Positions 1-64,000 of a DNA stretch of 64,000 bases are shown here, in pieces. The stretch lies in contig NZ_CP095757.1 in NCBI RefSeq assembly GCF_023093535.1, positions 1,674,001 through 1,738,000 of the forward strand, written 5' to 3'. Origin of the DNA: Halovivax limisalsi. GTDB lineage: Archaea; Halobacteriota; Halobacteria; Halobacteriales; Natrialbaceae. The position numbers were made by a program, and so were the translations under genes. How positions within the stretch are numbered: position 1 is the first letter of the stretch; every line of letters begins with the position of its first letter. The notes under the pieces were generated by a model. It was not told the origin of the DNA. It worked only from the letters and a program-made list of their open reading frames with translations, and did not search any database.

Positions 1-1
1 G

Positions 2-790
2 GCGATCGGCGCCCTCGCGGCGGGCCTGCTGGTCACCGTCGACTGGTCGGCGCCGTTTTTGGCCAATGCCGCGCTGGCCGCGCTCGGCATCCCACTTCTG
101 GTGACGCTCCCGCGCGTCGACGGCGAGACTCGCCATTCCGGCGGCCAGCCGTCCTTCCGCGTTCGGGACGCGCTCAGAACGATCCGCCTCCAGACGAGTC
201 GACCGGATATTCGGTGGTTCGTCGCCTACACGGCGCTTTTCTACGGGGTATACCAGCTCGGAATGGCGTTCGAACAACCCGCGATGCGCGCCGCGGGCGT
301 TCCGGTGGCCGGATTGGGCGCCGTGTACGCCGGCTTCAAGTTCGTCTCCGCCGGCGCCGCGTCGACGGCCGGGTGGTTGCAAGATCGCCTCGGCGCTCGC
401 GGCGTCTACCTTGGCATCGCCCCCGTCGTCGGAATCGCCTTCGCGTCTGCCGCCGTCTGGCCGGTGCTCGTCGTGCCGGCCTTGTTCGTCAGTCGGGGCG
501 CGAGCGCTGTTTCCCGCCCGATCCGAAACCAGTATCTCAACGATCGGCTTGACGACGTCGGGCGAGCGACCGTGCTCTCGGGTGCTTCGATGGTCCTGTC
601 CGTCTGTGCGGCGATACTCGACGTCGTTGGGGGTGTAATCGCGACCGGCACGGGTCCGGTCAAATTGCTCGCCGGCGCAGGGATCGCGGCCGCCGGCGCC
701 GGCGGACTCCTCTGGCTGCTGGTCGATCCGGTCCGGACGGGCGAAACCCACCTGACCGGCGGTGAGAGTCCCGCGGTAGCGCCGGAGTGA
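2..790 (+). CDS. MFS-type transporter, C-terminal part (5' end outside window)
   Basis: The reading frame is already open at the first bases of the window, so this is the C-terminal half of a longer protein. It shows alternating hydrophobic segments: an ALAALGIPLLV helix, the region around FVAYTALFYGVYQLGMAF, then GVYLGIAPVVGIAFASAAV and a last pair near VVGGVIATGTGP. They are split by short Arg-rich loops such as LQDRLGARG and PIRNQYLND, which is typical of the second six-helix bundle of major facilitator permeases. The substrate cannot be told. A TTG at 59 lies inside a helix and is not a natural start. The C-terminus is short and acidic. Confidence 0.75.
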   Translation, partial: AIGALAAGLLVTVDWSAPFLANAALAALGIPLLVTLPRVDGETRHSGGQPSFRVRDALRTIRLQTSRPDIRWFVAYTALFYGVYQLGMAFEQPAMRAAGVPVAGLGAVYAGFKFVSAGAASTAGWLQDRLGARGVYLGIAPVVGIAFASAAVWPVLVVPALFVSRGASAVSRPIRNQYLNDRLDDVGRATVLSGASMVLSVCAAILDVVGGVIATGTGPVKLLAGAGIAAAGAGGLLWLLVDPVRTGETHLTGGESPAVAPE

Positions 791-984
791 CTGTCGACTG
801 CCGGCGGCATCGTGGGGCGCTCCATTGCACTGCGGCGCCGTTGGCGATCTCGCGGATCGTCGCCCCGTGAGCGTGGATGACGGACCCGTGACAGTCGAAA
901 CCGGTGGACACGCCCGGACAGTCTACCCGTGACGGCTCCACGATGCGGTCGTGCCGCCGTCACTCGTCGCCCCATCAGTGTCCG

Positions 985-2169
985 TTAGCGACGGTCCGCG
1001 GGCTCGATTGCCACCGGGTAGTCGGTGAGGTTCTCGTAGCCGTCCTCGGTGATCACGACCAGGTCTTCGATGCGGACGCCGCCCACGGCGGGGTCGTAGA
1101 TGCCCGGTTCGACCGAGACCACGTGCCCGGGTTCGAGCTCCTCGCCGCCGAACGAGAGGCTCGGTCCCTCGTGCACCTCGAGGCCGACGCCGTGGCCGGT
1201 GCCGTGGATGTAGCCCGTGTCCGTCTCGGGGTCGCTCCTGAGCGTCTCGTGGCCCGCGTCCTCGATGACGTCGCAGACGACGTCGTGGACCTCGTCGCCG
1301 GTGACGCCGGGTTCGAGCCGGTCGAGCGCGGCCTCGAACGCCTCGCGGGTGACCGCGTACCGCCGCTCGATCTCGGCCGCGGCCTCGCCGCGGACGAACG
1401 TCCGGGTCATGTCCCCGCAGTACTTCGTCGCCTTGTCCTGCGGGAAGATGTCGATCACGATGGTCTCGCCCGCTTCGAGCGGCCCGCTCCCGCGGTCGTG
1501 CGGGTCGGCCGCGTCGGCGCCGCAGGCGACGATCGTCTCGTCGAGCGCGCAGCCCTCGCGCAGCAGGGCGATCTCGATCGCCGTGGCGACGCGCTCGCTC
1601 GTCAACACCTCGCCCTCGTGGTAGAGGACGCCGTCGCGCACGTCGGCGCTCGCGATCAGCCCCTCCGCGACGGCCATCGCCCGCTGGTTCGCCGCCTGGG
1701 TCTCGCGGATGTGTTCGATCTCCCGATCGCTCTTCGTCTCGCGAATCTCGCCGACGACGTCGTCGGTGTCGACGGTCACCTCGATCCCGCGCTCGCGGAG
1801 GCCGTCGGCCGTCCCCACGGGGCTCTCGGCGGGGACGGCGACCGACTCGACGTCGTGATCGGCCATGAAGGCCGCCAGGAGGCGGGATTTTGCCTCCGCC
1901 TGCCCGTACTCGGCGCGCAGGTCGCGGTAGTCGTAGACCGCCAGCTTTGTCACGCTATCGGCGTCGGCCTCGCTCTGCGCCCGGCCGTACTCGAGGCCGG
2001 AGACGAGCAGGTGGACGCCGTCAGGTGTCACCAGCGTCTGAAAGGGATCCGGCGCGCCGAAGCCGGAGACGTAGCGCTGCGTGGCGTCGTCGCCGTCGGC
2101 GTCGACGAGGTACGCGTCGTGCCCGGTTTCCTCGAGGTGCTCGACCAGCGGGGTGAGGTCGTGACTCAT
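985..2169 (-). CDS. M24 family metallopeptidase (Xaa-Pro dipeptidase/aminopeptidase-like)
   Basis: 394 residues with the two-domain layout of prolidase-type enzymes: a creatinase-like N-terminal domain (about 1-150) and a pita-bread catalytic domain (about 155-390). Expected metal ligands are visible: the Asp pair in VIDIFPQDK and YCGDMTRTF, His in HGTGHGVGLEVHE, Glu in VEPGIY and Glu in GVRIED. It should cleave Xaa-Pro dipeptides or N-terminal Xaa-Pro bonds in the cytoplasm; no signal peptide is present. It is transcribed away from aroA, with about 250 bp between the two starts. Dipeptidase and aminopeptidase activity cannot be separated from sequence alone. Confidence 0.9.
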   Translation of the reverse strand: MSHDLTPLVEHLEETGHDAYLVDADGDDATQRYVSGFGAPDPFQTLVTPDGVHLLVSGLEYGRAQSEADADSVTKLAVYDYRDLRAEYGQAEAKSRLLAAFMADHDVESVAVPAESPVGTADGLRERGIEVTVDTDDVVGEIRETKSDREIEHIRETQAANQRAMAVAEGLIASADVRDGVLYHEGEVLTSERVATAIEIALLREGCALDETIVACGADAADPHDRGSGPLEAGETIVIDIFPQDKATKYCGDMTRTFVRGEAAAEIERRYAVTREAFEAALDRLEPGVTGDEVHDVVCDVIEDAGHETLRSDPETDTGYIHGTGHGVGLEVHEGPSLSFGGEELEPGHVVSVEPGIYDPAVGGVRIEDLVVITEDGYENLTDYPVAIEPADRR

Positions 2170-2416
2170 GTCGACTCATTTCGCCGGGCGTCACATAATC
2201 GGTCGGTTCCCGGAGCGTCGGGGTGGCCCGTGCCGCGGGCGACCGCCGGAGCGAGCGTGCGCCCGATCGCCGGCTGCCGTCCCGGACCGGGGCGGAGCGT
2301 ACCGGATCGGTTCGTGCCGGGGCGTCCCGGAGCCGATCGCGTCGGGCAGGGGCCCGCGGCGCGGTGAGTGCTGACGCGACCGGTACCGTCTTGGTCGGCT
2401 CTCCCGACGGGCCGAT

Positions 2417-3754
2417 ATGGACGTCACCATCTCGCCGGGTTCCCTGTCTGGCGTCGTCCGCGCGCCGCCGTCGAAGAGCTACACGCACCGGGCGATCCTC
2501 GCGGCCGGCTGCGCCGGTGCGACGCGGGTCGTCGATCCGCTCTGGAGCGCCGACACCCGCGCGTCGGCGCGCGCGGTCGAGGCCTTCGGCGGGTCGGTCG
2601 CTCGGCGCCCGGACGGTGACCTGCGGGTCGAGGGCTTCGACGGTCGGCCGGCCGTCCCCGCCGACGTGATCGACTGCGCGAACAGCGGGACGACGATGCG
2701 ACTCGTGACCGCCCTCGCCGCGCTCGCCGACGGCACCACCGTCCTGACGGGCGACGACTCGCTGCGGTCGCGCCCGCAGGGCCCGTTACTCGAGGCGATC
2801 GGAGACCTCGGCGGTTCGGCGCGAAGCACGCGGGGCAACGGGCGGGCGCCGCTGGTCGTCGACGGCCCGATCGGCGGCGGGACGGTCGCCATCCCCGGCG
2901 ACGTCTCCTCCCAGTACGTCACGGCGCTCCTGCTCGCCGGCGCGCTCACCGACGACGGCGTCGAGATCCGCCTCGAGACGGCGCTGAAGTCCGCGCCCTA
3001 CGTCGAGATCACGCGGGAGGTCCTCGCGGCCTTCGGCGTCGAGACGAGCGAGACGAGCGACGGCTTCGCGGTTGCGGGCGGCCAGACCTATCGCGCGACC
3101 GACGGGCCGTCAGCCGCGAGCGAGGTCGACCGGGACGGCGGCACCTACGCGGTGCCGGGGGACTTCTCGTCGATCTCGTACCCGCTCGCGGCGGGTGCGG
3201 TCGCCGCCGCGGACGGGATCGAGATCGAGGGCGCCCAGCCGAGCGCGCAGGGCGATAGCGCTATCGTCGATCACGTCCGCCGCTTCGGCGCACCGGTCGA
3301 GTGGGATCGCGACGCGGGACGGATCGCCGTCGAGCGCGCGCCGCTCTCGGGGATCGAGGTTTCGGTCGCCGACACGCCCGACCTCCTCCCGACGCTGGCC
3401 GCCCTCGGCGCCGTCGCCGACGGCGAGACGCACATTTTCGACGCCGAACACGTCCGCTACAAGGAGACCGACCGCGTCGCCGCGATGGCGACCGAACTCG
3501 AGAAACTCGGCGCGGCGACGACCGAGGAACGCGACGCGCTCGCGATCCACGGCGATCGCTCCTCGCTCGAGGGTGCCCGCGTCGACGGCCACGCCGACCA
3601 CCGCATCGTGATGGCGCTCTCGATCGCCGCCCTCGCCGCCGAGGGCGAAACCACCATCGCGGGGGCCGAACACGTCGACGTCTCGTACCCGGACTTTTTC
3701 GACGCGCTGGAGGCGCTGGGCGCGCGGGTCGAACGCCACGGCCAGGCCGGTTGA
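2417..3754 (+). CDS. aroA: 3-phosphoshikimate 1-carboxyvinyltransferase (EPSP synthase)
   Basis: 445 residues, normal for archaeal AroA. It joins phosphoenolpyruvate to shikimate 3-phosphate, the sixth step of the shikimate pathway. Visible signatures are [11 protein letters not shown] at residue 17 onward (phosphate binding), NSGTTMRL near residue 93, and the later KETDR and [12 protein letters not shown] motifs. Chorismate synthase, the next enzyme, is also in this window at 55753 but is not in an operon with it. The ATG start follows the GC-rich leader between this gene and the divergent peptidase gene. Confidence 0.97.
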
Positions 3755-3895
3755 GGTCCGCGCGAACGGAATCGCTCTCCCGGTGGCGTCGGTCCGTCTC
3801 TCGTCGAGCCGGCTACCGATCAGAACGCAACGACCAGAACGCCGCACCCGGATTCGCGTCGAAACAGTTAGGATTCGAGGTCGATACGTCGGGAT

Positions 3896-5188
3896 ATGGA
3901 TCGGCAGGATCTCGTCGCGGAGCTGTGCGGTGACGATTCGGCGTTCGTCGAACCGGCCTACGACGAGTACTGCGTCGCGGACGCCGCCGAGACGTCGCTC
4001 TCCCTGCTCGATTCGGCCACCTTCGACCGGTCGCTGCCGGACGCGGCGTTTCGCGGCGTCGAGACCGACGTGGAGACCGTCGTCTTCGTCCTGCTCGACG
4101 GCTTCGGCTACGACGAGTGGACGCGATTCGAAGGCCGCCGCACGCTCGCGAGTCGCCTGCAAGCGTCGGGGGCGGTGACGCCGCTCACCTCGGTCTACCC
4201 CTCGGAGACGGCCGCGGCGTTCACCTCGATCGCGACCGGTTGCACCCCGGTCGAACACGGGCTACTCGGCTGGTTCCAGTACCTGCGGGCGATCGACCGC
4301 GACGTCGTGACGCTGCCGTTCACCGCGCTCGACGAGACGCCGCTCTCCGACGTCGAGCCGGCGATCGACGCGTCGGTCCTCTTCGACGCGCGCCCGCTCT
4401 CGGCGCGGGCCGCGAAGTCGGGATCCGCTCGAACACCCTCGGTTTCGTTCGACGCGGTGCAGCCCGAGGCGATCGCCGACTCCGCGTTCAGCCGGGCGAT
4501 CTTCGAGGGGGCGAAACGGCTCGGCTACGAGGACCGCGACGCGTTCGCGGGGCGGCTTCGCGAGCGAGCCGAGGCGGCCGACGGCCCCGCGTTCGTCTTC
4601 GGGTACGAGCCCTCGATCGACGCCGTCGCCCACGAGGAGGGCCTCGCGAGTCGCCCGGCCCGACGGACGATGGGCGACGTGCTCGCCAGCCTGCAGGCCG
4701 ACTTCGTCGACGCCCTTTCGGCCGAGACGGCGTCGAAGACGCTGCTCGTCGTCACGGCCGATCACGGTCTCGTCGACGTCCCGCCCGGCGAGAACGTCGA
4801 CGTGACCGACCGGTCGTGCTGGCCTGCCCTCCGGGAGTGCGCTCGAACGGACGGGAGCGGGCGGCCGCGTCGGCCGACCGGCAGCCCCCGAAATCTGCAC
4901 CTTCACGTCGAGGAGTCGGCCGTGGACCGGGCGCGCCACCGGCTCGAGTCGGCCGTCGACGGACGGGTCTACACGAAAGCCGGGGCTGTCGAGGCCGATC
5001 TGTTCGGCCCGGCGAATCCGTCGGCGCTGTTCGACCGTCGCTGCGGCGACCTCGTCGCGATCCACCGCGATCGCGGTTGCTGCTGGCGGGACGTCGACCT
5101 CGCGAATCGCGGCCTGCACGGCGGGCTGACCCGGGCCGAGATGCTGGTTCCCTTCGCCGCGGCGCGCGTCGATGCCCTGCGAGATTGA
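3896..5188 (+). CDS. alkaline-phosphatase superfamily hydrolase (nucleotide pyrophosphatase/phosphodiesterase type)
   Basis: 430 residues. Metal-binding and nucleophile motifs of the type I phosphodiesterase/nucleotide pyrophosphatase group are present: VLLDGFGYDEW near residue 66 (first metal Asp), YPSETAAAFTSIATG near residue 101 (candidate Thr/Ser nucleophile), FVFGYEPSIDAVAH and VVTADHGLVDVPPGE near residue 285. There is no signal peptide, so it probably acts in the cytoplasm on nucleotide- or phosphodiester-containing small molecules. The start is the ATG at 3896, after a 140-nt gap from aroA. The substrate is unknown. Confidence 0.85.
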   Translation: MDRQDLVAELCGDDSAFVEPAYDEYCVADAAETSLSLLDSATFDRSLPDAAFRGVETDVETVVFVLLDGFGYDEWTRFEGRRTLASRLQASGAVTPLTSVYPSETAAAFTSIATGCTPVEHGLLGWFQYLRAIDRDVVTLPFTALDETPLSDVEPAIDASVLFDARPLSARAAKSGSARTPSVSFDAVQPEAIADSAFSRAIFEGAKRLGYEDRDAFAGRLRERAEAADGPAFVFGYEPSIDAVAHEEGLASRPARRTMGDVLASLQADFVDALSAETASKTLLVVTADHGLVDVPPGENVDVTDRSCWPALRECARTDGSGRPRRPTGSPRNLHLHVEESAVDRARHRLESAVDGRVYTKAGAVEADLFGPANPSALFDRRCGDLVAIHRDRGCCWRDVDLANRGLHGGLTRAEMLVPFAAARVDALRD

Positions 5189-5294
5189 GGGTTCCGCTCA
5201 TGGGCCTGACGATGGCTCATCTTGGTCGATCCCGCGGCCTCGTCCCGTCACACTCACCCCCTACCATTTTGACGCTGAGCGGTGTCGAGAGGCT

Positions 5295-5585
5295 ATGGTC
5301 GAACGAACCGACGCGAGCCAGGAACTCGATCGATCCAGCGTCGCGGCCCTGTTTCGCGAACTCGCCGACGAGTTCGAACGCGGGAGCGAGCGAGTCTCGG
5401 TGCCGGTCGGGAACAAAACCGTCACGCTCTCGCCGCCCGGTGAGGTGACGACGGAGGTCGAGGTTCTCGAACGCTCGGGGATGTTCCGGGGCGATCAGGA
5501 ACGCGTTCGGATCGACCTCCGCTGGAAGCCGACGCCGTCGGAGGAGCGCCAGACCGAGGAACCGGCCGAGCAACGCGAACACTGA
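5295..5585 (+). CDS. amphi-Trp domain protein
   Basis: 96 residues. The end of the domain has the pattern VRIDLRWKPTP, the charged-hydrophobic strand with Trp that names the amphi-Trp domain. Before it come an N-terminal helix (SSVAALFRELADEFER) and a VSVPVGNKTVTLSPP strand pair. The family is common in haloarchaea and of unknown function. The start at 5295 is chosen because the domain begins about ten residues later and the upstream frame extension is low-complexity and intergenic. The C-terminal tail is rich in Glu, Gln and Arg. Confidence 0.75.
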   Translation: MVERTDASQELDRSSVAALFRELADEFERGSERVSVPVGNKTVTLSPPGEVTTEVEVLERSGMFRGDQERVRIDLRWKPTPSEERQTEEPAEQREH

Positions 5586-5792
5586 CCGACTCGCCGGATC
5601 CGTCCCCGCGGCCCTGGCGGGCGCGGAACCCTGGTCGGCAGACGGACGGCGGCGTCGGTCGCTCCGTCTGCGGCGTGTCGGCTACGGCCATCCTCCGGCG
5701 AAAATATCCGGAGCGGGCTCGGAGCGGCCGGCGGGAGTCGCGTTCGTTCGCTACCAGTAGCCTTTTCGGTACTGACATACCACTGCCTTACA

Positions 5793-6965
5793 ATGGCCCC
5801 AGCGGGCACCGACGGCCGCGTCCCGACGGACGCCGCCGATCGCGAACCCAGCACCTCCATCCCGAAATCGGCCGTCTGCGTCCTCATCCCGACGCTCAAC
5901 GAGGCCGCGACGATCGGCGACATCGTCGACGCCTTTCGCGAGGACGGCTACGAGAACGTCCTCGTCGTGGACGGCGATTCGACCGACGACACGAGAGCCA
6001 TCGCCGCCGAGCACGGCGCGCGGGTGATCACCCAGACCGGCAGCGGCAAGGGGCGGGCCGTTCGCGAGGGGGTCGCCCGGATCGACGTTCCGTACGTGGT
6101 AATGCTCGACGGCGACGGCACGTACGACCCGGCCGACGCCGATCGGCTCCTGGCAGCGCTGGCGGAGGGCTACGAACACGTCATCGGCAATCGCTTCGCC
6201 GACATGGAGCCGGGGGCGATGTCCCGACTCAACTCGGTCGGCAACTCGCTGATCAACGGCGCGTTCGAGACCATCCACGGCGCGGAGTACGTCGACATCC
6301 TCTCGGGCTACCGCGCGTTCACGGTCGACTCGTTCGAGCGCTGCCACCTGAGCGCCGACGGCTTCACGATCGAGACCGAACTCGCCGTCGAGTGCGTCAA
6401 ACAGGGCGTCGCCACGACGGTCGTCCCGATCTCGTACTCGCCGCGGCCGGACGAATCCGAGACGAACCTGCACCCGATCCGCGACGGCGGTCGGATCATC
6501 GTCGCGCTCTACTCGCTCGCGCGGACGAACAACCCGCTCTTTTACTTCGGGACGATCGGCGTGGGAGCCACCCTCCTCGGTAGCTTCGTCGCGACGTTCG
6601 TGCTCTACCAGTGGATCGTCAACGGCGTCGGGCACAACATTCTGGCGCTGGTCTCGGCGGCCGCGATCCTACTCGGCGTCCAGCTGTTGATCTTCGGCGT
6701 GCTCTCCGACATGATCGTCTCGCTGCACCGCGACCAGCGCCGCCGACTCGACCGGCTCGCCGGGGACCTCCGACGGCGGGCGGAGCGAGACGACGGAATC
6801 GACCGCAGCGCTCCGCGCCGCCGCGAGACCGAGTTCGGCGGCCGCGGGGCGAGCGATGACGGGTCGGCCGGTGCCGACGACCGGGCGCCGGCCGACGGTC
6901 GTCCGGCGAGCGACGAGCAGCCGGCCGACGACGCCCGGTCCGCCCGGGCACGTCGGGGCGAATGA
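5793..6965 (+). CDS. aglJ: AglJ-type dolichol phosphate hexosyltransferase (S-layer N-glycosylation)
   Basis: 390 residues. A GT-A glycosyltransferase family 2 domain spans about 25-260: VLIPTLNEAATIGDIV, VVDGDSTDDT and MLDGDGTYDP (DXD-type metal site). Two or three membrane helices follow (FYFGTIGVGATLLG, ILALVSAAAILLGVQ). This matches haloarchaeal AglJ, which adds the first hexose of the N-linked glycan to dolichol phosphate. The C-terminal 60 residues are an unusual Arg/Asp/Ala-rich tail (RRRAERDDGI and onward) beyond the usual family end. The partner genes aglF and aglM are in this window near 50 kb, not adjacent. Confidence 0.9.
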   Translation: MAPAGTDGRVPTDAADREPSTSIPKSAVCVLIPTLNEAATIGDIVDAFREDGYENVLVVDGDSTDDTRAIAAEHGARVITQTGSGKGRAVREGVARIDVPYVVMLDGDGTYDPADADRLLAALAEGYEHVIGNRFADMEPGAMSRLNSVGNSLINGAFETIHGAEYVDILSGYRAFTVDSFERCHLSADGFTIETELAVECVKQGVATTVVPISYSPRPDESETNLHPIRDGGRIIVALYSLARTNNPLFYFGTIGVGATLLGSFVATFVLYQWIVNGVGHNILALVSAAAILLGVQLLIFGVLSDMIVSLHRDQRRRLDRLAGDLRRRAERDDGIDRSAPRRRETEFGGRGASDDGSAGADDRAPADGRPASDEQPADDARSARARRGE

Positions 6966-7065
6966 GGCTCGCACCGTCGTTGCGGCGCCAGGTCCCTCTC
7001 CGGCGGTAGCACTATCGAGCCGATCGACGGCGTCCCGGGCGGCCGCTGTCCCGGTTCGACACCAC

Positions 7066-7395
7066 TCAGAATGGAAGCAGACTGCGAACGCGCCCGAGGA
7101 CCGAACCGGAGTGGCGCGATCGATAGGCCTCGAAGACCGGATGGAGTTCGTTCAGTAGCTCCTGGCGGGTCTCGAATCGGTCCGTCCCGGTCTTCTCGAC
7201 CGCCTCGGCGGCCGCGACGGTGTTGCCGCTCGCGTCGAACGGAATCGGGCGCGATCCGAGCGCCTCCACGACGCGGTCGGCCGTCGCGGGGAACGACAGA
7301 TCCACCTCTTTCAGCCTGGCGTCGACGGCGGCGATGCCGAATTCGATCGTTTCGGGCTCTCGATCGTCGTTGTTCGTCGGCGGCCGTACGCCCAT
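7066..7395 (-). CDS. conserved haloarchaeal hypothetical protein (DUF2795/DUF5789-like)
   Basis: 109 residues from the ATG at 7395. It has the shape of small haloarchaeal proteins of the DUF2795/DUF5789 type: a LKEVDLSFPATADRVVEALG helix-turn unit, a short strand region (IPFDASGNT) and a second helical unit (DRFETRQELLNELHPVFEAYRS) with the recurrent Phe-Glu-Ser/Thr-Arg-Gln-Glu pattern. Role unknown. It is divergent from the ribbon-helix-helix gene at 7487, with 91 bp between starts. Family assignment is by resemblance only. Confidence 0.6.
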   Translation of the reverse strand: MGVRPPTNNDDREPETIEFGIAAVDARLKEVDLSFPATADRVVEALGSRPIPFDASGNTVAAAEAVEKTGTDRFETRQELLNELHPVFEAYRSRHSGSVLGRVRSLLPF

Positions 7396-7486
7396 ACACC
7401 CTCCTCTACGCGCGGGACAAAAAACGCCTGCGGCATCGATCCGGGGTGTCGATGCGTCTTTGGGCCGTCGACCCCTCCTCGGAGGT

Positions 7487-7696
7487 ATGACCGAGTACAC
7501 GACGGTCTCGATCCCGAAGGAGTTGGCCGACCGCGTCGAGGAGACGATCGAGGGGACGAGCTTCACCTCGACGAGCGACCTCGTCCGGTTTCTCCTGCGC
7601 AGCATCGTCATCCAGCGCCAGCGCTCGGGCGAACTCACCGAGGCCGAGTTCGAGGAGATCACCGACCAGCTCCGGGCGCTCGGCTATCTGGAGTGA
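7487..7696 (+). CDS. ribbon-helix-helix (CopG-type) transcriptional regulator
   Basis: 69 residues. The N-terminal strand TEYTTVSIPKELADRV is followed by two helices (EETIEG and SDLVRFLLRSIVIQRQR), the plan of CopG/Arc-type dimeric DNA-binding proteins. The C-terminal part (GELTEAEFEEITDQLRALGYLE) is a typical haloarchaeal extension. GGAGGT abuts the ATG with no spacer, so it is unlikely to act as a normal ribosome binding site. No toxin gene is adjacent, so it is more likely a stand-alone regulator than an antitoxin. Confidence 0.8.
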   Translation: MTEYTTVSIPKELADRVEETIEGTSFTSTSDLVRFLLRSIVIQRQRSGELTEAEFEEITDQLRALGYLE

Positions 7697-7782
7697 GCGA
7701 TGGGCGCGTGAGCGGCTCCCTCGAATCGAGCACCGGGTGCGGCCTGGCTCCGAGGGGAAGGAAACGTTCGCGTCGTACCCGG

Positions 7783-8238
7783 TCAGGACTCGAACGGTTC
7801 GACCGGCGGCGCCGCGTCCAGTTCGACGATCGAGCGCCGGCTCCCGCCCCGATCGAACGCGGCGAGCGCGTCGTCCGTCGGCTCCCACGGCGGCACGGCG
7901 ACGATGACGACTTCCGCGAGGTCGTCCTCCATCGTCACCTCGAGGAGTCCGGACGGGTGGGAGAGAAACCGTCCTTGCGTATCGCGATTGGGGCGGGAGA
8001 GTTCGACGCCGAAGACGCCCGCGAGCGCGTTGTTCGGATCCGGGAGTCGATACTCCGCGAAGACCGGGGTCGCCTCGGGGACGCGATCCGCGTCGGGTCC
8101 CTCGAGATCGCCCGCCGGCACGGTCGCGATCGGCGTCGAGACCTCGCCCGGTTCGGCCTCGCTCGCCAGGTCGAGCAACGCTTCCAGTAATCCCTCGGTC
8201 ACGTAGACGGCGGTCGGCTGGGTCTCGACGGGGGACAC
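7783..8238 (-). CDS. hypothetical protein
   Basis: 151 residues, acidic, no membrane helix and no signal peptide. It opens with a predicted helix (TEGLLEALLDLASEAEP), then alternating beta-like segments (VFAEYRLPDP, LAGVFGVELSRP, LLEVTMEDDLAEVVIVAVPPW) and ends in an Asp/Pro-rich tail. I do not recognise the family. The composition and codon use match neighbouring haloarchaeal genes, and the opposite frame is far less acidic, so the minus strand is preferred. It lies just downstream of the cysteine-synthase-like gene on the same strand, with a 70-nt gap. Confidence 0.65.
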   Translation of the reverse strand: MSPVETQPTAVYVTEGLLEALLDLASEAEPGEVSTPIATVPAGDLEGPDADRVPEATPVFAEYRLPDPNNALAGVFGVELSRPNRDTQGRFLSHPSGLLEVTMEDDLAEVVIVAVPPWEPTDDALAAFDRGGSRRSIVELDAAPPVEPFES

Positions 8239-8308
8239 GGTCGTCTCCCACGTTCGAGGCCCGGCTTACTAACCGTTCGGTTTGTGCGGGTCGGCTTCGC
8301 CGGCTACC

Positions 8309-9289
8309 CTACGAGGTCCAGGCCTCGAACGAGCGGTAGATGTCCTTCGAGAGGTAGCGCTCGCTGGAGTCGGGGAAGACGGTGACGACGGCGTCCGCCG
8401 GGACGTCGAGGTCGCCCGCGGCGATGTGCTCGGCGACGTCACGGGCGGCGACGCTCGCCGCGCCGGCGCTCGACCCCACGAGGTGGCCTTCCTCGGCGGC
8501 GAGCCGGGTGAGTTCGTCGTGGGCCGCCTCGTCGCTCACCGGGCGGATCTCGTCGACGAGGTCGGGGTCGAAGAGTTCGTTCGTCGCGGTGTCGTGCGTG
8601 CCGATGCCCTCGATCTTGTACTCGCCCTCCTCGCGCTCCTCGCCCAGGAACTCGCCGTACAGCGAGCCCTCGGGTTCGACCGCGACGACGTGGGTGTCCG
8701 GGTTCCGTTCGAGGGCGTAGCGAGCGAGGCCCATCAGCGTCCCCGCGGTGCCGCAGCCGGCCACCACGGCGCCGACCTCGCCGTCGAGCGCGTCGTAGAT
8801 CTCGGGGGCGGTCGTCTCGTAGTGGGCTTCCGTGTTCAGCGGATTGGAAAACTGCTGGGGAACGACGGCGTCGTCGAGTTCGTCCGCGAGGTCGTGGGCG
8901 CGCTCGATGGCGCCGCCCATCCCGTCGTCGGTCGGCGTGTTGATCACGCGGGCGCCGAGGGCGTCCATCAGTTGCTGTTTCTCGACGCTGAAGCGCTCGG
9001 GCACGACGAAGATCGCCTCGAGGCCGAGCTGGCGGGCCGCGATCGCGAATCCGATCCCCGTGTTGCCGGCCGTCGGCTCGACGACGGTGCCGCCGGGTTC
9101 GATATCGCCGCGTTCGAGCATCGCCTCGAGCATGTACGCGCCGATCCGATCTTTGACGCTCGCCCCCGGATTGAACGTCTCGAGCTTCGCGTAGACGGAG
9201 ACGGCCGCCGGCGCGGCCTGCAGTCCGACCAGCGGCGTGTTTCCCACCGTCTCGAGCACCGACGACAGCGGGCGGTCGTGAACGGTCAT
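8309..9289 (-). CDS. PLP-dependent cysteine synthase / cystathionine beta-synthase-like enzyme
   Basis: 326 residues from ATG 9289; a GTG at 9310 gives a seven-residue longer version. It is a fold-type II PLP enzyme: the Schiff-base Lys is in GASVKDRIGAYM (about residue 39), the substrate-loop motif is TAGNTGIG, and the phosphate-binding loop is GCGTAGTLMG. It should make cysteine from an activated serine and sulfide. The motifs fit O-acetylserine, O-phosphoserine and cystathionine synthases equally well. There is no CBS domain and the length is usual for the catalytic core. It stands alone, with no serine acetyltransferase nearby. Confidence 0.88.
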   Translation of the reverse strand: MTVHDRPLSSVLETVGNTPLVGLQAAPAAVSVYAKLETFNPGASVKDRIGAYMLEAMLERGDIEPGGTVVEPTAGNTGIGFAIAARQLGLEAIFVVPERFSVEKQQLMDALGARVINTPTDDGMGGAIERAHDLADELDDAVVPQQFSNPLNTEAHYETTAPEIYDALDGEVGAVVAGCGTAGTLMGLARYALERNPDTHVVAVEPEGSLYGEFLGEEREEGEYKIEGIGTHDTATNELFDPDLVDEIRPVSDEAAHDELTRLAAEEGHLVGSSAGAASVAARDVAEHIAAGDLDVPADAVVTVFPDSSERYLSKDIYRSFEAWTS

Positions 9290-9363
9290 GATCGAGGCAA
9301 CGTTTGCCACGAGTGAAAGCTCTTGGTATCGATCGCCGGCCCGGAACGGCGGGAACGTGGGGG

Positions 9364-9717
9364 TTACTCGTCGGACGACGTCGCGGCGTCCGCGCCGGAC
9401 TCCTCGGGTCGCTCGTCGACGGCGGTCGCGTCGGCCTCGTCGCCATCCGGTAGCTCGGCGTCGGCCCCCTCGGCGTCGTCGATCGCCGCTTCCGCGAGGA
9501 TGGCTTCGGTATCCAGCCCCCGTTCCTCGGCGAGCGCTTCGAGGAGGGCTCGCTGCTGTGCGACGTCGGTCTCGATATCGGTCACGGTGTCGTGGGTCTC
9601 CTCGACCGCGCCCTCGAGGCCGATAATCCGCTGTTGGAGCTCCTGGACCTGTTTGTACATCTGTTCCGCCTTCTCAGAGACGAGCTGGATCTTCTTCGCC
9701 GTCGAGCCGAGTCCCAT
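9364..9717 (-). CDS. DUF5798-type coiled-coil protein
   Basis: 117 residues from the ATG at 9717. The first 75 residues are one long predicted coiled coil (STAKKIQLVSEKAEQMYK, VQELQQRIIGLEGAVEET). The last 45 are a disordered, very acidic tail (DAEGADAELPDGDEADATAV). This layout matches the haloarchaeal family DUF5798, of unknown function. The upstream frame extends 13 residues more, but that stretch contains the 9727-9742 palindrome just before the start, so the shorter form is preferred. Confidence 0.7.
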   Translation of the reverse strand: MGLGSTAKKIQLVSEKAEQMYKQVQELQQRIIGLEGAVEETHDTVTDIETDVAQQRALLEALAEERGLDTEAILAEAAIDDAEGADAELPDGDEADATAVDERPEESGADAATSSDE

Positions 9718-9726
9718 GGGAACAAC

Positions 9727-9742
9727 CTGGGTCGCGACCCAG
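9727..9742. promoter_or_regulatory. 16-bp perfect palindrome at the start of the DUF5798-type gene
   Basis: CTGGGTCGCGACCCAG is a perfect inverted repeat 10 bp upstream of the start codon at 9717. Flanking AACC and GGTT extend it imperfectly. A weak TATA-like GTAACGTATC lies at 9769-9780 on the minus strand, so the palindrome falls at or just after the expected transcription start. It may be an operator or a leader hairpin. The rest of the 9718-10035 interval holds only the hsp20 promoter. Confidence 0.4.
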
Positions 9743-9984
9743 TTGGTTCTTTCCACTCCGCGACGAGCCGATACGTTACTCGCGTGTACAGGTCGACTCG
9801 AGGGGAATCGTCCGCCCGCACGCCGTCCGTAGCGTCGATCGCTATTGCCTCGCAGCCGATGCTCGCGCCGGGCTCAAGCTCACTGCCTGCCTCCCTGCGA
9901 TACGCTTCTCGCCGGTCCCCGGTTCGCGGCTCCGGAAGTTCGATGTAATGGTTCCGATCAAATCACATCCGAATTGAAAGACAA

Positions 9985-10030
9985 GATTTTTTACGAACCG
10001 CGTACAATCTTTTCCTGCACGCGAGGTGAC
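9985..10030 (+). promoter_or_regulatory. hsp20 promoter (TATA-like box) and ribosome binding site
   Basis: A T-rich TATA-like element (GATTTTTTACG, 9985-9995) stands in an AT-rich patch that contrasts with the GC-rich surroundings, preceded by purine-rich GAAAGAC (candidate BRE). GAGGTGA (10023-10029) precedes the ATG at 10036 with normal spacing. A leadered transcript with a true Shine-Dalgarno site contrasts with the leaderless look of many other genes here. Confidence 0.55.
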
Positions 10031-10035
10031 CATCC

Positions 10036-10407
10036 ATGGTGCCACGCGCATCACCGACGTCATCCTGGATGCAAGGCCTCGACTTCCCGTCCCGCATTTT
10101 CGGGGAGTCCGGTGGAACCGACTACGAACTGTACGAGGAAGACGGCGAGTTCGTGCTCACCGTCGACCTGCCCGGCTTCGAGCGCGAGGAGATCGACCTC
10201 GCGTGGGACGAGGGCATCCTGAACGTCGCCGCCGAGCACGTCGACGACGAGCGCGGTCGCCGGAAGACCTACCACCGGCGCTACCGCTTCCCGAAGGTCG
10301 TCGACGAGGACGAGATCGACGCCCGCTACACCAACGGCGTGCTCGAGGTCCGGCTGCCGACCGCCGGCAGCACGGTCCAGGGAACGCCGATCGAAGTCAA
10401 GGGCTGA
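10036..10407 (+). CDS. small heat-shock protein, Hsp20/alpha-crystallin family
   Basis: 123 residues. After a short N-terminal arm (ending near DFPSRIF) comes an alpha-crystallin domain of about 85 residues: EDGEFVLTVDLPGFEREEIDLAWDEGILNVAAEH, then RRYRFPKVVDEDEIDARYTNGVLEVRLPT with the conserved NGVLxVxLP motif. It holds unfolding proteins in a refoldable state. It sits 207 bp upstream of the Cdc48-type ATPase on the same strand, separated by a strong hairpin, so the two may be co-regulated rather than one operon. Confidence 0.93.
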   Translation: MVPRASPTSSWMQGLDFPSRIFGESGGTDYELYEEDGEFVLTVDLPGFEREEIDLAWDEGILNVAAEHVDDERGRRKTYHRRYRFPKVVDEDEIDARYTNGVLEVRLPTAGSTVQGTPIEVKG

Positions 10408-10493
10408 ACTCGTCCGCCCACCGCTCGGCCGACCCCACTGTCGGCCGACGCTGAACCCGGCCTCGACCACGAAGTACGTGATCCGACCCACGA

Positions 10494-10515
10494 GCGCCGC
10501 TGCCTGCAGCGGCGC
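10494..10515. terminator. hairpin between hsp20 and the Cdc48-type gene
   Basis: A perfect 10-bp inverted repeat (GCGCCGCTGC then GCAGCGGCGC) with a 2-nt spacer lies 87 bp after the hsp20 stop and 100 bp before the ATPase start. It could end or slow the hsp20 transcript. No T-run follows, so the terminator role is an inference. Confidence 0.4.
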
Positions 10516-10614
10516 CGTGGCCCCCGATCGTCCGGCCCTGCCCCTGCAGGCACGTGCTCGTTCCTTTCGGGTATCGTCCGTTCGGACACCGTCTCCCAGC
10601 TCGGGTGAGGAGCC

Positions 10615-13017
10615 ATGGATCTGATCGTCAAACCGCTCAAGCGCAAGGACACCGGACGCGGACTGGCATCGATCGACCGCGAGGCGATGGCCGATCTCGG
10701 GGTCGCGAGCGGCGAGTTCGTCGCGATCGACGGTCCCGAGGGGTCCGTCGTGGCGCGCGTGTGGCCCGGCCGGTCCGCCGACTCGGGCCGGGGCACGATC
10801 CGCATCGACGGCGAACTGCGAAACGCCGCCGGCGTCCGCATCGACGATCGCGTGACCGTCGAATCGGCCGACGTCGAGTCCGCCGAGCGGGTCAGCGTCG
10901 CGTTCCCGAGCTCCGTCCGGCTCCGGGGCGACCTCGGGTCGTACCTCCGGGACCAGCTGTCGGACCGGGCGGTGGCGGCCGGCGACCGACTCGCGGTCCC
11001 GCTCGGGTTCGGGATCCTGTCGGACCGGAGCGGCCACCGACTCCCGGTGACGATCGTCGACACGGAGCCGTCCGGCACGGTCGTGATCGATTCACAGACG
11101 CGGATCGAGGTGGCCGAGGAGTCGCCCGAGGAGATTCAGGTTTCCGAGACGGAGCCGACCGAAACCCGGCCGCCGAGCGTGACCTACGAGGACGTCGGCG
11201 GCCTCGACGACGAGCTCGACCAGGTGCGCGAGATGATCGAGCTCCCGATGCGACACCCGGAGCTCTTCCGAACGCTGGGGATCGAGCCGCCGAAGGGCGT
11301 CCTGCTGCACGGCCCGCCGGGGACCGGCAAGACGCTCATCGCCCGCGCGGTCGCGAACGAGATCGACGCCCACTTCGAGACGATCTCGGGTCCCGAGATC
11401 ATGTCGAAGTACTACGGCGAGTCCGAAGAGCAGCTCCGCGAGGTGTTCGAGGAGGCCGCCGAGCACGAGCCCGCGATCGTCTTCATCGACGAACTCGACT
11501 CCATCGCGCCCAAGCGCGAGGACGTCCAGGGCGACGTCGAGCGCCGCGTCGTCGCCCAGCTGCTGTCGATCATGGACGGCCTCGAGGAGCGCGGCCGGAT
11601 CACCGTCATCGGCACGACCAACCGCGTCGACGCCGTCGACCCCGCGCTGCGTCGCCCGGGCCGCTTCGACCGCGAGATCGAGATCGGCGTGCCGGACGAG
11701 ACTGGCCGCGAGGAGGTCCTGCAGATCCACACCCGGGGCATGCCCATGGCCGACGACGTCGATCTCGGCCGGCTGGCCGGTAACACGCACGGCTTCGTCG
11801 GCGCCGACCTGGAGAGCCTCACCAAGGAGGCGGCCATGACGGCCATGCGCCGCATCCGGCCCGACCTCGATCTCGAGGCCGACGAGGAGATCGACGCCGA
11901 GGTCCTCGACGAAGTCGAAGTGACCGCCGACGACTTCAAGCGCGCGCTCCGGGGCATCGAACCCTCCGCGATGTGCGAGGTCTTCGTCGAGGTCCCCGAC
12001 GTGAACTGGGAGGACGTCGGCGGCCTGGAGGCGGCCAAAGCGCGCCTCCGCGAGACGATCCAGTGGCCGCTCGACCACGCCGACGCCTACGAGCGGGTGA
12101 ACCTGGATCCGGCCAAGGGCGTCCTGCTCTACGGCCCGCCCGGCACCGGCAAGACGCTGCTCGCGAAAGCCGTCGCCAGCGAGGCCGAGTCGAACTTCAT
12201 CTCGGTCAAGGGCCCCGAGCTGTTCGACAAGTACGTCGGGGAGAGCGAGAAGGGCGTTCGCGAGATCTTCAGCAAGGCCCGCGAGAACGCCCCGACGGTG
12301 ATCTTCTTCGACGAGATCGACGCCATCGCGACCGAGCGAGGCAGCGGGGGCGGCGACTCCAACGTCGGGGAGCGCGTCGTCTCGCAGCTGCTGACCGAAC
12401 TCGACGGGCTGGAGGAACTCGAGGACGTGGTCGTCGTCGCCGCCTCGAACCGACCGGAACTCATCGACGACGCCCTGCTCCGGCCCGGCCGCCTCGACCG
12501 CCACGTCGCCGTCACCGAACCCGACGAGGCCGCGCGCCGCGAGATCTTCGCGATCCACACCCGCGACCGTCCGCTCGCCGACGACGTCGATCTCGACGAG
12601 CTGGCCGCCGAGACCGAGGACTACACCGGTGCGGACGTCGAGGCGGTCTGTCGCGAGGCGGCCACGATCGCCGTCCGCGAGTACGTCGACGCGACCACAG
12701 CGGGCGAGGACCGCGACGTCGACGAAATCGAACTGACCGCCGAGCACTTCGAGCGGGCGATCGAGAACGTCCAGCCCAGCGGGACGAACGAGTTCGACCG
12801 AACGGGCCGCGATCTCGAGGCGGTCACCGTCGAAGACGCCGGCGATCCACGCGGCGGATTCGATAGGGAACCGGCCGCCACCGAGGACGTTCCGCCCGCG
12901 GCGGCGAATACCGGCGCCGCGGGGGCAGCCGAGCGGACTGATCAGCGCCCCGAGGCGGAAGAGTCGGAACGCGACGATACCGACGACTCCAATCGATCGG
13001 ACGAGCGAGACCGGTGA
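10615..13017 (+). CDS. Cdc48/VAT-type AAA+ ATPase
   Basis: 800 residues. An N-terminal substrate/cofactor-binding domain (about 1-180; [13 protein letters not shown] at the start) is followed by two AAA modules. D1 has Walker A GPPGTGKT near 232 and Walker [14 protein letters not shown]2 has Walker A near 505 and [13 protein letters not shown]; the Arg-finger region reads RPGRLDRH. It forms a hexameric unfoldase that can feed substrates to the archaeal proteasome. The C-terminal 90 residues are an acidic low-complexity tail, where the HbYX-type proteasome docking end is not evident (it ends in SDERDR). GAGGAG precedes the ATG. Confidence 0.95.
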
Positions 13018-13163
13018 ACGAGACGCCGCAGTCGGACGGCACAGTTGTCGCTGCCACCTTGGGGGCGATACGCGCCGCCACTCGACGTCCGGTCGGCGCC
13101 CGATAGTTCGACGATCGATCATCGATAGGAACGACTAAATACGACGCGTAAAAATACGAATTT

Positions 13164-13871
13164 ATGACATTTAGGCCCGTCGATGCGCTCAGTGAGGGGG
13201 TGACACACACGCTATCCAGAAACGGGCTCTTGCTGGTCCTCGCCTCGTACCTCCTGAGCGCGGTGTCCGTTCTCTTCCTGCCGGTTCGAACGGATCCGAC
13301 CCCCGGAACCGACGTGCGGGTGCTCCGATCGCCCGTGATCGGCGATTCGGTCGCACTCGGCGCTCTCGTCGCGCTTGTCTCCGGAATTCTATCGTTGTAC
13401 GTGGCGATCGTCGCCTTCCGAACGTTCGTCAGCGGTGCGACGGACCGTTTCCCGGCGGGTGCAGTCGGACATCGCCCCCTTTGGGCGCTTGTAAACGTCT
13501 TCGTCGGGTACCTGGTGTTCGGCGTCCTCGTCGGAATCGGGTTCGTCCTGCTGATCGTCCCCGGGTTCTTCCTGCTGGTTTCCCTCTGGTTCTTCGCCGT
13601 CTCCGTCGCCGTCGAGGACGAGTCCTTCGTCGAGGGGCTCGAACGCAGCTGGGCGCTCACGTCCGAGAACCGGTTGCCGGTGTTCTTCCTCGGCGTTCTC
13701 GTCGTCCTCACCACGGGCGTTCTCGGCTGGCTATTCGCGATCTTCGGTGCGCCCCTCGGCGACGTCCCACGACTACTCGTTCGACAGTTCGGCGCATCCG
13801 TCGGAACCGTGCTCGGCTACGCGACTACCGCCACGGCCTTCGTTCAGCTCCGCGAGTCCAATCGTCGGTGA
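13164..13871 (+). CDS. multi-pass membrane protein (GDPD/DUF7847 membrane-domain-like)
   Basis: 235 residues with about six membrane helices: LLLVLASYLLSAVSVLFL, ALGALVALVSGILSLYVAIV, LVNVFVGYLVFGVLVGIG, VLLIVPGFFLLVSLWFFAV, VFFLGVLVVLTTGVLGWLF and a C-terminal hydrophobic stretch. The loop VEDESFVEGLERSWALT is typical of haloarchaeal proteins related to glycerophosphodiester-phosphodiesterase membrane domains; no catalytic domain is present. A TATA-like ACTAAATA (13133-13140) about 27 bp upstream of the ATG indicates a leaderless message. Function unknown. Confidence 0.7.
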   Translation: MTFRPVDALSEGVTHTLSRNGLLLVLASYLLSAVSVLFLPVRTDPTPGTDVRVLRSPVIGDSVALGALVALVSGILSLYVAIVAFRTFVSGATDRFPAGAVGHRPLWALVNVFVGYLVFGVLVGIGFVLLIVPGFFLLVSLWFFAVSVAVEDESFVEGLERSWALTSENRLPVFFLGVLVVLTTGVLGWLFAIFGAPLGDVPRLLVRQFGASVGTVLGYATTATAFVQLRESNRR

Positions 13872-14112
13872 CCGGATCGCCACTCGGCCGGCCAGTCCCC
13901 GGACAGCGCCCGTCCAGCCCGCGCTCTCGAGGGACGAACGGTTTCAGAATCCGGCCCAGTAATCACTGGCTTCCGTCCGATAGTATCGTCCGCCGGCCGC
14001 GTCAGGACGCCAGACACCGATACGACCCGCGACGACGCCGAGGCCGAGTAGGCGAACTATCGCCGTCGACGGGGCCAGGTACTTCTATACGGCCGGGCCG
14101 CAACTGGGGGCC

Positions 14113-15393
14113 ATGAAACGGTCGAGGGATTCGACTCGCGATCGTCGGGGACGCCGCGAGCTGCTGTCGAGCGCCGGCGCGGCGCTCGTCGCCGGGTTGG
14201 CCGGGTGCGCCGGGACGCTGGACGGGGACGAGACGCCGGATTCGACGAACGAGCCCGGGGACGCGGGGGACCGGTTGCGCCCGGATCTGACCGACGCGGC
14301 TCCCTACCGGATGCACCAGTACGGCCCCGACCACGCCGGCGTCGCGGATGGCGCGGGTCCGACTGCAGCCGTCGACGTGGCCTGGACCTTCCGGGAGGGC
14401 GCCGACGACACCTACTACGAAATCGGCACTCCGGCGATCGTCGACGGCACCGTCTACGTCGCCGAGGGCCGGTCTGACGACGAGGCGGAGGCAGCGACGG
14501 GTGTCTACGCGCTCGATGGGGCGACAGGCGAGGTCGAGTGGGAACAGACGTTCCCCGGGACGAACGCGCTGGGGTCGACGGCCGTGGTCGACGGCGCGGT
14601 GGTGCAGCAGCTCGGCGGGATGGTCGTCGTCCTCGAGGCGGACACGGGTGCGGAACGCTGGCGCGAGCGCCGCGATCTCTCGAACCCGGTGACGGTCGCC
14701 GACGACACCGTCTACGCGATCGAGACCGCGTACGCCGACCCGCCGACGCTCGTCGCGCTCTCCCTCGCGGACGGCGGCGAGCGCTGGACCGAACCGCTGG
14801 CCGACGACGGCCGATTCTGGCCGACAGCCCCGGCGGTCGTCGACGGGACGGTCTACCAGGGCGGCAGCGAGCTGGTCGCGCTGTCGGCCACCGACGGCGA
14901 GCGACGGTGGACGCGCGACCTCGACGCACCCGTGGTCGGGTCGCCGACGGTCGCCGACGGTGACCTCTACGCACCGCTGGGCGACGGCACCGTCAGGGCC
15001 TACGACCTCGACGGCACCCCTCGCTGGACTCAGCCCGTCGAGAGTGCCGCCTCCGTCGTCGGCACACCGTTCGTCTCGTCGCCGGCGGTCGCTGAGGGGA
15101 CGTGCTACGTCGTGAACGCCTGGCAGGTGAGCGCGCTCGACGTACAGGACGGCTCGATCCGGTGGACGACCGAAGGCGACGCGGACGGCACGCCGCTCGT
15201 CGCCGACGGCGTCGTCTACATCGGCGGCTTGAGCGCTGCGGCCGCTTACGACGGCGCGAGCGGCGATCGCCTCTGGCACCACGACTCGGCTGCCTCAACT
15301 GGCGCCGGCCGGGTCACCCCTGTCGTCGGCGACGCCGTCCTCTACCCCAGCGGCGGCCTCCACGCGCTGGTCGAGCAGGAATCGTCGTCCTGA
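14113..15393 (+). CDS. Tat-exported lipoprotein with PQQ-like beta-propeller repeats
   Basis: 426 residues. The N-terminus holds a twin-arginine signal (RRGRRELLSSAG) with lipobox AGLAGC and Cys32 as the likely lipidated residue. It is followed by an Asp/Glu-rich linker and then six or seven blade-like repeats of about 40 residues. Each blade has a variant of VDGTVYV...ALDGATGEVEWE (for example GERRWTRDLDAP, GSIRWTTEGDADG, GDRLWHH). Such outer-face propellers act as scaffolds or sensors; the haloarchaeal ones usually lack quinone enzyme residues. GGGGG just before the ATG may act as ribosome binding site. Confidence 0.88.
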   Translation: MKRSRDSTRDRRGRRELLSSAGAALVAGLAGCAGTLDGDETPDSTNEPGDAGDRLRPDLTDAAPYRMHQYGPDHAGVADGAGPTAAVDVAWTFREGADDTYYEIGTPAIVDGTVYVAEGRSDDEAEAATGVYALDGATGEVEWEQTFPGTNALGSTAVVDGAVVQQLGGMVVVLEADTGAERWRERRDLSNPVTVADDTVYAIETAYADPPTLVALSLADGGERWTEPLADDGRFWPTAPAVVDGTVYQGGSELVALSATDGERRWTRDLDAPVVGSPTVADGDLYAPLGDGTVRAYDLDGTPRWTQPVESAASVVGTPFVSSPAVAEGTCYVVNAWQVSALDVQDGSIRWTTEGDADGTPLVADGVVYIGGLSAAAAYDGASGDRLWHHDSAASTGAGRVTPVVGDAVLYPSGGLHALVEQESSS

Positions 15394-15596
15394 TTCGGCG
15401 CCGAACCCGCGTCCGTCTTCGCGAGGTGAGTGCCGACGTTCAAATGCGGCCGGTGACGCCGCGCCGATTGTCCGCGCCCGTTCGGCCGGGTCGACGATGC
15501 CGCGATCGACGATCGAACGCCGCCTCGCCCCTGGCCCGTCGTCCATTCCTCGCGCTAGACGAAAGGCCCTTAAGTCACAGCGGCCTACCGGGAGAT

Positions 15597-15900
15597 GGAC
15601 TAGGTCGGGCAGTTAGGCCCTGCTCGTCACCCGCACTATGGCCTTCAGCGGGGACCGAACGCCGCGGGCGTCCGGTCAGACCGACCGGGGCCCCGGGAGC
15701 CAACGTGGAAGCCTCGTCCGTCGGGGACAGCGGTCCGCGATGATCGTCCGCAGGGACGTCCCATCGCGGTTAGCCGGCGACAGCCCATCAGGCGCGGAAG
15801 CGAGCAGTGGACCGTCGGACACCTGTCGCTCGACGGGTCGCGGGGTGGAGGAGGCAACCGGGATTCCCCCGGTCGGAACGCCGGGCCACCGCGGTCGTCC
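15597..15900 (+). ncRNA. ffs: signal recognition particle 7S RNA
   Basis: The region carries the hallmark of SRP helix 8: TCAGG-CGC-GGAA-GCG-AGCAG at 15788-15807, i.e. a GGAA tetraloop on a GC stem flanked by the asymmetric loop bases bound by SRP54. The 5' domain TAGGTCGGGCAG...GGCCCTGCTC (15601-15626) matches the archaeal 5' Alu domain with helices 3 and 4. The ends GGAC (15597) and GTCC (15897) can pair as helix 1, giving about 304 nt, the known size of halobacterial 7S RNA. A CCTTAAGT box at 15569-15576 fits a promoter about 25 bp upstream. Short ORFs inside it are meaningless. Exact ends are inferred. Confidence 0.92.
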
Positions 15901-16290
15901 ACATTCATCAACCTTTTACGCTGCACTCGTGCGCGCCGGTAGCAGCATCGCTGCTACACGGCGCGCTGTCGTTCGGTAAAATGTTGATCAAAAGCACTCC
16001 TCCCTCCCCGACAGCCGCGCGGAGCGCGGCTTCTCGGTCGGTCGTCGGCCCGCTCGCGAGTCCGGCCGGACTCGCTCGCGGTGAGCATCGTTGGCAATCG
16101 CCCTACCCTTCCCCGTCGTTCGCGCGGATCGCTGGCGCGATCACGCGCTCCGGGCCACCGCATAATCGCGCGTGACCGTAGTTCCAACAAGAATCGCCGG
16201 AGCCGGCGTCGGTTTCGTCCTCCGCGGGACGCTGTTGGCGAACGATTCGGGAAAATAGTCGTAGGTGCGATTGCGGCCAGAAACAGGTGT
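15901..16290. other. 390-bp intergenic region with three inverted repeats, possible structured RNA
   Basis: No convincing protein gene was found. Three inverted repeats stand out: GCCGCGC-GGA-GCGCGGC (16014-16030), the perfect 20-bp palindrome made of GCGAGTCCGG and CCGGACTCGC (16056-16075), and TCACGCGC/GCGCGTGA (16141-16175) with a 19-nt loop, preceded by GATCGC-TGGC-GCGATC (16127-16142). On the plus strand an ACA triplet (16187-16189) follows the last stem, the arrangement of an H/ACA guide, but no kink-turn was identified. It may instead hold terminators of the convergent SRP RNA and yhbY transcripts. Confidence 0.3.
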
Positions 16291-16539
16291 TTAGCGGTAC
16301 AGCACGGCGGTGTGCCCGCGCGTGTCGTGGATCTTCGCGCCGACATCCTCGGCCAGGTCGGTCGCGAGTTCCTCGGTGTCGGTTCCCCCGCGGGCGGCGC
16401 GCAGGAACTTCACCTTCACCAGGTCGCGATCGTCGAGCTGGGCGTCGAGTTCGTCGGCGACGGCGTCGACGCCGCCCTTGCCGACCCAGACGGTGACGTC
16501 GAGGTCGTGAGCGCGTTTGGTCCGTTCGGCTTCGTCCAT
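16291..16539 (-). CDS. YhbY/CRM family RNA-binding protein
   Basis: 82 residues. The compact CRM fold is evident: TVWVGKGGVDAVADELDAQL contains the GxxG RNA-binding loop (GKGG). It is followed by DLVKVKFLRAA, then LATDLAEDVGAKIHDTRGHTAVLYR, the terminal strand ending in the usual L-Y-R. Bacterial YhbY binds pre-50S ribosomal particles; archaeal members are thought to act in ribosome or RNA processing. It follows the RNase P protein gene by 72 nt on the same strand, a pairing that suits an RNA-maturation operon. Confidence 0.9.
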   Translation of the reverse strand: MDEAERTKRAHDLDVTVWVGKGGVDAVADELDAQLDDRDLVKVKFLRAARGGTDTEELATDLAEDVGAKIHDTRGHTAVLYR

Positions 16540-16611
16540 GCGTGTGGGTTGGCCGCGAGCGGTTTGAATGGACCGTCTCGCCGGTCGCGGGATCAGTCGG
16601 TTCTGGATGGC

Positions 16612-16887
16612 CTAGTCGTAGGGGTAGCGGGCGTGGTGGCCGCAGTCGCAAGTGATCACGACGTGTCTGTCCCGGAGGCGGACGCGGGCGTTATCGCCCG
16701 GTCGGAGGTAGGCGTCGCAGGCGTCGCAGGTCGAGCGCGTGAACGAGCGCGGCAGCGACAGGCGGTTTCGTTCCGCGATGCGACGGGCCAGTCGGACGTA
16801 CTCGCGGGCGCGGTCGTGGTGGCCGGACGCGGCGGCGTCGCGCGCCAGGGTTTCGAGTCGCTCGATCCGCTCCTCGGCCACCGTCAT
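16612..16887 (-). CDS. rnp4: ribonuclease P protein component 4 (Rpp21 family)
   Basis: 91 residues. The N-terminal helical part (AEERIERLETLARDAAASGHHDRAREYVRLARRIAERNRLSLP) is followed by a zinc ribbon with CDACDAY and CDCGHHARYPYD; the four Cys are in CxxC and CxC pairs. It is the archaeal Rpp21 homologue that binds the specificity domain of RNase P RNA during tRNA 5' maturation. The start at 16887 is preceded by AAAGGGGGACGT, a possible ribosome binding site. An ATG at 16932 would add 15 residues (MSERNTDLGG...). Confidence 0.93.
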   Translation of the reverse strand: MTVAEERIERLETLARDAAASGHHDRAREYVRLARRIAERNRLSLPRSFTRSTCDACDAYLRPGDNARVRLRDRHVVITCDCGHHARYPYD

Positions 16888-17101
16888 ACGTCCCCCTTTG
16901 CCGCCGCCTAAATCGGTGTTTCGTTCCGACACTACCCGCGCGGCCAGTCGCTCGCGCCCTCGTGCTGATCTAAAACCGCGTTTTATTTAGGGTGGAGCGT
17001 CGAGCGAGTAGATAACTCGATGCGTTCGTCTCTCCGGCTCGAATCCCTCCGCTCTCGGGCGCCCTCCCGACGTCGATCGTCTCGACGGAGTCGTCAGTCA
17101 C

Positions 17102-17113
17102 AATATAATTATA
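17102..17113 (+). promoter_or_regulatory. TATA-like promoter of the first SBP-PAP2 module
   Basis: AATATAATTATA is the most AT-rich patch between the RNase P gene and the lipoprotein gene. It lies about 32-43 bp upstream of the ATG at 17145, placing the transcription start a few nucleotides before the start codon. A second AT-rich inverted repeat (AAAAC-CGC-GTTTT, 16974-16986) upstream probably belongs to the opposite, RNase P side. Confidence 0.5.
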
Positions 17114-17144
17114 CGCTGGAGTTCCCCGTTGGCCATAGAGACCG

Positions 17145-18887
17145 ATGACGGGGAGGAGGGACCGGGCCGGACTGTCGCGACGGGAGTACCTGACGGCAGG
17201 CGTCGCCGCCGGCGGGCTCGGCCTCGCCGGCTGTGGCGCGCTGTTGAACCGCGTCGACCCGGACTCGACCGACCAGCTCTCGGTGACGATCACCGCGGTC
17301 CCCGACGACGACGATCGGCAAGTAAACGGGATCTTTACCGACCTCGAGGCGAAGCTGAACGCCGTCGGGATCGACGTCTCGTTCGATCTGCGGATGACTC
17401 ACGAGTTCTACCGCGCGATCTTGATGGAGAACGACTTCGACATGTACGTGGGATACTTCCCGGGTGATCGAACGCTCGATTACCTCTACATGCTGTGTCA
17501 CTCGCAGTTCATCAACGATCCGGGCTGGCAGAATCCCTTCGGGCTGACGAACATCCAGCTCGACGATCACCTCGAGGCGCAGCGTCGAGAGGCGGGCGAA
17601 CGGCGAGCGGAGACGCTCGTGGCCGTCCTCGAAACGCTGGTCGAGACGAAGCCCTTCGTTCCGATCTGCGAGCCGTCGCAGCATCGCGTGGTGACCGATC
17701 AACACTTCGGGGGCTGGCGACCGGACCGGCTGAACTCTAGCCTGGGCTACCTGGGTCTCGAGCAAGTCGGGTCGACCGCCGACATGACCGGCCTCCTCCT
17801 GGACGCCCGGGCGACGCAGAACGTCAATCCGCTCGCCGTGTTCTTCCGCCGGCGCGGGGCGGTCGTCAACCTCCTCTACGATTCGATCGCTCGGTACGTC
17901 GACGGCTCGTTGACGCCCTGGCTCGCGACCGACTGGACGATGGACGAGACGAGCGCCACGGTCACGCTCAGGGAGGACTGTCACTTTCACGACGATGAGG
18001 CGCTCACCGCAGACGACGTCGTCTTCACGTACGACCTGATCGCGGATCTCTCGCTCGGGCGGGCGGAGTCGCCGGTCCCGTCGCCGCGATTCCGCCGAGA
18101 ACGGTCGCTGATCGAGGCCGTCGAAGTGATCGACGACGAGACCGTCGCGTTCCGGTTCGACCGGACCACCGACCCCGTCGGTGACGGGTTGACGATCCCG
18201 ATCCTGCCTCGCCACATCTGGGAGCCCCTCGTCGAGGAGCTCGACGAAGAGACGGCGACGACCGAACCCTGGCTCCGCGACGCCCTCCTCTCGGCGCGGG
18301 ACGAGCGGGTCGGCAGTGGCCCCTACGCCGTCGAGGAACTCGTCGAGCGCGAGGAACTGTCCCTCGTCCGGAACGACGAGCACTTCACGCTGCGCGAGTC
18401 GGTCGACCTGCCCGCGCCGACCGCCGAAACCCTTCGCTTCCTGCCGGCGGCGAACAGCTCGTCGGCGATCGCGATGGTCGAAACCGGCGAAGCGTCGGTG
18501 ACGGTCTCGCCGCTCGAATCGCACGCCATCCCCGACCCGGCGGACCTCGACGGGGCGAGGCTGGTCGAGACGAATTCCAGCGGGTTCTACCACGTCGGGT
18601 TCAACCTCAGGCACGAACCGTTTTCGAACACGAACCTCCGCCGGGCGATCGCCAGCCTGATCGACCGCGAGTGGCTGGTCGCGGACGTCTTCGAGGGCAA
18701 CGCCCGGCCGATCACCGCGCCGCGGTCGGACGCGTTCGAGGACGAACTCGCCGGGCGGTCCGCCCCGGACCGGACGGTCCCGTTCGCCGGCGATAGCGGC
18801 GAGCTGGACGTCGAGGCCGCGCGCGATCGGTTCAGGGAGGCAGGCTTCAAGTACGACGAGGATGGTAGGCTCGTGGTGAACGACTGA
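17145..18887 (+). CDS. Tat lipoprotein of the SBP_bac_5 (peptide/nickel-type) fold, apparently circularly permuted
   Basis: 580 residues. The Tat signal (LSRREYLTAG, Arg12-Arg13) ends in lipobox LAGC (Cys30), so the protein is anchored outside the membrane. Residues about 45-215 resemble the C-terminal half of family-5 solute-binding proteins (start SVTITAVPDD, then AKLNAVGIDVSFDL, NDFDMYVGYFPGD, ETLVETKPFVPIC). Residues about 220-580 resemble the N-terminal half (TQNVNPLAVF, LLYDSIARYVDG, LTPWLATDW, LTADDVVFTYDLI near 283, GSGPYAV, NLRRAIASLIDREWLV). The chain stops at YDEDGRLVVND, exactly where the normal family runs on into the segment found here at the front. The stop overlaps the PAP2 start (TGATG). 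No ABC permease or ATPase is nearby. The ligand is unknown. Confidence 0.85.
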   Translation: MTGRRDRAGLSRREYLTAGVAAGGLGLAGCGALLNRVDPDSTDQLSVTITAVPDDDDRQVNGIFTDLEAKLNAVGIDVSFDLRMTHEFYRAILMENDFDMYVGYFPGDRTLDYLYMLCHSQFINDPGWQNPFGLTNIQLDDHLEAQRREAGERRAETLVAVLETLVETKPFVPICEPSQHRVVTDQHFGGWRPDRLNSSLGYLGLEQVGSTADMTGLLLDARATQNVNPLAVFFRRRGAVVNLLYDSIARYVDGSLTPWLATDWTMDETSATVTLREDCHFHDDEALTADDVVFTYDLIADLSLGRAESPVPSPRFRRERSLIEAVEVIDDETVAFRFDRTTDPVGDGLTIPILPRHIWEPLVEELDEETATTEPWLRDALLSARDERVGSGPYAVEELVEREELSLVRNDEHFTLRESVDLPAPTAETLRFLPAANSSSAIAMVETGEASVTVSPLESHAIPDPADLDGARLVETNSSGFYHVGFNLRHEPFSNTNLRRAIASLIDREWLVADVFEGNARPITAPRSDAFEDELAGRSAPDRTVPFAGDSGELDVEAARDRFREAGFKYDEDGRLVVND

Positions 18888-19777
18888 TGCTCGTCTCGAT
18901 CCTGACCCGGTTGAGCGTCGTCCTCCTCCTGGCAATGCTGGTGGGGGTCGTGAGCGTCATCGGCATCGATCGGTTTCGAGACGGGCTCTCGACGTGGCGC
19001 GAAACGGTGCGGGCGATCACGCCGATCGGGCTCACCCTGGCGACGGTGTTGTCGATCAACAAGATCTCCCGGCAGGCGCTCGTCGACATCTCGAGCCAGT
19101 ACGGACTCCGGCTCGGCGGGCTCTTTTACGACATCGAGGGGCGATTCATCCTCCTCTTCCAGTCGATCGGGAACGAGTGGACTGCGGCCTTCTACTCGTA
19201 CATCTACATCTACGCGTACGTGTTCTTGCTCGCGTTTCCCGTCATCATGTACTTCGTCCTCTCGGACACGCGCACGATTCGCGGCCTGCTGGCGTCGTAC
19301 ACGCTGAACTATACGATCGGGGCCGTCCTCTACGTCGTGGTCCACGCGTTCGGCCCGCGTCAGTACATCGGCGAGGACGTCCGGTGGATGCTCTTCGACT
19401 TCCGGCCGTCGTACCAGTTGCTGACGGCCGAGGTCAACACCTACACCAACGTCTTCCCGTCGCTGCACACCTCGCTCTCCGCGACGGTGCTGCTCTACGC
19501 GGTCCGGACGCACGATCGGTTCCCGCGCTGGACGCCGATCGCGGCCTTCATCGCGGTCAACGTCTGGATCGCGACGATGTACCTCGGGATTCACTGGGCG
19601 ATCGACGTCGTCGCCGGGCTCGTCCTGGCCTGGGGCAGCGTCGCCCTCGCGGATCGACTGGTCGGTCGATTCGACGTCGATCGATTCTTCGACCCCGTCT
19701 GGTTACGCGTGGATCGCCTCTCGAAACGGATCGGTGATCGCGTGAATCGTCGCTTCCGGCGTTTTGGGGGCGGGTAA
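18887..19777 (+). CDS. PAP2-superfamily membrane phosphatase (inositol phosphorylceramide synthase-like group)
   Basis: 296 residues, about six membrane helices from residue 5 to 255, then a basic cytosolic tail (RLSKRIGDRVNRRFRRF). Catalytic motifs of the PAP2_3/Aur1-like group are present: NVFPSLHTSLS (phosphatase motif 2) and MYLGIHWAIDVVAG (motif 3, with the His and Asp of the catalytic pair). The Lys-x6-Arg-Pro motif 1 of classic PAP2 enzymes is not evident, as in the Aur1-like group. Such enzymes move or remove phosphoryl headgroups of membrane lipids on the outer face. It shares one nucleotide with the preceding lipoprotein gene, so translation is coupled. Confidence 0.87.
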   Translation: MLVSILTRLSVVLLLAMLVGVVSVIGIDRFRDGLSTWRETVRAITPIGLTLATVLSINKISRQALVDISSQYGLRLGGLFYDIEGRFILLFQSIGNEWTAAFYSYIYIYAYVFLLAFPVIMYFVLSDTRTIRGLLASYTLNYTIGAVLYVVVHAFGPRQYIGEDVRWMLFDFRPSYQLLTAEVNTYTNVFPSLHTSLSATVLLYAVRTHDRFPRWTPIAAFIAVNVWIATMYLGIHWAIDVVAGLVLAWGSVALADRLVGRFDVDRFFDPVWLRVDRLSKRIGDRVNRRFRRFGGG

Positions 19778-19912
19778 CGCGGGCCGATCCCGTCGGCCGG
19801 TCCGCGCCCGCGACGGGTGCGCCCGGCGCGGCATGGCCCGTGCGACGCCGGCGGGCGCGCACAGAAGGCAATACTGTTATAGGTCCACTCTCGAAGCCTA
19901 CCCATCGCCGCC

Positions 19913-21649
19913 ATGACATCGCACGCCGACGGACCGACGGTTTCCCGTCGGTCCGCCCTCCAAACGGCAGCCGTCGGGACGCTCGCCGCGACGAGCGGGT
20001 GCGTTCGCGAGGTTCGAAACATCGTCCGGCGCGAACCGGATCGATCGCTCTCGCTCTCGATCGCGACGCTTCCGGAGGACGCCGATCCGCCGGCCAACGC
20101 ACTCGCGAAAACGTTCGAATCGGCCCTGTCGGTCGCGGGAATCGACGTCGAAGTCGCGATTCTCTCTCCCGTCGAGTACCGTCGGGAGATCCTGCTCAAT
20201 CACGAGTTCGACACGTTCGTCGGTCCCTATCCGACGGGCATCGATCCGGAGTACCTCTACGAGTCCTTCCACTCGCGCTACGCCGAAGAATCGGGCTGGC
20301 AGAACCCCTTCGGGCTGACGAATCTCCGGTTCGACGAACAACTCGAGGCCCAGCGATCGGCGACCGACACCGCGCGCGTCCAGGCGGTCACGGACGGGCT
20401 GTTTACCCTGGCGAACGAACAGCCCCTGACGCCGCTCTGCCGACCGACCGAGCACCGCCTGGTCAATGCCGATCGCTTCACCGGCTGGGACCGACATCCG
20501 CTCACGGATCGACTGTTCTTCGCCGCGCTGGAACCAGAGGCCGACGTCACCACGCTTCGCGGGCTCCTCACCGATCCGCGCGTGACCCAGAACCTCAACC
20601 CGTTCTCGATCGAGTACCGCGATGGGGGACTGGTCATCGACTTGCTCTACGATTCGCTCGCGGCCCGCGACGGAGACGGGTACGTCCCGTGGCTCGCCGA
20701 GGACTGGGAGTGGGACGGCTCCGTCGCCACGGTCACCCTACGAGACGCCACCTGGCACGACGGCGAACCGGTGACGGCGAGCGACGTGGTGTTCACTCAC
20801 GACTTCCTCGAGGACATGGCGCTCGGGTCGGCCGAGGTGCCGGCCCCTGCGCCGATCTATCGCGGGCGCGCCTCGGCGATCGAATCGGTCGAGGCGAGCG
20901 GTGCTGTGGCGCTCGAACTCGTGGCGGCTGGCGGGATCGAAGCCGCCGAGAGCGCCCTTACCGTCCCGATCTTCCCCGAACACGTCTGGGCGGACCGAAC
21001 CGAGGAGGCGTCGCTGCCGGGCATCGAAACGCCCTCGATCACCGAGGGCGTCGTCACCGACAACGTGCCGCCGGTCGGCAGCGGCTGCTACCGGTTCGAG
21101 GATCGGACCGACGGCGAGTTACTCACGCTCGCTCGAAACGACGAGCACTTCTCGCGGTCGGCGCCGACCCTGCCGACGCCGACGATCGAGACGCTCCGGT
21201 TCGAGGTCGTCTCCAATAGCTCGAACGCGGCCGAGGCCGTCCGGTCGGGACTGGCCGACGTCACCCTCTCGATGATCGAGCCGCGTCTCGTCGACGGACT
21301 CGCTCCCGACCCGCCGGCGTCGATACTCGAAACCGAGGCGCGCTGGTGTTACTGCATCGGGTACAACGCCAGAAGTGGGCCGCTGGGCAATCCGAACTTC
21401 CGGCAGGTGATCGCCTCGCTGGTCGATAAAGCCCACCTCGTCGACGCCGTCTTCGACGGCCACGCGACGCCGATCGTCTCGCCGCTTTCCCCCGAGTGGG
21501 TACCGAGCGCGCTTCGCTGGCGCGGGCGCGATCCGGTGACCCCGTTTCTGGGTCGCGACGGCGAACTCGATACCGACGCGGTCAGGCGAGCGTTCGACAA
21601 CATCGGCTATCGCTACGACGAGGACGGCTCGCTGCTGACCAGAAACTGA
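19913..21649 (+). CDS. second SBP_bac_5-type Tat lipoprotein, same permuted order
   Basis: 578 residues, a paralogue of the gene at 17145. Tat signal VSRRSALQTA (Arg12-Arg13) with Cys30 in ATSGC. It has the same internal order: the C-half-like segment comes first (SLSIATLPED, SALSVAGIDVEVAI, GWQNPFGLTN, ANEQPLTPLC), the N-half-like segment second (TQNLNPFSIEY near 225, LLYDSLAARDGDG, VPWLAEDWEW, VTASDVVFTHDF near 283, PVGSGCYRF, FRQVIASLVDKAHLV). It too ends at RYDEDGSLLTRN. TGTTATAGG at 19874-19882 is a likely TATA box, so this copy has its own promoter. Sequence divergence from copy 1 is considerable, so the duplication is not recent. Confidence 0.85.
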   Translation: MTSHADGPTVSRRSALQTAAVGTLAATSGCVREVRNIVRREPDRSLSLSIATLPEDADPPANALAKTFESALSVAGIDVEVAILSPVEYRREILLNHEFDTFVGPYPTGIDPEYLYESFHSRYAEESGWQNPFGLTNLRFDEQLEAQRSATDTARVQAVTDGLFTLANEQPLTPLCRPTEHRLVNADRFTGWDRHPLTDRLFFAALEPEADVTTLRGLLTDPRVTQNLNPFSIEYRDGGLVIDLLYDSLAARDGDGYVPWLAEDWEWDGSVATVTLRDATWHDGEPVTASDVVFTHDFLEDMALGSAEVPAPAPIYRGRASAIESVEASGAVALELVAAGGIEAAESALTVPIFPEHVWADRTEEASLPGIETPSITEGVVTDNVPPVGSGCYRFEDRTDGELLTLARNDEHFSRSAPTLPTPTIETLRFEVVSNSSNAAEAVRSGLADVTLSMIEPRLVDGLAPDPPASILETEARWCYCIGYNARSGPLGNPNFRQVIASLVDKAHLVDAVFDGHATPIVSPLSPEWVPSALRWRGRDPVTPFLGRDGELDTDAVRRAFDNIGYRYDEDGSLLTRN

Positions 21650-21967
21650 GCGGCCGATCGCTTCGGGCACGCGGCGTTCGAAATGCGCTCCGCCGTCGAG
21701 ACGGTTCTCGGCCGGCGATCGAGCGGTTCGCAGGTCCTGCGACGCGCACGAAGGTTGAAGACGGCGCCCGTCGAACCCGTTCGAAACTCGCGTCGCTTCG
21801 ACCGCCGCGTCGGTCGGCCGAATCGAACGGTGAGTCGCTCGAATCCGGGCTCGACCGTCCGGGCCCGCCGGCTCACGCCGCGGGTCGGACGGCTGACGCT
21901 CGACGGTCCGACGAACTGCCCGGGCGAGTCCGACGAACTGGCACGATCGTGGGTCACTTTCACGCAG
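21650..21967 (+). other. 318-bp gap inside the second module
   Basis: In the first module the lipoprotein and PAP2 genes overlap; here they are 318 bp apart. The PAP2 frame is open across most of the gap (from 21683), but the predicted extension is an Arg/Ser/Pro-rich stretch without hydrophobic character, unlike the N-terminus of the paralogue, so it is treated as non-coding. No clear promoter was seen. Confidence 0.4.
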
Positions 21968-22792
21968 ATGTTACGGTCCGTCCTGACGAATCTGGTGCTC
22001 GTCGTCGTCGGACTGATCGCGCTCGTCGGCAGCGTCCTGTTCTCCCGGAGCCAGCTCGCCCGGACTCGTCGCGAGTTGCTCGCCCGGCTGCGAGACGCGG
22101 CGCCGATCGCGCTCGTCCTCGGTCTCGTTCTCGTCGCCAACGGGATCGTCCGACAGCACATGGCCGGGCTTTCCTGGATCGTCGGGTGGGAACTCACCTG
22201 GACGTTCTATCAGCTCGAAGGCGGGTTGGTGCCGTGGATCCAGTCGTTTCGGACGCCCGCGCTGACGGCCGTTTTCTCGTACGTCTACGTCTACGGCTAC
22301 GCGTTCTTGCTGGTCTTTCCCGTCGTCGCGTACCTCCTGCTCGCCGACACGCGCCCGCTTCGCGTCCTCCTGACCGCGTACACGATCAATTACACCCTCG
22401 GGCCGCTGGTGTACGTCTTCGTCATCGCCTACGGGCCGCGCAACTTCGCCGCGGAGAGTCTCCTCTACGACGTCTATCCGCAGTACCAGTTACTCACGGC
22501 CGAGGTGAACCGCAACACCAACGTCTTTCCGTCGCTGCACGTCTCCCTGTCGGTGACGGTCGCCGTCGTGGCTTACTGGACTCGCGAGTGCTATCCCGCC
22601 TGGTGGTACCTCGGCGCGCTCGGGAGCGGGTGTATCGCCGTCGCCACGATGTACCTCGGGATTCACTGGGCGATCGACGTCGCGGGCGGCGTCGTCCTCG
22701 CCGCGATCAGCCTCTGGCTGGCCGATCGACTGGTCGACCGCCGATCGCTTGCCGACCGGCTCCGTCGACGGCAGCAGCAATCCGAGGAGTGA
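21968..22792 (+). CDS. second PAP2-superfamily membrane phosphatase
   Basis: 274 residues from the ATG at 21968, chosen because MLRSVLTNLVLVVVGLIALVG aligns with the start of the paralogue at 18887 (MLVSILTRLSVVLLLAMLVG). Six membrane helices; motifs NVFPSLHVSLS and MYLGIHWAIDVAGG are intact. YQLLTAEVN and YVYVYGYAFLLVFPV match the first copy (YQLLTAEVN, YIYIYAYVFLLAFPV). It lacks the basic C-terminal tail of the first copy and ends in a shorter Arg/Gln-rich end. It presumably acts on the same class of lipid phosphate as its paralogue, perhaps with its own lipoprotein partner. Confidence 0.85.
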   Translation: MLRSVLTNLVLVVVGLIALVGSVLFSRSQLARTRRELLARLRDAAPIALVLGLVLVANGIVRQHMAGLSWIVGWELTWTFYQLEGGLVPWIQSFRTPALTAVFSYVYVYGYAFLLVFPVVAYLLLADTRPLRVLLTAYTINYTLGPLVYVFVIAYGPRNFAAESLLYDVYPQYQLLTAEVNRNTNVFPSLHVSLSVTVAVVAYWTRECYPAWWYLGALGSGCIAVATMYLGIHWAIDVAGGVVLAAISLWLADRLVDRRSLADRLRRRQQQSEE

Positions 22793-22921
22793 CTGGTCGG
22801 TCGATCGATATCGGCAAGGGACCACGAATCGCAGGATCGACCGGTTCGGTTGCTGGCGAGCCGGACGGTTCGCCGACGTCGCGTCGGGGGCGACGAGACG
22901 GAATCGATCGCGCCGGACGCG

Positions 22922-23299
22922 TCAGTCGTCTTCGAGCGCGTCGGCGATGCGCTGGAGCTGGCGGGTCTGGTCGCGAACCTCGTCGCGCAGCTGTCTGACC
23001 TCGCGGACGAGTTCCTCGTTCCCGCCCTCCGCGCTCTGGCCGCCGCCACCGGGACCGCCCGGTCCGCCGCCCATCATGCCGCCCATCATCTGCGCGAAGG
23101 GATTGCCGCCACCGCCCATTCCGCCGCCGCCCATGCCGGGGCCGCCGCCTCCGCCGAACGGGCTCTCTTCGGGGGCACCCTCGCCCTCCTGCTCGCGCTT
23201 CTCGCGGATCTCCTCGACGCGCTCGCGGAAGGACTTCTCCTCGCCGTCGTCGGCCGATTCGCCGGTGTCCGCCTCGTCTTCGGGGGTATCGTCTGCCAT
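22922..23299 (-). CDS. acidic, Gly/Met-rich protein with C-terminal coiled coil
   Basis: 125 residues in three parts: an acidic charged N-terminus (1-45; KSFRERVEEIREKREQE), a low-complexity centre of Gly with Pro, Met and Phe (46-90; repeats of GGGG, MGGGMGG, NPFAQMMGGMMGG), and a C-terminal coiled coil (LVREVRQLRDEVRDQTRQLQRIADALEDD). The family is not recognised by name. The coiled coil suggests oligomerisation, and the Gly/Met-rich linker resembles phase-separating or chaperone-tail sequences. Codon use is normal for the region. Confidence 0.7.
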   Translation of the reverse strand: MADDTPEDEADTGESADDGEEKSFRERVEEIREKREQEGEGAPEESPFGGGGGPGMGGGGMGGGGNPFAQMMGGMMGGGPGGPGGGGQSAEGGNEELVREVRQLRDEVRDQTRQLQRIADALEDD

Positions 23300-23425
23300 G
23301 CGTCGCGGTTCACTCGCGGGCCGGAAAAGGATTGTTATAGCGGGACCGATAGCCCGCCCGCGAGCTAATCGTTCGCGCCCACGCCGATCCGTCCGAACCG
23401 GTCGTCGGTGTCGTCGAATGCGGCG

Positions 23426-24217
23426 TCACGCACCGCCGAAGGACCCGAGCGACGATTGCAGGTGTCGATCCGTGGTGTCCGTCCGAACGCGGTGGCCTAC
23501 CAGTTCGCGCAGGTCGACGGCGTAGGTCGTTCCCCCGCGTTCGAGCACCAGCAGCCGGCCCTTGCAGCCGACGATCCGACCCGTCGCGATCGTCTCGACG
23601 ACGGGGCGTCGATCGAGGTCGACGCCGTAGTCGAACGTCCACCGATCGATGACGTCGAACTCCGCGAGGACGGACTCCCAGCGGGCTTCGTCGACCGCCG
23701 CCGCGAGGCCGTCGATCTTGCGATCGATCCGGACGCGATCGACCAGTTCGGTCGCGATCTCGGCCTCGAGCTCCCGCGCGATCCGGCCGTTCGAGACGGT
23801 GTGGACGTGGGCGCCTCGATCGGCACCCTGCTCGCGCAGCCGGGTGTCGAGGCGGTCGAGGCGGGTGACGCCGACCTTGACGGTGTCGGGGGCGAAGGCC
23901 GCGATGTAGACGGCGTGGGGTTCGAAGCAGTCCATCTCGTCTTTCAGGCAGGTCCCGGTACAGCGGGCGCACACCCACGTCGAGGCGTGGGCCTCGCAGT
24001 AGGGCGTCCCCGGCCGGTCGCACGGAACGTGGCGACCCGTCTCGCGGTCGATCGATCCCGCGCAGTGGCGCCGGCCGAGCGGCAGTTCCAGTTGATCGCC
24101 GGGTTCGAGCGGTCGGCGGTCGACGCCCGCCTCGCCGGCGGCGCCGCTCCCGGGTTCGCCCTCGCGGACGAGCAGCGCGGGACCGCGAGCCGTCGGTTCG
24201 TACCCGACTATCTGCAC
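23426..24217 (-). CDS. DUF2797 family protein
   Basis: 263 residues from GTG 24217 (VQIVGYEPTARG), where family members normally begin. Two Cys-rich zinc sites are visible: RRHCAGSID...HVPCDRPGTPYCEAH and STWVCARCTGTCLKDEMDC. After them comes the conserved AVYIAAFAPDTVKVGVTRLDRLDTRLREQGA segment, which resembles a GIY-YIG-like core (VYIAAF, VKVGVT). The family is widespread in haloarchaea and actinobacteria and has no proven role; nuclease or nucleic-acid binding is a guess from the fold. The frame is open further upstream, but that part is Arg/Ser-rich and overlaps the promoter of the divergent gene. Confidence 0.8.
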   Translation of the reverse strand: MQIVGYEPTARGPALLVREGEPGSGAAGEAGVDRRPLEPGDQLELPLGRRHCAGSIDRETGRHVPCDRPGTPYCEAHASTWVCARCTGTCLKDEMDCFEPHAVYIAAFAPDTVKVGVTRLDRLDTRLREQGADRGAHVHTVSNGRIARELEAEIATELVDRVRIDRKIDGLAAAVDEARWESVLAEFDVIDRWTFDYGVDLDRRPVVETIATGRIVGCKGRLLVLERGGTTYAVDLRELVGHRVRTDTTDRHLQSSLGSFGGA

Positions 24218-24336
24218 GACGGTACCTTCGCGCAGCGTCGCCAAAGGTGTGACGTTCGTCCGATCGAGCCTCGACCGCGAGTCGTTTCCGGTCTCCCTGG
24301 GGAAAGAATTAGCACCGCTGGATACGAACCGACGGT

Positions 24337-24669
24337 ATGGGACTCGATGGAACCCTCGACGTGACGACGGACGGGCACGGCGTCTCGTTCGCACTGGCCG
24401 TCACGAACGCGAGCGACGAACCGATCACGGCACAGTTCAGCGACGGTTGTCGCGTCGACGTCGCCGTCGAGGACGACGACGCGGAGGTCTGGCGCTTTAC
24501 GGAGGAGAGACTCTTCCCGCAGGTTCTCGGCGAGGAACGCTTCGATCCGGGCGAGACGCGACGGTTCGAGGTCGAGTGGGCCGACCCCGACCCGGGCTCG
24601 TACACGGCGACGGCGGAACTCACCGCCACGGATCGAGACTGTACGGCGAGCGCGTCCTTCTCGGTCTAG
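24337..24669 (+). CDS. BsuPI-related domain protein
   Basis: 110 residues, a single beta-sandwich domain like the intracellular proteinase inhibitor BsuPI: LDVTTDGHGVSFALAVTNAS, ITAQFSDGC, VWRFTEERLFPQVLGEE, FDPGETRRFEVEWADPDPGSYTATAELTA. The pattern of a Trp/Phe-rich middle and a final PGxY strand is diagnostic. It has no signal peptide, so it is intracellular. Whether it inhibits a protease is unknown. GAATTAG at 24305-24311 is a weak TATA-like box about 28 bp upstream. Confidence 0.85.
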   Translation: MGLDGTLDVTTDGHGVSFALAVTNASDEPITAQFSDGCRVDVAVEDDDAEVWRFTEERLFPQVLGEERFDPGETRRFEVEWADPDPGSYTATAELTATDRDCTASASFSV

Positions 24670-24746
24670 CCCGACCACGGTCTCGCCGGAAAATTTGCGG
24701 TAGAAGTAGTAACGTATTAATACATCTGTGGGCAATCGAAGCGGAT

Positions 24747-25601
24747 ATGGCGCTATTCGGCAGACTCAAAACCGGACTCGCCCTCTCGAAGGACGCGCTG
24801 CTGGTGGTTCGACACAACCCCGGACTGGCGGTCTTTCCGCTGGTGAGCGGAATTACGGGGTTCGCGTTCCTCGCGTTGTTCCTCGGCGTCACCTTCGGCG
24901 TCGTCGGCGTGAGCGCGCAGGGCCCGGCGCTGGTCCTCCTGGGGCTCACCTACCTCACGCTGACGTTCGTCTCGTCGTTCTTCGCGGCCGGGCTCGTCCA
25001 CGAAACCCGCGAGGTCCTCGCGGGGAAGGAGCCGTCGCTCGGGCGCGGGATCGAGGCCGCGAAAGCGGTGTGGAAGCCGCTCCTGATCTGGTCGTTCATC
25101 AGCGCCACCGTCGGCGTCCTCATCAACGCCATCGAGAACTCGGATTCGCGCGTGGCTCGACTCGTCGGGACGCTCTTCGGCGCCGCCTGGACGCTCCTTA
25201 CGTTCTTCGTCGTCCCGGTCATCGTCTTCGAGGACACCACGACGACGGGAATGTTCAAAGAGAGCTCGCACACGTTCAAGGAGCTCTGGGGCGAGACGCC
25301 GATCAGCCTCGTCGCGGTTCAGCTCGTCGGCCTGGTGATCGCCCTGCCGTTCGTCCTCCTCGGTATCGCACTCTCCGGAATCAGCCCGATTCTCACGGCT
25401 GGAGCGATCCTGACCGGCGCGCTGCTCGCGTTCCTCGTGAGCCAAACCCTCCAGGGCGTCATCAAGACGACGCTCTACCTCTACGCCACCGAGGGCGTCC
25501 GTCCCGACGAGTTCGGGGATCTCGATCTCGACGGACTCGCCGGCGACGGGCGCCAGTCCGCTCGGTCGACGAGCGCCCCGCACACGGGCGGATTTCGCTA
25601 A
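24747..25601 (+). CDS. DUF6159-type integral membrane protein
   Basis: 284 residues from ATG 24747 (MALFGRLKTGLALSKDALLVVRHNP, the family's typical amphipathic opening). About six helices follow: LAVFPLVSGITGFAFLALFLG, ALVLLGLTYLTLTFVSSFFAAG, WSFISATVGVLINAI, LFGAAWTLLTFFVVPVIVFED, VAVQLVGLVIALPFVLLGIAL and TAGAILTGALLAFLVSQTLQG. The C-terminal 40 residues are soluble and disordered. A TATA-like GTATTAATA (24714-24722) sits about 28 bp before the ATG. Role unknown. Confidence 0.8.
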   Translation: MALFGRLKTGLALSKDALLVVRHNPGLAVFPLVSGITGFAFLALFLGVTFGVVGVSAQGPALVLLGLTYLTLTFVSSFFAAGLVHETREVLAGKEPSLGRGIEAAKAVWKPLLIWSFISATVGVLINAIENSDSRVARLVGTLFGAAWTLLTFFVVPVIVFEDTTTTGMFKESSHTFKELWGETPISLVAVQLVGLVIALPFVLLGIALSGISPILTAGAILTGALLAFLVSQTLQGVIKTTLYLYATEGVRPDEFGDLDLDGLAGDGRQSARSTSAPHTGGFR

Positions 25602-25765
25602 GCACGCTGACCCCGCCGGCATCGGCGGGCCGATGCTGCGACCGGACCCGGGCTCGGTCGCTCGAACCGCGCGAACGGATTTCCGTCCAACCAGATTGCG
25701 ACCCGACCAGGTCCACCGGACCGGACGACAAAGCATATACCGGCGCTTCCCCGCCATCCAGAAAC

Positions 25766-25966
25766 ATGCCACGGCGGACTGTTGCGGATGTCCTCGATCG
25801 AGTCGCCGACCGTCGTCGCGAGACGCGCTGTCCGGCCTGTCGCGGGCTGGTCTCGATTCGCGGCCTCGACGGCGAGTACGGCTGGTCGTGTCTGGACTGC
25901 GAGGCGATCGGGTTCGGCTTCGATACGCGAGCGGCCGTCGTCGACGGCCTGCGACGGGCGGAGTGA
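25766..25966 (+). CDS. small zinc-ribbon protein
   Basis: 66 residues. Two CxxC pairs (RCPACRG and SCLDCEA) separated by about 18 residues form a single zinc ribbon, with a helix before (RTVADVLDRVADRRRE) and after (DTRAAVVDGLRRAE). Haloarchaeal genomes carry many such short proteins; some bind nucleic acids or partner proteins. An AT-rich GCATATACC at 25733-25741 about 28 bp upstream of the ATG suggests a leaderless transcript. Specific role unknown. Confidence 0.75.
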   Translation: MPRRTVADVLDRVADRRRETRCPACRGLVSIRGLDGEYGWSCLDCEAIGFGFDTRAAVVDGLRRAE

Positions 25967-26222
25967 GCGACGTCGCGCGGTCGATCCGGCGGCGATCGCC
26001 GGCGGAATCGGCGTGACGGGAAACCGGCCGCGTCACCCCTCTCACCGTGGACGCGATCGTCCGGGGGTGCCCAACCGACGACGCGTGTCGGTGCCCCGGG
26101 CCGACTGTCACTCTCGTCGGAACCTCGCCCCGATTCCGGGATCGAGCGAGGAGACTGCCCGACCGAGTGATCGGACCCGATCGGTCCCGCCGCGGGAAGC
26201 GGTCACCAGGTTTATGCGTGCG

Positions 26223-26238
26223 CTGACCCGATGGTCAG
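26223..26238. promoter_or_regulatory. candidate TetR operator CTGAC-N6-GTCAG upstream of the polyprenyl-synthase-like gene
   Basis: CTGACCCGATGGTCAG is an inverted repeat with the same half-sites and spacing as the site at the TetR start (27145-27160). It lies just after a TATA-like GGTTTATG (26208-26215), i.e. around the expected transcription start, the usual place for a repressor. A further GGTCAGTC half-site follows at 26252-26259. The rest of 25967-26288 shows no gene. Confidence 0.5.
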
Positions 26239-26288
26239 TCGATCGCGGTTCGGTCAGTCGGGAATCGATCGGCCGTCGACGAGCTATC

Positions 26289-27089
26289 ATGACCGGACGA
26301 GCGCCAACCGGCCGATCCCTGCTGCTCGACGCGCTGGCAGACGCGGTTCCGTCGTGGATCGAAGCCGACGGTTCGGCCCGCCGAACCGACGTTCGCCGCC
26401 CTCACCGGGGTCCGGCCGACGGCCTGGCTCGCGGTCGCGTGTGTCTCGCCGCCGTCGAGGCGTTCGGCGACGATCGCATCGAGGTCGAATCGGCCGTTCC
26501 GGCCGCGGTGGCGGTCGAACTGGCCGCCGGCCACGTCGCGGTCCATCGCCGTACCTCGCTCCGGCTCGGCGACTCGGACGCCGAGTCCGATCCGACGCGC
26601 GCGATCCTCCGGGGCGACGCACTCCTCTCGGTGGCGTTCGAACGACTGACGGCGCTGGACGTCCCGGCTTCGACCCGCAACTCGTGTCTGTCGGCCCTAA
26701 CCGACGGCTGCAGACGGACGCAGGAGGCTCGCGGGATCCTCGCCGACGCGTCCTTCGACTCCGACGGCTCGGAGCTCGTCCAGCGACTCGACTCCCGGCT
26801 GGGTGCCCTCGTGGGATGCGCCGGCTCGATCGCCGGCCTGTTGGCCGGGGTCGACGACGACCGCGTGGACGAGCTGGAGCGAACCGCCACCCGATTCGGT
26901 TCCGAGCTGGGGTTCGCACGCCTTCGCGAGGCGTCGATCCTCGACGCGTCGACGGTCGGCACCCCGGCGGCGATCGACCGTCACCTCGATGCGGTCCTCG
27001 ACTGCCTGCCGGAACCCTGCCGCGCCGATGCCCGATCTGCGCTGGCGGATCTCACACGGCCGGGAACGCACCGGTCTCCGGAGGCGTAG
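26289..27089 (+). CDS. degenerate polyprenyl-diphosphate-synthase-like protein lacking both Asp-rich motifs
   Basis: 266 residues, all-helical. The framework of trans-isoprenyl diphosphate synthases is recognisable: AAVEAFGDDR...PAAVAVELAAGHVAVHRR (76-90), ILRGDALLSVAFERL, and GCAGSIAGLLAGVDDDRVDELERTATRFGSELG. The first DDxxD motif, expected after the VEL helix, is replaced by VAVHRRTS. The second, expected in the GFARLREASILD helix (about 208-221), is REASI. Without these Mg-binding motifs it should not make prenyl chains; a binding or regulatory role is more likely. It stands 74 bp before a TetR gene, with matching operators at both promoters. Confidence 0.7.
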   Translation: MTGRAPTGRSLLLDALADAVPSWIEADGSARRTDVRRPHRGPADGLARGRVCLAAVEAFGDDRIEVESAVPAAVAVELAAGHVAVHRRTSLRLGDSDAESDPTRAILRGDALLSVAFERLTALDVPASTRNSCLSALTDGCRRTQEARGILADASFDSDGSELVQRLDSRLGALVGCAGSIAGLLAGVDDDRVDELERTATRFGSELGFARLREASILDASTVGTPAAIDRHLDAVLDCLPEPCRADARSALADLTRPGTHRSPEA

Positions 27090-27142
27090 CGGACGGTTCA
27101 CCGGCGCGACGGGGTATTTCGAATCGAAACCTCTTTCACCGC

Positions 27143-27166
27143 CACTGACTTACCGGTCAGTCAGTG
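27143..27166. promoter_or_regulatory. 24-bp near-perfect palindromic operator overlapping the TetR start codon
   Basis: CACTGACT and AGTCAGTG are inverted around TACCGGTC; only the central T/C pair breaks the symmetry. The core reads CTGAC-N6-GTCAG. It covers the GTG start at 27164, so binding would block transcription or the first codons. It follows the AT-richer TTTCACC region. Self-repression by the TetR protein is the natural reading. Confidence 0.65.
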
Positions 27167-27859
27167 ACAGCCGACGCCCGGGACGCGATCATGCGCGCGA
27201 CGTACGAGGCGCTCTGCGACGAGGGCTACACCGAGCTCACGACGCAGGCCATCGCCGACCGAACGGATCGGAGCAAGGCCGCCCTCTTCTACCACTACGA
27301 GTCGAAGGCCGATCTGGTGCGTGCGTTCATCGAGTACCTCCTCCAGGGGTTCGACGAGCGCATCGAACCGACCCGGTCCGCGCCGCCCGTCGAGCGTCTG
27401 GCGGCGTTCGTCGAGTGGGGATTCGCTTCCTCGCGAACCGACGAGACCGAGTATCACACCGCGATGCTCGAGCTGCGCGCGCAGGCGCCGTACGACGAAG
27501 GCGTCCGCGCGAAACTTCGCGAGAGCGACGACCGATTGCGGGACGCCCTCGTCGAAATTCTCGCGGACGGGATGGAGAGCGGGGCCTTCCGCGACCACGA
27601 CGCCGAGTCCGTCGCCGACCTGCTGCTCTCGGCGGTCGACGGCGCGCGGACGCGCCGATTGACGCTCGGCCGGGACGCCTACGGCGAGTCCGTTCGCGAC
27701 GCGATCGTCGACCACCTGATCGCGGACGTGCTGGCACCCCGGACGGCGTACCCGACGGAGCCGGCCGTCTCGATCCCGCCGGACGAACGACTCGTCGGAG
27801 CCGTCGAGGACCTCGACGGGAGGGACGACGAGTCCACCGCCCAAACGGAGGCCGAATGA
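27164..27859 (+). CDS. TetR/AcrR family transcriptional repressor
   Basis: 231 residues. The N-terminal helix-turn-helix is standard: ARDAIMRATYEALCDEGYTELTTQAIADRTDRSKAALFYHYESKADLVRAFIEYLL. The rest is a helical ligand-binding/dimer domain (LAAFVEWGFASSRTDETEYHTAMLELRAQAPYDEG) and an acidic disordered tail. GTG start. The last codons overlap the MATE gene by 4 nt (ATGA), so it most likely represses its own operon and is relieved by a compound the exporter removes. Confidence 0.93.
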   Translation: MTADARDAIMRATYEALCDEGYTELTTQAIADRTDRSKAALFYHYESKADLVRAFIEYLLQGFDERIEPTRSAPPVERLAAFVEWGFASSRTDETEYHTAMLELRAQAPYDEGVRAKLRESDDRLRDALVEILADGMESGAFRDHDAESVADLLLSAVDGARTRRLTLGRDAYGESVRDAIVDHLIADVLAPRTAYPTEPAVSIPPDERLVGAVEDLDGRDDESTAQTEAE

Positions 27860-29334
27860 GTTCCCGGACGGACCGATCGGTCAACGTCACCGACGGCGAA
27901 CTCTTCAAACCGCTGCTCGTGCTCTCGGCGCCGATCGTGGCTTCGCAGGTTCTCAACGTCGGCTACAACCTCGCGGACACGTTCTGGGTCGGTCGGCTGG
28001 GCGGCGACGCGATCGCGGCGCTGTCGTACTCGTGGGCCGTCGTCTTCCTGATGATCAGCGTCGGGGGTGGACTCACCGTCGCAGGGACGGTCCTCATCGC
28101 CCAGCACAAGGGCGCGGGCAACACGGCGCGGGCGAGTCACGTCGCCGGGCAGACGCTCTCGTTCGTGACGATCGTCGCGGTGGCGTTCGCCGCGGTCGGC
28201 TACCTGCTGACGCCGTGGCTCATGCGGATGGTGGGCGCGGACCCGGGCGGCGACGCGTACGGCTTCGCCGTCGGCTACACGCGAATCATGTTCGTCGGGA
28301 TCGCCTTCATGTTCTGGTTCTTCATCTTCGACGCGCTCTCGCGCGGCTGGGGCGACACCAGGACGCCGCTGTACCTGATGGTCGTCAGCGTCGCGCTCAA
28401 CGTGGTCATCGACCCGATCCTCATCCTCGGCTTCGAGGGGAACCCGCTGTTTTCCTGGCTGGGACTGACCGAACTCGAATCGACGCTGTACGCGGCGACC
28501 GGCTTTACGGGCTGGGGCGTCGACGGCGCGGCGGTCGCGACGATCTTCTCCCGGGGCGTCGCGGCCGTGATCGGACTCTCCCTGCTCTTTTCGGGGCGGG
28601 TCGGGCTCGATCCCTCGCTCTCCGACCTGCGACTGAAACGCCGGACCGTGCGCAAGATCCTCGACATCGGCGCGCCGATCGCGACCGAGCAGGGCCTGCG
28701 GGCGTTCGGCATCACGGTGCTGACGGCCGTGATCGCCATCGCGGGTACCGAGGCCGTCGCGGCCTACGGGATCGTCACGCGGCTCTCGTCGTTGCTGTTC
28801 ATGCCCGCGCTCGGGCTCGCCCGCGGGACGGAGACCGTCGTCGGACAGAACCTCGGCGCCGACCAGGTCGATCGCGCGAAGCGCGCCGTGAAGCTGAGCT
28901 CGATGGTTATCACGGGCGTCTTCGTTCTCGTCGTCGCCGCGGCGTATCCCCACGCCGAGGCCATCGCGGGCATCTTCATCGAATCCGGGACGCCGAACGC
29001 GGACCTGGTGATCGAGTACGCGGCGGCGTACGTCGTCATCGCCGGCCCCTCCTACGTCTTCCTCGGGGTCTTCCAGATCATGCTCGGCGGGCTCCGGGGC
29101 AGCGGGTCGACCACGGCCGCGATGGTCCTGTCGGTCCAGGAGCTGTGGGTCTGGCGCATTCCCATCGCGCTCGTGGCGGTCCTCGGGTTCGAGATGGGCG
29201 TCGTCGGCGTCTGGTACGCCGTCGCCGTTTCGTTCGTCGCCTCGGCCATCGTCACCGGCGTCTGGGTCCTCCGGGGCACCTGGACGGAGGGCGTCGTCGA
29301 ACGCGAGGTCGGACCGCCGGTGCCGGGCGATTGA
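27856..29334 (+). CDS. MATE family efflux transporter
   Basis: 492 residues, twelve membrane helices in two bundles. Characteristic stretches: LLVLSAPIVASQVLNVGYNLADTFWVGRLGGDAIAALSYSW in helices 1-2, the helix 7 region ILDIGAPIATEQGLRAFGI, and MPALGLARGTETVVGQNLGAD, which repeats the helix 2 motif of the first bundle. It exports drugs or metabolites using Na+ or H+. It is translationally coupled to the TetR gene before it. Part of the same frame upstream lies in other genes and is not coding. Confidence 0.93.
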   Translation: MSSRTDRSVNVTDGELFKPLLVLSAPIVASQVLNVGYNLADTFWVGRLGGDAIAALSYSWAVVFLMISVGGGLTVAGTVLIAQHKGAGNTARASHVAGQTLSFVTIVAVAFAAVGYLLTPWLMRMVGADPGGDAYGFAVGYTRIMFVGIAFMFWFFIFDALSRGWGDTRTPLYLMVVSVALNVVIDPILILGFEGNPLFSWLGLTELESTLYAATGFTGWGVDGAAVATIFSRGVAAVIGLSLLFSGRVGLDPSLSDLRLKRRTVRKILDIGAPIATEQGLRAFGITVLTAVIAIAGTEAVAAYGIVTRLSSLLFMPALGLARGTETVVGQNLGADQVDRAKRAVKLSSMVITGVFVLVVAAAYPHAEAIAGIFIESGTPNADLVIEYAAAYVVIAGPSYVFLGVFQIMLGGLRGSGSTTAAMVLSVQELWVWRIPIALVAVLGFEMGVVGVWYAVAVSFVASAIVTGVWVLRGTWTEGVVEREVGPPVPGD

Positions 29335-29774
29335 CCGGTCGCGGCGGCGGAGTGCGAGATCGTCGCCCCGTCGACGCTGGTGGTCGCCCTGTCGGCGCCG
29401 GTGCCGAGCGTCAGACGCACGTCTGACAAACATTTATTCGTTATTACCACCGATTACGCCTTGGCCGCAACGTCCCAGGCCGCATTCCCATTCCCTTGCC
29501 CCCCTGGGCGTCGGCCCCTGTCCGGCGAACGACACCCGTCGAACCCCTGTCGGCGACTCGCCGGAATCCGCTTTCGCGGACGGGTCACCCTGAACCCGCC
29601 GCGGAGCTACCGTTTTCAGTCGTGACCACCACGGCGAGCCGCCACTGGTGCAGCTTGCCGCCGCACCGAGGGCCGGCAACGTGGCGATCGCTGCGCCTCC
29701 GTCCGCTCCCGTTCGTCGCCGCCTTCGGTGTCTCCGATCGTCCCCCGGCAATTACTCGGCGCCCGTCCGCCCCG
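29335..29774. other. 440-bp intergenic region with an 18-bp palindrome and TATA-like box
   Basis: GTCAGACG-CA-CGTCTGAC at 29410-29427 is a perfect inverted repeat followed immediately by AT-rich CATTTATTCGTTATTA (29431-29446), one of the few TATA-like patches here. The 81-codon plus frame over it (from 29380) is rich in Pro, Arg and Ser and unlike haloarchaeal proteins. No tRNA or RNase P RNA signature was found. The signal looks like an operator-promoter with no recognised gene, possibly driving a small RNA on the plus strand. Confidence 0.35.
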
Positions 29775-30062
29775 TCAGGACCGGGCGGCGCGTTGTTCCG
29801 GTAAATCCGGATCGTACCGGTAGGTGACCGCGTCGAGCGTGGCCCAGAGGTGTTCCTCGTTCCGAACCTCCCAGCGGTGGTGGCCGAGGCGCTCGCCCGC
29901 GGGATCGTCTTCGACGGTGATCGACCAGACGCTCCGCTCCGCTCCGCGCGTCTCGACGGTCGCCGTGAGCCGGCGGCCGGCGTCGTGTTCGAGCTCGACT
30001 CGATCGTCGTCGGCTCGAGCCAACTCCCAGGTCATGCGGGCCCGATTTGTCTCGCCGGGCAT
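29775..30062 (-). CDS. hypothetical protein
   Basis: 95 residues from ATG 30062; an ATG at 30035 (MTWELARADDDR) is also possible. Mostly beta: RVELEHDAGRRLTATVETRG, ERSVWSITVEDDPAG, HHRWEVRNEEHLWATLDAVTYRYDPDLP. Acidic and Trp-rich, with no cysteines, membrane helix or signal peptide. Not recognised. Upstream GGGGAG may serve as a ribosome binding site for the longer form. It is divergent from the Nudix gene, with a 350-bp spacer (30063-30412) in which nothing else was found. Confidence 0.55.
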   Translation of the reverse strand: MPGETNRARMTWELARADDDRVELEHDAGRRLTATVETRGAERSVWSITVEDDPAGERLGHHRWEVRNEEHLWATLDAVTYRYDPDLPEQRAARS

Positions 30063-30412
30063 AGTCTCCCCGGTCTCCCCTCCGGACGGCGCGACGTGAT
30101 TCGAGTGTGGGCCCAAATCTGGGTCAGCTACGGTCTGTCACGACCGGTTCGACGGTAGATTGAATTGCAGCGACGGGAATCTCCGGGTATGGCCGACGGA
30201 CGATCCACCCTCGGTTCCCGAATTCGGACTCGATCTGCTCCATCCACACGCCCGACGAGCTGCCGTCGAACGGTGGGCGAACCGGACGGGTCCGACGATC
30301 CGATGCGAGGGAGGGGCGCTCCCGGTGGCGACGCGACCGTGCGAGCGGCGATTGCTCGAACCGGATCGTCCGGGCGCTCTCCGGGGGCCGTGGCTGCACG
30401 GAGGTCCCAGTC

Positions 30413-30994
30413 ATGACCGACGGATGGGAGCGGGTTCGGGACCGAGTCGCGGCGCGGACCGACCGGATCATCGAAGGGATCCAGGCGGAGTGGGGAACGG
30501 ACCGGACGGGGGAGCCGTTCGAACTCGGCCCTCGCCCCTTCGACCCCGACGAACCGCCCGAGACGGCCGGCGCGCAGCTCGATCGCATCGCCGGCGTCGC
30601 GTCGGTCGTCGTCTACTACACGGAGGCCCGCGAGGAAACGGTCCTCGTCTTCAACCCGGGTGGCTACTGGGAGCCGCCGGGCGGCGTCGTCGAACGAGAC
30701 CAGACGCCCGCCGAGGCCGCCCGGACGGAGGCCCGCGAGGAGATCGGGGTCGACGTCGCGCTGACGGACGTCCACTACACGACTCGCTGTCAGTTCCAGT
30801 ACGCAGCAGGCCACTCGGTTCCGCTCCCGGTCGTCCAGTTCGTCGGACACCGCACGGGCGGCTCGCTCCACGTCGAACGCGAGCGACTCGATCACCCGGG
30901 GGTGACCCGCGCGACGGGCGTCTTCGACGCGGACGTGTTCCCCGAGCCCTGTCGCGACGGCGACGAGATCCGTGCACTGCTGGCGAGTGAGTAA
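30413..30994 (+). CDS. Nudix hydrolase
   Basis: 193 residues. The Nudix box is GGVVERDQTPAEAARTEAREEIGV (G-x5-E-x7-REExG), residues about 91-114, with the Mg-binding Glu pair in REE. It sits in an alpha/beta sandwich (ASVVVYYTEAREETVLVFNPGGYWEPPGG before, TTRCQFQYAAGHSVPLPVVQFVGH after). An extra 60-residue N-terminal helix (WERVRDRVAARTDRIIEGIQAEWG) precedes the domain. Likely to clean up nucleoside diphosphate-linked metabolites; substrate unknown. Confidence 0.9.
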   Translation: MTDGWERVRDRVAARTDRIIEGIQAEWGTDRTGEPFELGPRPFDPDEPPETAGAQLDRIAGVASVVVYYTEAREETVLVFNPGGYWEPPGGVVERDQTPAEAARTEAREEIGVDVALTDVHYTTRCQFQYAAGHSVPLPVVQFVGHRTGGSLHVERERLDHPGVTRATGVFDADVFPEPCRDGDEIRALLASE

Positions 30995-31039
30995 TCGATT
31001 CTTCCTTTCCACCGGCCCCGTCCCGGCCCGCGTCTCCTT

Positions 31040-31543
31040 CTACGGCGCGTACGTCCCGGTCACCTGCGTCTGGGCGAGGACGTGGTCGTCGATGGCGTCC
31101 CCGAGTTCCGCGGCCGACGCGCCCTCTTCGAGGTCGAGTTCGGTGTCGAGCGCGTACACCTTGAAGCGATACAGGTGTTCGCCGTCCGGTGGTTTCGGCC
31201 CGCCGTAGCCGATCTCGCCGAAGTCGTTCTCGCCCTCGACGGCGTCGTTCGGATCCCACGCGCGCGGAACGGCGTCCATCGCGGGATCGACGTTCCAGAC
31301 CAGCCAGTGGATCCAGATCTTCCCGGCGGGTTCGACCGCGTCCGGATCGTCGACGACGATGGCGAGCGAGGCCGCCTCGTAGGGGACGCCGCTGAGTTCC
31401 AGCGCCGGGTTGACGTTCTCCCCGTCGTAGCTGCAGGCGTCCGGGATCGACTCGCCGTCGGCGAACGCGGCGCTGGTGACGCGGAGGTCGCCCTCCTGCT
31501 GGGCGACGGTGAGCACCGGATTGGACGCGGTCACGTCAGACAC
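31040..31543 (-). CDS. YbhB/YbcL family (phosphatidylethanolamine-binding-like) protein
   Basis: 167 residues. The PEBP-fold ligand pocket is clear: CSYDGENVNPALELSGVPYEAASLAIVVDDPDA (DPD motif), IWIHWLVWNVDP, GYGGPKPPDGEHLYRFKVYALD (GPxPP.G.H.Y motif). The family is the prokaryotic cousin of Raf-kinase inhibitor proteins, role uncertain. GTG start at 31543; the stop of the preceding 47-codon gene lies inside its first codons (8-nt overlap), so the two are cotranslated. Confidence 0.93.
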   Translation of the reverse strand: MSDVTASNPVLTVAQQEGDLRVTSAAFADGESIPDACSYDGENVNPALELSGVPYEAASLAIVVDDPDAVEPAGKIWIHWLVWNVDPAMDAVPRAWDPNDAVEGENDFGEIGYGGPKPPDGEHLYRFKVYALDTELDLEEGASAAELGDAIDDHVLAQTQVTGTYAP

Positions 31544-31679
31544 TCTCCTGGAGGAAGCGACCTTCCTGCTCGTAGATCGCGACGAGTTCCGCGATGAACT
31601 CCTCCATGGTCTCGTCGGCCTCGAGGTAGCTCTCCATGCGCTCGGCCAGCTCGTCGTCGAGTTCGACGGTGCGGGTCAT
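31536..31679 (-). CDS. 47-residue acidic small protein, antitoxin-like
   Basis: 47 residues: MTRTVELDDELAERMESYL (a strand then helix, as in short haloarchaeal ribbon or VapB-type proteins), then EADETMEEFIAELVAIYEQEGRFL. The pattern V-ELDDEL-xRxExxL...EEFI-EL is common to haloarchaeal DUF7557-like proteins. No toxin gene is next to it; instead it overlaps the YbhB gene by 8 nt. It may regulate or be co-produced with that protein. Its start is supported by the AT-rich GCAGAATAAATCC just upstream (31700-31712). Confidence 0.65.
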   Translation of the reverse strand: MTRTVELDDELAERMESYLEADETMEEFIAELVAIYEQEGRFLQESV

Positions 31680-31840
31680 CGGAGCGACGTACGCACGCCA
31701 GCAGAATAAATCCGCGGCCGGCACCGCCGCCCGCGATCGGCGTCTCCGTCCGACCGACGTATCAGCCCGATCGACTCTCGGCCGGAGCGCGGAAAAAACG
31801 TAAGTACCACTCGCGGCCAACGTGTGATTACGATCCGGTA

Positions 31841-32086
31841 ATGGAGACAGATACGTCGCTCACCCCCGTCGATATGTTTCGCGCCCGGCCGTTCGAGCAC
31901 GCGCTGTACACGATCGTTCCGCTCGTTCTCTCGATCGCACAACTCGGAAATAGCTTCGTCAACGGTCTCTCTCCCCTGGTCTCCGTACCGTTCGCGATCG
32001 TCTTGCTCGGGTTCTCGGTCGTCCTCACGCGATACAACTTCGCCCGGTTTCGCCGTCGAGCCCTCGAACGCAGCATAGCGTGGTAA
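31841..32086 (+). CDS. small two-helix membrane protein
   Basis: 81 residues with two membrane helices (ALYTIVPLVLSIAQLGNSFVNG and LVSVPFAIVLLGFSVVLTRY), a short N-terminal cytosolic part and a basic C-terminus (FARFRRRALERSIAW). Not recognised as a named family. CGTAAGTACC at 31799-31808 about 35 bp upstream of the ATG is TATA-like. Divergent from the small-protein/YbhB pair. Confidence 0.65.
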   Translation: METDTSLTPVDMFRARPFEHALYTIVPLVLSIAQLGNSFVNGLSPLVSVPFAIVLLGFSVVLTRYNFARFRRRALERSIAW

Positions 32087-32213
32087 TTGCTTCTTGATCG
32101 ACCGGCGGGATTCGCGCCCGAACCGTCCACCTGTACAAGCAGGCGTTTCCCCGCCCCACTCGGCCGTTGCAAGCAGTGTGGTTTTCGACGGGGTTTCCGT
32201 ACGAACCGGCGCT

Positions 32214-32657
32214 ATGAACGGGTCGTCACCACCGGCGGACGAACGAACCGGACGCAGCCGAGACACCGATCGAGACGGGTTGAACACGGACGTGATGCAG
32301 TGGGTGAGCGCGCTCGCGGCGATCGTGGGGCTGTGGATCGTCGCCTCGCCGTTCGTGTACGAAGCGACCGACGCGGCCTACTGGAACAACACGCTCGTCG
32401 GCACGGGCATCTTCCTGCTCGCCGGCTACAACTTCTACCGGATGACCAGAGACCGCCTCGCGAGCGTCGGAGCGGCGTCGCTCGCCGTGCTCCTCGGACT
32501 GTGGATCGTCGTTTCGCCGTTCCTCATCGAGATGGGAAGCGGCGCGTTATCGAACAGCACGATGATCGCCGGCGTGGTCGTCGCTGCGCTCAGCGCCTAC
32601 AACGCCTACGCGAACCGGCGCGCGGATGCGCCCCAGAAGGCCGTTACGCGCGCCTAA
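32214..32657 (+). CDS. SPW-repeat membrane protein
   Basis: 147 residues. Two SPW repeats, each with the pattern L-G-L-W-I-V-x-S-P-F: GLWIVASPFVYEATDAAYWNN and GLWIVVSPFLIEMGSG. Each is followed by an N-(T/S)-(L/M)-(V/I)-x-G helix (TLVGTGIFLLAGYN, TMIAGVVVAALSAYN). The second helix pair thus repeats the first, an internal duplication normal for the family. Four membrane helices; function unknown. Confidence 0.88.
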   Translation: MNGSSPPADERTGRSRDTDRDGLNTDVMQWVSALAAIVGLWIVASPFVYEATDAAYWNNTLVGTGIFLLAGYNFYRMTRDRLASVGAASLAVLLGLWIVVSPFLIEMGSGALSNSTMIAGVVVAALSAYNAYANRRADAPQKAVTRA

Positions 32658-32888
32658 CGCCGGCATGTGACCTACAGATCCGCGGCGGGTTCGGCCGACC
32701 GGGTCAGCGCTCGCGGCGGTTCGGTCCGAGCGGGACACCGTCGCTTCGAAGCGCCCGTCACTCCCCTCTCCCCGCTCGGTCGGTCCGACGCGTGAACGCG
32801 GGCTACCGTCAGTTCGTTCTAACGGGGCGTTACCGGGAGGTGCAAGCCCAAGGATCACCATCGGCCGAATCCCTACCAGTGAGCGGTC

Positions 32889-33380
32889 ATGAGCAACCGA
32901 ACGGGGGCGCCGGACGATGGAGCGGAACGCCGGTGTGACAGCTGCGGTGCGCCCAGAACTGACGACGGAACGGTCCTCGTCGAACTGGAGGGAGCGAACC
33001 TGGATCGGACGCTGTCCTCCCGGTCGGAGGCGAGTGCGATAGGTGGCGAGTCCATCGCCTCGCTCTTCGAGGGAGCCGACGCCCATCACCTCTGTGCCGA
33101 CTGTCGGTCTGCGCTCGCTGCAGCTGGAACCGCTGCGACGGACCGAGCGGGCGGCGAGTCGGAGGCGATCGACGAACACTGGGCGCTCCCGCACCTGATC
33201 GTCGCCGGCTTCACCGTCCTCACCTGGTACTTTCTGCTCTCGGTTCCCTTCCGGTTCCAGGTCGGCCAGACGTTCGCGCTCCGGTTCGCCGCCGTCGCGG
33301 CGGCCCTCTGGCTCGCCTCGATCGTTCTGCGACGCGCCCTCGACATGCGGCGCCTGAGCGCCGCCGCGCTCGTGCGGTAA
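32889..33380 (+). CDS. hypothetical membrane protein with N-terminal zinc-binding region
   Basis: 163 residues. The soluble N-terminus has CDSCGAP (residue 16 on) and HHLCADCRS (about residue 66 on), a split four-Cys zinc site. It is followed by two membrane helices, PHLIVAGFTVLTWYFLLSV and ALRFAAVAAALWLASIVLR, and a short basic tail. I do not recognise the family; its architecture (cytosolic zinc finger plus two helices) is common in haloarchaeal proteins of unknown role. Confidence 0.65.
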   Translation: MSNRTGAPDDGAERRCDSCGAPRTDDGTVLVELEGANLDRTLSSRSEASAIGGESIASLFEGADAHHLCADCRSALAAAGTAATDRAGGESEAIDEHWALPHLIVAGFTVLTWYFLLSVPFRFQVGQTFALRFAAVAAALWLASIVLRRALDMRRLSAAALVR

Positions 33381-33493
33381 CCGGCGACGGATCGGAGCTT
33401 GTGTCGTGGAGGGACCCGCCGGAGCGAGCACGGCGGGGACCGGAACCGGGGGTCGGGAACAGCACTTTTGGCGTCCGGCTGCCTTCCTCGTCC

Positions 33494-34588
33494 ATGACCG
33501 CTCCCGACGCGCCGGACCTCCTCCCGGCGGCCGTCGACACCCTCCCGATCAACATGGCGATCCTCGACCACGAGGGGACGATCCTCTATACGAACCGGGC
33601 GTGGCAGGAATTCGGCGCGGACAACGAGATCGACCTCCAGCCGGATACGGTGGGGATCAACTACCTCGAGGTCACCGAAGCCTCGACGTCGGAAACCGGG
33701 CGAGCGGCCGCGGCGGGGCTTCGCGAGCTCCTCGCGGGCGAGCGCGAGCACGTCGAACTCGAGTACCCCTGTCACGGTCCGGACGCGAGACGGTGGTTCC
33801 TGCTGCGCGCGACGCCGTTCACACACGACGGAGATCGGTACGTCGTCGTCGCCCACTCGGATATCACCGACCGGCACGAGTACGAAGCGCGCCTCGCCGC
33901 GTCGAACGAGCGACTCGAACAGTTCGCCTACGCCGCCAGCCACGACCTCCGGGAGCCGCTGCGAATGGTCACGAGTTACCTCGACCTGCTCGAGCGTCGC
34001 TACGCCGACGACCTCGACGAGGACGCTGCCGAGTTCATCGACTACGCCGTCGACGGCGCCGAGCGGATGAAGGCCATGATCGAGGGACTGCTCGCGTACT
34101 CCAGGGTCGAAACGCGGGGCGATCCGATGGCGGCGGTCGACCTCGACGCCGTCCTCGAGGACGTCCGGAGAGACCTCGAACGGCGCATCGCGGAGACCGG
34201 CGCCGAGATCTCGGCCGACCCGCTGCCGACCGTCGAGGGCGACGCCAGTCAACTCCGTCAGGTGTTCCAGAACCTGCTCGACAACGCCATCGAGTACAGC
34301 GGCGACGGCCCGCCCGGGATCGAGATATCCTGCCGCCGAACCGGGAGCCGGTGGGAGATCGCGGTGACCGACGACGGGATCGGCATCGATCCCGACGCAC
34401 AGGAGCGGATCTTTCGGGTGTTCGAGCGCCTCCACACGCACGAGGAACATCACGGCTCGGGTATCGGGCTGGCGCTCTGCCGACGCATCGTCGAGCGCCA
34501 CGGCGGCCAACTCACCGTCGACTCGGAACCCGGCGAGGGAACGACGTTCTCGTTCACGCTCCCGGCGGCCGACGATCCGGAGCCCTGA
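33494..34588 (+). CDS. PAS-domain sensor histidine kinase (soluble)
   Basis: 364 residues. A PAS domain (about 15-130: INMAILDHEGTILYTNRAWQEF...VVAHSDITDRHEYE) leads into a HisKA dimer domain with FAYAASHDLREPLRMV (phospho-accepting His about 152), then HATPase_c with N box NLLDNAIEYSG, G1 DDGIGID, and G2 GSGIGLALCRRIVE. No membrane helix, so it senses a cytosolic signal. No response regulator is adjacent. The ATG at 33494 is used because the upstream frame is Arg/Pro-rich. Confidence 0.92.
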   Translation: MTAPDAPDLLPAAVDTLPINMAILDHEGTILYTNRAWQEFGADNEIDLQPDTVGINYLEVTEASTSETGRAAAAGLRELLAGEREHVELEYPCHGPDARRWFLLRATPFTHDGDRYVVVAHSDITDRHEYEARLAASNERLEQFAYAASHDLREPLRMVTSYLDLLERRYADDLDEDAAEFIDYAVDGAERMKAMIEGLLAYSRVETRGDPMAAVDLDAVLEDVRRDLERRIAETGAEISADPLPTVEGDASQLRQVFQNLLDNAIEYSGDGPPGIEISCRRTGSRWEIAVTDDGIGIDPDAQERIFRVFERLHTHEEHHGSGIGLALCRRIVERHGGQLTVDSEPGEGTTFSFTLPAADDPEP

Positions 34589-34672
34589 AGATCACGGTCC
34601 GAGTGATCGCCGTGGCGATCTCCCTCGAACGACCTGCGTGGTCCCTCGGTCTCGGGCGACCGGAGGGATCAC

Positions 34673-35656
34673 TCAGTTTCGGCGACCAGCGTCGGTCGTT
34701 CGGTCCCGGGCGATCGCGGTCTGCATCTCGTCGCTGTTGAACGCCGACCCGGCGTTGCCGTCGGCGTCGATGGCGATGACGCCGGCGCTGGAGCCGGTCA
34801 GTTCGGCGAACTCCGCCATTGCCAGCGTCGTCGCCGCGTCGGCGTCGAGCCCGCGTTCGACGTGACGGGCCACGCGACGCGAGAGGGTGACGCGCGCGAT
34901 GTCCTCGCCGGCGCCCGTCGCGCTGACGCCCGCGGCGGGACAGCAGTAAAAGCCCGACCCCACCTGCGGGACGTCGCCGACGCGACCCGCGAGCGCGAGC
35001 CACCGTCCGCCGGTCGAGGTCGCCGCCGCGATGCGATCGCCCTCGCGGGCGACGGCGCCGACGGTGTCGTGATCGCGCTCGTCGCCGACGCCCGGCGCGG
35101 CCGAACCCGCGTGATCGCTGCCGTCCGCCCGACGTGTCGCCTCTCCCTCACCCGCGTCGCGACCGTCGGGATCTGATCGACCGTAGCGCTCGCGAATCCA
35201 CTCGAGGTGCTCGCGGGGGTCGCCGTCCGGCGCGTCGAGATCCGCCCACTTCTCGCGCGTGCGCTCCGTCCGGAGATCGACGTCCGTCTCGACGCCGAAC
35301 GCCTCGGCGAGCGAGACGGCGTGCTCGCCGGAGACGAAGCCGTGGGGCGTCTCTTCCATCACGAGCCGTGCGACGCTGACCGCGTGCTCGACGCCCGGCA
35401 TCGAGCAGGCGGCTCCGACCGCTCGGTCGTCGGTCATCACGCCCGCGTCGGTCCGCACGACGCCGTCGCTCTGGACGGCGCCGCCGACGCCGGCGTTGAA
35501 TCGCGGCGAGGATTCGAGCACGCGGACGGCCGCTTCGACGGCCTCGATCGGCGTCCCGGTCGCCGCGCCCGTAGTCGCCGCGTCGTCGAGTACGGCCTGT
35601 CTCGCGTCCGGTTCGTCGGGGCTCCCGCCGGCACCGCCGTGGACGATGACGTGCAT
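34673..35656 (-). CDS. isoaspartyl peptidase/L-asparaginase (Ntn hydrolase)
   Basis: 327 residues from ATG 35656 (MHVIVHGGAGG, the conserved family opening). The self-cleavage and catalytic Thr is in DHDTVGAVA (about residue 200); GGRWLALAGRVGDVPQVGSGFY follows, and ATGAGEDIAR is the later substrate-binding motif. The precursor splits into two chains at that Thr and then degrades isoaspartyl dipeptides or asparagine. A stretch of about 30 acidic, variable residues (GRSDPDGRDAGEGEATRRADG) before the cleavage site is the usual disordered linker. Confidence 0.92.
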   Translation of the reverse strand: MHVIVHGGAGGSPDEPDARQAVLDDAATTGAATGTPIEAVEAAVRVLESSPRFNAGVGGAVQSDGVVRTDAGVMTDDRAVGAACSMPGVEHAVSVARLVMEETPHGFVSGEHAVSLAEAFGVETDVDLRTERTREKWADLDAPDGDPREHLEWIRERYGRSDPDGRDAGEGEATRRADGSDHAGSAAPGVGDERDHDTVGAVAREGDRIAAATSTGGRWLALAGRVGDVPQVGSGFYCCPAAGVSATGAGEDIARVTLSRRVARHVERGLDADAATTLAMAEFAELTGSSAGVIAIDADGNAGSAFNSDEMQTAIARDRTTDAGRRN

Positions 35657-35886
35657 GCCCGAACACTGCGACCCCCGGAGGATAATCTTTCCCGATCCGA
35701 TGTGACGCATATTGCGCGGGTGATTCGACCCGGTGTCGGGCCGACGGGCCCTATGAGGATCACGGAGTTCGAACCTGTATCGGGCCGCTGCCCGGCGGGG
35801 ACCGCTGCTTGCATATATCTCTTCCGGGCGTTTCGATACTCGATATCGACGCTACGCTTACGCGATGTCCGTCCAATCACGTACGC

Positions 35887-36033
35887 ATGCCGTCGACACC
35901 GACGATAACCGGCGAACGGGATGCCGAACCGGTCGAGTCGGCGGCGTACGTCTCGCCGTTCGTCGACTTCCTCTTCGTGCTGGTGTGTTCGCTCCTGTTC
36001 TCGGTCGGTGGTATTTTACTGCTCGTCCCCTGA
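35887..36033 (+). CDS. 48-residue single-helix membrane protein
   Basis: 48 residues: a short acidic N-terminus (TITGERDAEPVESAAYVS) then one membrane helix, FVDFLFVLVCSLLFSVGGILLLVP. A TATA-like TTGCATATATC at 35811-35821 lies 66 bp upstream. The stop is 15 nt before the GTG of the next membrane protein, so the two probably form an operon. Not recognised; too short for family assignment. Confidence 0.55.
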   Translation: MPSTPTITGERDAEPVESAAYVSPFVDFLFVLVCSLLFSVGGILLLVP

Positions 36034-36048
36034 GATCGACCGAGTACT

Positions 36049-36378
36049 GTGGGAATAGAACCGGGACTCTCGTGGCTTGGCGATCGCGAGCGGGCGCTGT
36101 GGCTGCTCGCGATCTCGCTTTACGGCGTCGGTGATGGTCTCACCACGGCGATCGGCCTGTGGACGGTCGGCGCCACCGAGGTCGGGCCCGTGGTCGGACC
36201 GATGGTCGCCTCGTTCGGAACCGCCGGGCTGTTCCTCGCAAAAACGGTGACAATCGCGCTCTTCTATCTCGTCTGGTACGTCCTCGCGTCCCCGGCCAGG
36301 GTGGCGATTCCGCTGGCGATCGCCGTCGTCGGCGCGATGGTGACCGGCTGGAACGCGGGCGTGATATTCGTCTCGTGA
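36049..36378 (+). CDS. small polytopic membrane protein
   Basis: 109 residues from GTG 36049. Three or four helices: ALWLLAISLYGVGDGLTTAIGL, GPVVGPMVASFGTAGLFLAKTV, IALFYLVWYVLASPA and VAIPLAIAVVGAMVTGWNAGVIF. The DGLTT near the first helix and GW/N-x-G near the end resemble DUF5658-type haloarchaeal proteins, but this is a weak match. It directly follows the 48-residue membrane protein. Confidence 0.6.
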   Translation: MGIEPGLSWLGDRERALWLLAISLYGVGDGLTTAIGLWTVGATEVGPVVGPMVASFGTAGLFLAKTVTIALFYLVWYVLASPARVAIPLAIAVVGAMVTGWNAGVIFVS

Positions 36379-36706
36379 GGAGCGGAGCCCGCTTCCAACG
36401 GAGTCCATCGGGGCTGCTCGCGACCGTGGCTATCGACGCTGGCGGTCGTCCGTTAGGCTTTCCCGCCTTCGAGGTGGGTCGGACGGCGCTGGTCGGGATG
36501 GGTTCGGCACTCGGACATCGCGGTGGCCGCTGGCCCGGCCGAAGGGTCTGCGAGTCCGAACTGCCTGCCCGGGCCGGACGGTGCGGCGCCTCTCGCTCGG
36601 TACCGGTATATATTCCTATAGAGCGGGTCGAACCGGACCGACCGTACAATAGCTATCGGTATCAATAATATAAAAGATAAAACAGCTGTTGAAAGAACTC
36701 CGGCGC
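36379..36706. promoter_or_regulatory. 328-bp intergenic region with two AT-rich promoter patches
   Basis: ATAATATAAAAGATAAAAC (36666-36684) fits a strong TATA region for the phosphatase gene, placing the transcription start near 36695 and favouring the GTG at 36707 as start. A second patch, CCGGTATATATTCCTATAG (36603-36621), is symmetric enough to serve either strand; on the minus side it would read into a region with no convincing gene. The rest is GC-rich and featureless. Confidence 0.4.
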
Positions 36707-37402
36707 GTGCTGACTATCGCTTCGACCGATGACGGGGGTGACCCGTTCGTCCAGCGCCGGATCGATCCCGACGCGTGGAACGACGTGTACGTGATCGGCG
36801 ACGTACACGGCTGTCGCGAGGTGCTCGATAGCCTCCTGGCGAAACTGGCCGTCGATGCTGACGACCTCGTCGTCTTCGTCGGCGACCTCGTCAGGAAGGG
36901 ACCCGACGGTGGCGGCGTCGTCGGCCTCGTTCGACGACGCGAGAACATGCTCGCCGTTCGCGGAAACAACGAGCAGAAATTGCTAGATGGTGACGTCTCC
37001 TGCCCTACCGTCGATCCCCTCGATCGCCGCTTTCTCGAGACGCTTCCGGACGTGATCCGATGGGAGGGCGGCCTGATCGTCCACGGTGGTCTCGATCCCG
37101 ACCGCGAACTCGGTGCCCACTCTCGCGAGGAGTTGTTGACGATGCGTGCGCCGACCGGGGACGGCTACGACGGCCCGTTCTGGTTCGACCGATACGACGG
37201 CCCGCCGCGGGTCTTCTTCGGTCACACCGTCCTTTCGGCCCCGATCGAGGACGAGTGGGTCGTCGGGCTCGATACGGGCTGCGTGTACGGCGGCCAGCTG
37301 ACCGCCTACGATCTCAAGGGCGATCGCTTCGTGACCGTCGACGGGCGGGCCCACCGGGATCGACCGGCGACGAAGGTCGTCTCGAGCGGGGGGTCGACGT
37401 GA
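36707..37402 (+). CDS. PPP-family metallophosphoesterase
   Basis: 231 residues from GTG 36707; a TTG at 36689 is the alternative, but it lies within the likely TATA/transcription-start zone. All PPP signatures are present: VIGDVHGCREVL, FVGDLVRKGPDGGGVV, RGNNEQKLL, and the two His in IVHGGLDPD and FFGHTVLSAP. It resembles diadenosine tetraphosphatase and Ser/Thr phosphatases of the ApaH-like group. The polyphosphate kinase gene begins 10 nt after its stop, suggesting a shared role in phosphate-rich metabolites. Confidence 0.88.
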   Translation: MLTIASTDDGGDPFVQRRIDPDAWNDVYVIGDVHGCREVLDSLLAKLAVDADDLVVFVGDLVRKGPDGGGVVGLVRRRENMLAVRGNNEQKLLDGDVSCPTVDPLDRRFLETLPDVIRWEGGLIVHGGLDPDRELGAHSREELLTMRAPTGDGYDGPFWFDRYDGPPRVFFGHTVLSAPIEDEWVVGLDTGCVYGGQLTAYDLKGDRFVTVDGRAHRDRPATKVVSSGGST

Positions 37403-37412
37403 GGTGAGGCGA

Positions 37413-39860
37413 ATGCGAGACGGGGAGTCGACCGATCAGGCTGAACCCGAGGAATCGGCAACCGAACGATCGGAACCCGACGCCCGCGCCGCGAGATCGG
37501 AGCCACCCGCCCCGCCGAGCGACGCTGGCGTGGACGGCGACGACGGGAGGGCCAATGGCCGGCGTTCGACCGGCGCCGAGAGCGAGGGCCAGTCCGAGGA
37601 GGTACGTTCCGAAGCGGGCGCGGACGGCGGCCCGACCGACACGGACCCCGACGGGGAGACGTTTCGGTTCCGCTCGATGGCCGACGACATCGCCAGTGCC
37701 CGGCCCGATTCGGCCGACCGACCGGCACACGACGGTGCTCCTCCGGAGCGCGTCGACCTCGACGATCCCGCCTACTATTTCGACCGGGAGTTGAGCGAAC
37801 TCGCCTTCCAGCGACGCGTCCTCGCGGAGGCGCGCGACGAGACGAATCCGCTCCTCGAACGGGTCCGGTTCCTGGCCATCCTGACGGCCAACCTGGACGA
37901 GTTCTTCCGCAAGCGGATCGGCGGTCTCGACCGACGCTCGCGGACCGCTTCGGGGAGTGGTTCGCCGACGGGCTCCACCCCGGACGGGCGTCTCGCGGAC
38001 GCGCTCGAGGCGGCGGGCGACCTCCTCGCGAGCCAGGCGCGGTGTTATTGCGAGCTGTTGCGCCCGGCGCTCGAGGCCAACGGCATCGAGATTCTCGATT
38101 ACGAGGACCTCTCGCCGACGGAGGCTGAGGCGGTCCGATCGACGTTCGAAGCGTCGATCCTGCCGACCCTGACCCCGTTGACGTTCGACCCGGCACACCC
38201 GTTTCCCTTCATCTCGAATCAGAGTCTCTCACTGGCCGTCCTCACCCGGCGCGAGGGGACGGACGACGTCACGTTCTCCCGCGTGAAGATCCCGCGCAAT
38301 CGCGCCCGCTTCGTCACGGTCGAACCGGGCTCGCGGTACGTCCTCCTGGAGGACGTCGTCCGAGCGAACCTCGATCGCCTGTTCCCGGCCGTCGAGATCG
38401 TCGACACCGCCCTGTTCCGCGTGACGAGAAACGCCGAAGTTCGCCGGGCCGACGAGGCCGACGACATGATCGAAGCGACCGAGTCCGTCCTCGAACGGCG
38501 TCGCTTCGGGAACGTCGTCCGCCTGGAGATCGAACCCGACGCCGCGGACGCGATCGTCGACACCCTCACGCGGGAACTCGACCTGGCGGATCGCCAGGTG
38601 TTCTCCCTTCCCGGTCCCCTGGAGTACCGCGACTTCCACCGGATCGCCTCGCTGGATCGCCCCGACCTCGACGCGCCGGAGTGGACGCCCCAGCCCCATC
38701 CCCGCCTGGCAGCGGCCGCTCGCGACGACGCGCGAACGGTCTTCGACGCGATCAGGGCGAACGACATTCTCGTCCACCATCCGTACCACTCCTTCGAGGG
38801 GACGGTCTGTCGGTTCCTCGAACGGGCGGCGACGGACCCGGACGTCCTCGCGATCAAGGCGGCGATCTACCGGACGGCGAGCGAATCGCGGGTGATCGAG
38901 AGCCTGATCACGGCCGCTCGCAACGGCACGCAGGTCGCCGTCATGGTCGAACTCGCGGCCAGGTTCGACGAGGCGAACAACCTGGAGTGGGTCGAGCGCC
39001 TCGAGGCCGAGGGCATCCACGTCGCCTACGGCACCATCGACTACAAGACCCACAGCAAGACCGCGCTGGTCGTCCGCGAGGAAACCGACGGCGTCGGGCT
39101 GTACTCCCACGTCGGCACCGGGAATTACCACTCCGAGACGGCGAAGGGCTACGAGGATCTCGGGCTGCTGACCGCCGACCCGGCGATCGGACGCGACCTC
39201 GTGGCCCTGTTCAATTACTACACGGGCCAGTCGCTCCACGGCGAGTACGAGACGCTCCTCGTCGCACCGGTCGAGTTGCGAGATCGGCTGGGCGAACTGA
39301 TCCGCACGGAGGCGGAACACGCACGCAACGGCGAGGACGCTCGCCTGATCGTCAAAGTGAACCGGCTCGAGGATCCCGAACTGATCCGGGAACTCTATCG
39401 GGCGTCGATGGCCGGCGTGGAGATCGATCTCATCGTGCGGGATATCTGTCGGCTCCGCCCCGGGATCGACGGCGTCAGCGACCGGATCACCGTCCACAGC
39501 ATCGTCGGTCGCTTCCTCGAGCATTCCCGGATCGTACACGCGCGCGACGGCGGGAGCGGACGGTACTACGTCGGCTCGGCCGACTGGATGCAACGGAACC
39601 TGGACGACCGGATCGAGACGCTGGCACCGGTCGACGATCCCTCGTTACGGCGCCGGCTCGACGCCATCCTGGAGACGCTCCTGGCCGACGAACGCAACCG
39701 GTGGGTGCTGGGCACCGACGGGACGTACGAGCCCGTCTCCACCGAGGACGAGAACCCGCTCGACGCCCACGAGATGTTCATGAAAACAGCCAGACGGGAC
39801 GCCGCAGCGCTCCCGGACCGGCCGGGCGAAGACCGACGCTCTGACGGGGACGCGCCGTAG
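37413..39860 (+). CDS. ppk1: polyphosphate kinase 1 with acidic N-terminal extension
   Basis: 815 residues. The first about 110 are a low-complexity Asp/Glu/Ala/Arg extension not found in bacterial PPK1. The enzyme proper starts at YYFDRELSELAFQRRVL and continues through FLAILTANLDEFFRKR, HHPYHSF, LAIKAAIYRTASES, the catalytic His in YKTHSKTALVVRE (about 547), YSHVGTGNYH, and the second His region GRFLEHSRIVHA. It polymerises ATP gamma-phosphate into polyphosphate, reversibly. An upstream GTG at 37404 would add three residues. It follows the PPP phosphatase within 10 nt. Confidence 0.95.
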   Translation: MRDGESTDQAEPEESATERSEPDARAARSEPPAPPSDAGVDGDDGRANGRRSTGAESEGQSEEVRSEAGADGGPTDTDPDGETFRFRSMADDIASARPDSADRPAHDGAPPERVDLDDPAYYFDRELSELAFQRRVLAEARDETNPLLERVRFLAILTANLDEFFRKRIGGLDRRSRTASGSGSPTGSTPDGRLADALEAAGDLLASQARCYCELLRPALEANGIEILDYEDLSPTEAEAVRSTFEASILPTLTPLTFDPAHPFPFISNQSLSLAVLTRREGTDDVTFSRVKIPRNRARFVTVEPGSRYVLLEDVVRANLDRLFPAVEIVDTALFRVTRNAEVRRADEADDMIEATESVLERRRFGNVVRLEIEPDAADAIVDTLTRELDLADRQVFSLPGPLEYRDFHRIASLDRPDLDAPEWTPQPHPRLAAAARDDARTVFDAIRANDILVHHPYHSFEGTVCRFLERAATDPDVLAIKAAIYRTASESRVIESLITAARNGTQVAVMVELAARFDEANNLEWVERLEAEGIHVAYGTIDYKTHSKTALVVREETDGVGLYSHVGTGNYHSETAKGYEDLGLLTADPAIGRDLVALFNYYTGQSLHGEYETLLVAPVELRDRLGELIRTEAEHARNGEDARLIVKVNRLEDPELIRELYRASMAGVEIDLIVRDICRLRPGIDGVSDRITVHSIVGRFLEHSRIVHARDGGSGRYYVGSADWMQRNLDDRIETLAPVDDPSLRRRLDAILETLLADERNRWVLGTDGTYEPVSTEDENPLDAHEMFMKTARRDAAALPDRPGEDRRSDGDAP

Positions 39861-40015
39861 AATCGAGACTCCAGGGCCCGAGCGAACCACTCGAGGGCGA
39901 CGTCCGGCCGCGGGTCAACCCGGAACGCCGCGACGATCGCGTTCCTCGCTCTCGACGACGGCAACGCGCGGAAATGGATGTGTTTTTACGCGAGACGGCG
40001 GGAACTACGAACGAG

Positions 40016-41278
<1,263 letters not shown>

Positions 41279-41332
41279 GCTGACGCCGATTGCGGATCGA
41301 ATTCTTCGACGATTCCGTTTTGGACCCGCACG

Positions 41333-41848
41333 TCACTCGTTCATCGCGGCGCCCGCGAGCGCGAAGAGCGACCCGTTGAGACAGATTAGGGCGAGGACGA
41401 GCAGATGTGTGGGAATCTCGTCGCCGGGTTCGATGGCGAACAGCGCGAGCGCACCGACGCCGACGACGGCGAGGCCGACCGCCAGCGCGTAATCGGCCTG
41501 GCGATCCCACACTTCGTCAACGGTCGGTTCGAACCGGGTCGGCCACCACGCCGATTCGTCGGATCGATCACCCTCGTCGTTCTTGCCCCCGCCGTGTCGG
41601 TCGCCCTCGCCTCCGCCGTTTCGGTAATTCTCGCCCCGGTTTTTGCGATCGACGTCGAGGCCGACCAGCCAGAGAAGGCCCCGCGGGCCGACCGCGGCGC
41701 AGAGGGAAATCGCGCCGATGGCGGCCGCTGCGAGGACGAGCCGTGGCGTCGCAGCCGCCGATCGGGCGGCCACGAACGCGATCACGAACCCGATGAGCGA
41801 GACCGCCGCGGCCACGCTCCGCAGCACGGAAATCAAGCGGGCTGGCAT
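41333..41848 (-). CDS. hypothetical four-helix membrane protein
   Basis: 171 residues from ATG 41848. Two N-terminal helices (SVAAAVSLIGFVIAFVAARSA and LVLAAAAIGAISLCAAVGPRGLLWLVG), a hydrophilic Gly/Asp/Lys-rich loop (NRGENYRNGGGEGDRHGGGK), then YALAVGLAVVGVGALALFAIE and THLLVLALICLNGSLFALAGA. Not recognised. It is convergent with icd (54-nt gap) and divergent from the epimerase gene. The central loop looks like a cytosolic disordered insert. Confidence 0.6.
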   Translation of the reverse strand: MPARLISVLRSVAAAVSLIGFVIAFVAARSAAATPRLVLAAAAIGAISLCAAVGPRGLLWLVGLDVDRKNRGENYRNGGGEGDRHGGGKNDEGDRSDESAWWPTRFEPTVDEVWDRQADYALAVGLAVVGVGALALFAIEPGDEIPTHLLVLALICLNGSLFALAGAAMNE

Positions 41849-42063
41849 CGGTCCCGAATTCCGGTGCGACCGACATATACGCCCGGAAGTCGATCGCAAC
41901 CGCCGAATCGCGAGCTCGTCGTGGCCCAACACCGCCGCGGTTCTCGGGTGTAAGCTCCCCGTATCCGACGTGTACGGCACGCATACGACCCGAACCGTTA
42001 CGAGCGTCGTCGGCGTCCGATGGCTGAACCGGCGGTCGTGCCGGGCCCCGATCGACAGCAACA

Positions 42064-43047
42064 ATGAACGTTCTCGTCACCGGCGGCGCGGGATTCATCG
42101 GGTCGCACATCGCACAGGCGTTGCTCGAGGCCGGCCACCACGTCGTCGTGCTCGACTCGCTCGACCCGTACTACGATCCGGCCATCAAGCGACACAATCT
42201 GGAGGAATGCGAGCGGATCGCACTCCATCGGTTTTACACCGTAACCGGTTCCATCACGGATCGATCCCTCGTCGAATCGGTTTTCGAGGAGTACAACGTC
42301 GAGTTCGTCTACCACGAGGCGGCCCAGGCCGGCGTCCGCACGAGCGTCGAGGACCCGCACAAGCCCCACGAGATCAACACGACCGGCCTGCTCACGCTCC
42401 TCGAGGCGGCCGACGACCACGACGTCACCCGCTTCGTCAACGCCTCGTCCTCGTCGGTCTACGGCCACGACGAGTACTTGCCCTACGACGAGGACCACCC
42501 CACCACGCCACGCAGTCCCTACGGGGTCACCAAACTCACCGCGGAACACTACTGCCGGGTTTTCACCGAGTTGCACGACCTCCCCACGGTCTCGCTGCGC
42601 TACTTCACGGTCTACGGCCCGCGCATGCGTCCGAACATGGCGATCACGAACTTCACCAGCCGCTGTCTCGACGGGCGGCCGCCGGTGATCTACGGCGACG
42701 GGGAGCAGACGCGGGACTTCACGTACGTCGACGACGTGGTCCGGGCGAACCTCCGCCTTCTCGACACTGACGCCGCAGACGGCCACGTCCTGAACGTCGG
42801 CTCGACCGGCACCATCACGATTCGGGAACTCGCCGACCGCGTGATCGCGGAGACCGGCGCGGCCGTCGATCCCGTCTACGACGACGCCAAGGAGGGAGAC
42901 GCCAGACACACCCACGCCGACGTGTCGAAAGCGCGGGACCTGATCGGTTACGAGCCGACTACGACCATCCGCGAGGGCGTCTCGCAGTTCGTCGCGTGGT
43001 ACGAGGACAACCGTGAGTGGTACGAACCACTCGTCCGGGCGTCGTGA
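42064..43047 (+). CDS. NAD-dependent sugar-nucleotide epimerase (GalE-like)
   Basis: 327 residues, extended short-chain dehydrogenase. Rossmann motif GGAGFIGSHIAQ at residue 7, catalytic Ser-Tyr-Lys set in NASSSSVYG...SPYGVTKLTAEHY, and LRYFTVYGPRMRPNMAI, typical of UDP-glucose/UDP-glucuronate 4-epimerases. It interconverts hexose nucleotides for the glycan block that follows (glmS, glmU-type, glmM, aglF, aglM). The exact substrate (UDP-Glc/Gal, UDP-GlcNAc/GalNAc or UDP-GlcA/GalA) cannot be set; the adjacent aglM supplies UDP-GlcA. Confidence 0.9.
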   Translation: MNVLVTGGAGFIGSHIAQALLEAGHHVVVLDSLDPYYDPAIKRHNLEECERIALHRFYTVTGSITDRSLVESVFEEYNVEFVYHEAAQAGVRTSVEDPHKPHEINTTGLLTLLEAADDHDVTRFVNASSSSVYGHDEYLPYDEDHPTTPRSPYGVTKLTAEHYCRVFTELHDLPTVSLRYFTVYGPRMRPNMAITNFTSRCLDGRPPVIYGDGEQTRDFTYVDDVVRANLRLLDTDAADGHVLNVGSTGTITIRELADRVIAETGAAVDPVYDDAKEGDARHTHADVSKARDLIGYEPTTTIREGVSQFVAWYEDNREWYEPLVRAS

Positions 43048-43103
43048 GTGACGTGGCGTTGTGCGGACCGCTCGTCCGATTTGGCTGGGCTTTCTGGGCG
43101 ACC

Positions 43104-43229
<126 letters not shown>

Positions 43230-43230
43230 C

Positions 43231-45120
43231 TCACTCCACCGTGACACTTTTCGCCAGGTTCCGCGGCTTGTCGATCGACCGGCCCTTCGCGTCGGCGACG
43301 TGGTAGGCGAACAGCTGGAAGTAGACGTTCGCGACCAGCGGCTCGAAGATGCCCGCGTCCGGCACCTCGAAGGTCGTATCGAGCGTGCCGGCGTCGAGCC
43401 CGCCGCCCGTGACGCCGATCGCCGGCGCGCCGCGGGCCTGGACCTCCGCGACGTTGTTCAGCGTCTCGCGGGGGTTCGACCCGTCGGTCAGCACGGCCAG
43501 CACCGGCGTCTCCTCGGTGACGAGCGCCAGCGGACCGTGCTTGAGTTCGCCCGCGGCGAAGCCCTCGGCGTGGTCGTAGGCGATCTCCTTGAGCTTCAGC
43601 GCGCCCTCGAGGGCGACCGGGTGGCCGTACCGGCGGCCGACGAAGAAGAACGCGTCCGAGTCGGCGTACGCGCGGGCCGTCTCCTCGACTTGGCCCTCCT
43701 CGTCGAGGACCTGCTGGATCGCGCCGGGGAGCGACGTCAGGGCCTCGAGGTGCTCGCGAGCGCTCGCGGCCGAGAGCGTCCCGCGGGCCCGCCCGACGGC
43801 GACGGCCAGCAGGGCGAGCGTGGTCACCTGCGAGGCGAACGTCTTCGTCGCGGCGACGCCGATCTCCGGTCCGGCGCGGATGAACAGCGCGTCGTCGGCC
43901 TCGCGCGTGACGGAACTGCCGAGCGTGTTCGTCACCCCGAGCGTGCGCGCCCCCGCGGCGTCGGCCTCGCGGAGCGCCGACAGCGTGTCGGCCGTCTCTC
44001 CGCTCTGGGTCACCGCGACCGAGAGCGTCTCCGCCGGATCGCGACCGCCGGTGTAGCCGTACTCGCTCGCCATGATCGGCGTCGCCCGAACGTCGGCCAG
44101 CTCCTCGAACAGCGTCGCGGCGTAGCAGCCGGCGTAGTAGGACGTCCCCATCGCGAGGAACTGGACTTCCTCCAGCGAGTCGAGAAACGACTCCGGGAGG
44201 TCGAGGTCGAGCGAGGCCGTCCCGCCGGGGACGTCGACCCGACTGGCGAGCGTCTGGCGCAGCGCCGAGGGCTGTTCGTGGATCTCCTTTCGCATGAAGT
44301 GCTCGTAGCCGCCCTTCTGCGCGGCGTCGGCGTCCCAGTCGATCCGCTGGACCTCGGGTTCGATCTCGACGCCGTCGCGATAGACGCGCACGTCGCCGGC
44401 TTCGAGCACGGCGACGTCACCGTCCTCGAGGTAGGTCACCTCGCGGGTGTGCTCGACAAGCGCGGGGACGTCGCTCGCGAGGTACGACGCCGACTCCCCG
44501 TGGCCGATCACCAGCGGACTCTCCGATCTGGTCGCGACGATGCAGTCCGCGTCCCGGTGTAACGCGGACACCGCGTAGCTCCCGTCGAGGCGGTCGGTCA
44601 CCGACTCGACCGCGCGCCGGAGCGTCGCGGTGTCGACGTCGTCACTCGAACGCGCCGCCCGCTTCGAGCGCTTCGTGGCGAGGTCGCCGCCGTCGGCCCG
44701 CCGCCCGCCTTCGGCATCGAGATTCGTCTCGAGCAGGTGCGGGATCACTTCGGTGTCGGTCTCGCTCGTAAACTCGTGGTCGGCCAGCTCGCCGGCCAGC
44801 GCCTCGTGATTCTCCACGATCCCGTTGTGGACGACGGCGAGCTCGTCCCGGCAGTCGGTGTGGGGATGTGCGTTGGCGTCGGTCGGCGGGCCGTGGGTCG
44901 ACCAGCGCGTGTGTCCGATCGCGCAGGTCGAGGTCTCGGACTCGGGCACCGAGAGCGCGCTCACGTCGCCAGCCCGCTTCGCGATCGACAGCGCGGCTTC
45001 GTCGGGTTCGCGGAGGGCGATGCCGGCCGAGTCGTAGCCCCGATATTCGAGGGTTTCGAGCCCGCGGTAGACGATCGGCCCGGCCGATTCGTCGCCGACG
45101 TAGCCGAAGATGCCACACAT
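43231..45120 (-). CDS. glmS: glutamine-fructose-6-phosphate aminotransferase (isomerizing)
   Basis: 629 residues from ATG 45120, which places catalytic Cys at position 2 (MCGIFGYVG), as required for the Ntn glutaminase. Glutaminase domain about 1-245 with RGYDSAGIAL and HTRWSTHGPPTDANAHPH; two SIS sugar-isomerase domains follow (FLAMGTSYYAGCYAATLFEEL, SQSGETADTLSALREA-like, TKTFASQVTTLALLAV), ending in the conserved AKSVTVE. A disordered insert (LDAEGGRRADGGDLATKRSKRAAR) in the glutaminase domain is a haloarchaeal feature. It makes glucosamine 6-phosphate. The next upstream gene, a nucleotidyltransferase, ends 2 nt before it. Confidence 0.97.
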   Translation of the reverse strand: MCGIFGYVGDESAGPIVYRGLETLEYRGYDSAGIALREPDEAALSIAKRAGDVSALSVPESETSTCAIGHTRWSTHGPPTDANAHPHTDCRDELAVVHNGIVENHEALAGELADHEFTSETDTEVIPHLLETNLDAEGGRRADGGDLATKRSKRAARSSDDVDTATLRRAVESVTDRLDGSYAVSALHRDADCIVATRSESPLVIGHGESASYLASDVPALVEHTREVTYLEDGDVAVLEAGDVRVYRDGVEIEPEVQRIDWDADAAQKGGYEHFMRKEIHEQPSALRQTLASRVDVPGGTASLDLDLPESFLDSLEEVQFLAMGTSYYAGCYAATLFEELADVRATPIMASEYGYTGGRDPAETLSVAVTQSGETADTLSALREADAAGARTLGVTNTLGSSVTREADDALFIRAGPEIGVAATKTFASQVTTLALLAVAVGRARGTLSAASAREHLEALTSLPGAIQQVLDEEGQVEETARAYADSDAFFFVGRRYGHPVALEGALKLKEIAYDHAEGFAAGELKHGPLALVTEETPVLAVLTDGSNPRETLNNVAEVQARGAPAIGVTGGGLDAGTLDTTFEVPDAGIFEPLVANVYFQLFAYHVADAKGRSIDKPRNLAKSVTVE

Positions 45121-45122
45121 CG

Positions 45123-46295
45123 TTACCCCCTCCGGACGACCGCGTCGGTCTCGAGCCGTCCGGCGACGCTGGCGCCGTCCTCGACCGTGGCGCCGTCGCC
45201 GACGATCGCGCCCGGTACGACGGTGACGCCGCCGCCGAGGCGGGCCGTATCGCCGATCACGCCGCCGAAATCGACGCCCTCGTGGACGGTGTCGTCGACG
45301 ATCACGCTCGTCTCGCCGCCGGCGATGGTCGCGTTCGCGCCGACGTGGGCGCTCTCGCCGACGATGGCCTCGTTCACGACGGCGCCGGGTTCGATCACCG
45401 CGTCCGGGAGGACGACCGCGTTCGAGACGACCGCGTTGGCGCCGATCGTGACGTTCGCGCCCAGCGCCGTCGCGCCGCCGACGGTCGCGTTCGCGTCGAC
45501 GCGAACGTTCTCGCCGAGGACGACGTCGGCAGCGACGCTCGCCCGGTCGTGGACGCTCGCCGTCTCGGCGGTCCGGCCGCCGTCGATCGTCGCCTCGGTG
45601 ACGTACAGCAGGTCCCAGAGGTGGGTCACGTCCAGCCACGTGCCGCGGTACTCGACCGCCGAGATTCCGTCGGCGTCGGCGTAGGACGCGAGCGTCGTGG
45701 TGATGGCGAGTTCGCCGCCTTCCTGCGGCGTCTCCCTGATCGCCTCGAAGACGTCGCCGCCGAAGCCGTAGACGCCGGCGTTGATCAGCGCCGAGTCGCC
45801 GACGTCGTGGGGTTTCTCCTGGATCGAGACGACGCGGCCGTCGTCGAGTTCGACGACGCCGTACCGTGTCGGCTGTTTCGACGGCGTCACGCTGACGACC
45901 GGCGAGCCGGATTCGAGCAGGCGATCGCGGACGTCCGCGATCAGGGCCGGATCGACGATCCGGTCGCCGTTTAACACGAGGAACGGACCGTCGACGACGG
46001 GCTCGACCTGGGCGACGGCGTGGGCGGTTCCCAGGCGGGTCGACTGCTCGACGTACTCGATGCGAACGTCCCAGTCGTCGCCGTCGCGAAAGTGCGTCCG
46101 GATGCGCTCCTGACGGTGACCGACGACGAGGACGATCCGATCGACGCCGGCCTCGACCAGCGCCGAGACGACGTACTCGAGCAGCGGCCGGTTGGCCACG
46201 GGGAGCATCGGCTTCGGGCGGCGGTGGGTCAGCGGCGCGAGCCGCCGACCTTCGCCCGCAGCCAGCACGACCGCGGGGATGGGGGAGACGGACAT
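45123..46295 (-). CDS. sugar-1-phosphate nucleotidyltransferase with C-terminal left-handed beta-helix (GlmU-like)
   Basis: 390 residues. Nucleotidyltransferase domain about 1-235: VVLAAGEGRRLAPLTHRRPKPMLPVANRP (GxGxR signature and PKP lysine), FLVLNGDRIVD, VSIQEKPHDVGDSALINAGVYGF. C-terminal half: hexapeptide repeats (VVLGENVRVDANATVGGATALGANVTIGANAVV). It ends in LETDAVVRRG. It is the paralogue of the divergent gene at 46663. In the glmS operon, it likely activates GlcNAc-1-P or another hexose phosphate to UDP- or dTDP-sugar. Which of the two is the true UDP-GlcNAc synthase is unclear. Confidence 0.85.
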   Translation of the reverse strand: MSVSPIPAVVLAAGEGRRLAPLTHRRPKPMLPVANRPLLEYVVSALVEAGVDRIVLVVGHRQERIRTHFRDGDDWDVRIEYVEQSTRLGTAHAVAQVEPVVDGPFLVLNGDRIVDPALIADVRDRLLESGSPVVSVTPSKQPTRYGVVELDDGRVVSIQEKPHDVGDSALINAGVYGFGGDVFEAIRETPQEGGELAITTTLASYADADGISAVEYRGTWLDVTHLWDLLYVTEATIDGGRTAETASVHDRASVAADVVLGENVRVDANATVGGATALGANVTIGANAVVSNAVVLPDAVIEPGAVVNEAIVGESAHVGANATIAGGETSVIVDDTVHEGVDFGGVIGDTARLGGGVTVVPGAIVGDGATVEDGASVAGRLETDAVVRRG

Positions 46296-46377
46296 ACCCG
46301 CAGTTCGGTCCAGGACTACTTCAAGGTGGCTGGACGGATCGGCGGTGGACCGCGACTGCGAAGGTTTCGGGAGTCGA

Positions 46378-46422
46378 TCGAATAGCGCGCTACCGAGCAG
46401 TCGCATTGACTCGAATAGCGCG
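46378..46422. repeat. 12-bp direct repeat in the divergent nucleotidyltransferase promoter region
   Basis: TCGAATAGCGCG occurs at 46378-46389 and again at 46411-46422, 33 bp apart (about three helical turns), in the 367-bp spacer between the two divergent sugar nucleotidyltransferase genes. The spacing puts both on one face of the DNA, as expected for a cooperatively bound regulator. Confidence 0.4.
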
Positions 46423-46467
46423 GCTGGTGCGGATCGGTATCGTGGTAGACCATTGCTGCCTTCATCC

Positions 46468-46510
46468 CCGTCGTCCGGGCGTGGGGCACATTCCGTCGTC
46501 CGAGCGTAGG
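46468..46510. repeat. imperfect 18-bp tandem repeat in the same spacer
   Basis: CCGTCGTCCGGGCGTGGG (46468-46485) and CCGTCGTCCGAGCGTAGG (46493-46510) match at 16 of 18 positions, with starts 25 bp apart. Together with the 12-bp repeats just upstream they make this spacer the most repeat-rich intergenic region of the window, suggesting control of amino-sugar supply. Confidence 0.45.
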
Positions 46511-46662
46511 GACTCATTACCGACGCGCGAGCCTCGATCGGACCGATCGACGAGGTGGGATGCTCTCGGCGCCGCCGTCTCCCGCGGATCGGCGACCCCA
46601 GCGATACTCGGCGAGCGAAGCGGGTCGCAAGGTCTATTGGATTCGCAACGAACGGCACGGAC

Positions 46663-47913
46663 ATGCAAACCGTCGTCCTCGCCGCCGGTCAGGGTACCCG
46701 AATGCGGCCGTTGACCGATCGTCGCCCGAAGCCGATGCTCCCCGTCGCGGACCGGCCGCTGGTCGCCCACACCGTCGACGCCGCGATCGCGGCCGGCGCC
46801 ACGCGGATCGTCCTCGTGGTCGGCTACGAGTCCGACCCGATCGTCGACTACTTCGGGGAGACGTACGGGGGCGTGCCGATCGAGTACGTTCACCAGGAGG
46901 CCCAGGCGGGGACGGCCGACGCGGTCAGGACCGCCGCGCCGGCGCTCGCGGCCGAGCCCTTCGTCGTCCTCAACGGCGACGCGCTGTTCGCGGACGGCGA
47001 TCTCGCCCCGCTCTACGACGGCGGACCGGCGATCTGCAGCGTTCGCGTCGACGACCCGACCCAGTACGGCGTCCTCGACGTCGAGGACGGCGTCGTCACC
47101 GGGATCGTCGAGAAGCCGACCGACCCGCCGTCGAATCGCATCAACGCCGGAGCGTACCACTTCCCCGCGGCCGCGCTCGAGTGGCTCGACGTCCCCGAGA
47201 GCGAGCGCGGCGAGCACGAGCTCACCGACGTCCTCGAACGCACCATCGACCACGTCGACGTGCGCCCCGTCACCCTCTCGCGCTGGCTCGACGTGGGTCG
47301 ACCGTGGGAACTGCTCGAAGCCAACGAGTGGAAGATCGCGTCGCTCGTCGAAGCGGCGGCAGACGCCGAACGCGATGGCGCAGGTGCGGAGGAGGTCCAC
47401 TTCGCGGGCACCGATCGATCGTTCGCGGGGACGGTGAGCGACGACGCGACGATCGAGGGACCCGTCGTGGTCGAGGCGGGCGCGACGGTCCGCGAGGGCG
47501 TCACGATCGAGGGACCGGCGCTGATCCGATCGGGTGCGACCGTCGGCCCGAACGCCTACGTTCGCGGGACGACGCTCGTCGGCGAGAACGCGAGCGTCGG
47601 CCACGCCGTCGAGGTGAAAAACAGCGTCCTGATGGCCGGCGCCGCGGTGAATCACCTCTCGTACGTCGGCGACTCGGTCCTCGGGCGCGACGTCAACTTC
47701 GGTGCAGGGACGGTGGTGGCGAACCTCCGCCACGACGACGAATCCGTCGAACTCACCGTCAAGGGCGAGCGCGTCTCGACCGGCCGCCGGAAGTTCGGCG
47801 TCGTCCTCGGCGACGAGGCCAAGACGGGAATCGATACCAACATCAACGCCGGCGTGACGCTCTCGACGGGCGCGACGACGAAACCCGGCGAGTCGGTCAC
47901 ACGCGATCGATAG
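46663..47913 (+). CDS. glmU: bifunctional GlcNAc-1-phosphate uridylyltransferase / glucosamine-1-phosphate acetyltransferase-type protein
   Basis: 416 residues. N-terminal nucleotidyltransferase domain (VVLAAGQGTRMRPLTDRRPKPMLPVADRP, FVVLNGDALFAD, VTGIVEKPTDPPSNRINAGAYHF) and C-terminal left-handed helix with hexapeptide repeats, including GENASVGHAVEVKNSVLMAGAAVNHLSYVGDSVLG. HLSYVGD and GIDTNINAGV are the acetyl-CoA-side motifs of GlmU-type acetyltransferases, so this copy has the better claim to the UDP-GlcNAc role. Divergent from its paralogue and followed by the GlmM-type gene on the same strand. Confidence 0.88.
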   Translation: MQTVVLAAGQGTRMRPLTDRRPKPMLPVADRPLVAHTVDAAIAAGATRIVLVVGYESDPIVDYFGETYGGVPIEYVHQEAQAGTADAVRTAAPALAAEPFVVLNGDALFADGDLAPLYDGGPAICSVRVDDPTQYGVLDVEDGVVTGIVEKPTDPPSNRINAGAYHFPAAALEWLDVPESERGEHELTDVLERTIDHVDVRPVTLSRWLDVGRPWELLEANEWKIASLVEAAADAERDGAGAEEVHFAGTDRSFAGTVSDDATIEGPVVVEAGATVREGVTIEGPALIRSGATVGPNAYVRGTTLVGENASVGHAVEVKNSVLMAGAAVNHLSYVGDSVLGRDVNFGAGTVVANLRHDDESVELTVKGERVSTGRRKFGVVLGDEAKTGIDTNINAGVTLSTGATTKPGESVTRDR

Positions 47914-48052
47914 GGACGAGGTTCGCACCCGCTTCGTGTTGGGCTGGACAGCACTGTTTGTCATCGTCGCGAGTACAGTCAACCGATCCGACCGCTCTCA
48001 CTGACGACGATCGACCCCAACGTTTTCGACCGCCCGTCGCAGAGGCTCTCGT

Positions 48053-49438
48053 ATGTCACTCTTCGGAACCAGCGGCGTTCGCGGTCCCGTCGGCGAGGCG
48101 GTCACGGCCGAGCTGGCGCTCTCGATCGGTCGCGCCGTCGGCGCCGAGGCCGACCGCGTCGTCGTCGGACGCGACGCCCGGGAGAGCGGCGAACCCCTCG
48201 CGGACGCGCTCACCGCCGGCCTTCGCGAGTCCGGGACGGACGTGATCGACGTCGGCGTGGCGACGACGCCGACGATCGCGCGGAGCGTCCCCTGGCGCGA
48301 GGCCGACCGCGGCGTGGCGATCACCGCCTCGCACAACCCGCCGGCCGACAACGGCATCAAGCTCTGGGACGAGACGGGCAAGGCGCTCGACCGCGATCGC
48401 CTCGACGCGATCGAGCGGCGGATCGATGCGGAGAACTATCACCTCACCGACTGGGCCGGGATCGGGTCGATCAGGGAGTGGCCCGACGCGACGGATCGAC
48501 ACGTCGAGGCGATCGTCGACGCCGTAGCGATCGACGACCCGCCGTCGGTCGTGGTCGACGTCGGCAACGGCACCGGCGCCATTGCCGCCCGCGCCCTCCG
48601 CGAGCTGGGCTGTCACGTCGAGACGCTGAACGCGCTTCCCGACGGTCGGTTTCCCGCCCGTCCGAGCGAACCGACTCCCGAGAACTGCCGGACGCTCACC
48701 GACGTCGTGGCGGCGACCGACGCCGATCTGGGCGTGGCCCACGACGGCGACGCCGATCGGCTGCTCGCCGTCACCGAGGACGGAACGGCGCTCGACGGGG
48801 ACGTCCTCCTCGCGCTGTTCGGCCGGGACGCCGTGGAGCGATCGGCCGAAGCGGGACGGCGGCAGGAGGATCGGGCCGCCGACGGGCCGCTCGTCGCGGC
48901 GCCGGTCAACACGAGCCTGGCCGTCGACGACGCGCTGGACGACGTCGGTGCCGCACTCACCCGAACGCGCGTGGGGGACGGTTACGTCGCCGAACGCGCG
49001 GCGGACCCGGCCGTCGTCTTCGGTGGCGAGCCCTCGGGCGCGTGGATCTGGCCCGACGAGACGCCGTGTCCGGACGGGCCACTGGCGGCCTGTCGCCTCG
49101 CCGGCCTGGTCTCGCGAGACGGTCCGCTGTCCAGCCTCGCCGCGGAGATTCCGTCGTACCCGATCCACCGGACGGCCGTCGGGACCGACGCGAAAGGCGC
49201 GGTCATGCAGGAACTTTCCGCCCGGATCGCCGACGGGGCCGGGCCGGGACCGGTCGAGTCGACCGACGATCGCGACGGACTCCGCGTGGACCTGGGCGAC
49301 GCCTGGTACCTCGTCCGCGCCAGCGGGACCCAGCCGCTCGTCCGCGTCACCGCCCAGGCGAGGGCGGAATCCCGTGCGAGGGAGGTCTTCGACGCGGCGC
49401 GCGACCTCGTCGAGTCCGCCAGCGAAGCCGTCGACTAG
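48053..49438 (+). CDS. glmM: phosphoglucosamine/phosphohexomutase (alpha-D-phosphohexomutase family)
   Basis: 461 residues. Opens with MSLFGTSGVRGPVG, has the phosphoserine loop TASHNPPADNGIKLW (Ser about 98), the metal loop AHDGDADRLLAV (DxDxDR), the sugar-binding loop GGEPSGAW (the GlmM form rather than the GEMSGH of PMM), and the phosphate-binding RASGTQPLVRV near the C-terminus. It converts glucosamine-6-P from GlmS into glucosamine-1-P for GlmU, so all steps to UDP-GlcNAc are in this block. It may also act on glucose phosphates. Confidence 0.9.
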   Translation: MSLFGTSGVRGPVGEAVTAELALSIGRAVGAEADRVVVGRDARESGEPLADALTAGLRESGTDVIDVGVATTPTIARSVPWREADRGVAITASHNPPADNGIKLWDETGKALDRDRLDAIERRIDAENYHLTDWAGIGSIREWPDATDRHVEAIVDAVAIDDPPSVVVDVGNGTGAIAARALRELGCHVETLNALPDGRFPARPSEPTPENCRTLTDVVAATDADLGVAHDGDADRLLAVTEDGTALDGDVLLALFGRDAVERSAEAGRRQEDRAADGPLVAAPVNTSLAVDDALDDVGAALTRTRVGDGYVAERAADPAVVFGGEPSGAWIWPDETPCPDGPLAACRLAGLVSRDGPLSSLAAEIPSYPIHRTAVGTDAKGAVMQELSARIADGAGPGPVESTDDRDGLRVDLGDAWYLVRASGTQPLVRVTAQARAESRAREVFDAARDLVESASEAVD

Positions 49439-49600
49439 AGTCGCCGCCAGCGACCGTCCACCGACGAAGCGCGCGCCGTTTCCTCTCACCTTGGAGAGCC
49501 GCTCCCGCGCTCCCGCCGTGGAGTCCGTCCGCACGTAGCCCGACCGTACAGCCGTCCCAACCCCGAAGAGATATGAGGGTCGACGTTCCAGTCGAACGTC

Positions 49601-50338
49601 ATGCAAGCTGTCGTGCTCGCGGCCGGGAAGGGGACTCGGCTCGAACCCCTGACCGAGGACACCCCCAAAGCCCTCGTCGAAATCGACGGGAAGCCCATCG
49701 TCGAGGACGTCTTCGACAACCTCATCGCCATCGGCGCGACGGAACTCGTCGTCGTCGTCGGCCACCTCAAAGAGCAGATCATCGAGCGCTACGACGACGA
49801 GTACCGCGGCGTCCCCATCACCTACGCCCACCAGCGCGAGCAGCTGGGGCTGGCCCACGCCATCCTCCAGGCCGAACCGCACGTCGACGACGACTTCATG
49901 CTGATGCTCGGCGACAACGTCTTCCGGGGCAACCTCGGCGACGTCGTCAACCGCCAGCAGGAGGACCGCGCCGACGCCGCCTTCCTCGTCGAGGAGGTGC
50001 CGTGGGAGGAGGCCTCCCGATACGGCGTGCTCGACACGAACGAGTACGGCGAGGTCGTCGAGGTCGTGGAGAAACCGGACGATCCGCCGTCGAACCTCGT
50101 CATGACCGGGTTCTACACCTTCACGCCCGCGATCTTCCACGCCTGCCACCTCGTCCAGCCCTCCGACCGCGGCGAGTACGAACTCCCGGACGCCATCGAC
50201 CTGCTCATCCAGTCCGGACGAACCATCGACGCCCTCCGGCTTGACGGCTGGCGCGTCGACGTCGGCTACCCGGAGGATCGCGACCGCGCCGAGGAGTTGA
50301 TTCTCGAGGAGGCCGAGCCGGCTGAAGCGGCGGAGTGA
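49601..50338 (+). CDS. aglF: AglF-type UTP-glucose-1-phosphate uridylyltransferase
   Basis: 245 residues, a single nucleotidyltransferase domain without a beta-helix: VVLAAGKGTRLEPLTEDTPKALVEIDGKPIVEDV, FMLMLGDNVFRGNLGDV, VEKPDDPPSNLVMTGFYTFTP. The -PKAL- signature and DGWRVDVGYPEDRDRA end match haloarchaeal AglF, which makes UDP-glucose in the N-glycosylation pathway. Its product is the substrate of AglM at 51748. A TATA-like AAGAGATATGAG (49566-49577) lies about 25-35 bp before the ATG. Confidence 0.9.
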   Translation: MQAVVLAAGKGTRLEPLTEDTPKALVEIDGKPIVEDVFDNLIAIGATELVVVVGHLKEQIIERYDDEYRGVPITYAHQREQLGLAHAILQAEPHVDDDFMLMLGDNVFRGNLGDVVNRQQEDRADAAFLVEEVPWEEASRYGVLDTNEYGEVVEVVEKPDDPPSNLVMTGFYTFTPAIFHACHLVQPSDRGEYELPDAIDLLIQSGRTIDALRLDGWRVDVGYPEDRDRAEELILEEAEPAEAAE

Positions 50339-50361
50339 GGTGCACGTACTGACCTATTGCA

Positions 50362-50595
50362 CTATTTCGAACAGTCGCGACCGGCTTTCGCCACGCGTCG
50401 GCGATGTTCGACGCTGATGTCGGACTGTCGGGCGGATTCGAGCTGTGAGTCGATCAGTGGGTTCTGCTGTTCACCCCACTCGTCGGCGTCGTGGGTTTCG
50501 ATGTATTCGACCCATCGCTTGATGGCGACGATGCGTTGTTGCCGGTTCCGCTCGTGTTTTTCCTTGAGGGAGTCACGCGCGCTCGAATCGCTCAT
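50362..50595 (-). CDS. 77-residue charged helical protein
   Basis: 77 residues: MSDSSARDSLKEKHERNRQQ, then RIVAIKRWVEYIETHDADEWGEQQNPLIDSQLESARQSDISVEHRRRVAKAG. It looks like one long charged helix followed by a short helical hairpin, with no membrane segment or cysteine until the end. The WGEQQN...DSQLESAR core looks like a conserved haloarchaeal small protein, but I cannot name it. It is convergent with aglF (24 nt between stops). The upstream in-frame extension overlaps the pseudogene and is not used. Confidence 0.6.
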   Translation of the reverse strand: MSDSSARDSLKEKHERNRQQRIVAIKRWVEYIETHDADEWGEQQNPLIDSQLESARQSDISVEHRRRVAKAGRDCSK

Positions 50596-50665
50596 CGTTT
50601 TCTTGAACGTCGAGTTTCTTCCCCCAGCGTTCGAGCGCCGAGGTGCGAAGGGGTCATCCAGTAGA

Positions 50666-50980
50666 TTAGAGATGGACGGCGTCTTCAGAACCTTTTGGCG
50701 TGCCGAGATAAAGCTTGTACGCGATCTGCAACTCGAGCGGACCGATCGGAAACTCCGCGTCGACGCTCGTAATTTTGGCCGTGATTCTGTTTCCGAGTGA
50801 GGCACGATCCTACTCGTCGCCGACGAATTTGGCTTCGCGGTGGGGAACCATTTCGTTCCATTCATGGCGGAGAGTACCGGACCACGGGCGTCGCAGTAAC
50901 CCGATGGCCTCATCCCATGCAAACACTGACTCTGGTCGGCACCCGTCGGTTTCGGGGAGAACGTTTTTTCGTATGGGTAC
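50666..50980 (-). pseudogene. decayed gene with in-frame stop, upstream of VapBC
   Basis: On the minus strand the frame reads PETDGCRPESVFAWDEAIGL and HEWNEMVPHREAKFVGDE, then TAG at 50810-50812. It continues in the same frame with SLGNRITAKITSVDAEFPIG and PLELQIAYKLYLGTPKGSED-AVHL and stops with TAA at 50666. The second half is the C-terminal pattern (LQIAYKLYLG...EDAVHL) of haloarchaeal nucleotidyltransferase-like proteins linked to toxin-antitoxin loci, normally followed by about 60 more residues. Both the internal stop and the early end indicate decay. The upstream end runs into the vapB promoter. Confidence 0.6.
50961..50971 (+). promoter_or_regulatory. TATA-like box of vapB
   Basis: ACGTTTTTTCG lies 23-33 bp upstream of the GTG at 50994, in a GC-rich setting. 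It predicts a leaderless transcript beginning near 50992 and therefore favours GTG 50994 over ATG 50973 as the start of the antitoxin gene. Confidence 0.5.
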
Positions 50981-50993
50981 CTATACCAAATTC

Positions 50994-51221
50994 GTGAGCA
51001 AGAACATCGCCATTTCCGACGACGTCTACGAGCGACTGAAACGCGAAAAAGGGGACAGAAGTTTCAGCGAAGTAATCGAAGACAGGCTCGAAGATGGGGG
51101 ACGACTGTCCGATGTCGTGGGAGCCGGAGCCCTCGATCACGAGGCCATATCTGCGGCGTCCGACGAAATCGAACGGCTGAGTCGCGGAACCCGATCGAGG
51201 TTGGACGATGAAAATCTGTGA
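50994..51221 (+). CDS. vapB: VapB-type antitoxin
   Basis: 75 residues from GTG 50994 (VSKNIAISDDVYERLKREKGDRSFSEVIEDRL), the strand-helix-helix fold used by haloarchaeal VapB proteins. The C-terminal part (AISAASDEIERLSRGTRSRLDDE) is the toxin-binding tail. It overlaps the PIN toxin gene by 14 nt, the classic coupled arrangement. It binds the toxin and its own promoter. An ATG at 50973 gives seven extra residues but lies too close to the TATA box. Confidence 0.85.
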   Translation: MSKNIAISDDVYERLKREKGDRSFSEVIEDRLEDGGRLSDVVGAGALDHEAISAASDEIERLSRGTRSRLDDENL

Positions 51222-51615
51222 CACGTCTGTCCTCGTCGATATCGACCGGGGCGGCAGTGAGATCGAACGCCAAGTGGAGAAGCTAGACGACGAAGGTCCA
51301 CATGCGGTTAGTACCGTGACTGTAACGGAACTCCGACTCGGTGTTCACCTGTCGGATTCCGATTTGGAGAACCGAATAACGAAGCTCGATCGGTTGCTCT
51401 CGCGGTTCGAACTCGTCGACGTTTCGCGCCCGGTGGCGGTCGCGGCAGCCGATATCATCGCGACGCTCAAAGAGCAGGGACGATCTCTGAACGACCTTCA
51501 CGACGTATATATCGGTGCTACTGCACGGGTCGAACAGCTGCCTGTGCTGACAGCAAACGTCTCTCACTTCCAGCGCATCGAAGACGTCACCGCTGTAGAC
51601 TGGAACGAGTACTGA
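51208..51615 (+). CDS. vapC: VapC-type PIN-domain ribonuclease toxin
   Basis: 135 residues, a full PIN domain. First acidic residue in MKICDTSVLVDI (Asp5), Glu in VTVTELRLGVHL (about 40), and the later acidic pair near LNDLHDVYIGATARVEQLPVLTANVSHF (about residues 95-117). It should cut RNA (VapC toxins commonly target initiator tRNA or rRNA loops) when released from VapB. The gene pair sits between aglF and aglM of the glycosylation block, next to a decayed gene, and its AT content is somewhat higher than that of its neighbours, all hinting at later arrival. Confidence 0.9.
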   Translation: MKICDTSVLVDIDRGGSEIERQVEKLDDEGPHAVSTVTVTELRLGVHLSDSDLENRITKLDRLLSRFELVDVSRPVAVAAADIIATLKEQGRSLNDLHDVYIGATARVEQLPVLTANVSHFQRIEDVTAVDWNEY

Positions 51616-51747
51616 CGTCGAGTCGATACAGATAGTGACCGAACATCCCGTTTCGATCAGTGGGCGGGCTCCAGTTCGCAGGATACACTTGCTCAGGGTC
51701 GACCGAAACCCACAAACCTCTAACCCCAGCGCATCGTCCCCCCGTCC

Positions 51748-53106
51748 ATGTACGTCTCCATCGTCGGCAGCGGCTACGTCGGGACGACCGTCGCGGCCTG
51801 CCTCGCCGATATGGGCCACGAGGTCGTCAACGTCGACATCGACGACGAAATCGTCGAAGCGATCAACGCGGGCGAGTCCCCGATCCACGAACCCGGCCTG
51901 GCGCCGCTGATCGAGGAACACGCCGGCGGTCGCCTCCGTGCGACGACTGACTACGACGCCGTCACGGACACGGAACTCACGCTGCTCTGTCTCCCGACGC
52001 CGCAGAACGAGGACGGAAGTCTAGACCTCGGACCGATGCGTGCGGCGAGCGAATCGCTTGGCGAGGCGCTGGCCGAAGGCCGGTCCGAAGCGAGTGGCGA
52101 CGGGGCGGCCGGCGAATCCGCCGGATCCGAGCACCTCGTCGTCGTCAAGAGCACGGTCCTGCCGGGAACCACCGAGGACGTCGTCGGCCCGATCGTGGCC
52201 GACGCGTCCGGGATGACGATCGGCGAGGACCTCGAACTCGTGATGAACCCCGAGTTCCTCCGGATGGGGACCGCGGTGGCCGACTTTCAGGAGCCCGACA
52301 AGGTCGTCGTCGGCGCGACGAGCGAGGACGCGTCGGCCACGCTGCGAGAGCTCTACGCCCCCATCCTCGACCGCGAGGGGACGGACTACGTCGAGACGGA
52401 CGTCCGCTCGGCCGAACTCATCAAGTACGCCAACAACGCCTTCCTCGCCTCGAAGGTCTCGCTGGTCAACGAACTGGGTAACATCGCGAAGGCCTACGAC
52501 GCGGACGCCTACGAGGTGCTCGATGCGGTGGGCCTCGACGATCGCATCTCCGAGCGCTTCACGCGATCGGGGCTTGGCTGGGGTGGATCCTGTTTTCCGA
52601 AGGACGTCAACGCGATCCGGGCCGGGGCGCGCGAGCAGGGCTACGATCCGGAACTGCTCGACGCCGTCGTCTCGGTCAACGACGGCCAGCCGAACCGGCT
52701 CGTCTCGCTGCTCGCCGACCACGTCGATCTCGACGGTGCGACGGTCGCCGTCCTCGGTTTATCGTTCAAGCCCCACACCGACGACATCCGGAAGTCCCGC
52801 GCGCTGATCGTGATCGATCGACTTCGCGAGCGCGGCGCCGACGTCGTCGCCCACGATCCCGTCGCGATCGGGACCGTCCGCGAGTACTACGCCGAGCACG
52901 GCGACGAGTCCGGACCGGGCCCGCTTACCTTTGCAGCGACCGTCGAGAGTGCACTCGACGGTGCGGACGGCGCCGTCGTCGCGACCGCCTGGCCCGAGTA
53001 CGACGACCTGCCGGTCGAGGCGATGGATCGGCGGATTCTCGTCGACGGCCGCCGAATCGACGTCGATCGCGACCGGCTAGACGTCTACGAAGGGCTGACG
53101 TGGTGA
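51748..53106 (+). CDS. aglM: AglM-type UDP-glucose 6-dehydrogenase
   Basis: 452 residues. N-terminal Rossmann domain (MYVSIVGSGYVGTTVAACLADMG), VKSTVLPGTT, and LVMNPEFLRMGTAVADFQEPDKVVVGA. The catalytic Cys is in GLGWGGSCFPKDVNA (about 279), and the C-terminal UDP-binding domain starts near LGLSFKPHTDDIRKSRAL. It oxidises UDP-glucose twice to UDP-glucuronic acid, a sugar donor for haloarchaeal N-glycans. A roughly 20-residue polar insert (EGRSEASGDGAAGESAGSEH) near 110 is extra compared with the family. The methyltransferase gene starts 11 nt downstream. Confidence 0.93.
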   Translation: MYVSIVGSGYVGTTVAACLADMGHEVVNVDIDDEIVEAINAGESPIHEPGLAPLIEEHAGGRLRATTDYDAVTDTELTLLCLPTPQNEDGSLDLGPMRAASESLGEALAEGRSEASGDGAAGESAGSEHLVVVKSTVLPGTTEDVVGPIVADASGMTIGEDLELVMNPEFLRMGTAVADFQEPDKVVVGATSEDASATLRELYAPILDREGTDYVETDVRSAELIKYANNAFLASKVSLVNELGNIAKAYDADAYEVLDAVGLDDRISERFTRSGLGWGGSCFPKDVNAIRAGAREQGYDPELLDAVVSVNDGQPNRLVSLLADHVDLDGATVAVLGLSFKPHTDDIRKSRALIVIDRLRERGADVVAHDPVAIGTVREYYAEHGDESGPGPLTFAATVESALDGADGAVVATAWPEYDDLPVEAMDRRILVDGRRIDVDRDRLDVYEGLTW

Positions 53107-53117
53107 CGTAACGGAGT

Positions 53118-53558
53118 ATGCACGTCCAAACCGACGTCGATGGCCGTAGTACGACGTTCGAGATCGACGAGGCGCTGGTCGACGCGCCCCCGGTTGCCAT
53201 CCGCCGGCAGGTGAGCGAGTATGCCCGCGGCGACCGACGGCGATTCGATCTCGAGATAGAACTTCCGGACGGCTTTCTGGGCGAGGTGATGGCGGCGATG
53301 ACGGAGATCCCCTACGGCGAGACGCGGACGTACGGCGACCTCGCGGCCACCCTCGATACCGCGCCCGTCGCCGTCGGCCAGGCCTGCGGTCGGAACCCCG
53401 TCCCGATACTCGTCCCCTGCCATCGCGTCGTGGCGGGCGACGGCGGACTCCGCGGTTACTCCGCGAACGGCGGCGTCGAGACGAAGCGTCGGTTGCTCGA
53501 CCTCGAAGCCCGAGTCGTCGGCGATCCGGTGCAGCGCGAGCTGCCGACGAACGAGTGA
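53118..53558 (+). CDS. ogt: methylated-DNA-protein-cysteine methyltransferase
   Basis: 146 residues. The active-site motif PCHRVVAG (Cys about 101) is preceded by the helix-turn-helix DNA-binding segment (YGETRTYGDLAATLDTAPVAVGQACGRNPVPILV, with the Asn of the hinge). It removes O6-methyl groups from guanine in a single suicide transfer. A short 50-residue N-terminal domain is in keeping with compact archaeal forms. It follows aglM closely, but a functional link is not evident. Confidence 0.94.
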   Translation: MHVQTDVDGRSTTFEIDEALVDAPPVAIRRQVSEYARGDRRRFDLEIELPDGFLGEVMAAMTEIPYGETRTYGDLAATLDTAPVAVGQACGRNPVPILVPCHRVVAGDGGLRGYSANGGVETKRRLLDLEARVVGDPVQRELPTNE

Positions 53559-53790
53559 GCGTCTGCCGCTTCAAACGTGCGTCCCGATTCGCGCCGCGAC
53601 GCTCTTACTGCCCGGATGCACTCGTCGCCTCGTTTCGGCTAGCCCACCGATGGAACCGGGATCGACTCGCTCGAGACGCGATCGGGTTATTCGGTGAGGA
53701 CACCGCACCGAGTCGCGCCAATACCACCGCTGTCGATCCCGCGGATTTCGTCGGTCCGGTACCGACCGGGGCCGGATCGATCGCCCGCTG

Positions 53791-55077
53791 TCAGAGACCG
53801 GGTGGCAGGTCACCGAAACCCTGATCGAGCAACAGTTGTCGGTGGAGTTTGCCACACCGGTCGAAGCAGCGATGGAGGTCTTCGGTCACGACGGCTCGGG
53901 TCGTATCCGACCACTTCTCCGGATCGTCCTGCCCGGCGGTCTCGTTTTCCATGATCGTGTGGAAGACGTCGTTCGAGTACGCGTGACTCACCCGTGCCAC
54001 CTCCTCGATCGCGGACTCGGGACTGTGAACGGGTCGCGTCTCCGTCCCCCGAAACCACTCCCGGAACTCGCTCTCGTAGCGGTTATGCACCAGTTGCTCG
54101 AACCCGTGGTGAAGCCACACCTTCGGTGACACGGAGCAGTCGACGTCGAGCGTGATCCGATAGCCGTCCGCTAATTCGAAGGTGAACTCCGGGACGAGGC
54201 CGGCCTGCTCGATCGCCATCCCGGTGTGCAAGGGGACGGCCATGTCCTGCAGGTAGTGCGAGGCCCAGGCCGTGTATCTCCGGGTCCAGTAGGAACTACT
54301 GGACTGTGCCGCTTTGTCGTAGAAGTGGGCGCAGGCTTCCGGCGCCATGCCGACGTTCCCGATCTCGATGTCCGAGACGGAGGGAACGGGGATCGTGATG
54401 GGATTCGGGTCGTAGTACTGCGTGTAGTTATTGAGAACGACGTCGATCGCGGCGGAGATCGCCGTGCCGAGCGCGTCCTCGAGCCACTCCTTCCCGGGCG
54501 CGACCGCCGGATAGACCGGAATCTCCAGCCGACCGTCGCCGAGGCCGAGTTCGCCGTTGGCCCAGTCGCTGAACTCGTCGGGCTCTTTCGCCCAGTCGGC
54601 GAAGGACGCCGACGAACCGACGTCGTCTCTGGCATCGTCGAGGAGATCGACGTGGTGATCGTGTGTCCACTGCGGGTCTGCGTCGCCGTCAGGGCCCGCA
54701 GCGGACCGTCCACCGAAGACGTCCATCGACGTGTCCAACGCGGCGCGATCGCGATCCGACTGGACGGCCGGAACCCCGCCGTCCGACGGGGCCGGACGGT
54801 CCTCGCTTTCGGCCCTGGATGCCACGATCGATGCTCCGCTCCGACGGTCGATTTCCAGATTCCGGCGCCCCCGTTCGCTCAACTCGACGCGTTTCTCCGC
54901 CCCCGTCTCGACGACCTCGACCGGGTACCGCGCCCGCAGGTTCTCGACGTAGCGGCGGCCGGTTTCGTACGCTCGCCCGTCGATCGACGACGCTCCGAAG
55001 TGCCGGTCGATCGCCTCGTCGGAGAGAGCGAGCAAGTACGGGTGCCCCGTGATCCGATACAGCGACTGGTCGTACAC
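53791..55077 (-). CDS. zinc-dependent phospholipase C/P1 nuclease-like enzyme, cut off from its Tat signal
   Basis: 428 residues if read from GTG 55077. The core has the helical His-rich metal site of the phospholipase C/S1-P1 nuclease group: QWTHDHHVDLLDDA, HYLQDMAVPLHTGMAIEQAG (HxxxDxxxPxH) and VWLHHGFEQLVHNRYES. The N-terminal 150 residues (YDQSLYRITGHPYLLALSDEAIDRHFGAS) are not recognised. The codon before GTG is an amber TAG (55078-55080). Directly upstream in the same frame is a 57-codon Tat signal ORF, so the ancestral protein was presumably secreted and about 487 residues long. Likely substrates are phospholipids or nucleic acids outside the cell. Confidence 0.7.
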   Translation of the reverse strand: MYDQSLYRITGHPYLLALSDEAIDRHFGASSIDGRAYETGRRYVENLRARYPVEVVETGAEKRVELSERGRRNLEIDRRSGASIVASRAESEDRPAPSDGGVPAVQSDRDRAALDTSMDVFGGRSAAGPDGDADPQWTHDHHVDLLDDARDDVGSSASFADWAKEPDEFSDWANGELGLGDGRLEIPVYPAVAPGKEWLEDALGTAISAAIDVVLNNYTQYYDPNPITIPVPSVSDIEIGNVGMAPEACAHFYDKAAQSSSSYWTRRYTAWASHYLQDMAVPLHTGMAIEQAGLVPEFTFELADGYRITLDVDCSVSPKVWLHHGFEQLVHNRYESEFREWFRGTETRPVHSPESAIEEVARVSHAYSNDVFHTIMENETAGQDDPEKWSDTTRAVVTEDLHRCFDRCGKLHRQLLLDQGFGDLPPGL

Positions 55078-55251
55078 CTAGACGGTCGACGACCGGGACG
55101 GTTCTTCGTCCAGTGTCGCTTCGCCATCGTCGTTCGACCTGTCGGCAACTGCCCGACCGCCGATAGAGAGCCCGAGCCCCGTTCCTGTGAGCACTCGAAG
55201 CGCCGTCCGTCTGTCGACCCCTTCGCCACCTTGCATCAACCGATCTGACAT
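55078..55251 (-). CDS. 57-codon Tat signal peptide ORF ending in amber, in frame with the phospholipase-like domain
   Basis: It reads MSDRLMQGGEGVDRRTALRV, then LTGTGLGLSIGGRAVADRSN and a 17-residue acidic linker, and ends at TAG (55078-55080). DRRTALRVLTGTGLGLSIGG is a typical twin-arginine signal with an AVA-type cleavage site and no lipobox Cys. A TATA-like TTTTATTA (55277-55284, minus strand) lies about 26-33 bp upstream of the ATG, so transcription starts at this ORF, not at the downstream GTG. The stop may be a real nonsense mutation, a read-through codon or a sequencing error. Confidence 0.65.
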   Translation of the reverse strand: MSDRLMQGGEGVDRRTALRVLTGTGLGLSIGGRAVADRSNDDGEATLDEEPSRSSTV

Positions 55252-55752
55252 TACATCTGTATGTTACTTACCGGACTAATAAAATTACTGTTCGCGATAA
55301 TATTCGAATATATGTTTTAATCATTACTCTAACGAGCCGCCCCCGGCCGTTCGAGGCGAGCAACTCGGTCAGCGGTATCGATCGCGGTCTCTCACGCCGG
55401 GAACGGTACCGACGATCCGCGCGAGCGCGCCGGTCATACATCGCTTTTCGCCTCCGTCGATTTCGGACCCGGCGACGAACTGCGATCGCGGTCGCCGCGC
55501 GAGTGGACGCCGTTCGAACGCCGCCGCACATCGTACGTAACCGCCCTCTCACCGCGGAACCAATACCGGTCGAGACGGTCGACCGGTGGGACTCTCGATC
55601 GTTCCCGCGGCATGTTCGTTGCCACCACCGACGCACCCGGTGACGTTCGTTCGAACCAGCCGACAGTGACGGCTGCTACCCCGCCGGCTCCCTCGCGTCC
55701 ACATTCGCCAGAAACCCCACCGCTAAGTGTCGCGGCCGCGGAGGCGACGCCA
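55252..55752. other. 500-bp intergenic region between the Tat ORF and aroC
   Basis: The first 70 bp (55255-55325) are the most AT-rich stretch in the window (TAATAAAATTACTGTTCGCG, then ATAATATTCGAATATATG) and hold the minus-strand promoter. The palindrome-like AATATTCGAATATA (55301-55314) may be an operator. The remaining 430 bp up to aroC are GC-rich; no gene was recognised there, and the open aroC frame back to 55612 is Pro/Thr/Ala-rich and considered untranslated. Confidence 0.35.
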
Positions 55753-56913
55753 ATGAACGGCAACCGCTTCGGTCGCCTCTTCCAGGTGACGACCTACGGG
55801 GAGAGCCACGGACCGTCGATGGGCTGTACCGTCTCGGGCTGTCCGGCGGGGCTCGAACTCTCCGAAGACGACATCCAGCGCGAACTCGATCGTCGCAAGC
55901 CCGGCCAGTCGAAGATCACGACGAGTCGCGGCGAACCCGACGCGGTCTCGATCGAGTCGGGGATCCAGGACGGCTACACCACGGGGACCCCGATCGGACT
56001 CTCCATCGAGAACAAGGACGCCCGATCGGGCAAGTACGAGCCGTTCATCACCGCGCCGCGGCCCTCTCACGGCGACTTCACCTACTCCGCGAAGTTCGGC
56101 ACGCGCAACTGGGGCGGCGGCGGTCGGTCCTCCGCGCGCGAGACGGTCAACTGGGTCGCCGCGGGGGCGATCGCGAAGAAACTCCTCTCCCGGGAGGGCG
56201 TCGAGATCGCCGCCCACGTCTGCCAGATCGGCGACGTCGAGGCGCCGGCGGTTTCCTTCGAGCGGATCCAGGACCACGCCGACGACACGGACGTGCGCTG
56301 TGCGGACCCCGACACGGCCGAGAAAATGCAGGACCTGATCGAGGCGTACCAGCGCGAGGGCGATTCGATCGGCGGCGGCATCTACTTCGAGGCCCGCGGG
56401 GTTCCGGTCGGGCTCGGCGCACCGCGATTCGACTCCCTCTCGGCCAGGCTCGGCCAGGCGATGATGGCCGTGCCGGCGGCCACGGCGTTCGAGTTCGGCC
56501 TCGGACGCGAGGCCCGCGAGTACGCGGGAACCGAGCGAAACGACGAGTGGGAGTTCGACGCCGACGGAAACCCACAGCCCGCCGAAAACGATCACGGCGG
56601 GATCCAGGGCGGCATCTCCTCGGGCGAGCCGATCTACGGCGAGGTGACGCTGCACGCGCCGACGTCGATCCCGTCCGAACAGCAGACGGTCGACTGGGAG
56701 ACCGGCGAGGTGATCGAGGACGCGCAGGTCATCGGTCGGCACGACCCCGTCCTGCCGCCTCGCGGCGTGCCGGTCGTCGAGGCGATGCTGGCCCTGACGC
56801 TCGTCGATTTCATGCTGCTCGCGGGTCGCATCAACCCCGACCGCGTCGACGATCGGCCGGGCGAGTACGATACCGAGTATCACCCGAGTAACCCCCGGAA
56901 CGAGTCGAACTGA
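55753..56913 (+). CDS. aroC: chorismate synthase
   Basis: 386 residues from ATG 55753 (MNGNRFGRLFQVTTYGESHG, the conserved opening with FMN-binding GESHG). Further signatures: GQSKITTSRGEPD, RPSHGDFTYSAKFG, GGGRSSARETVNWVAAGAIAKKLL, and GGIQGGISSGEPI. It removes phosphate from EPSP to give chorismate, the last common step to aromatic amino acids. It is unlinked from aroA (2417) and divergent from the phospholipase-like gene. Length is normal for the family. Confidence 0.97.
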   Translation: MNGNRFGRLFQVTTYGESHGPSMGCTVSGCPAGLELSEDDIQRELDRRKPGQSKITTSRGEPDAVSIESGIQDGYTTGTPIGLSIENKDARSGKYEPFITAPRPSHGDFTYSAKFGTRNWGGGGRSSARETVNWVAAGAIAKKLLSREGVEIAAHVCQIGDVEAPAVSFERIQDHADDTDVRCADPDTAEKMQDLIEAYQREGDSIGGGIYFEARGVPVGLGAPRFDSLSARLGQAMMAVPAATAFEFGLGREAREYAGTERNDEWEFDADGNPQPAENDHGGIQGGISSGEPIYGEVTLHAPTSIPSEQQTVDWETGEVIEDAQVIGRHDPVLPPRGVPVVEAMLALTLVDFMLLAGRINPDRVDDRPGEYDTEYHPSNPRNESN

Positions 56914-56963
56914 CCGTCCACCGCTCGGCGGCACGTCGTCCGTATCCGATCGCCGCCTTCGAG

Positions 56964-58661
56964 TTACCCGACCGCAGGCTCTGCCCGGTCGGTCGCTCGC
57001 GCGGAGTCGATCGCCGACACCTCGAACCGCGCGCCACCGGTTGCGCTCTCGGTCGCGCGAATCGTCCAGCCGTGGGCCTCGACGACCTCCGCGACGATCG
57101 CGAGACCGAATCCCGTGCCGTTCGCGTCGGTGGTGTAGCCCTGTTCGAACACCGTCTCGCGTTCCGCTTCGGGAATGCCGGGGCCGTCGTCCGCGACGTA
57201 AAAGCCGTCCCCATCCGCGAGGACGCCGACGGTGACCGAGACGGTCCTCCCGCCGTGGTCGATCGCGTTCCGAAACAGGTTCTCGAGGAGCTGGGTCAGT
57301 CGGCTCTTGTCGCCCTCGAACTCGATGTCCCCGTCGACCGAGAGCGACGCCTGGGTCGAGTCGACCATCTGCCAGCTATCGCGGACGAGCACCGACAGCG
57401 CGACCGGTTCGGGGTCGTCGATCGGCTGGCCCTGCCTGGCGAGTGCCAGCACGTCCTCGATGAGGGCGTCCATCCGATCGAGGGCGGCTTCGATCTCGTC
57501 GACGGCCGCCGCCGCGTCCGCTCCCTCCCTCGCGAGTTCGACGTTTCCCTGGGCGACAGTGAGCGGATTTCGCAGGTCGTGACTGACCATACCGGCAAAG
57601 CGCTCCAGGCGGTCGTTCTGTCGTTCGAGTTCTCGCCGATAGCGCTCCCGTTCCGTGACGTCCGTGAAGACGATCGTGCGACCGAGCCCGGCCGTCGCGG
57701 TTCCGAGCGGCGTCGCCGTCACCCTGAGGTAGCGTTTCTGTCCGTCGATTGCCGTCTCGAGGATGGGATCGTCGGTCGCGAGTGCGTCGGCGACCGCGGG
57801 AAGGACGGTTTCGAACGGATCGCCCCGGCCGTCCGCGAGCGCCGGAAACAGGTCGCGCGCGGCACGATTCGTGTCGCGGATCCGGTCGACGCTATCGAGC
57901 GAGACGATCGGCGACTCGCGCTCGGCGGCCAGACGGACGAGCTCGAAGCGCTCCAGGTGGACGTAGCCGACGCCCACCGCGAAGAGCGCGACGCCGAGCG
58001 GTTCGTACGTCATGTCGATGAGGTACGGCGTCGCGTATCCGACCAGGTCGAAGACGACCGGGAGCCCCGTGAGGCCCGCGAGTACCAGCAGGGGCCGCGT
58101 GTCGAAGTCGACGGCGACGAAGTGCTCGAACAGCATGAAGAAGCCGACGAACGAGAGGGCGTACGCCAGCCCCATCGCCGTCCAGTGGAGCGAGCCCGTC
58201 TGCATCGAGAGGTGGGGAAACGGCGTCGACGCTTCGACGGCCGAGAAGTACCCCTGGTGGAGCGGGTTCGTCAGCTTGAGGCCGATTACGGCGACGAACA
58301 GCCCGGCCGCGACGCGACGGTAGGCGCGCTCGCGGTGGTAGCTGCGCCCCGTGTAGGCCGAACAGAAGTAGAGCCAGGCGACAACCGCCGCGAACCCGAG
58401 AACCAGCCCGACGACGTAACTGCCGAGTTTGACCGTCGTCCACGGCGCGGCCAGGAATCCGACCTGGGAGGCGGCCCAGCCGCCGCTCAACCCGATCAGG
58501 CCGACCAGCCCGCGCCGGGTGTCTCTGTCGTCGATCCGTCCGAGGGGGGCGAGACTGGCGAAACAGGCCAGGGCGGCCAGGCCGAACACGGCGACGTAGG
58601 CCACGAAAACCGGATCGGTCTCGGACAGCACTGTGATGGGGGTCGGCGGGGGAACTGTCAC
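56964..58661 (-). CDS. 7TM-type PAS sensor histidine kinase
   Basis: 565 residues. The first about 225 form seven membrane helices (FVAYVAVFGLAALACFAS through PLGVALFAVGVGYVH), like the histidine-kinase N-terminal 7TM module. A PAS domain (about 235-345; IVSLDSVDRIRDTNRAARDL...GRTIVFTDVTERERYR) is followed by HisKA with FAGMVSHDLRNPLTVA (His about 358) and HATPase_c (NLFRNAIDHGG, DDGPGIPEAER, GTGFGLAIVAEVVE). It should sense a membrane or extracellular signal. The partner regulator is not nearby. Convergent with aroC. Confidence 0.92.
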   Translation of the reverse strand: MTVPPPTPITVLSETDPVFVAYVAVFGLAALACFASLAPLGRIDDRDTRRGLVGLIGLSGGWAASQVGFLAAPWTTVKLGSYVVGLVLGFAAVVAWLYFCSAYTGRSYHRERAYRRVAAGLFVAVIGLKLTNPLHQGYFSAVEASTPFPHLSMQTGSLHWTAMGLAYALSFVGFFMLFEHFVAVDFDTRPLLVLAGLTGLPVVFDLVGYATPYLIDMTYEPLGVALFAVGVGYVHLERFELVRLAAERESPIVSLDSVDRIRDTNRAARDLFPALADGRGDPFETVLPAVADALATDDPILETAIDGQKRYLRVTATPLGTATAGLGRTIVFTDVTERERYRRELERQNDRLERFAGMVSHDLRNPLTVAQGNVELAREGADAAAAVDEIEAALDRMDALIEDVLALARQGQPIDDPEPVALSVLVRDSWQMVDSTQASLSVDGDIEFEGDKSRLTQLLENLFRNAIDHGGRTVSVTVGVLADGDGFYVADDGPGIPEAERETVFEQGYTTDANGTGFGLAIVAEVVEAHGWTIRATESATGGARFEVSAIDSARATDRAEPAVG

Positions 58662-58941
58662 TACCGTTCGTAGTCACCCTCGATACATTACTCTTCTAGT
58701 TACGTTCCGACCGATGAGCGTCCCTCTCGGCCGGTGAACGCTACTGCACCGGACGGCTGGAGCGCTGCCACCGATCGAGCGACGCCGGCCGACGGACCCC
58801 TCTCATCGCTCGCCTCGCGGATATTTCATCCCGGTCTATCATTCTTCACGATAAATCCGTGATAATGGATAGCAAAGGCTTTAGGCCGTCTGTCGCAAAT
58901 TTCGCCTACGGAGCCAACGAGGCCACAGATACTTTCGAACT

Positions 58942-60840
58942 ATGACCAACGACGAACTCATCTGGCGAATCGCGGGCGGTTCCGGCGACGGGATCGACTC
59001 GACGAGCCAGAACTTCGCGACGGCCCTGATGCGCTCCGGGCTCGACGTCTTCACCCATCGCCACTATCCTTCGCGGATCCGTGGCGGACACACCTACGTC
59101 GAGATCCGGGCGGCGGGCCACGAGGTACAGTCACGCGGTGACGGGTACAACTTCCTGCTCGCGCTCGGCGACTCGTTCGCGCGAAACCCCCAGGAAGAGG
59201 CCTACTACGGTAACGAGGAACTCAAGCCGCTCTCGGAGAACCTGGACGACCTCCGCGAGGGCGGGATCATCGTCTACGACGAGGGCCTGCTCGACGCCGA
59301 GGACGTCGCCGAGATCGACCTCGAGGAGCGCGCCGAGGAGAACGGCTGGCACGTCTACCCGGTCGACCTCCGCGGGCTCGCGAAGGAACACGGCCGCGAG
59401 GTCATGCGCAACACCGCCGGGGTCGGCATCACGGCCGGCCTGCTGGGCATGGAACTCGAGCACATCGAGGACCTGATGGACGACGCCATGTCGGGCGACG
59501 TCTTCGAGGCCAACATGGAGATCCTCCGGGAGGCCCACGACATGGTCGACGAGATGGAGACTAATCACGACCTGCGGATTCCCGAGGGCGAGCACGAGAC
59601 CGAGCAGGCGCTGCTGTCGGGCTCGAACGCCATCGCGTACGGCGCCATCGACGCCGGCTGCCGCTTCATCTCCGGCTACCCGATGACGCCGTGGACGGAC
59701 GTCTTCACCATTCTGAGCCAGAACTTCCCCGACATGGGCGGCGTCGCGGAGCAGGTCGAGGACGAGATCGCGGCGGCCGCACTCGCCGTCGGCGCGAGCC
59801 ACGCCGGCGCGAAGGCCATGTCTGGCTCCTCGGGCGGCGGCTTCGCGCTGATGAGCGAACCGCTCGGCCTCGCGGAGATGACCGAGACGCCGATCGTCCT
59901 CCTCGAGGCGATGCGGGCCGGTCCCTCGACGGGGATGCCGACGAAGCCCGAACAGGGCGACCTCGAACACGTTCTCTACACGAGCCAGGGCGACTCCTCG
60001 CGCGTCGTCTTCGCGCCCGGGAACGTCGCGGAGGCCTACGAGCAGACCCGGACGGCCTTCGAGATCGCCTACGACTACCAGATCCCGACGATCATCGTCT
60101 ACGACCAGAAGCTCTCGGGCGAGAACTCCAACGTCGACGTCGAGTTCTTCGACCGCGAGCCCGCGCCGGACCTCGGCTCGACGCTGACCGAGGAGGAGCT
60201 GAAGGAGGCCGCACACGACGCCTCCGGCAAGTTCGAGCGATTCGGCTACGGTGACAACGAACGCGGCGTCAGCAAACGGTCGATTCCCGGCCAGAAAGGC
60301 GGCCGCTACCTCGCGACCGGCAACGAGCACACGCCGGTCGGCCACATCAGCGAGGACCCCGACAACCGCGTCCTGCAGATGGACCGACGCCTCGAGAAGC
60401 TCGAGCACATCCGCGAGGACCTGGACGAGGGCGAGACGAACCAGACCTACGTCGGCCCCGACGACGCCGACTACGGCATCGTCACCTGGGGATCGAGCCA
60501 GGGCGCCGTCTTCGAGGCCGTTTCCCGGCTGAACGACGCGGGCCACTCGGTCAAGGCCATCGGCGTCTCGGACATGATGCCGCTGGCGGAGGACGAACTC
60601 GTCGAATTCATCGAGAGCGTCGACGAGGCGATGGTGGTCGAGATGAACGCCACCGCACAGTTCCGCGGGCTGATCCAGAAGGAGCTCGGCCGCTTCGGCG
60701 AGAAGCTCACCAGCCTGCTGAAGTACAACGGCAACCCGTTCGAGCCCGCCGAGATCGTCGAGGGCTACGAGGTCAACCTCGACGGCGGCGCGGCCGAACC
60801 CAGCGCCCAGGTTCGCATCGAACCGGCGGCAGGTGACTGA
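58942..60840 (+). CDS. korA: 2-oxoacid:ferredoxin oxidoreductase, alpha subunit (gamma-alpha fusion)
   Basis: 632 residues. N-terminal gamma-type domain (about 1-195: WRIAGGSGDGIDSTSQNFATALMRSGLDVFTHRHYPSRIRGGHTYVEIR) fused to the pyrimidine-binding alpha domain (SGSNAIAYGAIDAGCRFISGYPMTPWTDVFTIL, EDEIAAAALAVGASHAGAKAMSGSSGGGF). This is the arrangement of halobacterial pyruvate and 2-oxoglutarate oxidoreductases. With KorB it converts 2-oxoacid and CoA to acyl-CoA, CO2 and reduced ferredoxin, replacing the 2-oxoacid dehydrogenase of the citric acid cycle. CTTTAGG at 58879-58885 is a possible promoter. The KorB start is 2 nt after the stop. Confidence 0.95.
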   Translation: MTNDELIWRIAGGSGDGIDSTSQNFATALMRSGLDVFTHRHYPSRIRGGHTYVEIRAAGHEVQSRGDGYNFLLALGDSFARNPQEEAYYGNEELKPLSENLDDLREGGIIVYDEGLLDAEDVAEIDLEERAEENGWHVYPVDLRGLAKEHGREVMRNTAGVGITAGLLGMELEHIEDLMDDAMSGDVFEANMEILREAHDMVDEMETNHDLRIPEGEHETEQALLSGSNAIAYGAIDAGCRFISGYPMTPWTDVFTILSQNFPDMGGVAEQVEDEIAAAALAVGASHAGAKAMSGSSGGGFALMSEPLGLAEMTETPIVLLEAMRAGPSTGMPTKPEQGDLEHVLYTSQGDSSRVVFAPGNVAEAYEQTRTAFEIAYDYQIPTIIVYDQKLSGENSNVDVEFFDREPAPDLGSTLTEEELKEAAHDASGKFERFGYGDNERGVSKRSIPGQKGGRYLATGNEHTPVGHISEDPDNRVLQMDRRLEKLEHIREDLDEGETNQTYVGPDDADYGIVTWGSSQGAVFEAVSRLNDAGHSVKAIGVSDMMPLAEDELVEFIESVDEAMVVEMNATAQFRGLIQKELGRFGEKLTSLLKYNGNPFEPAEIVEGYEVNLDGGAAEPSAQVRIEPAAGD

Positions 60841-60842
60841 CA

Positions 60843-61778
60843 ATGAGTGCATTCAACGCGATCGGCGACGAACGCGAGGTATCGGGCGACGACTACACGC
60901 CCGGCGTCGAACCACAACCGACCTGGTGTCCGGGCTGCGGCGACTTCAGCGTCCTCAAGGCGCTGAAACAGGCGCTGCCCGAGGTCGGCCGGAACCCGGA
61001 GGAGGTCCTCTGCGTCACCGGCATCGGCTGTTCGGGCAAGCTCAACAGCTACCTCGACTCCTACGGCTTCCACACCATCCACGGCCGCTCGCTGCCGGTC
61101 GCCCGCGCGGCGAAGCTGGCCAACCCCGACCTCGAAGTGATCGCCGCGGGCGGCGACGGCGACGGCTACGGCATCGGCGGCAACCACTTCATCCACAGCG
61201 CCCGGGAGAATCACGACATGACCTACATCGTGTTCAACAACGAGGTCTTCGGCCTGACGAAGGGCCAGACCTCGCCGACGAGCCCGAAGGGTCACAAGTC
61301 CAAGACCCAGCCGTCAGGGAGCGCGAAGGATCCGCTCCGCCCGCTCTCGATGGGACTGACCTCGGGCGCGAGTTACATCGCCCGCACGGCGGCGGTCAAC
61401 CCGAACCAGGCCAAGGAGATCCTCGTCGAGGCCATGGAGCACGACGGCTTCTCCCACGTGGACTTCCTGACCCAGTGTCCCACCTGGAACAAGGACGCCC
61501 GCCAGTACGTGCCCTACGTCGACGTCCAGGAGTCCGAGGACTACGACTTCGACATCACCGACCGGCGCGAGGCCGCCGACATGATGTACGAGACCGAGAG
61601 CGCCCTCTACGAGGGCACCGTCCTCACCGGCCGCTACTACGTCGACGAGGACCGCCCGTCCTACCAGGAGGAAAAGCGCAACGTCGGCGAGCTTCCCGAC
61701 GAGCCGATCGCCGAGCGCTACTTCGACGAGGACGCAGAGTGGGAGCGCAGCTACGACCTGCTCGACCGGCACACGTAA
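60843..61778 (+). CDS. korB: 2-oxoacid:ferredoxin oxidoreductase, beta subunit
   Basis: 311 residues, TPP-binding subunit. Cys residues for the iron-sulfur centre are in TWCPGCGDFSVL and CVTGIGCSGKL; the Mg/TPP motif is IAAGGDGDGYGIGGNHFIHSARENHDMTYIVFNNEVFGLTKGQTSPTS. The C-terminus is extended and acidic. It acts with KorA. The substrate (2-oxoglutarate or pyruvate) is not fixed by motifs; the presence of icd in the window does not decide it, but 2-oxoglutarate is the common choice for this two-gene form. Confidence 0.95.
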   Translation: MSAFNAIGDEREVSGDDYTPGVEPQPTWCPGCGDFSVLKALKQALPEVGRNPEEVLCVTGIGCSGKLNSYLDSYGFHTIHGRSLPVARAAKLANPDLEVIAAGGDGDGYGIGGNHFIHSARENHDMTYIVFNNEVFGLTKGQTSPTSPKGHKSKTQPSGSAKDPLRPLSMGLTSGASYIARTAAVNPNQAKEILVEAMEHDGFSHVDFLTQCPTWNKDARQYVPYVDVQESEDYDFDITDRREAADMMYETESALYEGTVLTGRYYVDEDRPSYQEEKRNVGELPDEPIAERYFDEDAEWERSYDLLDRHT

Positions 61779-61884
61779 CGGACCGCTTCGACCGGCCCTG
61801 GGTTTGCGGGCGCTCGGTGGGTTCGCCGGCGCGTAACTGCACTGGCTGGTTCCGCTGCGTGACTGAAATCCATCGCGACGCCTT

Positions 61885-62214
61885 CTATCGGTAACCGTCG
61901 CTCGGCGTCCAGCCGCGGGCCAGCAATTTGGTGAGGTAACTCAGGGCGAGCAGCACGACGAGCAACCCACCGAGCAGCGTCGCGTCGAAGCCGAATAGCA
62001 TCTCCCGGAGCCCGTAGGCCGCCGTCACGACGCCCATCAACAGCGCCACCGTTCCGACGCGCCGGCCGGCGGCGTCGCGATCGATATCGGCCGCTTCGTC
62101 GAAATCGCTGTGGAGGTCGACCCGGCCGCGAACGGCGATGAGGTAGCCCAGGCCGCCCATCGCGAGCCCGCCGAGGACCCAGACGGCGCCGCTGAGCCAG
62201 TGTACCGCTACCAT
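61885..62214 (-). CDS. small three- or four-helix membrane protein
   Basis: 109 residues from ATG 62214: AVHWLSGAVWVLGGLAMGGLGYLIAVRG (helix 1), a charged loop (DLHSDFDEAADIDRDAAG), then RVGTVALLMGVVTAAYGLREML and FDATLLGGLLVVLLALSYLTKLL. The layout resembles DUF3784-type proteins. The upstream frame is Arg/Ser-rich and not used. Convergent with korB. The spacer to the Lrp gene (62215-62482) carries only that gene's promoter. Confidence 0.65.
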   Translation of the reverse strand: MVAVHWLSGAVWVLGGLAMGGLGYLIAVRGRVDLHSDFDEAADIDRDAAGRRVGTVALLMGVVTAAYGLREMLFGFDATLLGGLLVVLLALSYLTKLLARGWTPSDGYR

Positions 62215-62482
62215 CGCTCGGACTCGGGAGGCCGGCCGAATAAACGTCCCGATCGACGCCGTCCCGACCCGCTCGGAACGGACGTGATCCCGTCCGTATC
62301 GCCCGCTCTCGGATCGATACCGTCCCGATGCGACCGCCCGTACGCGGGACGTACTCGACGGGGACCGACCCGGAGACCGCCGAACGCGATACTCCCGTTC
62401 GCTTCCGGTCGGTAATTTTCTATGCGCGAGTGACGGTTTCCGATACAAAAGATATTTTTCCGCTGGAGCAAAATCGTACGAC

Positions 62483-62911
62483 ATGAGCAGCCAGTCGACG
62501 CGAGAGCGGATTCTCGACGTCCTGGAGGCCGACGCGCAGGCCTCCTACGCCGAGATCGCCGAGCGGGCCGATGTCTCGAAGCCGACGGTCCGCAAGTACA
62601 TCGAGGAACTGGAATCGGAGGGGGTGATCGTCGGCTACTCGGCGGACGTCGACCCGAAGAAGCTCTCGAGTCAGTTGATCGCGCTGGTCGGGATGGACGT
62701 CGATAGCGAGCGCTACATCGAGGCCACCCAGGAGCTCAAGTCGATCGACGCGGTCGAGACGCTCTACAGTTGTACCGGCGATCACATGCTCCTCGCGGAG
62801 GTGCGCGCCCCCGACGGCGACGCCCTCGGCGATCTCATCAACTCCTCGATCCTCGGCGTCGAGGGCATCACCGCGGCTCACCCGTGCTTCCTCCAGGAAC
62901 GCCTGAAATGA
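62483..62911 (+). CDS. Lrp/AsnC-type transcriptional regulator
   Basis: 142 residues. N-terminal winged helix (TRERILDVLEADAQASYAEIAERADVSKPTVRKYIEELESEGVIVGYSADVD) and C-terminal ligand/oligomer domain (LIALVGMDVDSERYIEATQELKSIDAVETLYSCTGDHMLLAEVRA, the RAM fold). Haloarchaeal Lrp proteins control nitrogen and amino-acid metabolism. AAAAGATATTTTTCC (62446-62460) is a clear TATA region about 25-35 bp before the ATG. It may regulate the nearby korAB genes, but there is no direct sign. Confidence 0.9.
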   Translation: MSSQSTRERILDVLEADAQASYAEIAERADVSKPTVRKYIEELESEGVIVGYSADVDPKKLSSQLIALVGMDVDSERYIEATQELKSIDAVETLYSCTGDHMLLAEVRAPDGDALGDLINSSILGVEGITAAHPCFLQERLK

Positions 62912-63037
62912 GTCCCTGACGCGGGCGGGATCGATCGAGGAAGCGTGCAGACGGGTTCGCCTGCCGCCGACGACCAATTCGGCGTTTCTACCGGAGTGGT
63001 CGACCGGCCGACGACGTGAGCGTCAGGGGTCGGACGG

Positions 63038-63397
63038 CTACTCGGCGATCTGATCGCGAAGCTGGTTCTTCGCTTCCGTGCGCCGCTTCTTCGAGCAGTG
63101 GGGCGCCTCGTCGCTGAAGTCCACCTCGATCTCGTCGAGGGTGCGCCGGTAGATGTTCGTCCGGCGGCCCTCCGCCGAGAGCGTCCGCCCCTCGCACTCG
63201 AGCAGGCCGGCGTCGACGAGTTCCTCGATCCGTCGATAACACGTCGCGATCGGGATCTCGATGTCGTCGCTCAGCGCCTGGGCGGATTTCGGCGTATCCG
63301 CCGCACACAGGATTTCGGCGCTGTACTTGCTCCCGAGTGCCGAGAGTATTGCCGTCGATTCGTCGTCGGCGCCCGCCGGTCGCTCGCTCCGTGACAT
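63038..63397 (-). CDS. winged-helix (ArsR-like) transcriptional regulator
   Basis: 119 residues from ATG 63397. ILSALGSKYSAEILCAADTPKSAQALSDDIEIPIATCYRRIEELVDAGLLECEGRTLSAEGRRTNIYRRTLDEIEVDF is a complete winged helix with the recognition helix IATCYRRIEEL and a wing near GRRTNIY. The basic C-terminus (KKRRTEAKNQLRDQIAE) could form a dimer helix. The motif YSAEIL...AQALS matches haloarchaeal single-domain regulators found alone or near bop-type genes. A TATA-like TTGATAATT (63419-63427, minus) is about 25 bp upstream. Confidence 0.85.
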   Translation of the reverse strand: MSRSERPAGADDESTAILSALGSKYSAEILCAADTPKSAQALSDDIEIPIATCYRRIEELVDAGLLECEGRTLSAEGRRTNIYRRTLDEIEVDFSDEAPHCSKKRRTEAKNQLRDQIAE

Positions 63398-63745
63398 CGA
63401 TATACCCAACCTAACCAATTATCAATGTTGAATCTTGTGGCTCGATCGAATCTCGTTCAAGCTGATCGGTCGGAAAATCCCTTCCGCGATTCCAGGATAT
63501 GAACGCGAAACGACGTGATAGTAATGGAGTGTTGTCGGTGATCGACACCGTTCGACCGAACAAGGCGGGGATATCACGGACGGCCGTCCGTACCGGACAC
63601 CATCGATCGTTGTTTCGACGTCCCGCCGGACGAGACCGCGCGAATCCGCCATCCCACGCGGGCGGTCAGACGCGCCTCTGCCCGCATCGGCTCGATTCGC
63701 GGACGCCGATGGATCAGCAGCCGGGCCGTCGGACAGCCCGGCCGA
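63398..63745. other. 348-bp intergenic region between two minus-strand genes
   Basis: It holds the promoter of the winged-helix gene at its left end and the terminator hairpin of the 41-residue membrane protein at its right end (63721-63741). The 93-codon plus-strand frame from 63499 is Arg/Thr/Pro-rich and not credible. No RNA gene was recognised. Confidence 0.35.
63721..63741 (-). terminator. hairpin after the 41-residue membrane protein gene
   Basis: CCGGGC (63721-63726) pairs with GCCCGG (63736-63741) around a 9-nt loop, just past the stop codon of the minus-strand gene at 63746. No U-run follows, so the call rests on position and stem only. Confidence 0.4.
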
Positions 63746-63871
63746 TCATCGATACACGTAGGCGAGCCAGAGGACGGTGACGAGGACACTCAGGGCGAGG
63801 ACGCCCCAGCCGGTGAGCGTCATCGGGAGCGCCGGTTCGGTTTCGAGGACGACGGGCGCGTGTTCGAGCAT
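63746..63871 (-). CDS. 41-residue single-helix membrane protein
   Basis: 41 codons: MLEHAPVVLETEPALPMTLT followed by a membrane helix, GWGVLALSVLVTVLWLAYVYR. A TATA-like AAGGTTAAG (63896-63904, minus) lies about 25-33 bp upstream of the ATG, giving a leaderless transcript, and a hairpin follows the stop, so all parts of a small gene are present. The short N-terminal acidic part would face outside and the YR end inside. Family not recognised. Confidence 0.6.
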   Translation of the reverse strand: MLEHAPVVLETEPALPMTLTGWGVLALSVLVTVLWLAYVYR

Positions 63872-64000
63872 GGTTGAGCGACTGGCGTGGTGGCCCTTAA
63901 CCTTTCAGATGTCGAGTTCTGGACGGTCGCCGTCGTGTTCGACCGCTCCCGCCGGGCCCCTCTCGATCCCCGTCGATTCGGCCGCAGCCGACGACGAGCG

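Follow-up and report, generated by a model that had tools for sequence, protein, structure and literature searches.

Two predicted lipoprotein genes in a 64,000-nt stretch of the Halovivax limisalsi genome (the window) raise the question of whether a family-5 solute-binding protein (SBP) can carry its two halves in reverse order and, if so, how that order arises and what the proteins do. The original prediction held that both P0001 (ORF 17145–18887, 580 aa) and P0002 (ORF 19913–21649, 578 aa) are circularly permuted. The pairing with PAP2, the recurrence and the broader distribution described below go beyond that prediction. Our best explanation as a whole, to which we assign a probability of about 0.88, is that they are permuted family-5 lipoproteins of duplication origin, belonging to an SBP–PAP2 two-gene unit.

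Order of the two halves

P0001 and P0002 are 38% identical. By sequence, each has a twin-arginine motif (SRREYL in P0001, SRRSAL in P0002) and a lipobox cysteine (LAGC and TSGC, respectively), and Arg12, Arg13, Gly29 and Cys30 of the P0001 leader are invariant in alignment A1. The C-terminal ends are KYDEDGRLVVND for P0001 and RYDEDGSLLTRN for P0002, with closing residues YDEDGRLVVND and YDEDGSLLTRN; the predicted ORF coordinates and YDEDG-type ends were thus confirmed in the sequence. The parts of both genes, with the evidence for each, are as follows.

17145–18887, + strand: P0001, predicted Tat lipoprotein, circularly permuted family-5 SBP, 580 aa (profile, phmmer, hhalign, AlphaFold2 model)
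17145–17234, + strand: P0001 leader, residues 1–30, with SRREYL twin-arginine motif and LAGC lipobox (sequence)
17277–17774, + strand: P0001 canonical C-terminal part, first in the chain, residues 45–210, equivalent to OppA ∼383–520 (phmmer, hhalign, OppA mapping)
17763–17783, + strand: P0001 junction of old C-terminus and old N-terminus, about residues 207–213 (hhalign; VIA-align puts the old N-terminus at ∼206–212)
17784–18875, + strand: P0001 canonical N-terminal part, second in the chain, residues 214–577, equivalent to OppA ∼50–385 (PF00496, phmmer, VIA-align, hhalign, OppA mapping)
19913–21649, + strand: P0002, second permuted predicted Tat lipoprotein, 578 aa (sequence, PF00496, OppA mapping)
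20048–20545, + strand: P0002 canonical C-terminal part, first in the chain (OppA mapping)
20555–21637, + strand: P0002 canonical N-terminal part, second in the chain (PF00496, searches against solved structures, OppA mapping)

The PF00496 profile (SBP_bac_5) matched the two proteins with 163 and 130 bits, above the gathering cut-off of 32.4, and aligned to each in two stretches; the single collinear match expected of a canonical protein was not seen. The best stretch covers residues 256–574 of P0001 and 257–566 of P0002, on profile positions 2–284 and 2–278 of 368, so the C-terminal part of the profile is absent from the C-terminal end of either protein. In a phmmer comparison of P0001 with 5u4o, query residues 225–519 aligned to chain residues 55–321, and query residues 61–194 to chain residues 376–508. 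Using hhalign, we compared the P0001 family alignment with an alignment of canonical proteins that has E. coli OppA at its head. Residues 40–210 matched the C-terminal part of OppA (probability 98.7%, E = 1.9e-16) and residues 214–576 the N-terminal part (probability 100%, E = 5e-49), which shows that both canonical halves are present. Mapping onto OppA precursor numbering placed residues 45–188 of P0001 on 383–520 and 227–576 on 50–385, and residues 56–203 of P0002 on 385–525 and 235–583 on 49–386, the query numbers here referring to open frames longer than the proteins by 2 (P0001) and 10 (P0002) residues. Homology of P0001 and P0002 to family 5 (cluster C) is certain. Since phmmer, hhalign and the OppA mapping all depart from the canonical N-to-C order of the halves, we file the two proteins as a permuted variant of SBP_bac_5 and not as canonical members, and the predicted permutation is borne out. 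By sequence and by structure prediction, they are family-5 SBPs arranged as leader, OppA ∼383–520 part, OppA ∼50–385 part.

The AlphaFold2 model of full-length P0001 has a pLDDT of 85.7 and a pTM of 0.86, with disorder limited to residues 1–41. VIA-align superposed residues 206–580 on approximately residues 1–360 of the AppA, NikZ and DppA chains (Z ∼19–21.5). Foldseek alignments of the full model were sequence-ordered and of partial coverage, with query TM-scores of 0.34–0.46. Modeled alone, the N-terminal 173 residues (41–213) gave a pLDDT of 62 and a pTM of 0.44, and the matches of this model were weak (Z 3–4), among them YntA 327–450, OppA 405–538 and SapA 392–525. Given this poor isolated model, our assignment of a fold to that part is based on sequence homology together with the full-length model. 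The whole chain is predicted to form the two-lobed family-5 fold in permuted order, an overlay whose exact form we infer.

Poor folding in silico of the isolated piece is what one might expect if residues 45–215 were an unrelated extra domain on a protein that has lost its C-terminal half. Such an arrangement is highly improbable. The piece shows significant profile homology to the C-terminal part of OppA, the phmmer matches come in swapped order, and the homologous piece is C-terminal in closely related sister proteins. Moreover, the full-length AlphaFold2 model is confident over residues 45–215.

In a sample of 391 genomes from class Halobacteria, 270, representing 70 of 86 genera, had matches to P0001 (E of 1e-20 or better), and among the matches listed nearly all are full-length. 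Because the swapped order is kept in full-length matches across so many haloarchaeal genomes, it reflects neither chance nor assembly error. An artefact of assembly or annotation can be dismissed for practical purposes: the collinear full-length matches come from assemblies made independently, many of which are complete genomes, and the permuted form is common to three Archaeoglobus assemblies.

Break site and recurrence of the permutation

The new chain ends fall at OppA precursor positions ∼381–387, which we take to lie inside domain III, and the break is in the domain-III loop after the ...EAGY helix. The permutation presumably shifts the lipid anchor out of domain I and into domain III. 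In each of the 28 permuted proteins that were mapped, the chain is broken in this same loop. For the 24 archaeal proteins, the N-part ends at OppA 376–387 and the C-part begins at 381–406; for the four from Alphaproteobacteria, the corresponding ranges are 380–386 and 391–394. Structural tolerance of the loop would be the simplest reason for its repeated use.

Four of the ten family-5 proteins of the H. limisalsi genome are permuted: P0001, P0002 and two others (L007 and L010; L041 6448–8364, + strand, and L042 7567–9474, + strand), each of the latter encoded in a DppB–DppC–ATPase operon. Twelve haloarchaeal genomes had matches, ∼100 PF00496 rows in all; roughly 32 of the rows end between profile positions 257 and 302, like those of the permuted proteins as judged by end position, and several of them show the profile tail upstream. 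By this measure, about one-third of family-5 matches in the sampled haloarchaeal genomes share the end position of the permuted proteins, and proteins of this kind carry ordinary annotation.

Permuted family-5 proteins also occur in Archaeoglobi and, within a bacterial sample made up of plasmids and searched with a haloarchaeal query (L153), on alphaproteobacterial plasmids of Ketogulonicigenium, Nitratireductor, Roseomonas and Neorhizobium (L231, L232, L233 and L235). These members rule out a restriction of the topology to Halobacteria. In the three annotated alphaproteobacterial records (L231–L233), ABC permease and ATPase genes lie downstream of the permuted gene, whose product is named merely ‘ABC transporter substrate-binding protein’. 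M28/M20 peptidase and hydantoinase genes were also seen near the permuted genes of L231 and L233. Permuted relatives in Dpp/Opp operons of haloarchaea, Archaeoglobi and Alphaproteobacteria presumably serve as import SBPs.

To build a tree, we took the N-terminal parts from 53 permuted proteins and 49 canonical ones and used a quick search; some branches are long. This tree needs 8 changes of topology, a reversal counting as a change too, and 6 of these are forced by starred branches. Holding all permuted proteins together was rejected by the AU test (p-AU = 4.5e-46). For the L010 subfamily, a careful search on rearranged full-length sequences likewise indicated that the permuted members are not one clade (p-AU = 0.0023).

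Close relatives in opposite order were found at several levels of divergence. In Archaeoglobus, permuted copies are present in three assemblies (G490, L152/L219; G529, L167; G482, L168), the latter two 91% identical to that of G490, while canonical copies in four others (L169–L172; G466, G556, G478 and G555) share 84–86% N-part identity with the permuted ones. When an Archaeoglobus pair was compared with blastp, the halves aligned crosswise, with 86% and 83% identity, and the leader still matched. At 84–86% identity between permuted and canonical orthologues, one permutation event is recent. The canonical form is the majority in Archaeoglobi and likely ancestral there. In G490, the permuted DppA-type gene lies divergently beside DppB, DppC and DppD genes; next to the canonical copy of G466, a comparable Dpp operon was not evident from ORF sizes. 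Other sister pairs in opposite order are L135/L138 (55%/58% identity) and L225 (2722–4701, + strand, permuted, from a congener) versus L006 (canonical, from H. limisalsi), with 46% and 37% identity.

These trees and pairs show that permutation at the same loop arose several times in archaea, a single origin being rejected. The break is identical across all clades, and the PAP2-linked family of P0001 and P0002 forms one clade in the tree, all permuted; both features fit a single ancient permutation inherited vertically without recurrence. That history is nonetheless very unlikely, in view of the AU results, overall and within one subfamily, and of the Archaeoglobus orthologues that exist in both orders.

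Circular permutation by duplication is generally modeled as tandem duplication, fusion and terminal loss. Applied to family 5, an SBP gene would be duplicated in tandem, and the copies would fuse in frame to give N–C–N–C. Loss of the N-part next to the leader and of the terminal C-part would follow, with the leader retained. The retained leaders, complete halves and short junction of the permuted proteins fit this course, and sister pairs in both orders add support. So does one extant fusion: a single frame in genome G002 (L230, 1614–6359, − strand) encodes leader, N, C, linker, N and C, the intermediate expected on the duplication route. An origin of P0001 and P0002 by duplication, fusion and terminal loss is therefore likely on comparative grounds. 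What family 5 adds to the general model is that the leader is kept and that the event recurs at one loop. Most known natural circular permutations are old events that happened once and are seen across distant homologues. With orthologues in both orders at such high identity, several events at one loop and a surviving N–C–N–C fusion, both the route through duplication and the reason for the hot spot can be put to direct test.

Relation to known binding proteins

P0001 and P0002 resemble OppA, DppA, AppA and NikA (family 5, cluster C, PF00496) in homology over both halves, in a predicted two-lobed fold and in export, and some permuted relatives also share with canonical members a place in Dpp/Opp ABC operons. 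They differ from canonical family 5 in their swapped halves, in an anchor that presumably sits in domain III, in their pairing with PAP2 and in having no permease gene nearby. Linkage to DppBC/OppBC permease genes, found for other permuted relatives, was not found for the P0001/P0002 family.

A precedent for natural circular permutation of an SBP lipoprotein exists in another SBP class. TpMglB-2 (Tp0684; type Ic/cluster Bc) is naturally permuted and binds glucose (PMC4990184). Its type I/cluster B glucose-binding fold is broken in the N lobe, whereas P0001 and P0002 belong to cluster C, and recurrence at one loop, as seen here in family 5, is not known to have been reported for it. P0001 and P0002 do not belong to type I/cluster B; their homology by PF00496, VIA-align and hhalign is to family 5, cluster C.

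Membrane tethering, an idea raised for TpMglB-2, is no general cause of the swap, because the alphaproteobacterial permuted SBPs have soluble-type signal peptides and no lipobox. Nor need permutation by itself alter binding, if ABC-operon members import as presumed and given that TpMglB-2 binds glucose though permuted.

Searches of solved structures with permuted queries returned only canonical-order chains among the matches listed. In a library of open-access papers, we found no reports of permuted family-5 SBPs or of an SBP–PAP2 unit, TpMglB-2 being the sole relevant match; the novelty of both is accordingly provisional. For protein design, the recurrent break points to a position at which a widely used binding scaffold tolerates permutation.

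The PAP2 partner gene and a possible role

Each of the two SBP genes is followed by a gene for a PAP2 protein.

18887–19777, + strand: P0003, PAP2-family membrane phosphatase (PF14378 match, motif residues)
21968–22792, + strand: P0004, second PAP2 protein; the frame opens at 21683, with the likely start at 21968 (MLRSVLT) (PF14378; start inferred from likeness to P0003)

The P0004 frame thus starts ∼95 codons ahead of its likely true start (21683–21967), and annotation may over-extend it. PF14378 (PAP2_3) matched P0003 and P0004 with E-values of 8e-15 and 5e-14. In an alignment of 99 rows, Gly156-Pro157-Arg158, Pro191-Ser-Leu-His194, His236 and Asp240 of PAP2 are at least 99% conserved. The Arg, PSxH and HxxxD residues conserved in the PAP2 superfamily (PF14378 PAP2_3, PF01569) are present in both proteins, which differ from other members by their coupling to an SBP gene. 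The P0001 stop and P0003 start share one base (TGATG at 18885–18889), and P0002 and P0004 are separated by ∼318 bp.

Scanning a single genome for each species gave 76 loci of the P0001 family, all in Halobacteria and near full length. A PAP2 gene lies downstream on the same strand in 74 of them, and when neighboring ORFs were compared, no family apart from SBP and PAP2 occurred in nearly all loci. Measured by alignment to the P0003 start, no more than 27 bp separate the SBP and PAP2 genes in 94 of 96 pairs, and in 48 the two share one base; on a Haloferax gibbonsii plasmid (L234), the overlap amounts to 4 bp. Weighing against a tight unit, besides the gap between P0002 and P0004, are loci such as L045 that combine two SBP genes with a single PAP2 gene. 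The same neighbor comparison revealed no conserved ABC permease beside the pair across the 76 loci, and a search of viral contigs found no relative. We know of no described SBP–PAP2 unit.

The coupling suggests a non-transport use of the binding protein. The active site of the PAP2 superfamily usually faces outward. The SBP lipoprotein could capture an extracellular ligand and present it to, or control, this outward-facing site, instead of delivering it to an ABC permease. Candidate PAP2 substrates would be prenyl or lipid phosphates, or phosphorylated envelope precursors. We regard such a functional link as a real possibility, at somewhat under even odds.

P0001 and P0002 might instead be ordinary ABC importer SBPs that use a permease encoded elsewhere, with the PAP2 neighbor incidental. 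L007 and L010 of the same genome sit in DppBC–ATPase operons, as do the alphaproteobacterial proteins in theirs, and permeases are commonly shared among Dpp systems. We consider this explanation unlikely, though far from negligible, as PAP2 linkage extends across Halobacteria with gene starts overlapping or nearly so, and no ABC permease is conserved at these loci. Returning to the SBP–PAP2 link, we tentatively propose, as rather less than an even bet, that family 5 repeatedly permutes at one domain-III loop via fused duplicates, and that one haloarchaeal clade left ABC transport to serve as the ligand-capturing subunit of an SBP–PAP2 pair.

Genes for an aryl-sulfate sulfotransferase, a phosphoglucosamine mutase, a DegT aminotransferase and a Gfo/Idh protein lie near the pair on the H. 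gibbonsii plasmid, giving that neighborhood a surface-polysaccharide flavor. MscS-type channel genes are found near the pair in L091 (5230–6750, − strand) and L101 (3602–4561, + strand), and similar ORFs occur in ∼40 loci.

Follow-up and report, generated by a model that had tools for sequence, protein, structure and literature searches.

The stretch of DNA analysed here, which has a length of 64 kb and will be referred to as the window, contains two modules in tandem. In each of them, a gene encoding an SBP_bac_5-family lipoprotein of the Tat type precedes a gene encoding an Aur1/PgpB-like PAP2 enzyme. The features of the locus are the following:

17104-17113, + strand: TATA-like box TATAATTATA, about 32 nt 5' of SBP1, read by eye
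17145-18887, + strand: SBP1, 580 aa, Tat-type lipoprotein, circularly permuted SBP_bac_5 protein (cluster C)
18887-19777, + strand: PAP1, 296 aa, PAP2_3 (Aur1/PgpB-like) membrane enzyme
19875-19881, + strand: weaker TATA-like stretch 5' of SBP2, read by eye only
19913-21649, + strand: SBP2, 578 aa, second permuted SBP_bac_5 lipoprotein
21968-22792, + strand: PAP2b, 274 aa from the homology-supported start, second PAP2_3 membrane enzyme

An earlier note on this DNA had described the locus as a tandem duplication of a two-gene module, and the duplication proved to be real: all four genes lie on the + strand and the copies are homologous along their whole length (38% over 587 columns between SBP1 and SBP2, and 49% over 221 columns between PAP1 and PAP2b), which argues for a tandem duplication and not for chance. 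The one-base gene overlap reported for copy 1 was also found, the TGA stop codon of SBP1 spanning 18885-18887 and the ATG of PAP1 starting at 18887. The reading frame holding PAP2b opens at 21683, with an extra N-terminal stretch that lacks conservation. Since the homology to other PAP2 proteins begins at 21968, the ATG at this position is most likely the actual start, so that module 2 would have a 318-nt gap between its genes and no overlap. The TATAATTATA box is likely to represent the archaeal promoter of module 1, and the stretch at 19875-19881 might be a separate promoter for module 2. The TATAAT within the box was additionally flagged as a sigma-70-type hexamer, a model not applicable to archaea. 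In the family of the window, the module has a constant location, flanked by YhbY/Rnp4-type genes on one side and by a small conserved gene on the other.

Both membrane enzymes matched the PAP2_3 model of Pfam (cut-off, 27 bits) with E-values of 8.1e-15 (PAP1, 55.6 bits) and 4.8e-14 (PAP2b, 53 bits), and they contain the two catalytic histidines and the aspartate that characterize the PAP2 superfamily, as well as the FPSLH and LGIHWAID motifs already pointed out in both of them. Residues H194, H236, D240 and GPR156-158 were invariant in 100/100 PAP2 relatives, and this invariance of catalytic-type residues suggests that the protein is an active enzyme. Classical PAP2 phosphatases are defined by the motifs KX6RP, PSGH and SRX5HX3D. 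The PAP2 proteins of the module depart from this PgpB-type pattern and present GPR, PSLH and TMYLGIHWAID instead, with T230 in place of the C3-motif Arg in 100/100 relatives. The charge pattern of the loops puts the catalytic-type residues on the outer face of the membrane, that is, on the side of the Tat lipoprotein. The predicted structure of the PAP2 protein is of low confidence (pLDDT 60). Some PAP2 records bear the name inositol phosphorylceramide synthase, and none of 46 candidates from viral contigs encoded a PAP2 relative.

The lipoproteins matched the SBP_bac_5 model (cut-off, 32.4 bits) with E-values of 1.1e-47 (SBP1, 163.4 bits) and 1.1e-37 (SBP2, 130.4 bits). A twin arginine and a lipobox cysteine are the marks of a haloarchaeal Tat lipoprotein, and the solute-binding proteins (SBPs) of the PAP2-linked clade carry both, R12 and R13 being present in 103/103 members and C30 in 102/103. 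The window lipoproteins do not follow the canonical order of the family, in which the N-terminal and middle parts precede the C-terminal lobe: in SBP1, the equivalent of the C-terminal lobe comes first (residues 44-205) and is followed by that of the N-terminal plus middle part of ordinary members (residues 206-577). A lobe-order test placed the C-terminal lobe first in 103/103 lipoproteins of the clade, and found the canonical order in 73/73 scorable non-haloarchaeal relatives (0/73 permuted). Residues 208-580 of the SBP1 model can be aligned with the NikZ segment 1-328 (Z 22.4, 324 residues, 3.3 A), the alignment behind this model having left out C-lobe fragments of canonical SBPs, which had aligned to the wrong lobe. 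The SBPs keep the whole two-lobed fold and many family positions, N228, D291, G390-S391-G392 and R499 among them. The majority of the strongly conserved positions are common to the PAP2-linked clade and its ABC-linked relatives, so the protein sequence taken by itself does not reveal a new role.

The link between both families emerged from the survey of haloarchaeal genomes that the earlier note had proposed. Among 391 Halobacteria genomes, the lipoprotein was present in 263, the PAP2 enzyme in 263 and both in 262 (phi 0.988), and, of the two exceptions, one is a relative from an ABC operon and the other a fragment at the edge of a contig. The threshold for PAP2 presence was chosen after the data had been seen, with no PAP2 match falling between 1.7e-40 and 5.1e-16. 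As a control, ASST, an unrelated widespread surface family, gave a phi of -0.21 against the pair. This near-perfect co-occurrence, 262/263 each way, supports the proposal that the lipoprotein is the partner of a lipid-phosphate enzyme, and is the opposite of the rare joint occurrence that was to speak against it. A search over the whole phylum, with misses inside and outside the class counted together, found the SBP in 37/334 genomes, all 37 from the same taxonomic order. At the level of the loci (gene calls were obtained with our own GC-position script), PAP2 is directly downstream and on the same strand for 92/103 SBPs read; the spacing is within 35 nt in 88 of these 92 pairs, and 34 of the pairs show a one-base overlap as in copy 1. 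The distances of SBP and PAP2 correlate at 0.84 over the 92 pairs, compared with 0.14 or less in 500 shuffles, and swapping partners lowered the correlation in 15/15 double-module loci.

Such a pairing could reflect a shared neighbourhood inherited by descent, with no joint function, a notion that the fixed gene setting in the family of the window would favor. However, no genome carried one gene without the other among 132 listed genomes from 20 genera having with- and without-pair genomes (at least 20, as genus labels cover the listed genomes only), and the neighbours of the module differ outside that family. In addition, the pair is kept even where it is unlinked, since G033, G141, G179, G242, G136 and G260 retain at least one PAP2 apart from the SBP, and 12/12 plasmid SBPs of the clade have a PAP2 adjoining. 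Hitchhiking by neighbourhood is thus ruled out unless the surveyed genomes are badly unrepresentative, and we regard this explanation as highly improbable.

The pairing raises the question of the relationship with ABC transport. The permease and ATPase genes that accompany the binding protein of an ABC importer are missing from the surroundings of the module, in agreement with what had been claimed: none of the 32 BPD_transp_1 and 62 ABC_tran matches of the genome falls within the 64-kb window, the module being separated by about 68 kb from the closest permease and by about 57 kb from the closest ATPase. The genome encodes five further SBP_bac_5 proteins, all with a permease at a distance of about 2 kb or less; only the two of the window lack this proximity. 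Across PAP2-linked loci, a Dpp-type permease cluster was found at 2/83, in both cases on the opposite strand and with its own SBP, so that the homologues of this clade are not neighbours of ABC permeases. This scarcity, together with the co-occurrence data, supports the view that the lipoprotein is not an importer component in its own right. The expectation that the permuted SBP would accompany PAP2_3 and not permeases held for the PAP2-linked clade; it did not hold for permuted SBPs at large, because they also exist in ABC operons. Indeed, 9/10 distant SBP relatives are permuted (L176 has the canonical lobe order), and a permease cluster is found at 8/10 of their loci, implying that the permutation arose before the transporter was lost. 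In a phylogenetic tree, the PAP2-linked SBPs form a single clade (102/102, local support 0.999; one of the 103, a split gene, had been dropped for length) apart from the ABC-linked permuted SBPs. One of the latter, L195 (15293), groups with canonical proteins, which may mean that permutation happened twice or that the tree is wrong at this point. Considering that proteins with the same permutation sit in ABC operons, the PAP2-linked clade has probably left transport.

An SBP with no adjacent transporter can still supply one whose genes lie in another part of the genome, and the present genome is rich in transporters. Along these lines, the PAP2 enzyme might dephosphorylate an outside compound, the lipoprotein passing the product to a distant ABC importer. 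PAP2 folds do include phosphatases of soluble substrates, such as G6PC1 and acid phosphatases, and the clade descends beside importer SBPs in a genome with 32 permease matches. This scavenging role is nevertheless improbable, given that the two window SBPs are the only SBP_bac_5 proteins of the genome removed from a permease, that no Dpp-type cluster appears in the stretch read at 81/83 loci, and that the SBP co-occurs with PAP2 and not with a transporter.

A third component, overlooked in the earlier reading of the sequence, is an unannotated membrane protein denoted here as c0. It is found in 241/263 PAP2 genomes and absent in 22/263 (phi 0.85), and co-occurs with the pair even where it is not linked to it, as in the family of the window, where its neighbours are ordinary metabolic genes. 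Searches with c0 gave nothing in Pfam up to E 10 (4 members) and nothing in NCBIfam up to E 1, and a single match among PDB sequences (E 0.98). An assignment to LssY_C was discarded, as PF14067 was above the cut-off in 0/8 genomes; a match over 19 positions inside a c0 gene of G351 (E 3.6) is too weak to count. The c0 proteins form a family with no name in Pfam or NCBIfam, whose presence predicts that of the pair.

The module copies are ancient, and each keeps its own partner and position in 15/15 double-module loci. Copy numbers are not strictly 1:1: in five further tandem loci a single PAP2 accompanies two SBPs, an additional isolated SBP is present in G147 and in G358, and G033, G141, G179 and G242 show a single SBP match with two PAP2 matches. 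Copy numbers from the genome searches are lower bounds because only 3-6 candidates were scored per genome. The idea that two diverged copies imply different ligands is supported only indirectly, by the fidelity of partner and position, and in the five tandem loci mentioned one PAP2 is shared. These data also bear on whether the lipoprotein no longer binds a ligand and has become a structural subunit that folds or holds PAP2, with c0 as a second subunit. Yeast Aur1 needs such a partner, Kei1, and structural relatives of the PAP2 model include the Aur1-Kei1 complex; near-perfect co-occurrence and co-divergence are, furthermore, typical of subunits. However, a protein acting purely as a scaffold could dispense with the two-lobed fold and the residues N228, D291, G390-S391-G392 and R499, all of which are kept, and SBPs outnumber PAP2s in five tandem loci and two genomes. 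This possibility appears unlikely, although less so than scavenging.

The observations can be best integrated by assuming, with a probability of roughly 0.6, that the module encodes an outward-facing PAP2_3 phosphotransferase or phosphatase together with a dedicated permuted SBP partner, formerly part of an ABC importer and now devoid of a transporter. This suggests that an import protein family was recruited to serve a membrane enzyme. Mechanistically, SBP, PAP2 and c0 would form a single complex acting at the outer surface, where the lipid-anchored SBP would catch a polar compound and present it to the PAP2 active site. The compound might be a phosphoryl or headgroup acceptor, a substrate, or a signal switching the enzyme, and PAP2 would cleave a lipid phosphoester via a phospho-histidine intermediate. 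Under this scheme, the module copies of the window would be two versions of one device that separated long ago and have been diverging independently. Ligand delivery from SBP to PAP2 belongs to the inferred part of this scheme, and its most specific version, a three-part machine completed by the c0 subunit, in which the permuted SBP hands a soluble compound to the Aur1-like enzyme for attachment to, or exchange on, an archaeal lipid of the outer leaflet, is put forward only tentatively. A somewhat better prospect, still short of an even chance, is that the lipoprotein acts as a ligand sensor or regulatory lid, an outside solute turning PAP2 on or off without being passed on. Sensory partnerships between SBPs and membrane proteins are known (LuxP with LuxQ, among others), and tight pairing with one enzyme plus tandem variants would fit different signals with one output. 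The same genome evidence suits delivery equally well, however, and no signalling domain on the cytoplasmic side is known for a PAP2, which means that the signal would have to act on a lipid.

An ASST-like gene lies near the module at 14/83 loci and a GT-C gene at 13/83, and in Haloferax a phosphoglucosamine mutase is also nearby. A sulfated-glycan pathway was rejected as a general context because ASST does not follow the pair over genomes; it would be local context at most. In the literature searched, no description was found of an SBP-PAP2 pair or of naturally permuted SBPs, and within that coverage the proposed three-part SBP-PAP2-c0 machine is so far undescribed. Annotation pipelines label these lipoproteins "ABC transporter substrate-binding protein", a label that is probably misleading for most Halobacteria genomes having them. 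To our knowledge, little is known about lipid remodelling of the haloarchaeal outer leaflet, and the pair provides a genetic handle on an enzyme of this leaflet. The module is carried on plasmids of the culturable Haloferax gibbonsii, which brings deletion tests within reach. A natural circular permutation preceding a change of partner would exemplify how a binding protein leaves transport and, if true, the three-part machine would be a binding-protein-dependent enzyme instead of a binding-protein-dependent transporter.

Compared with known systems, the module SBPs resemble those of cluster C ABC importers (DppA, OppA, AppA, NikZ) in fold, in the sequence of both lobes and in being extracellular lipoproteins, but they are permuted and adjoin PAP2 rather than permeases and ATPases. 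The permuted haloarchaeal SBPs of Dpp-type ABC operons (L167-L175, and plasmid NZ_CP119783) share the permutation, the Tat/lipobox start and 24-32% identity along their length; in contrast, their genes are accompanied by others of the DppB/C/D/F type, and the residues W128, Q129, P131 and P312, found in the PAP2-linked clade, are missing from them. LuxP-LuxQ-type sensory systems likewise combine an SBP with a non-transporter membrane protein, although in those systems the SBP is paired with a histidine kinase or a chemoreceptor and here with a lipid-phosphate enzyme. Regarding the enzyme, PgpB and LpxE have the PAP2 core in common with it (PgpB profile, E 5e-4; predicted fold, Z 12.8 for LpxE and 10.7-11.2 for PgpB), whereas the module PAP2s have Thr for the C3-motif Arg and PSLH for PSGH; we know of no SBP partner for these or related PAP2 lipid phosphatases. 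Aur1 shares the FPSLH and HxxxD motifs (profile E 0.015; Z 11.4 over 205 residues of the model), at very low identity and, by structure, level with other PAP2 enzymes. The likeness to inositol phosphorylceramide synthase, an enzyme that transfers inositol phosphate to ceramide, concerns fold and motif only, and no ceramide is known to us in archaea. Finally, Aur1 works with Kei1, whereas the partner of the module PAP2 is an SBP.

The module in the Halovivax limisalsi window consists of two lipoproteins of the SBP_bac_5 family (SBP1 and SBP2) and two membrane enzymes of the PAP2_3 family (family assignments from Pfam).

Genes of the tandem module in the window
17145-18887, + strand: SBP1, SBP_bac_5 lipoprotein
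18887-19777, + strand: PAP1, PAP2_3 membrane enzyme
19913-21649, + strand: SBP2, SBP_bac_5 lipoprotein
21968 (most likely start, ATG) to 22792, + strand: second PAP2, PAP2_3 membrane enzyme

For the second PAP2, the most likely start is the ATG at 21968, and not 21683, because its family homology begins at the former. The sequence read at the first junction has TGATG spanning the end of SBP1 and the start of PAP1, which is the one-base overlap described in the earlier note, and identity between the tandem copies is 38% for the SBP and 49% for the PAP2. Within the same window, G+C falls to 0.60 at 50001-52000, compared with 0.65-0.72 elsewhere, and this stretch includes a short open reading frame (51208-51615) that is PIN-domain-like by eye.

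An outward-facing PAP2 and a lipid-anchored, permuted SBP form an obligate pair without a transporter. Among the 391 Halobacteria genomes surveyed, the SBP (presence defined as E up to 1e-30) was found in 263 and a strong PAP2 match also in 263, with a weak match alone in 21 more. Such a survey had been suggested in the earlier note, and it bore out the pairing: both genes occur in 262 genomes (phi 0.988, n = 391), while the ASST family, a control of similar frequency, gave a phi of -0.21 against PAP2. The SBP of the SBP-only genome (G131) is an ABC-operon relative (L167), and in the PAP2-only genome (G248) the SBP is matched in part, on a stretch of 919 bases where a contig begins; across 20 genera that include genomes with and without the pair, none of the 132 labelled genomes was discordant. 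PAP2 lies directly downstream of 92 of the 103 SBPs read, the spacing being within 35 nt in 88 and a one-base overlap in 34. On plasmids, the SBP adjoins PAP2 in 12 of 13 PAP2-bearing records, the remaining one, from Halostagnicola larsenii, having no SBP in the stretch shown. A lone SBP, with PAP2 elsewhere in the same genome, was seen in G033, G179 and G136, and both genes are also present in each of G141, G242 and G260.

Several features of individual loci were also observed. The SBP gene of Salinigranum rubrum (L153:7275-9051) is broken into two open frames, which may reflect a pseudogene or a sequencing error; the PAP2 next to it is intact. Genes for an ASST-like sulfotransferase and a GT-C glycosyltransferase are divergent from the module in several genera, at L217, L218 and L221 and at 13-14 of 83 loci, a neighbourhood that in Haloferax gibbonsii includes a phosphoglucosamine mutase. 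Genes for dodecin and a HesB-type Fe-S biosynthesis protein adjoin the module in several non-Natrialbaceae genomes (L130, L131, L137, L139, L140, L141).

The absence of ABC permease and ATPase genes near the module, also claimed earlier, was upheld for the two families tested: of the 32 BPD_transp_1 and 62 ABC_tran matches in the genome that contains the window, a single contig of 3.89 Mb, none falls in the window. The other five SBP_bac_5 matches of this genome each have a permease no more than about 2 kb away, and the four proteins in which both lobes could be placed have the canonical lobe order. That the SBP scavenges for a distant importer is a less likely explanation of the module.

The PAP2-linked binding protein is circularly permuted. 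SBP residues 256-574 match positions 2-284 of the 368 of the SBP_bac_5 model (Pfam), and sequence comparison with PDB chain 5u4o aligned residues 225-519 with 55-321 and, weakly, residues 61-194 with 376-508. According to lobe profiles built from the family, the C-terminal lobe comes first in all 103 PAP2-linked SBPs and last in all 73 scorable relatives from 79 non-haloarchaeal loci scanned. In an AlphaFold2 model (pLDDT 75, pTM 0.76), residues 208-580 superimpose on NikZ residues 1-328 (Z 22.4, 324 residues, 3.3 A), the aligner following sequence order, so that the N-terminal lobe of the model falls outside this comparison.

All 100 PAP2 proteins compared carry H194, H236, D240 and G156-P157-R158. 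Family-averaged loop charges, with a hydropathy profile read by us, assign loops 23-47, about 126-134 and 208-218 and the C-terminus to the positive (inner) side, so that GPR, PSLH and HWAID would lie on the outer face; this predicted topology puts the catalytic-type motifs outward-facing. A weak three-sequence model (pLDDT 60) has the PAP2 enzymes LpxE (Z 12.8), G6PC1 (12.2), Bacillus PgpB (12.1) and Aur1 (11.4) as its top structural relatives above background and, since relatives within 1 Z unit were treated as ties, this list does not indicate the reaction.

PAP2 enzymes are established to act through a histidine intermediate, and binding of polar compounds is known for the SBP family. By family membership, the PAP2 would be expected to break a phosphoester bond of a lipid in the outer leaflet via such an intermediate, and the SBP to bind a polar compound. 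That the SBP hands its bound compound to the PAP2 is the reading we infer, with a probability between roughly one third and one half. Its main rival is regulation of the PAP2 by the SBP-bound compound; an SBP acting as a scaffold without ligand is less likely.

The second SBP lacks its own PAP2 in five tandem loci (L178, L179, L180, L186, L193), three of them from the window's own genus, and therefore several SBPs can share one PAP2, as expected for interchangeable partners and counting against a strict 1:1 complex. From their sequences, the tandem copies are judged old: where both modules are complete (15 loci), the closest relative of each copy from any other locus occupies the same position, for 30 of 30 SBPs and 30 of 30 PAP2s, and the SBP and PAP2 distance matrices agree less well in all 15 once the PAP2 partners are swapped. 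In the tree, the downstream copies group with four single copies in one clade (support 0.99), and no such clade unites the upstream copies.

A third protein, c0, is likely a component of the system because it is linked to the pair in some lineages and co-occurs unlinked in others. Its members are membrane proteins of 360-510 aa, annotated as hypothetical and without a match in Pfam or NCBIfam, with LWP-T-R, H-R-Y and WDWF-R-RH invariant in four members. The gene is found in 21 of 83 module loci (same strand and directly upstream in 15), and PAP2 adjoins it in G033, G141 and G242. The copy in the window's genome is as follows.

G000:C1:3604771-3605925 (L247): c0 gene, 1.9 Mb from the window, unannotated and unlinked to the module

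By genome, c0 is present in 241 of the 263 with PAP2 and in five others, all with a weak PAP2, a hint that a diverged second PAP2 may be a partner of c0. The genomes with c0 and a weak-only PAP2 match are G162, G204, G213, G214 and G326; G131 has an ABC-type permuted SBP alone.

The SBP_bac_5 and PAP2 families themselves were already known, and the reaction is a prediction from these families; in the open-licence literature, as far as its text was accessible, we found no description of the SBP-PAP2 pairing, the SBP permutation or c0. The expectation that the permuted SBP goes with PAP2_3 and not with permeases holds for the PAP2-linked clade and fails for distant permuted relatives, most of which stand in Dpp-type ABC operons. 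Nine of the ten distant SBP relatives (L167-L176) are permuted and one is canonical, and eight of these loci have a Dpp-type permease cluster. The PAP2-linked SBPs are monophyletic (102 of 102, support 0.999); nine of the ten ABC-linked permuted SBPs fall in a separate clade (0.91), and one among canonical proteins. W128, Q129, P131 and P312 are each kept by 96 or more of the 103 PAP2-linked SBPs, versus none of the ten ABC-linked SBPs. The ABC-linked permuted SBP placed among canonical proteins is L195:15293-16924, whose middle part groups with them, and a second permutation is possible there; in L222 (NZ_CP119783.1), an SBP with a collinear match was seen in a Dpp-type ABC operon. The simplest account is that an importer SBP was permuted once and that the PAP2-linked line later lost its transporter. 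Permuted SBPs do occur within ordinary haloarchaeal Dpp-type ABC operons, as seen at L167-L175, where the permutation was tested.
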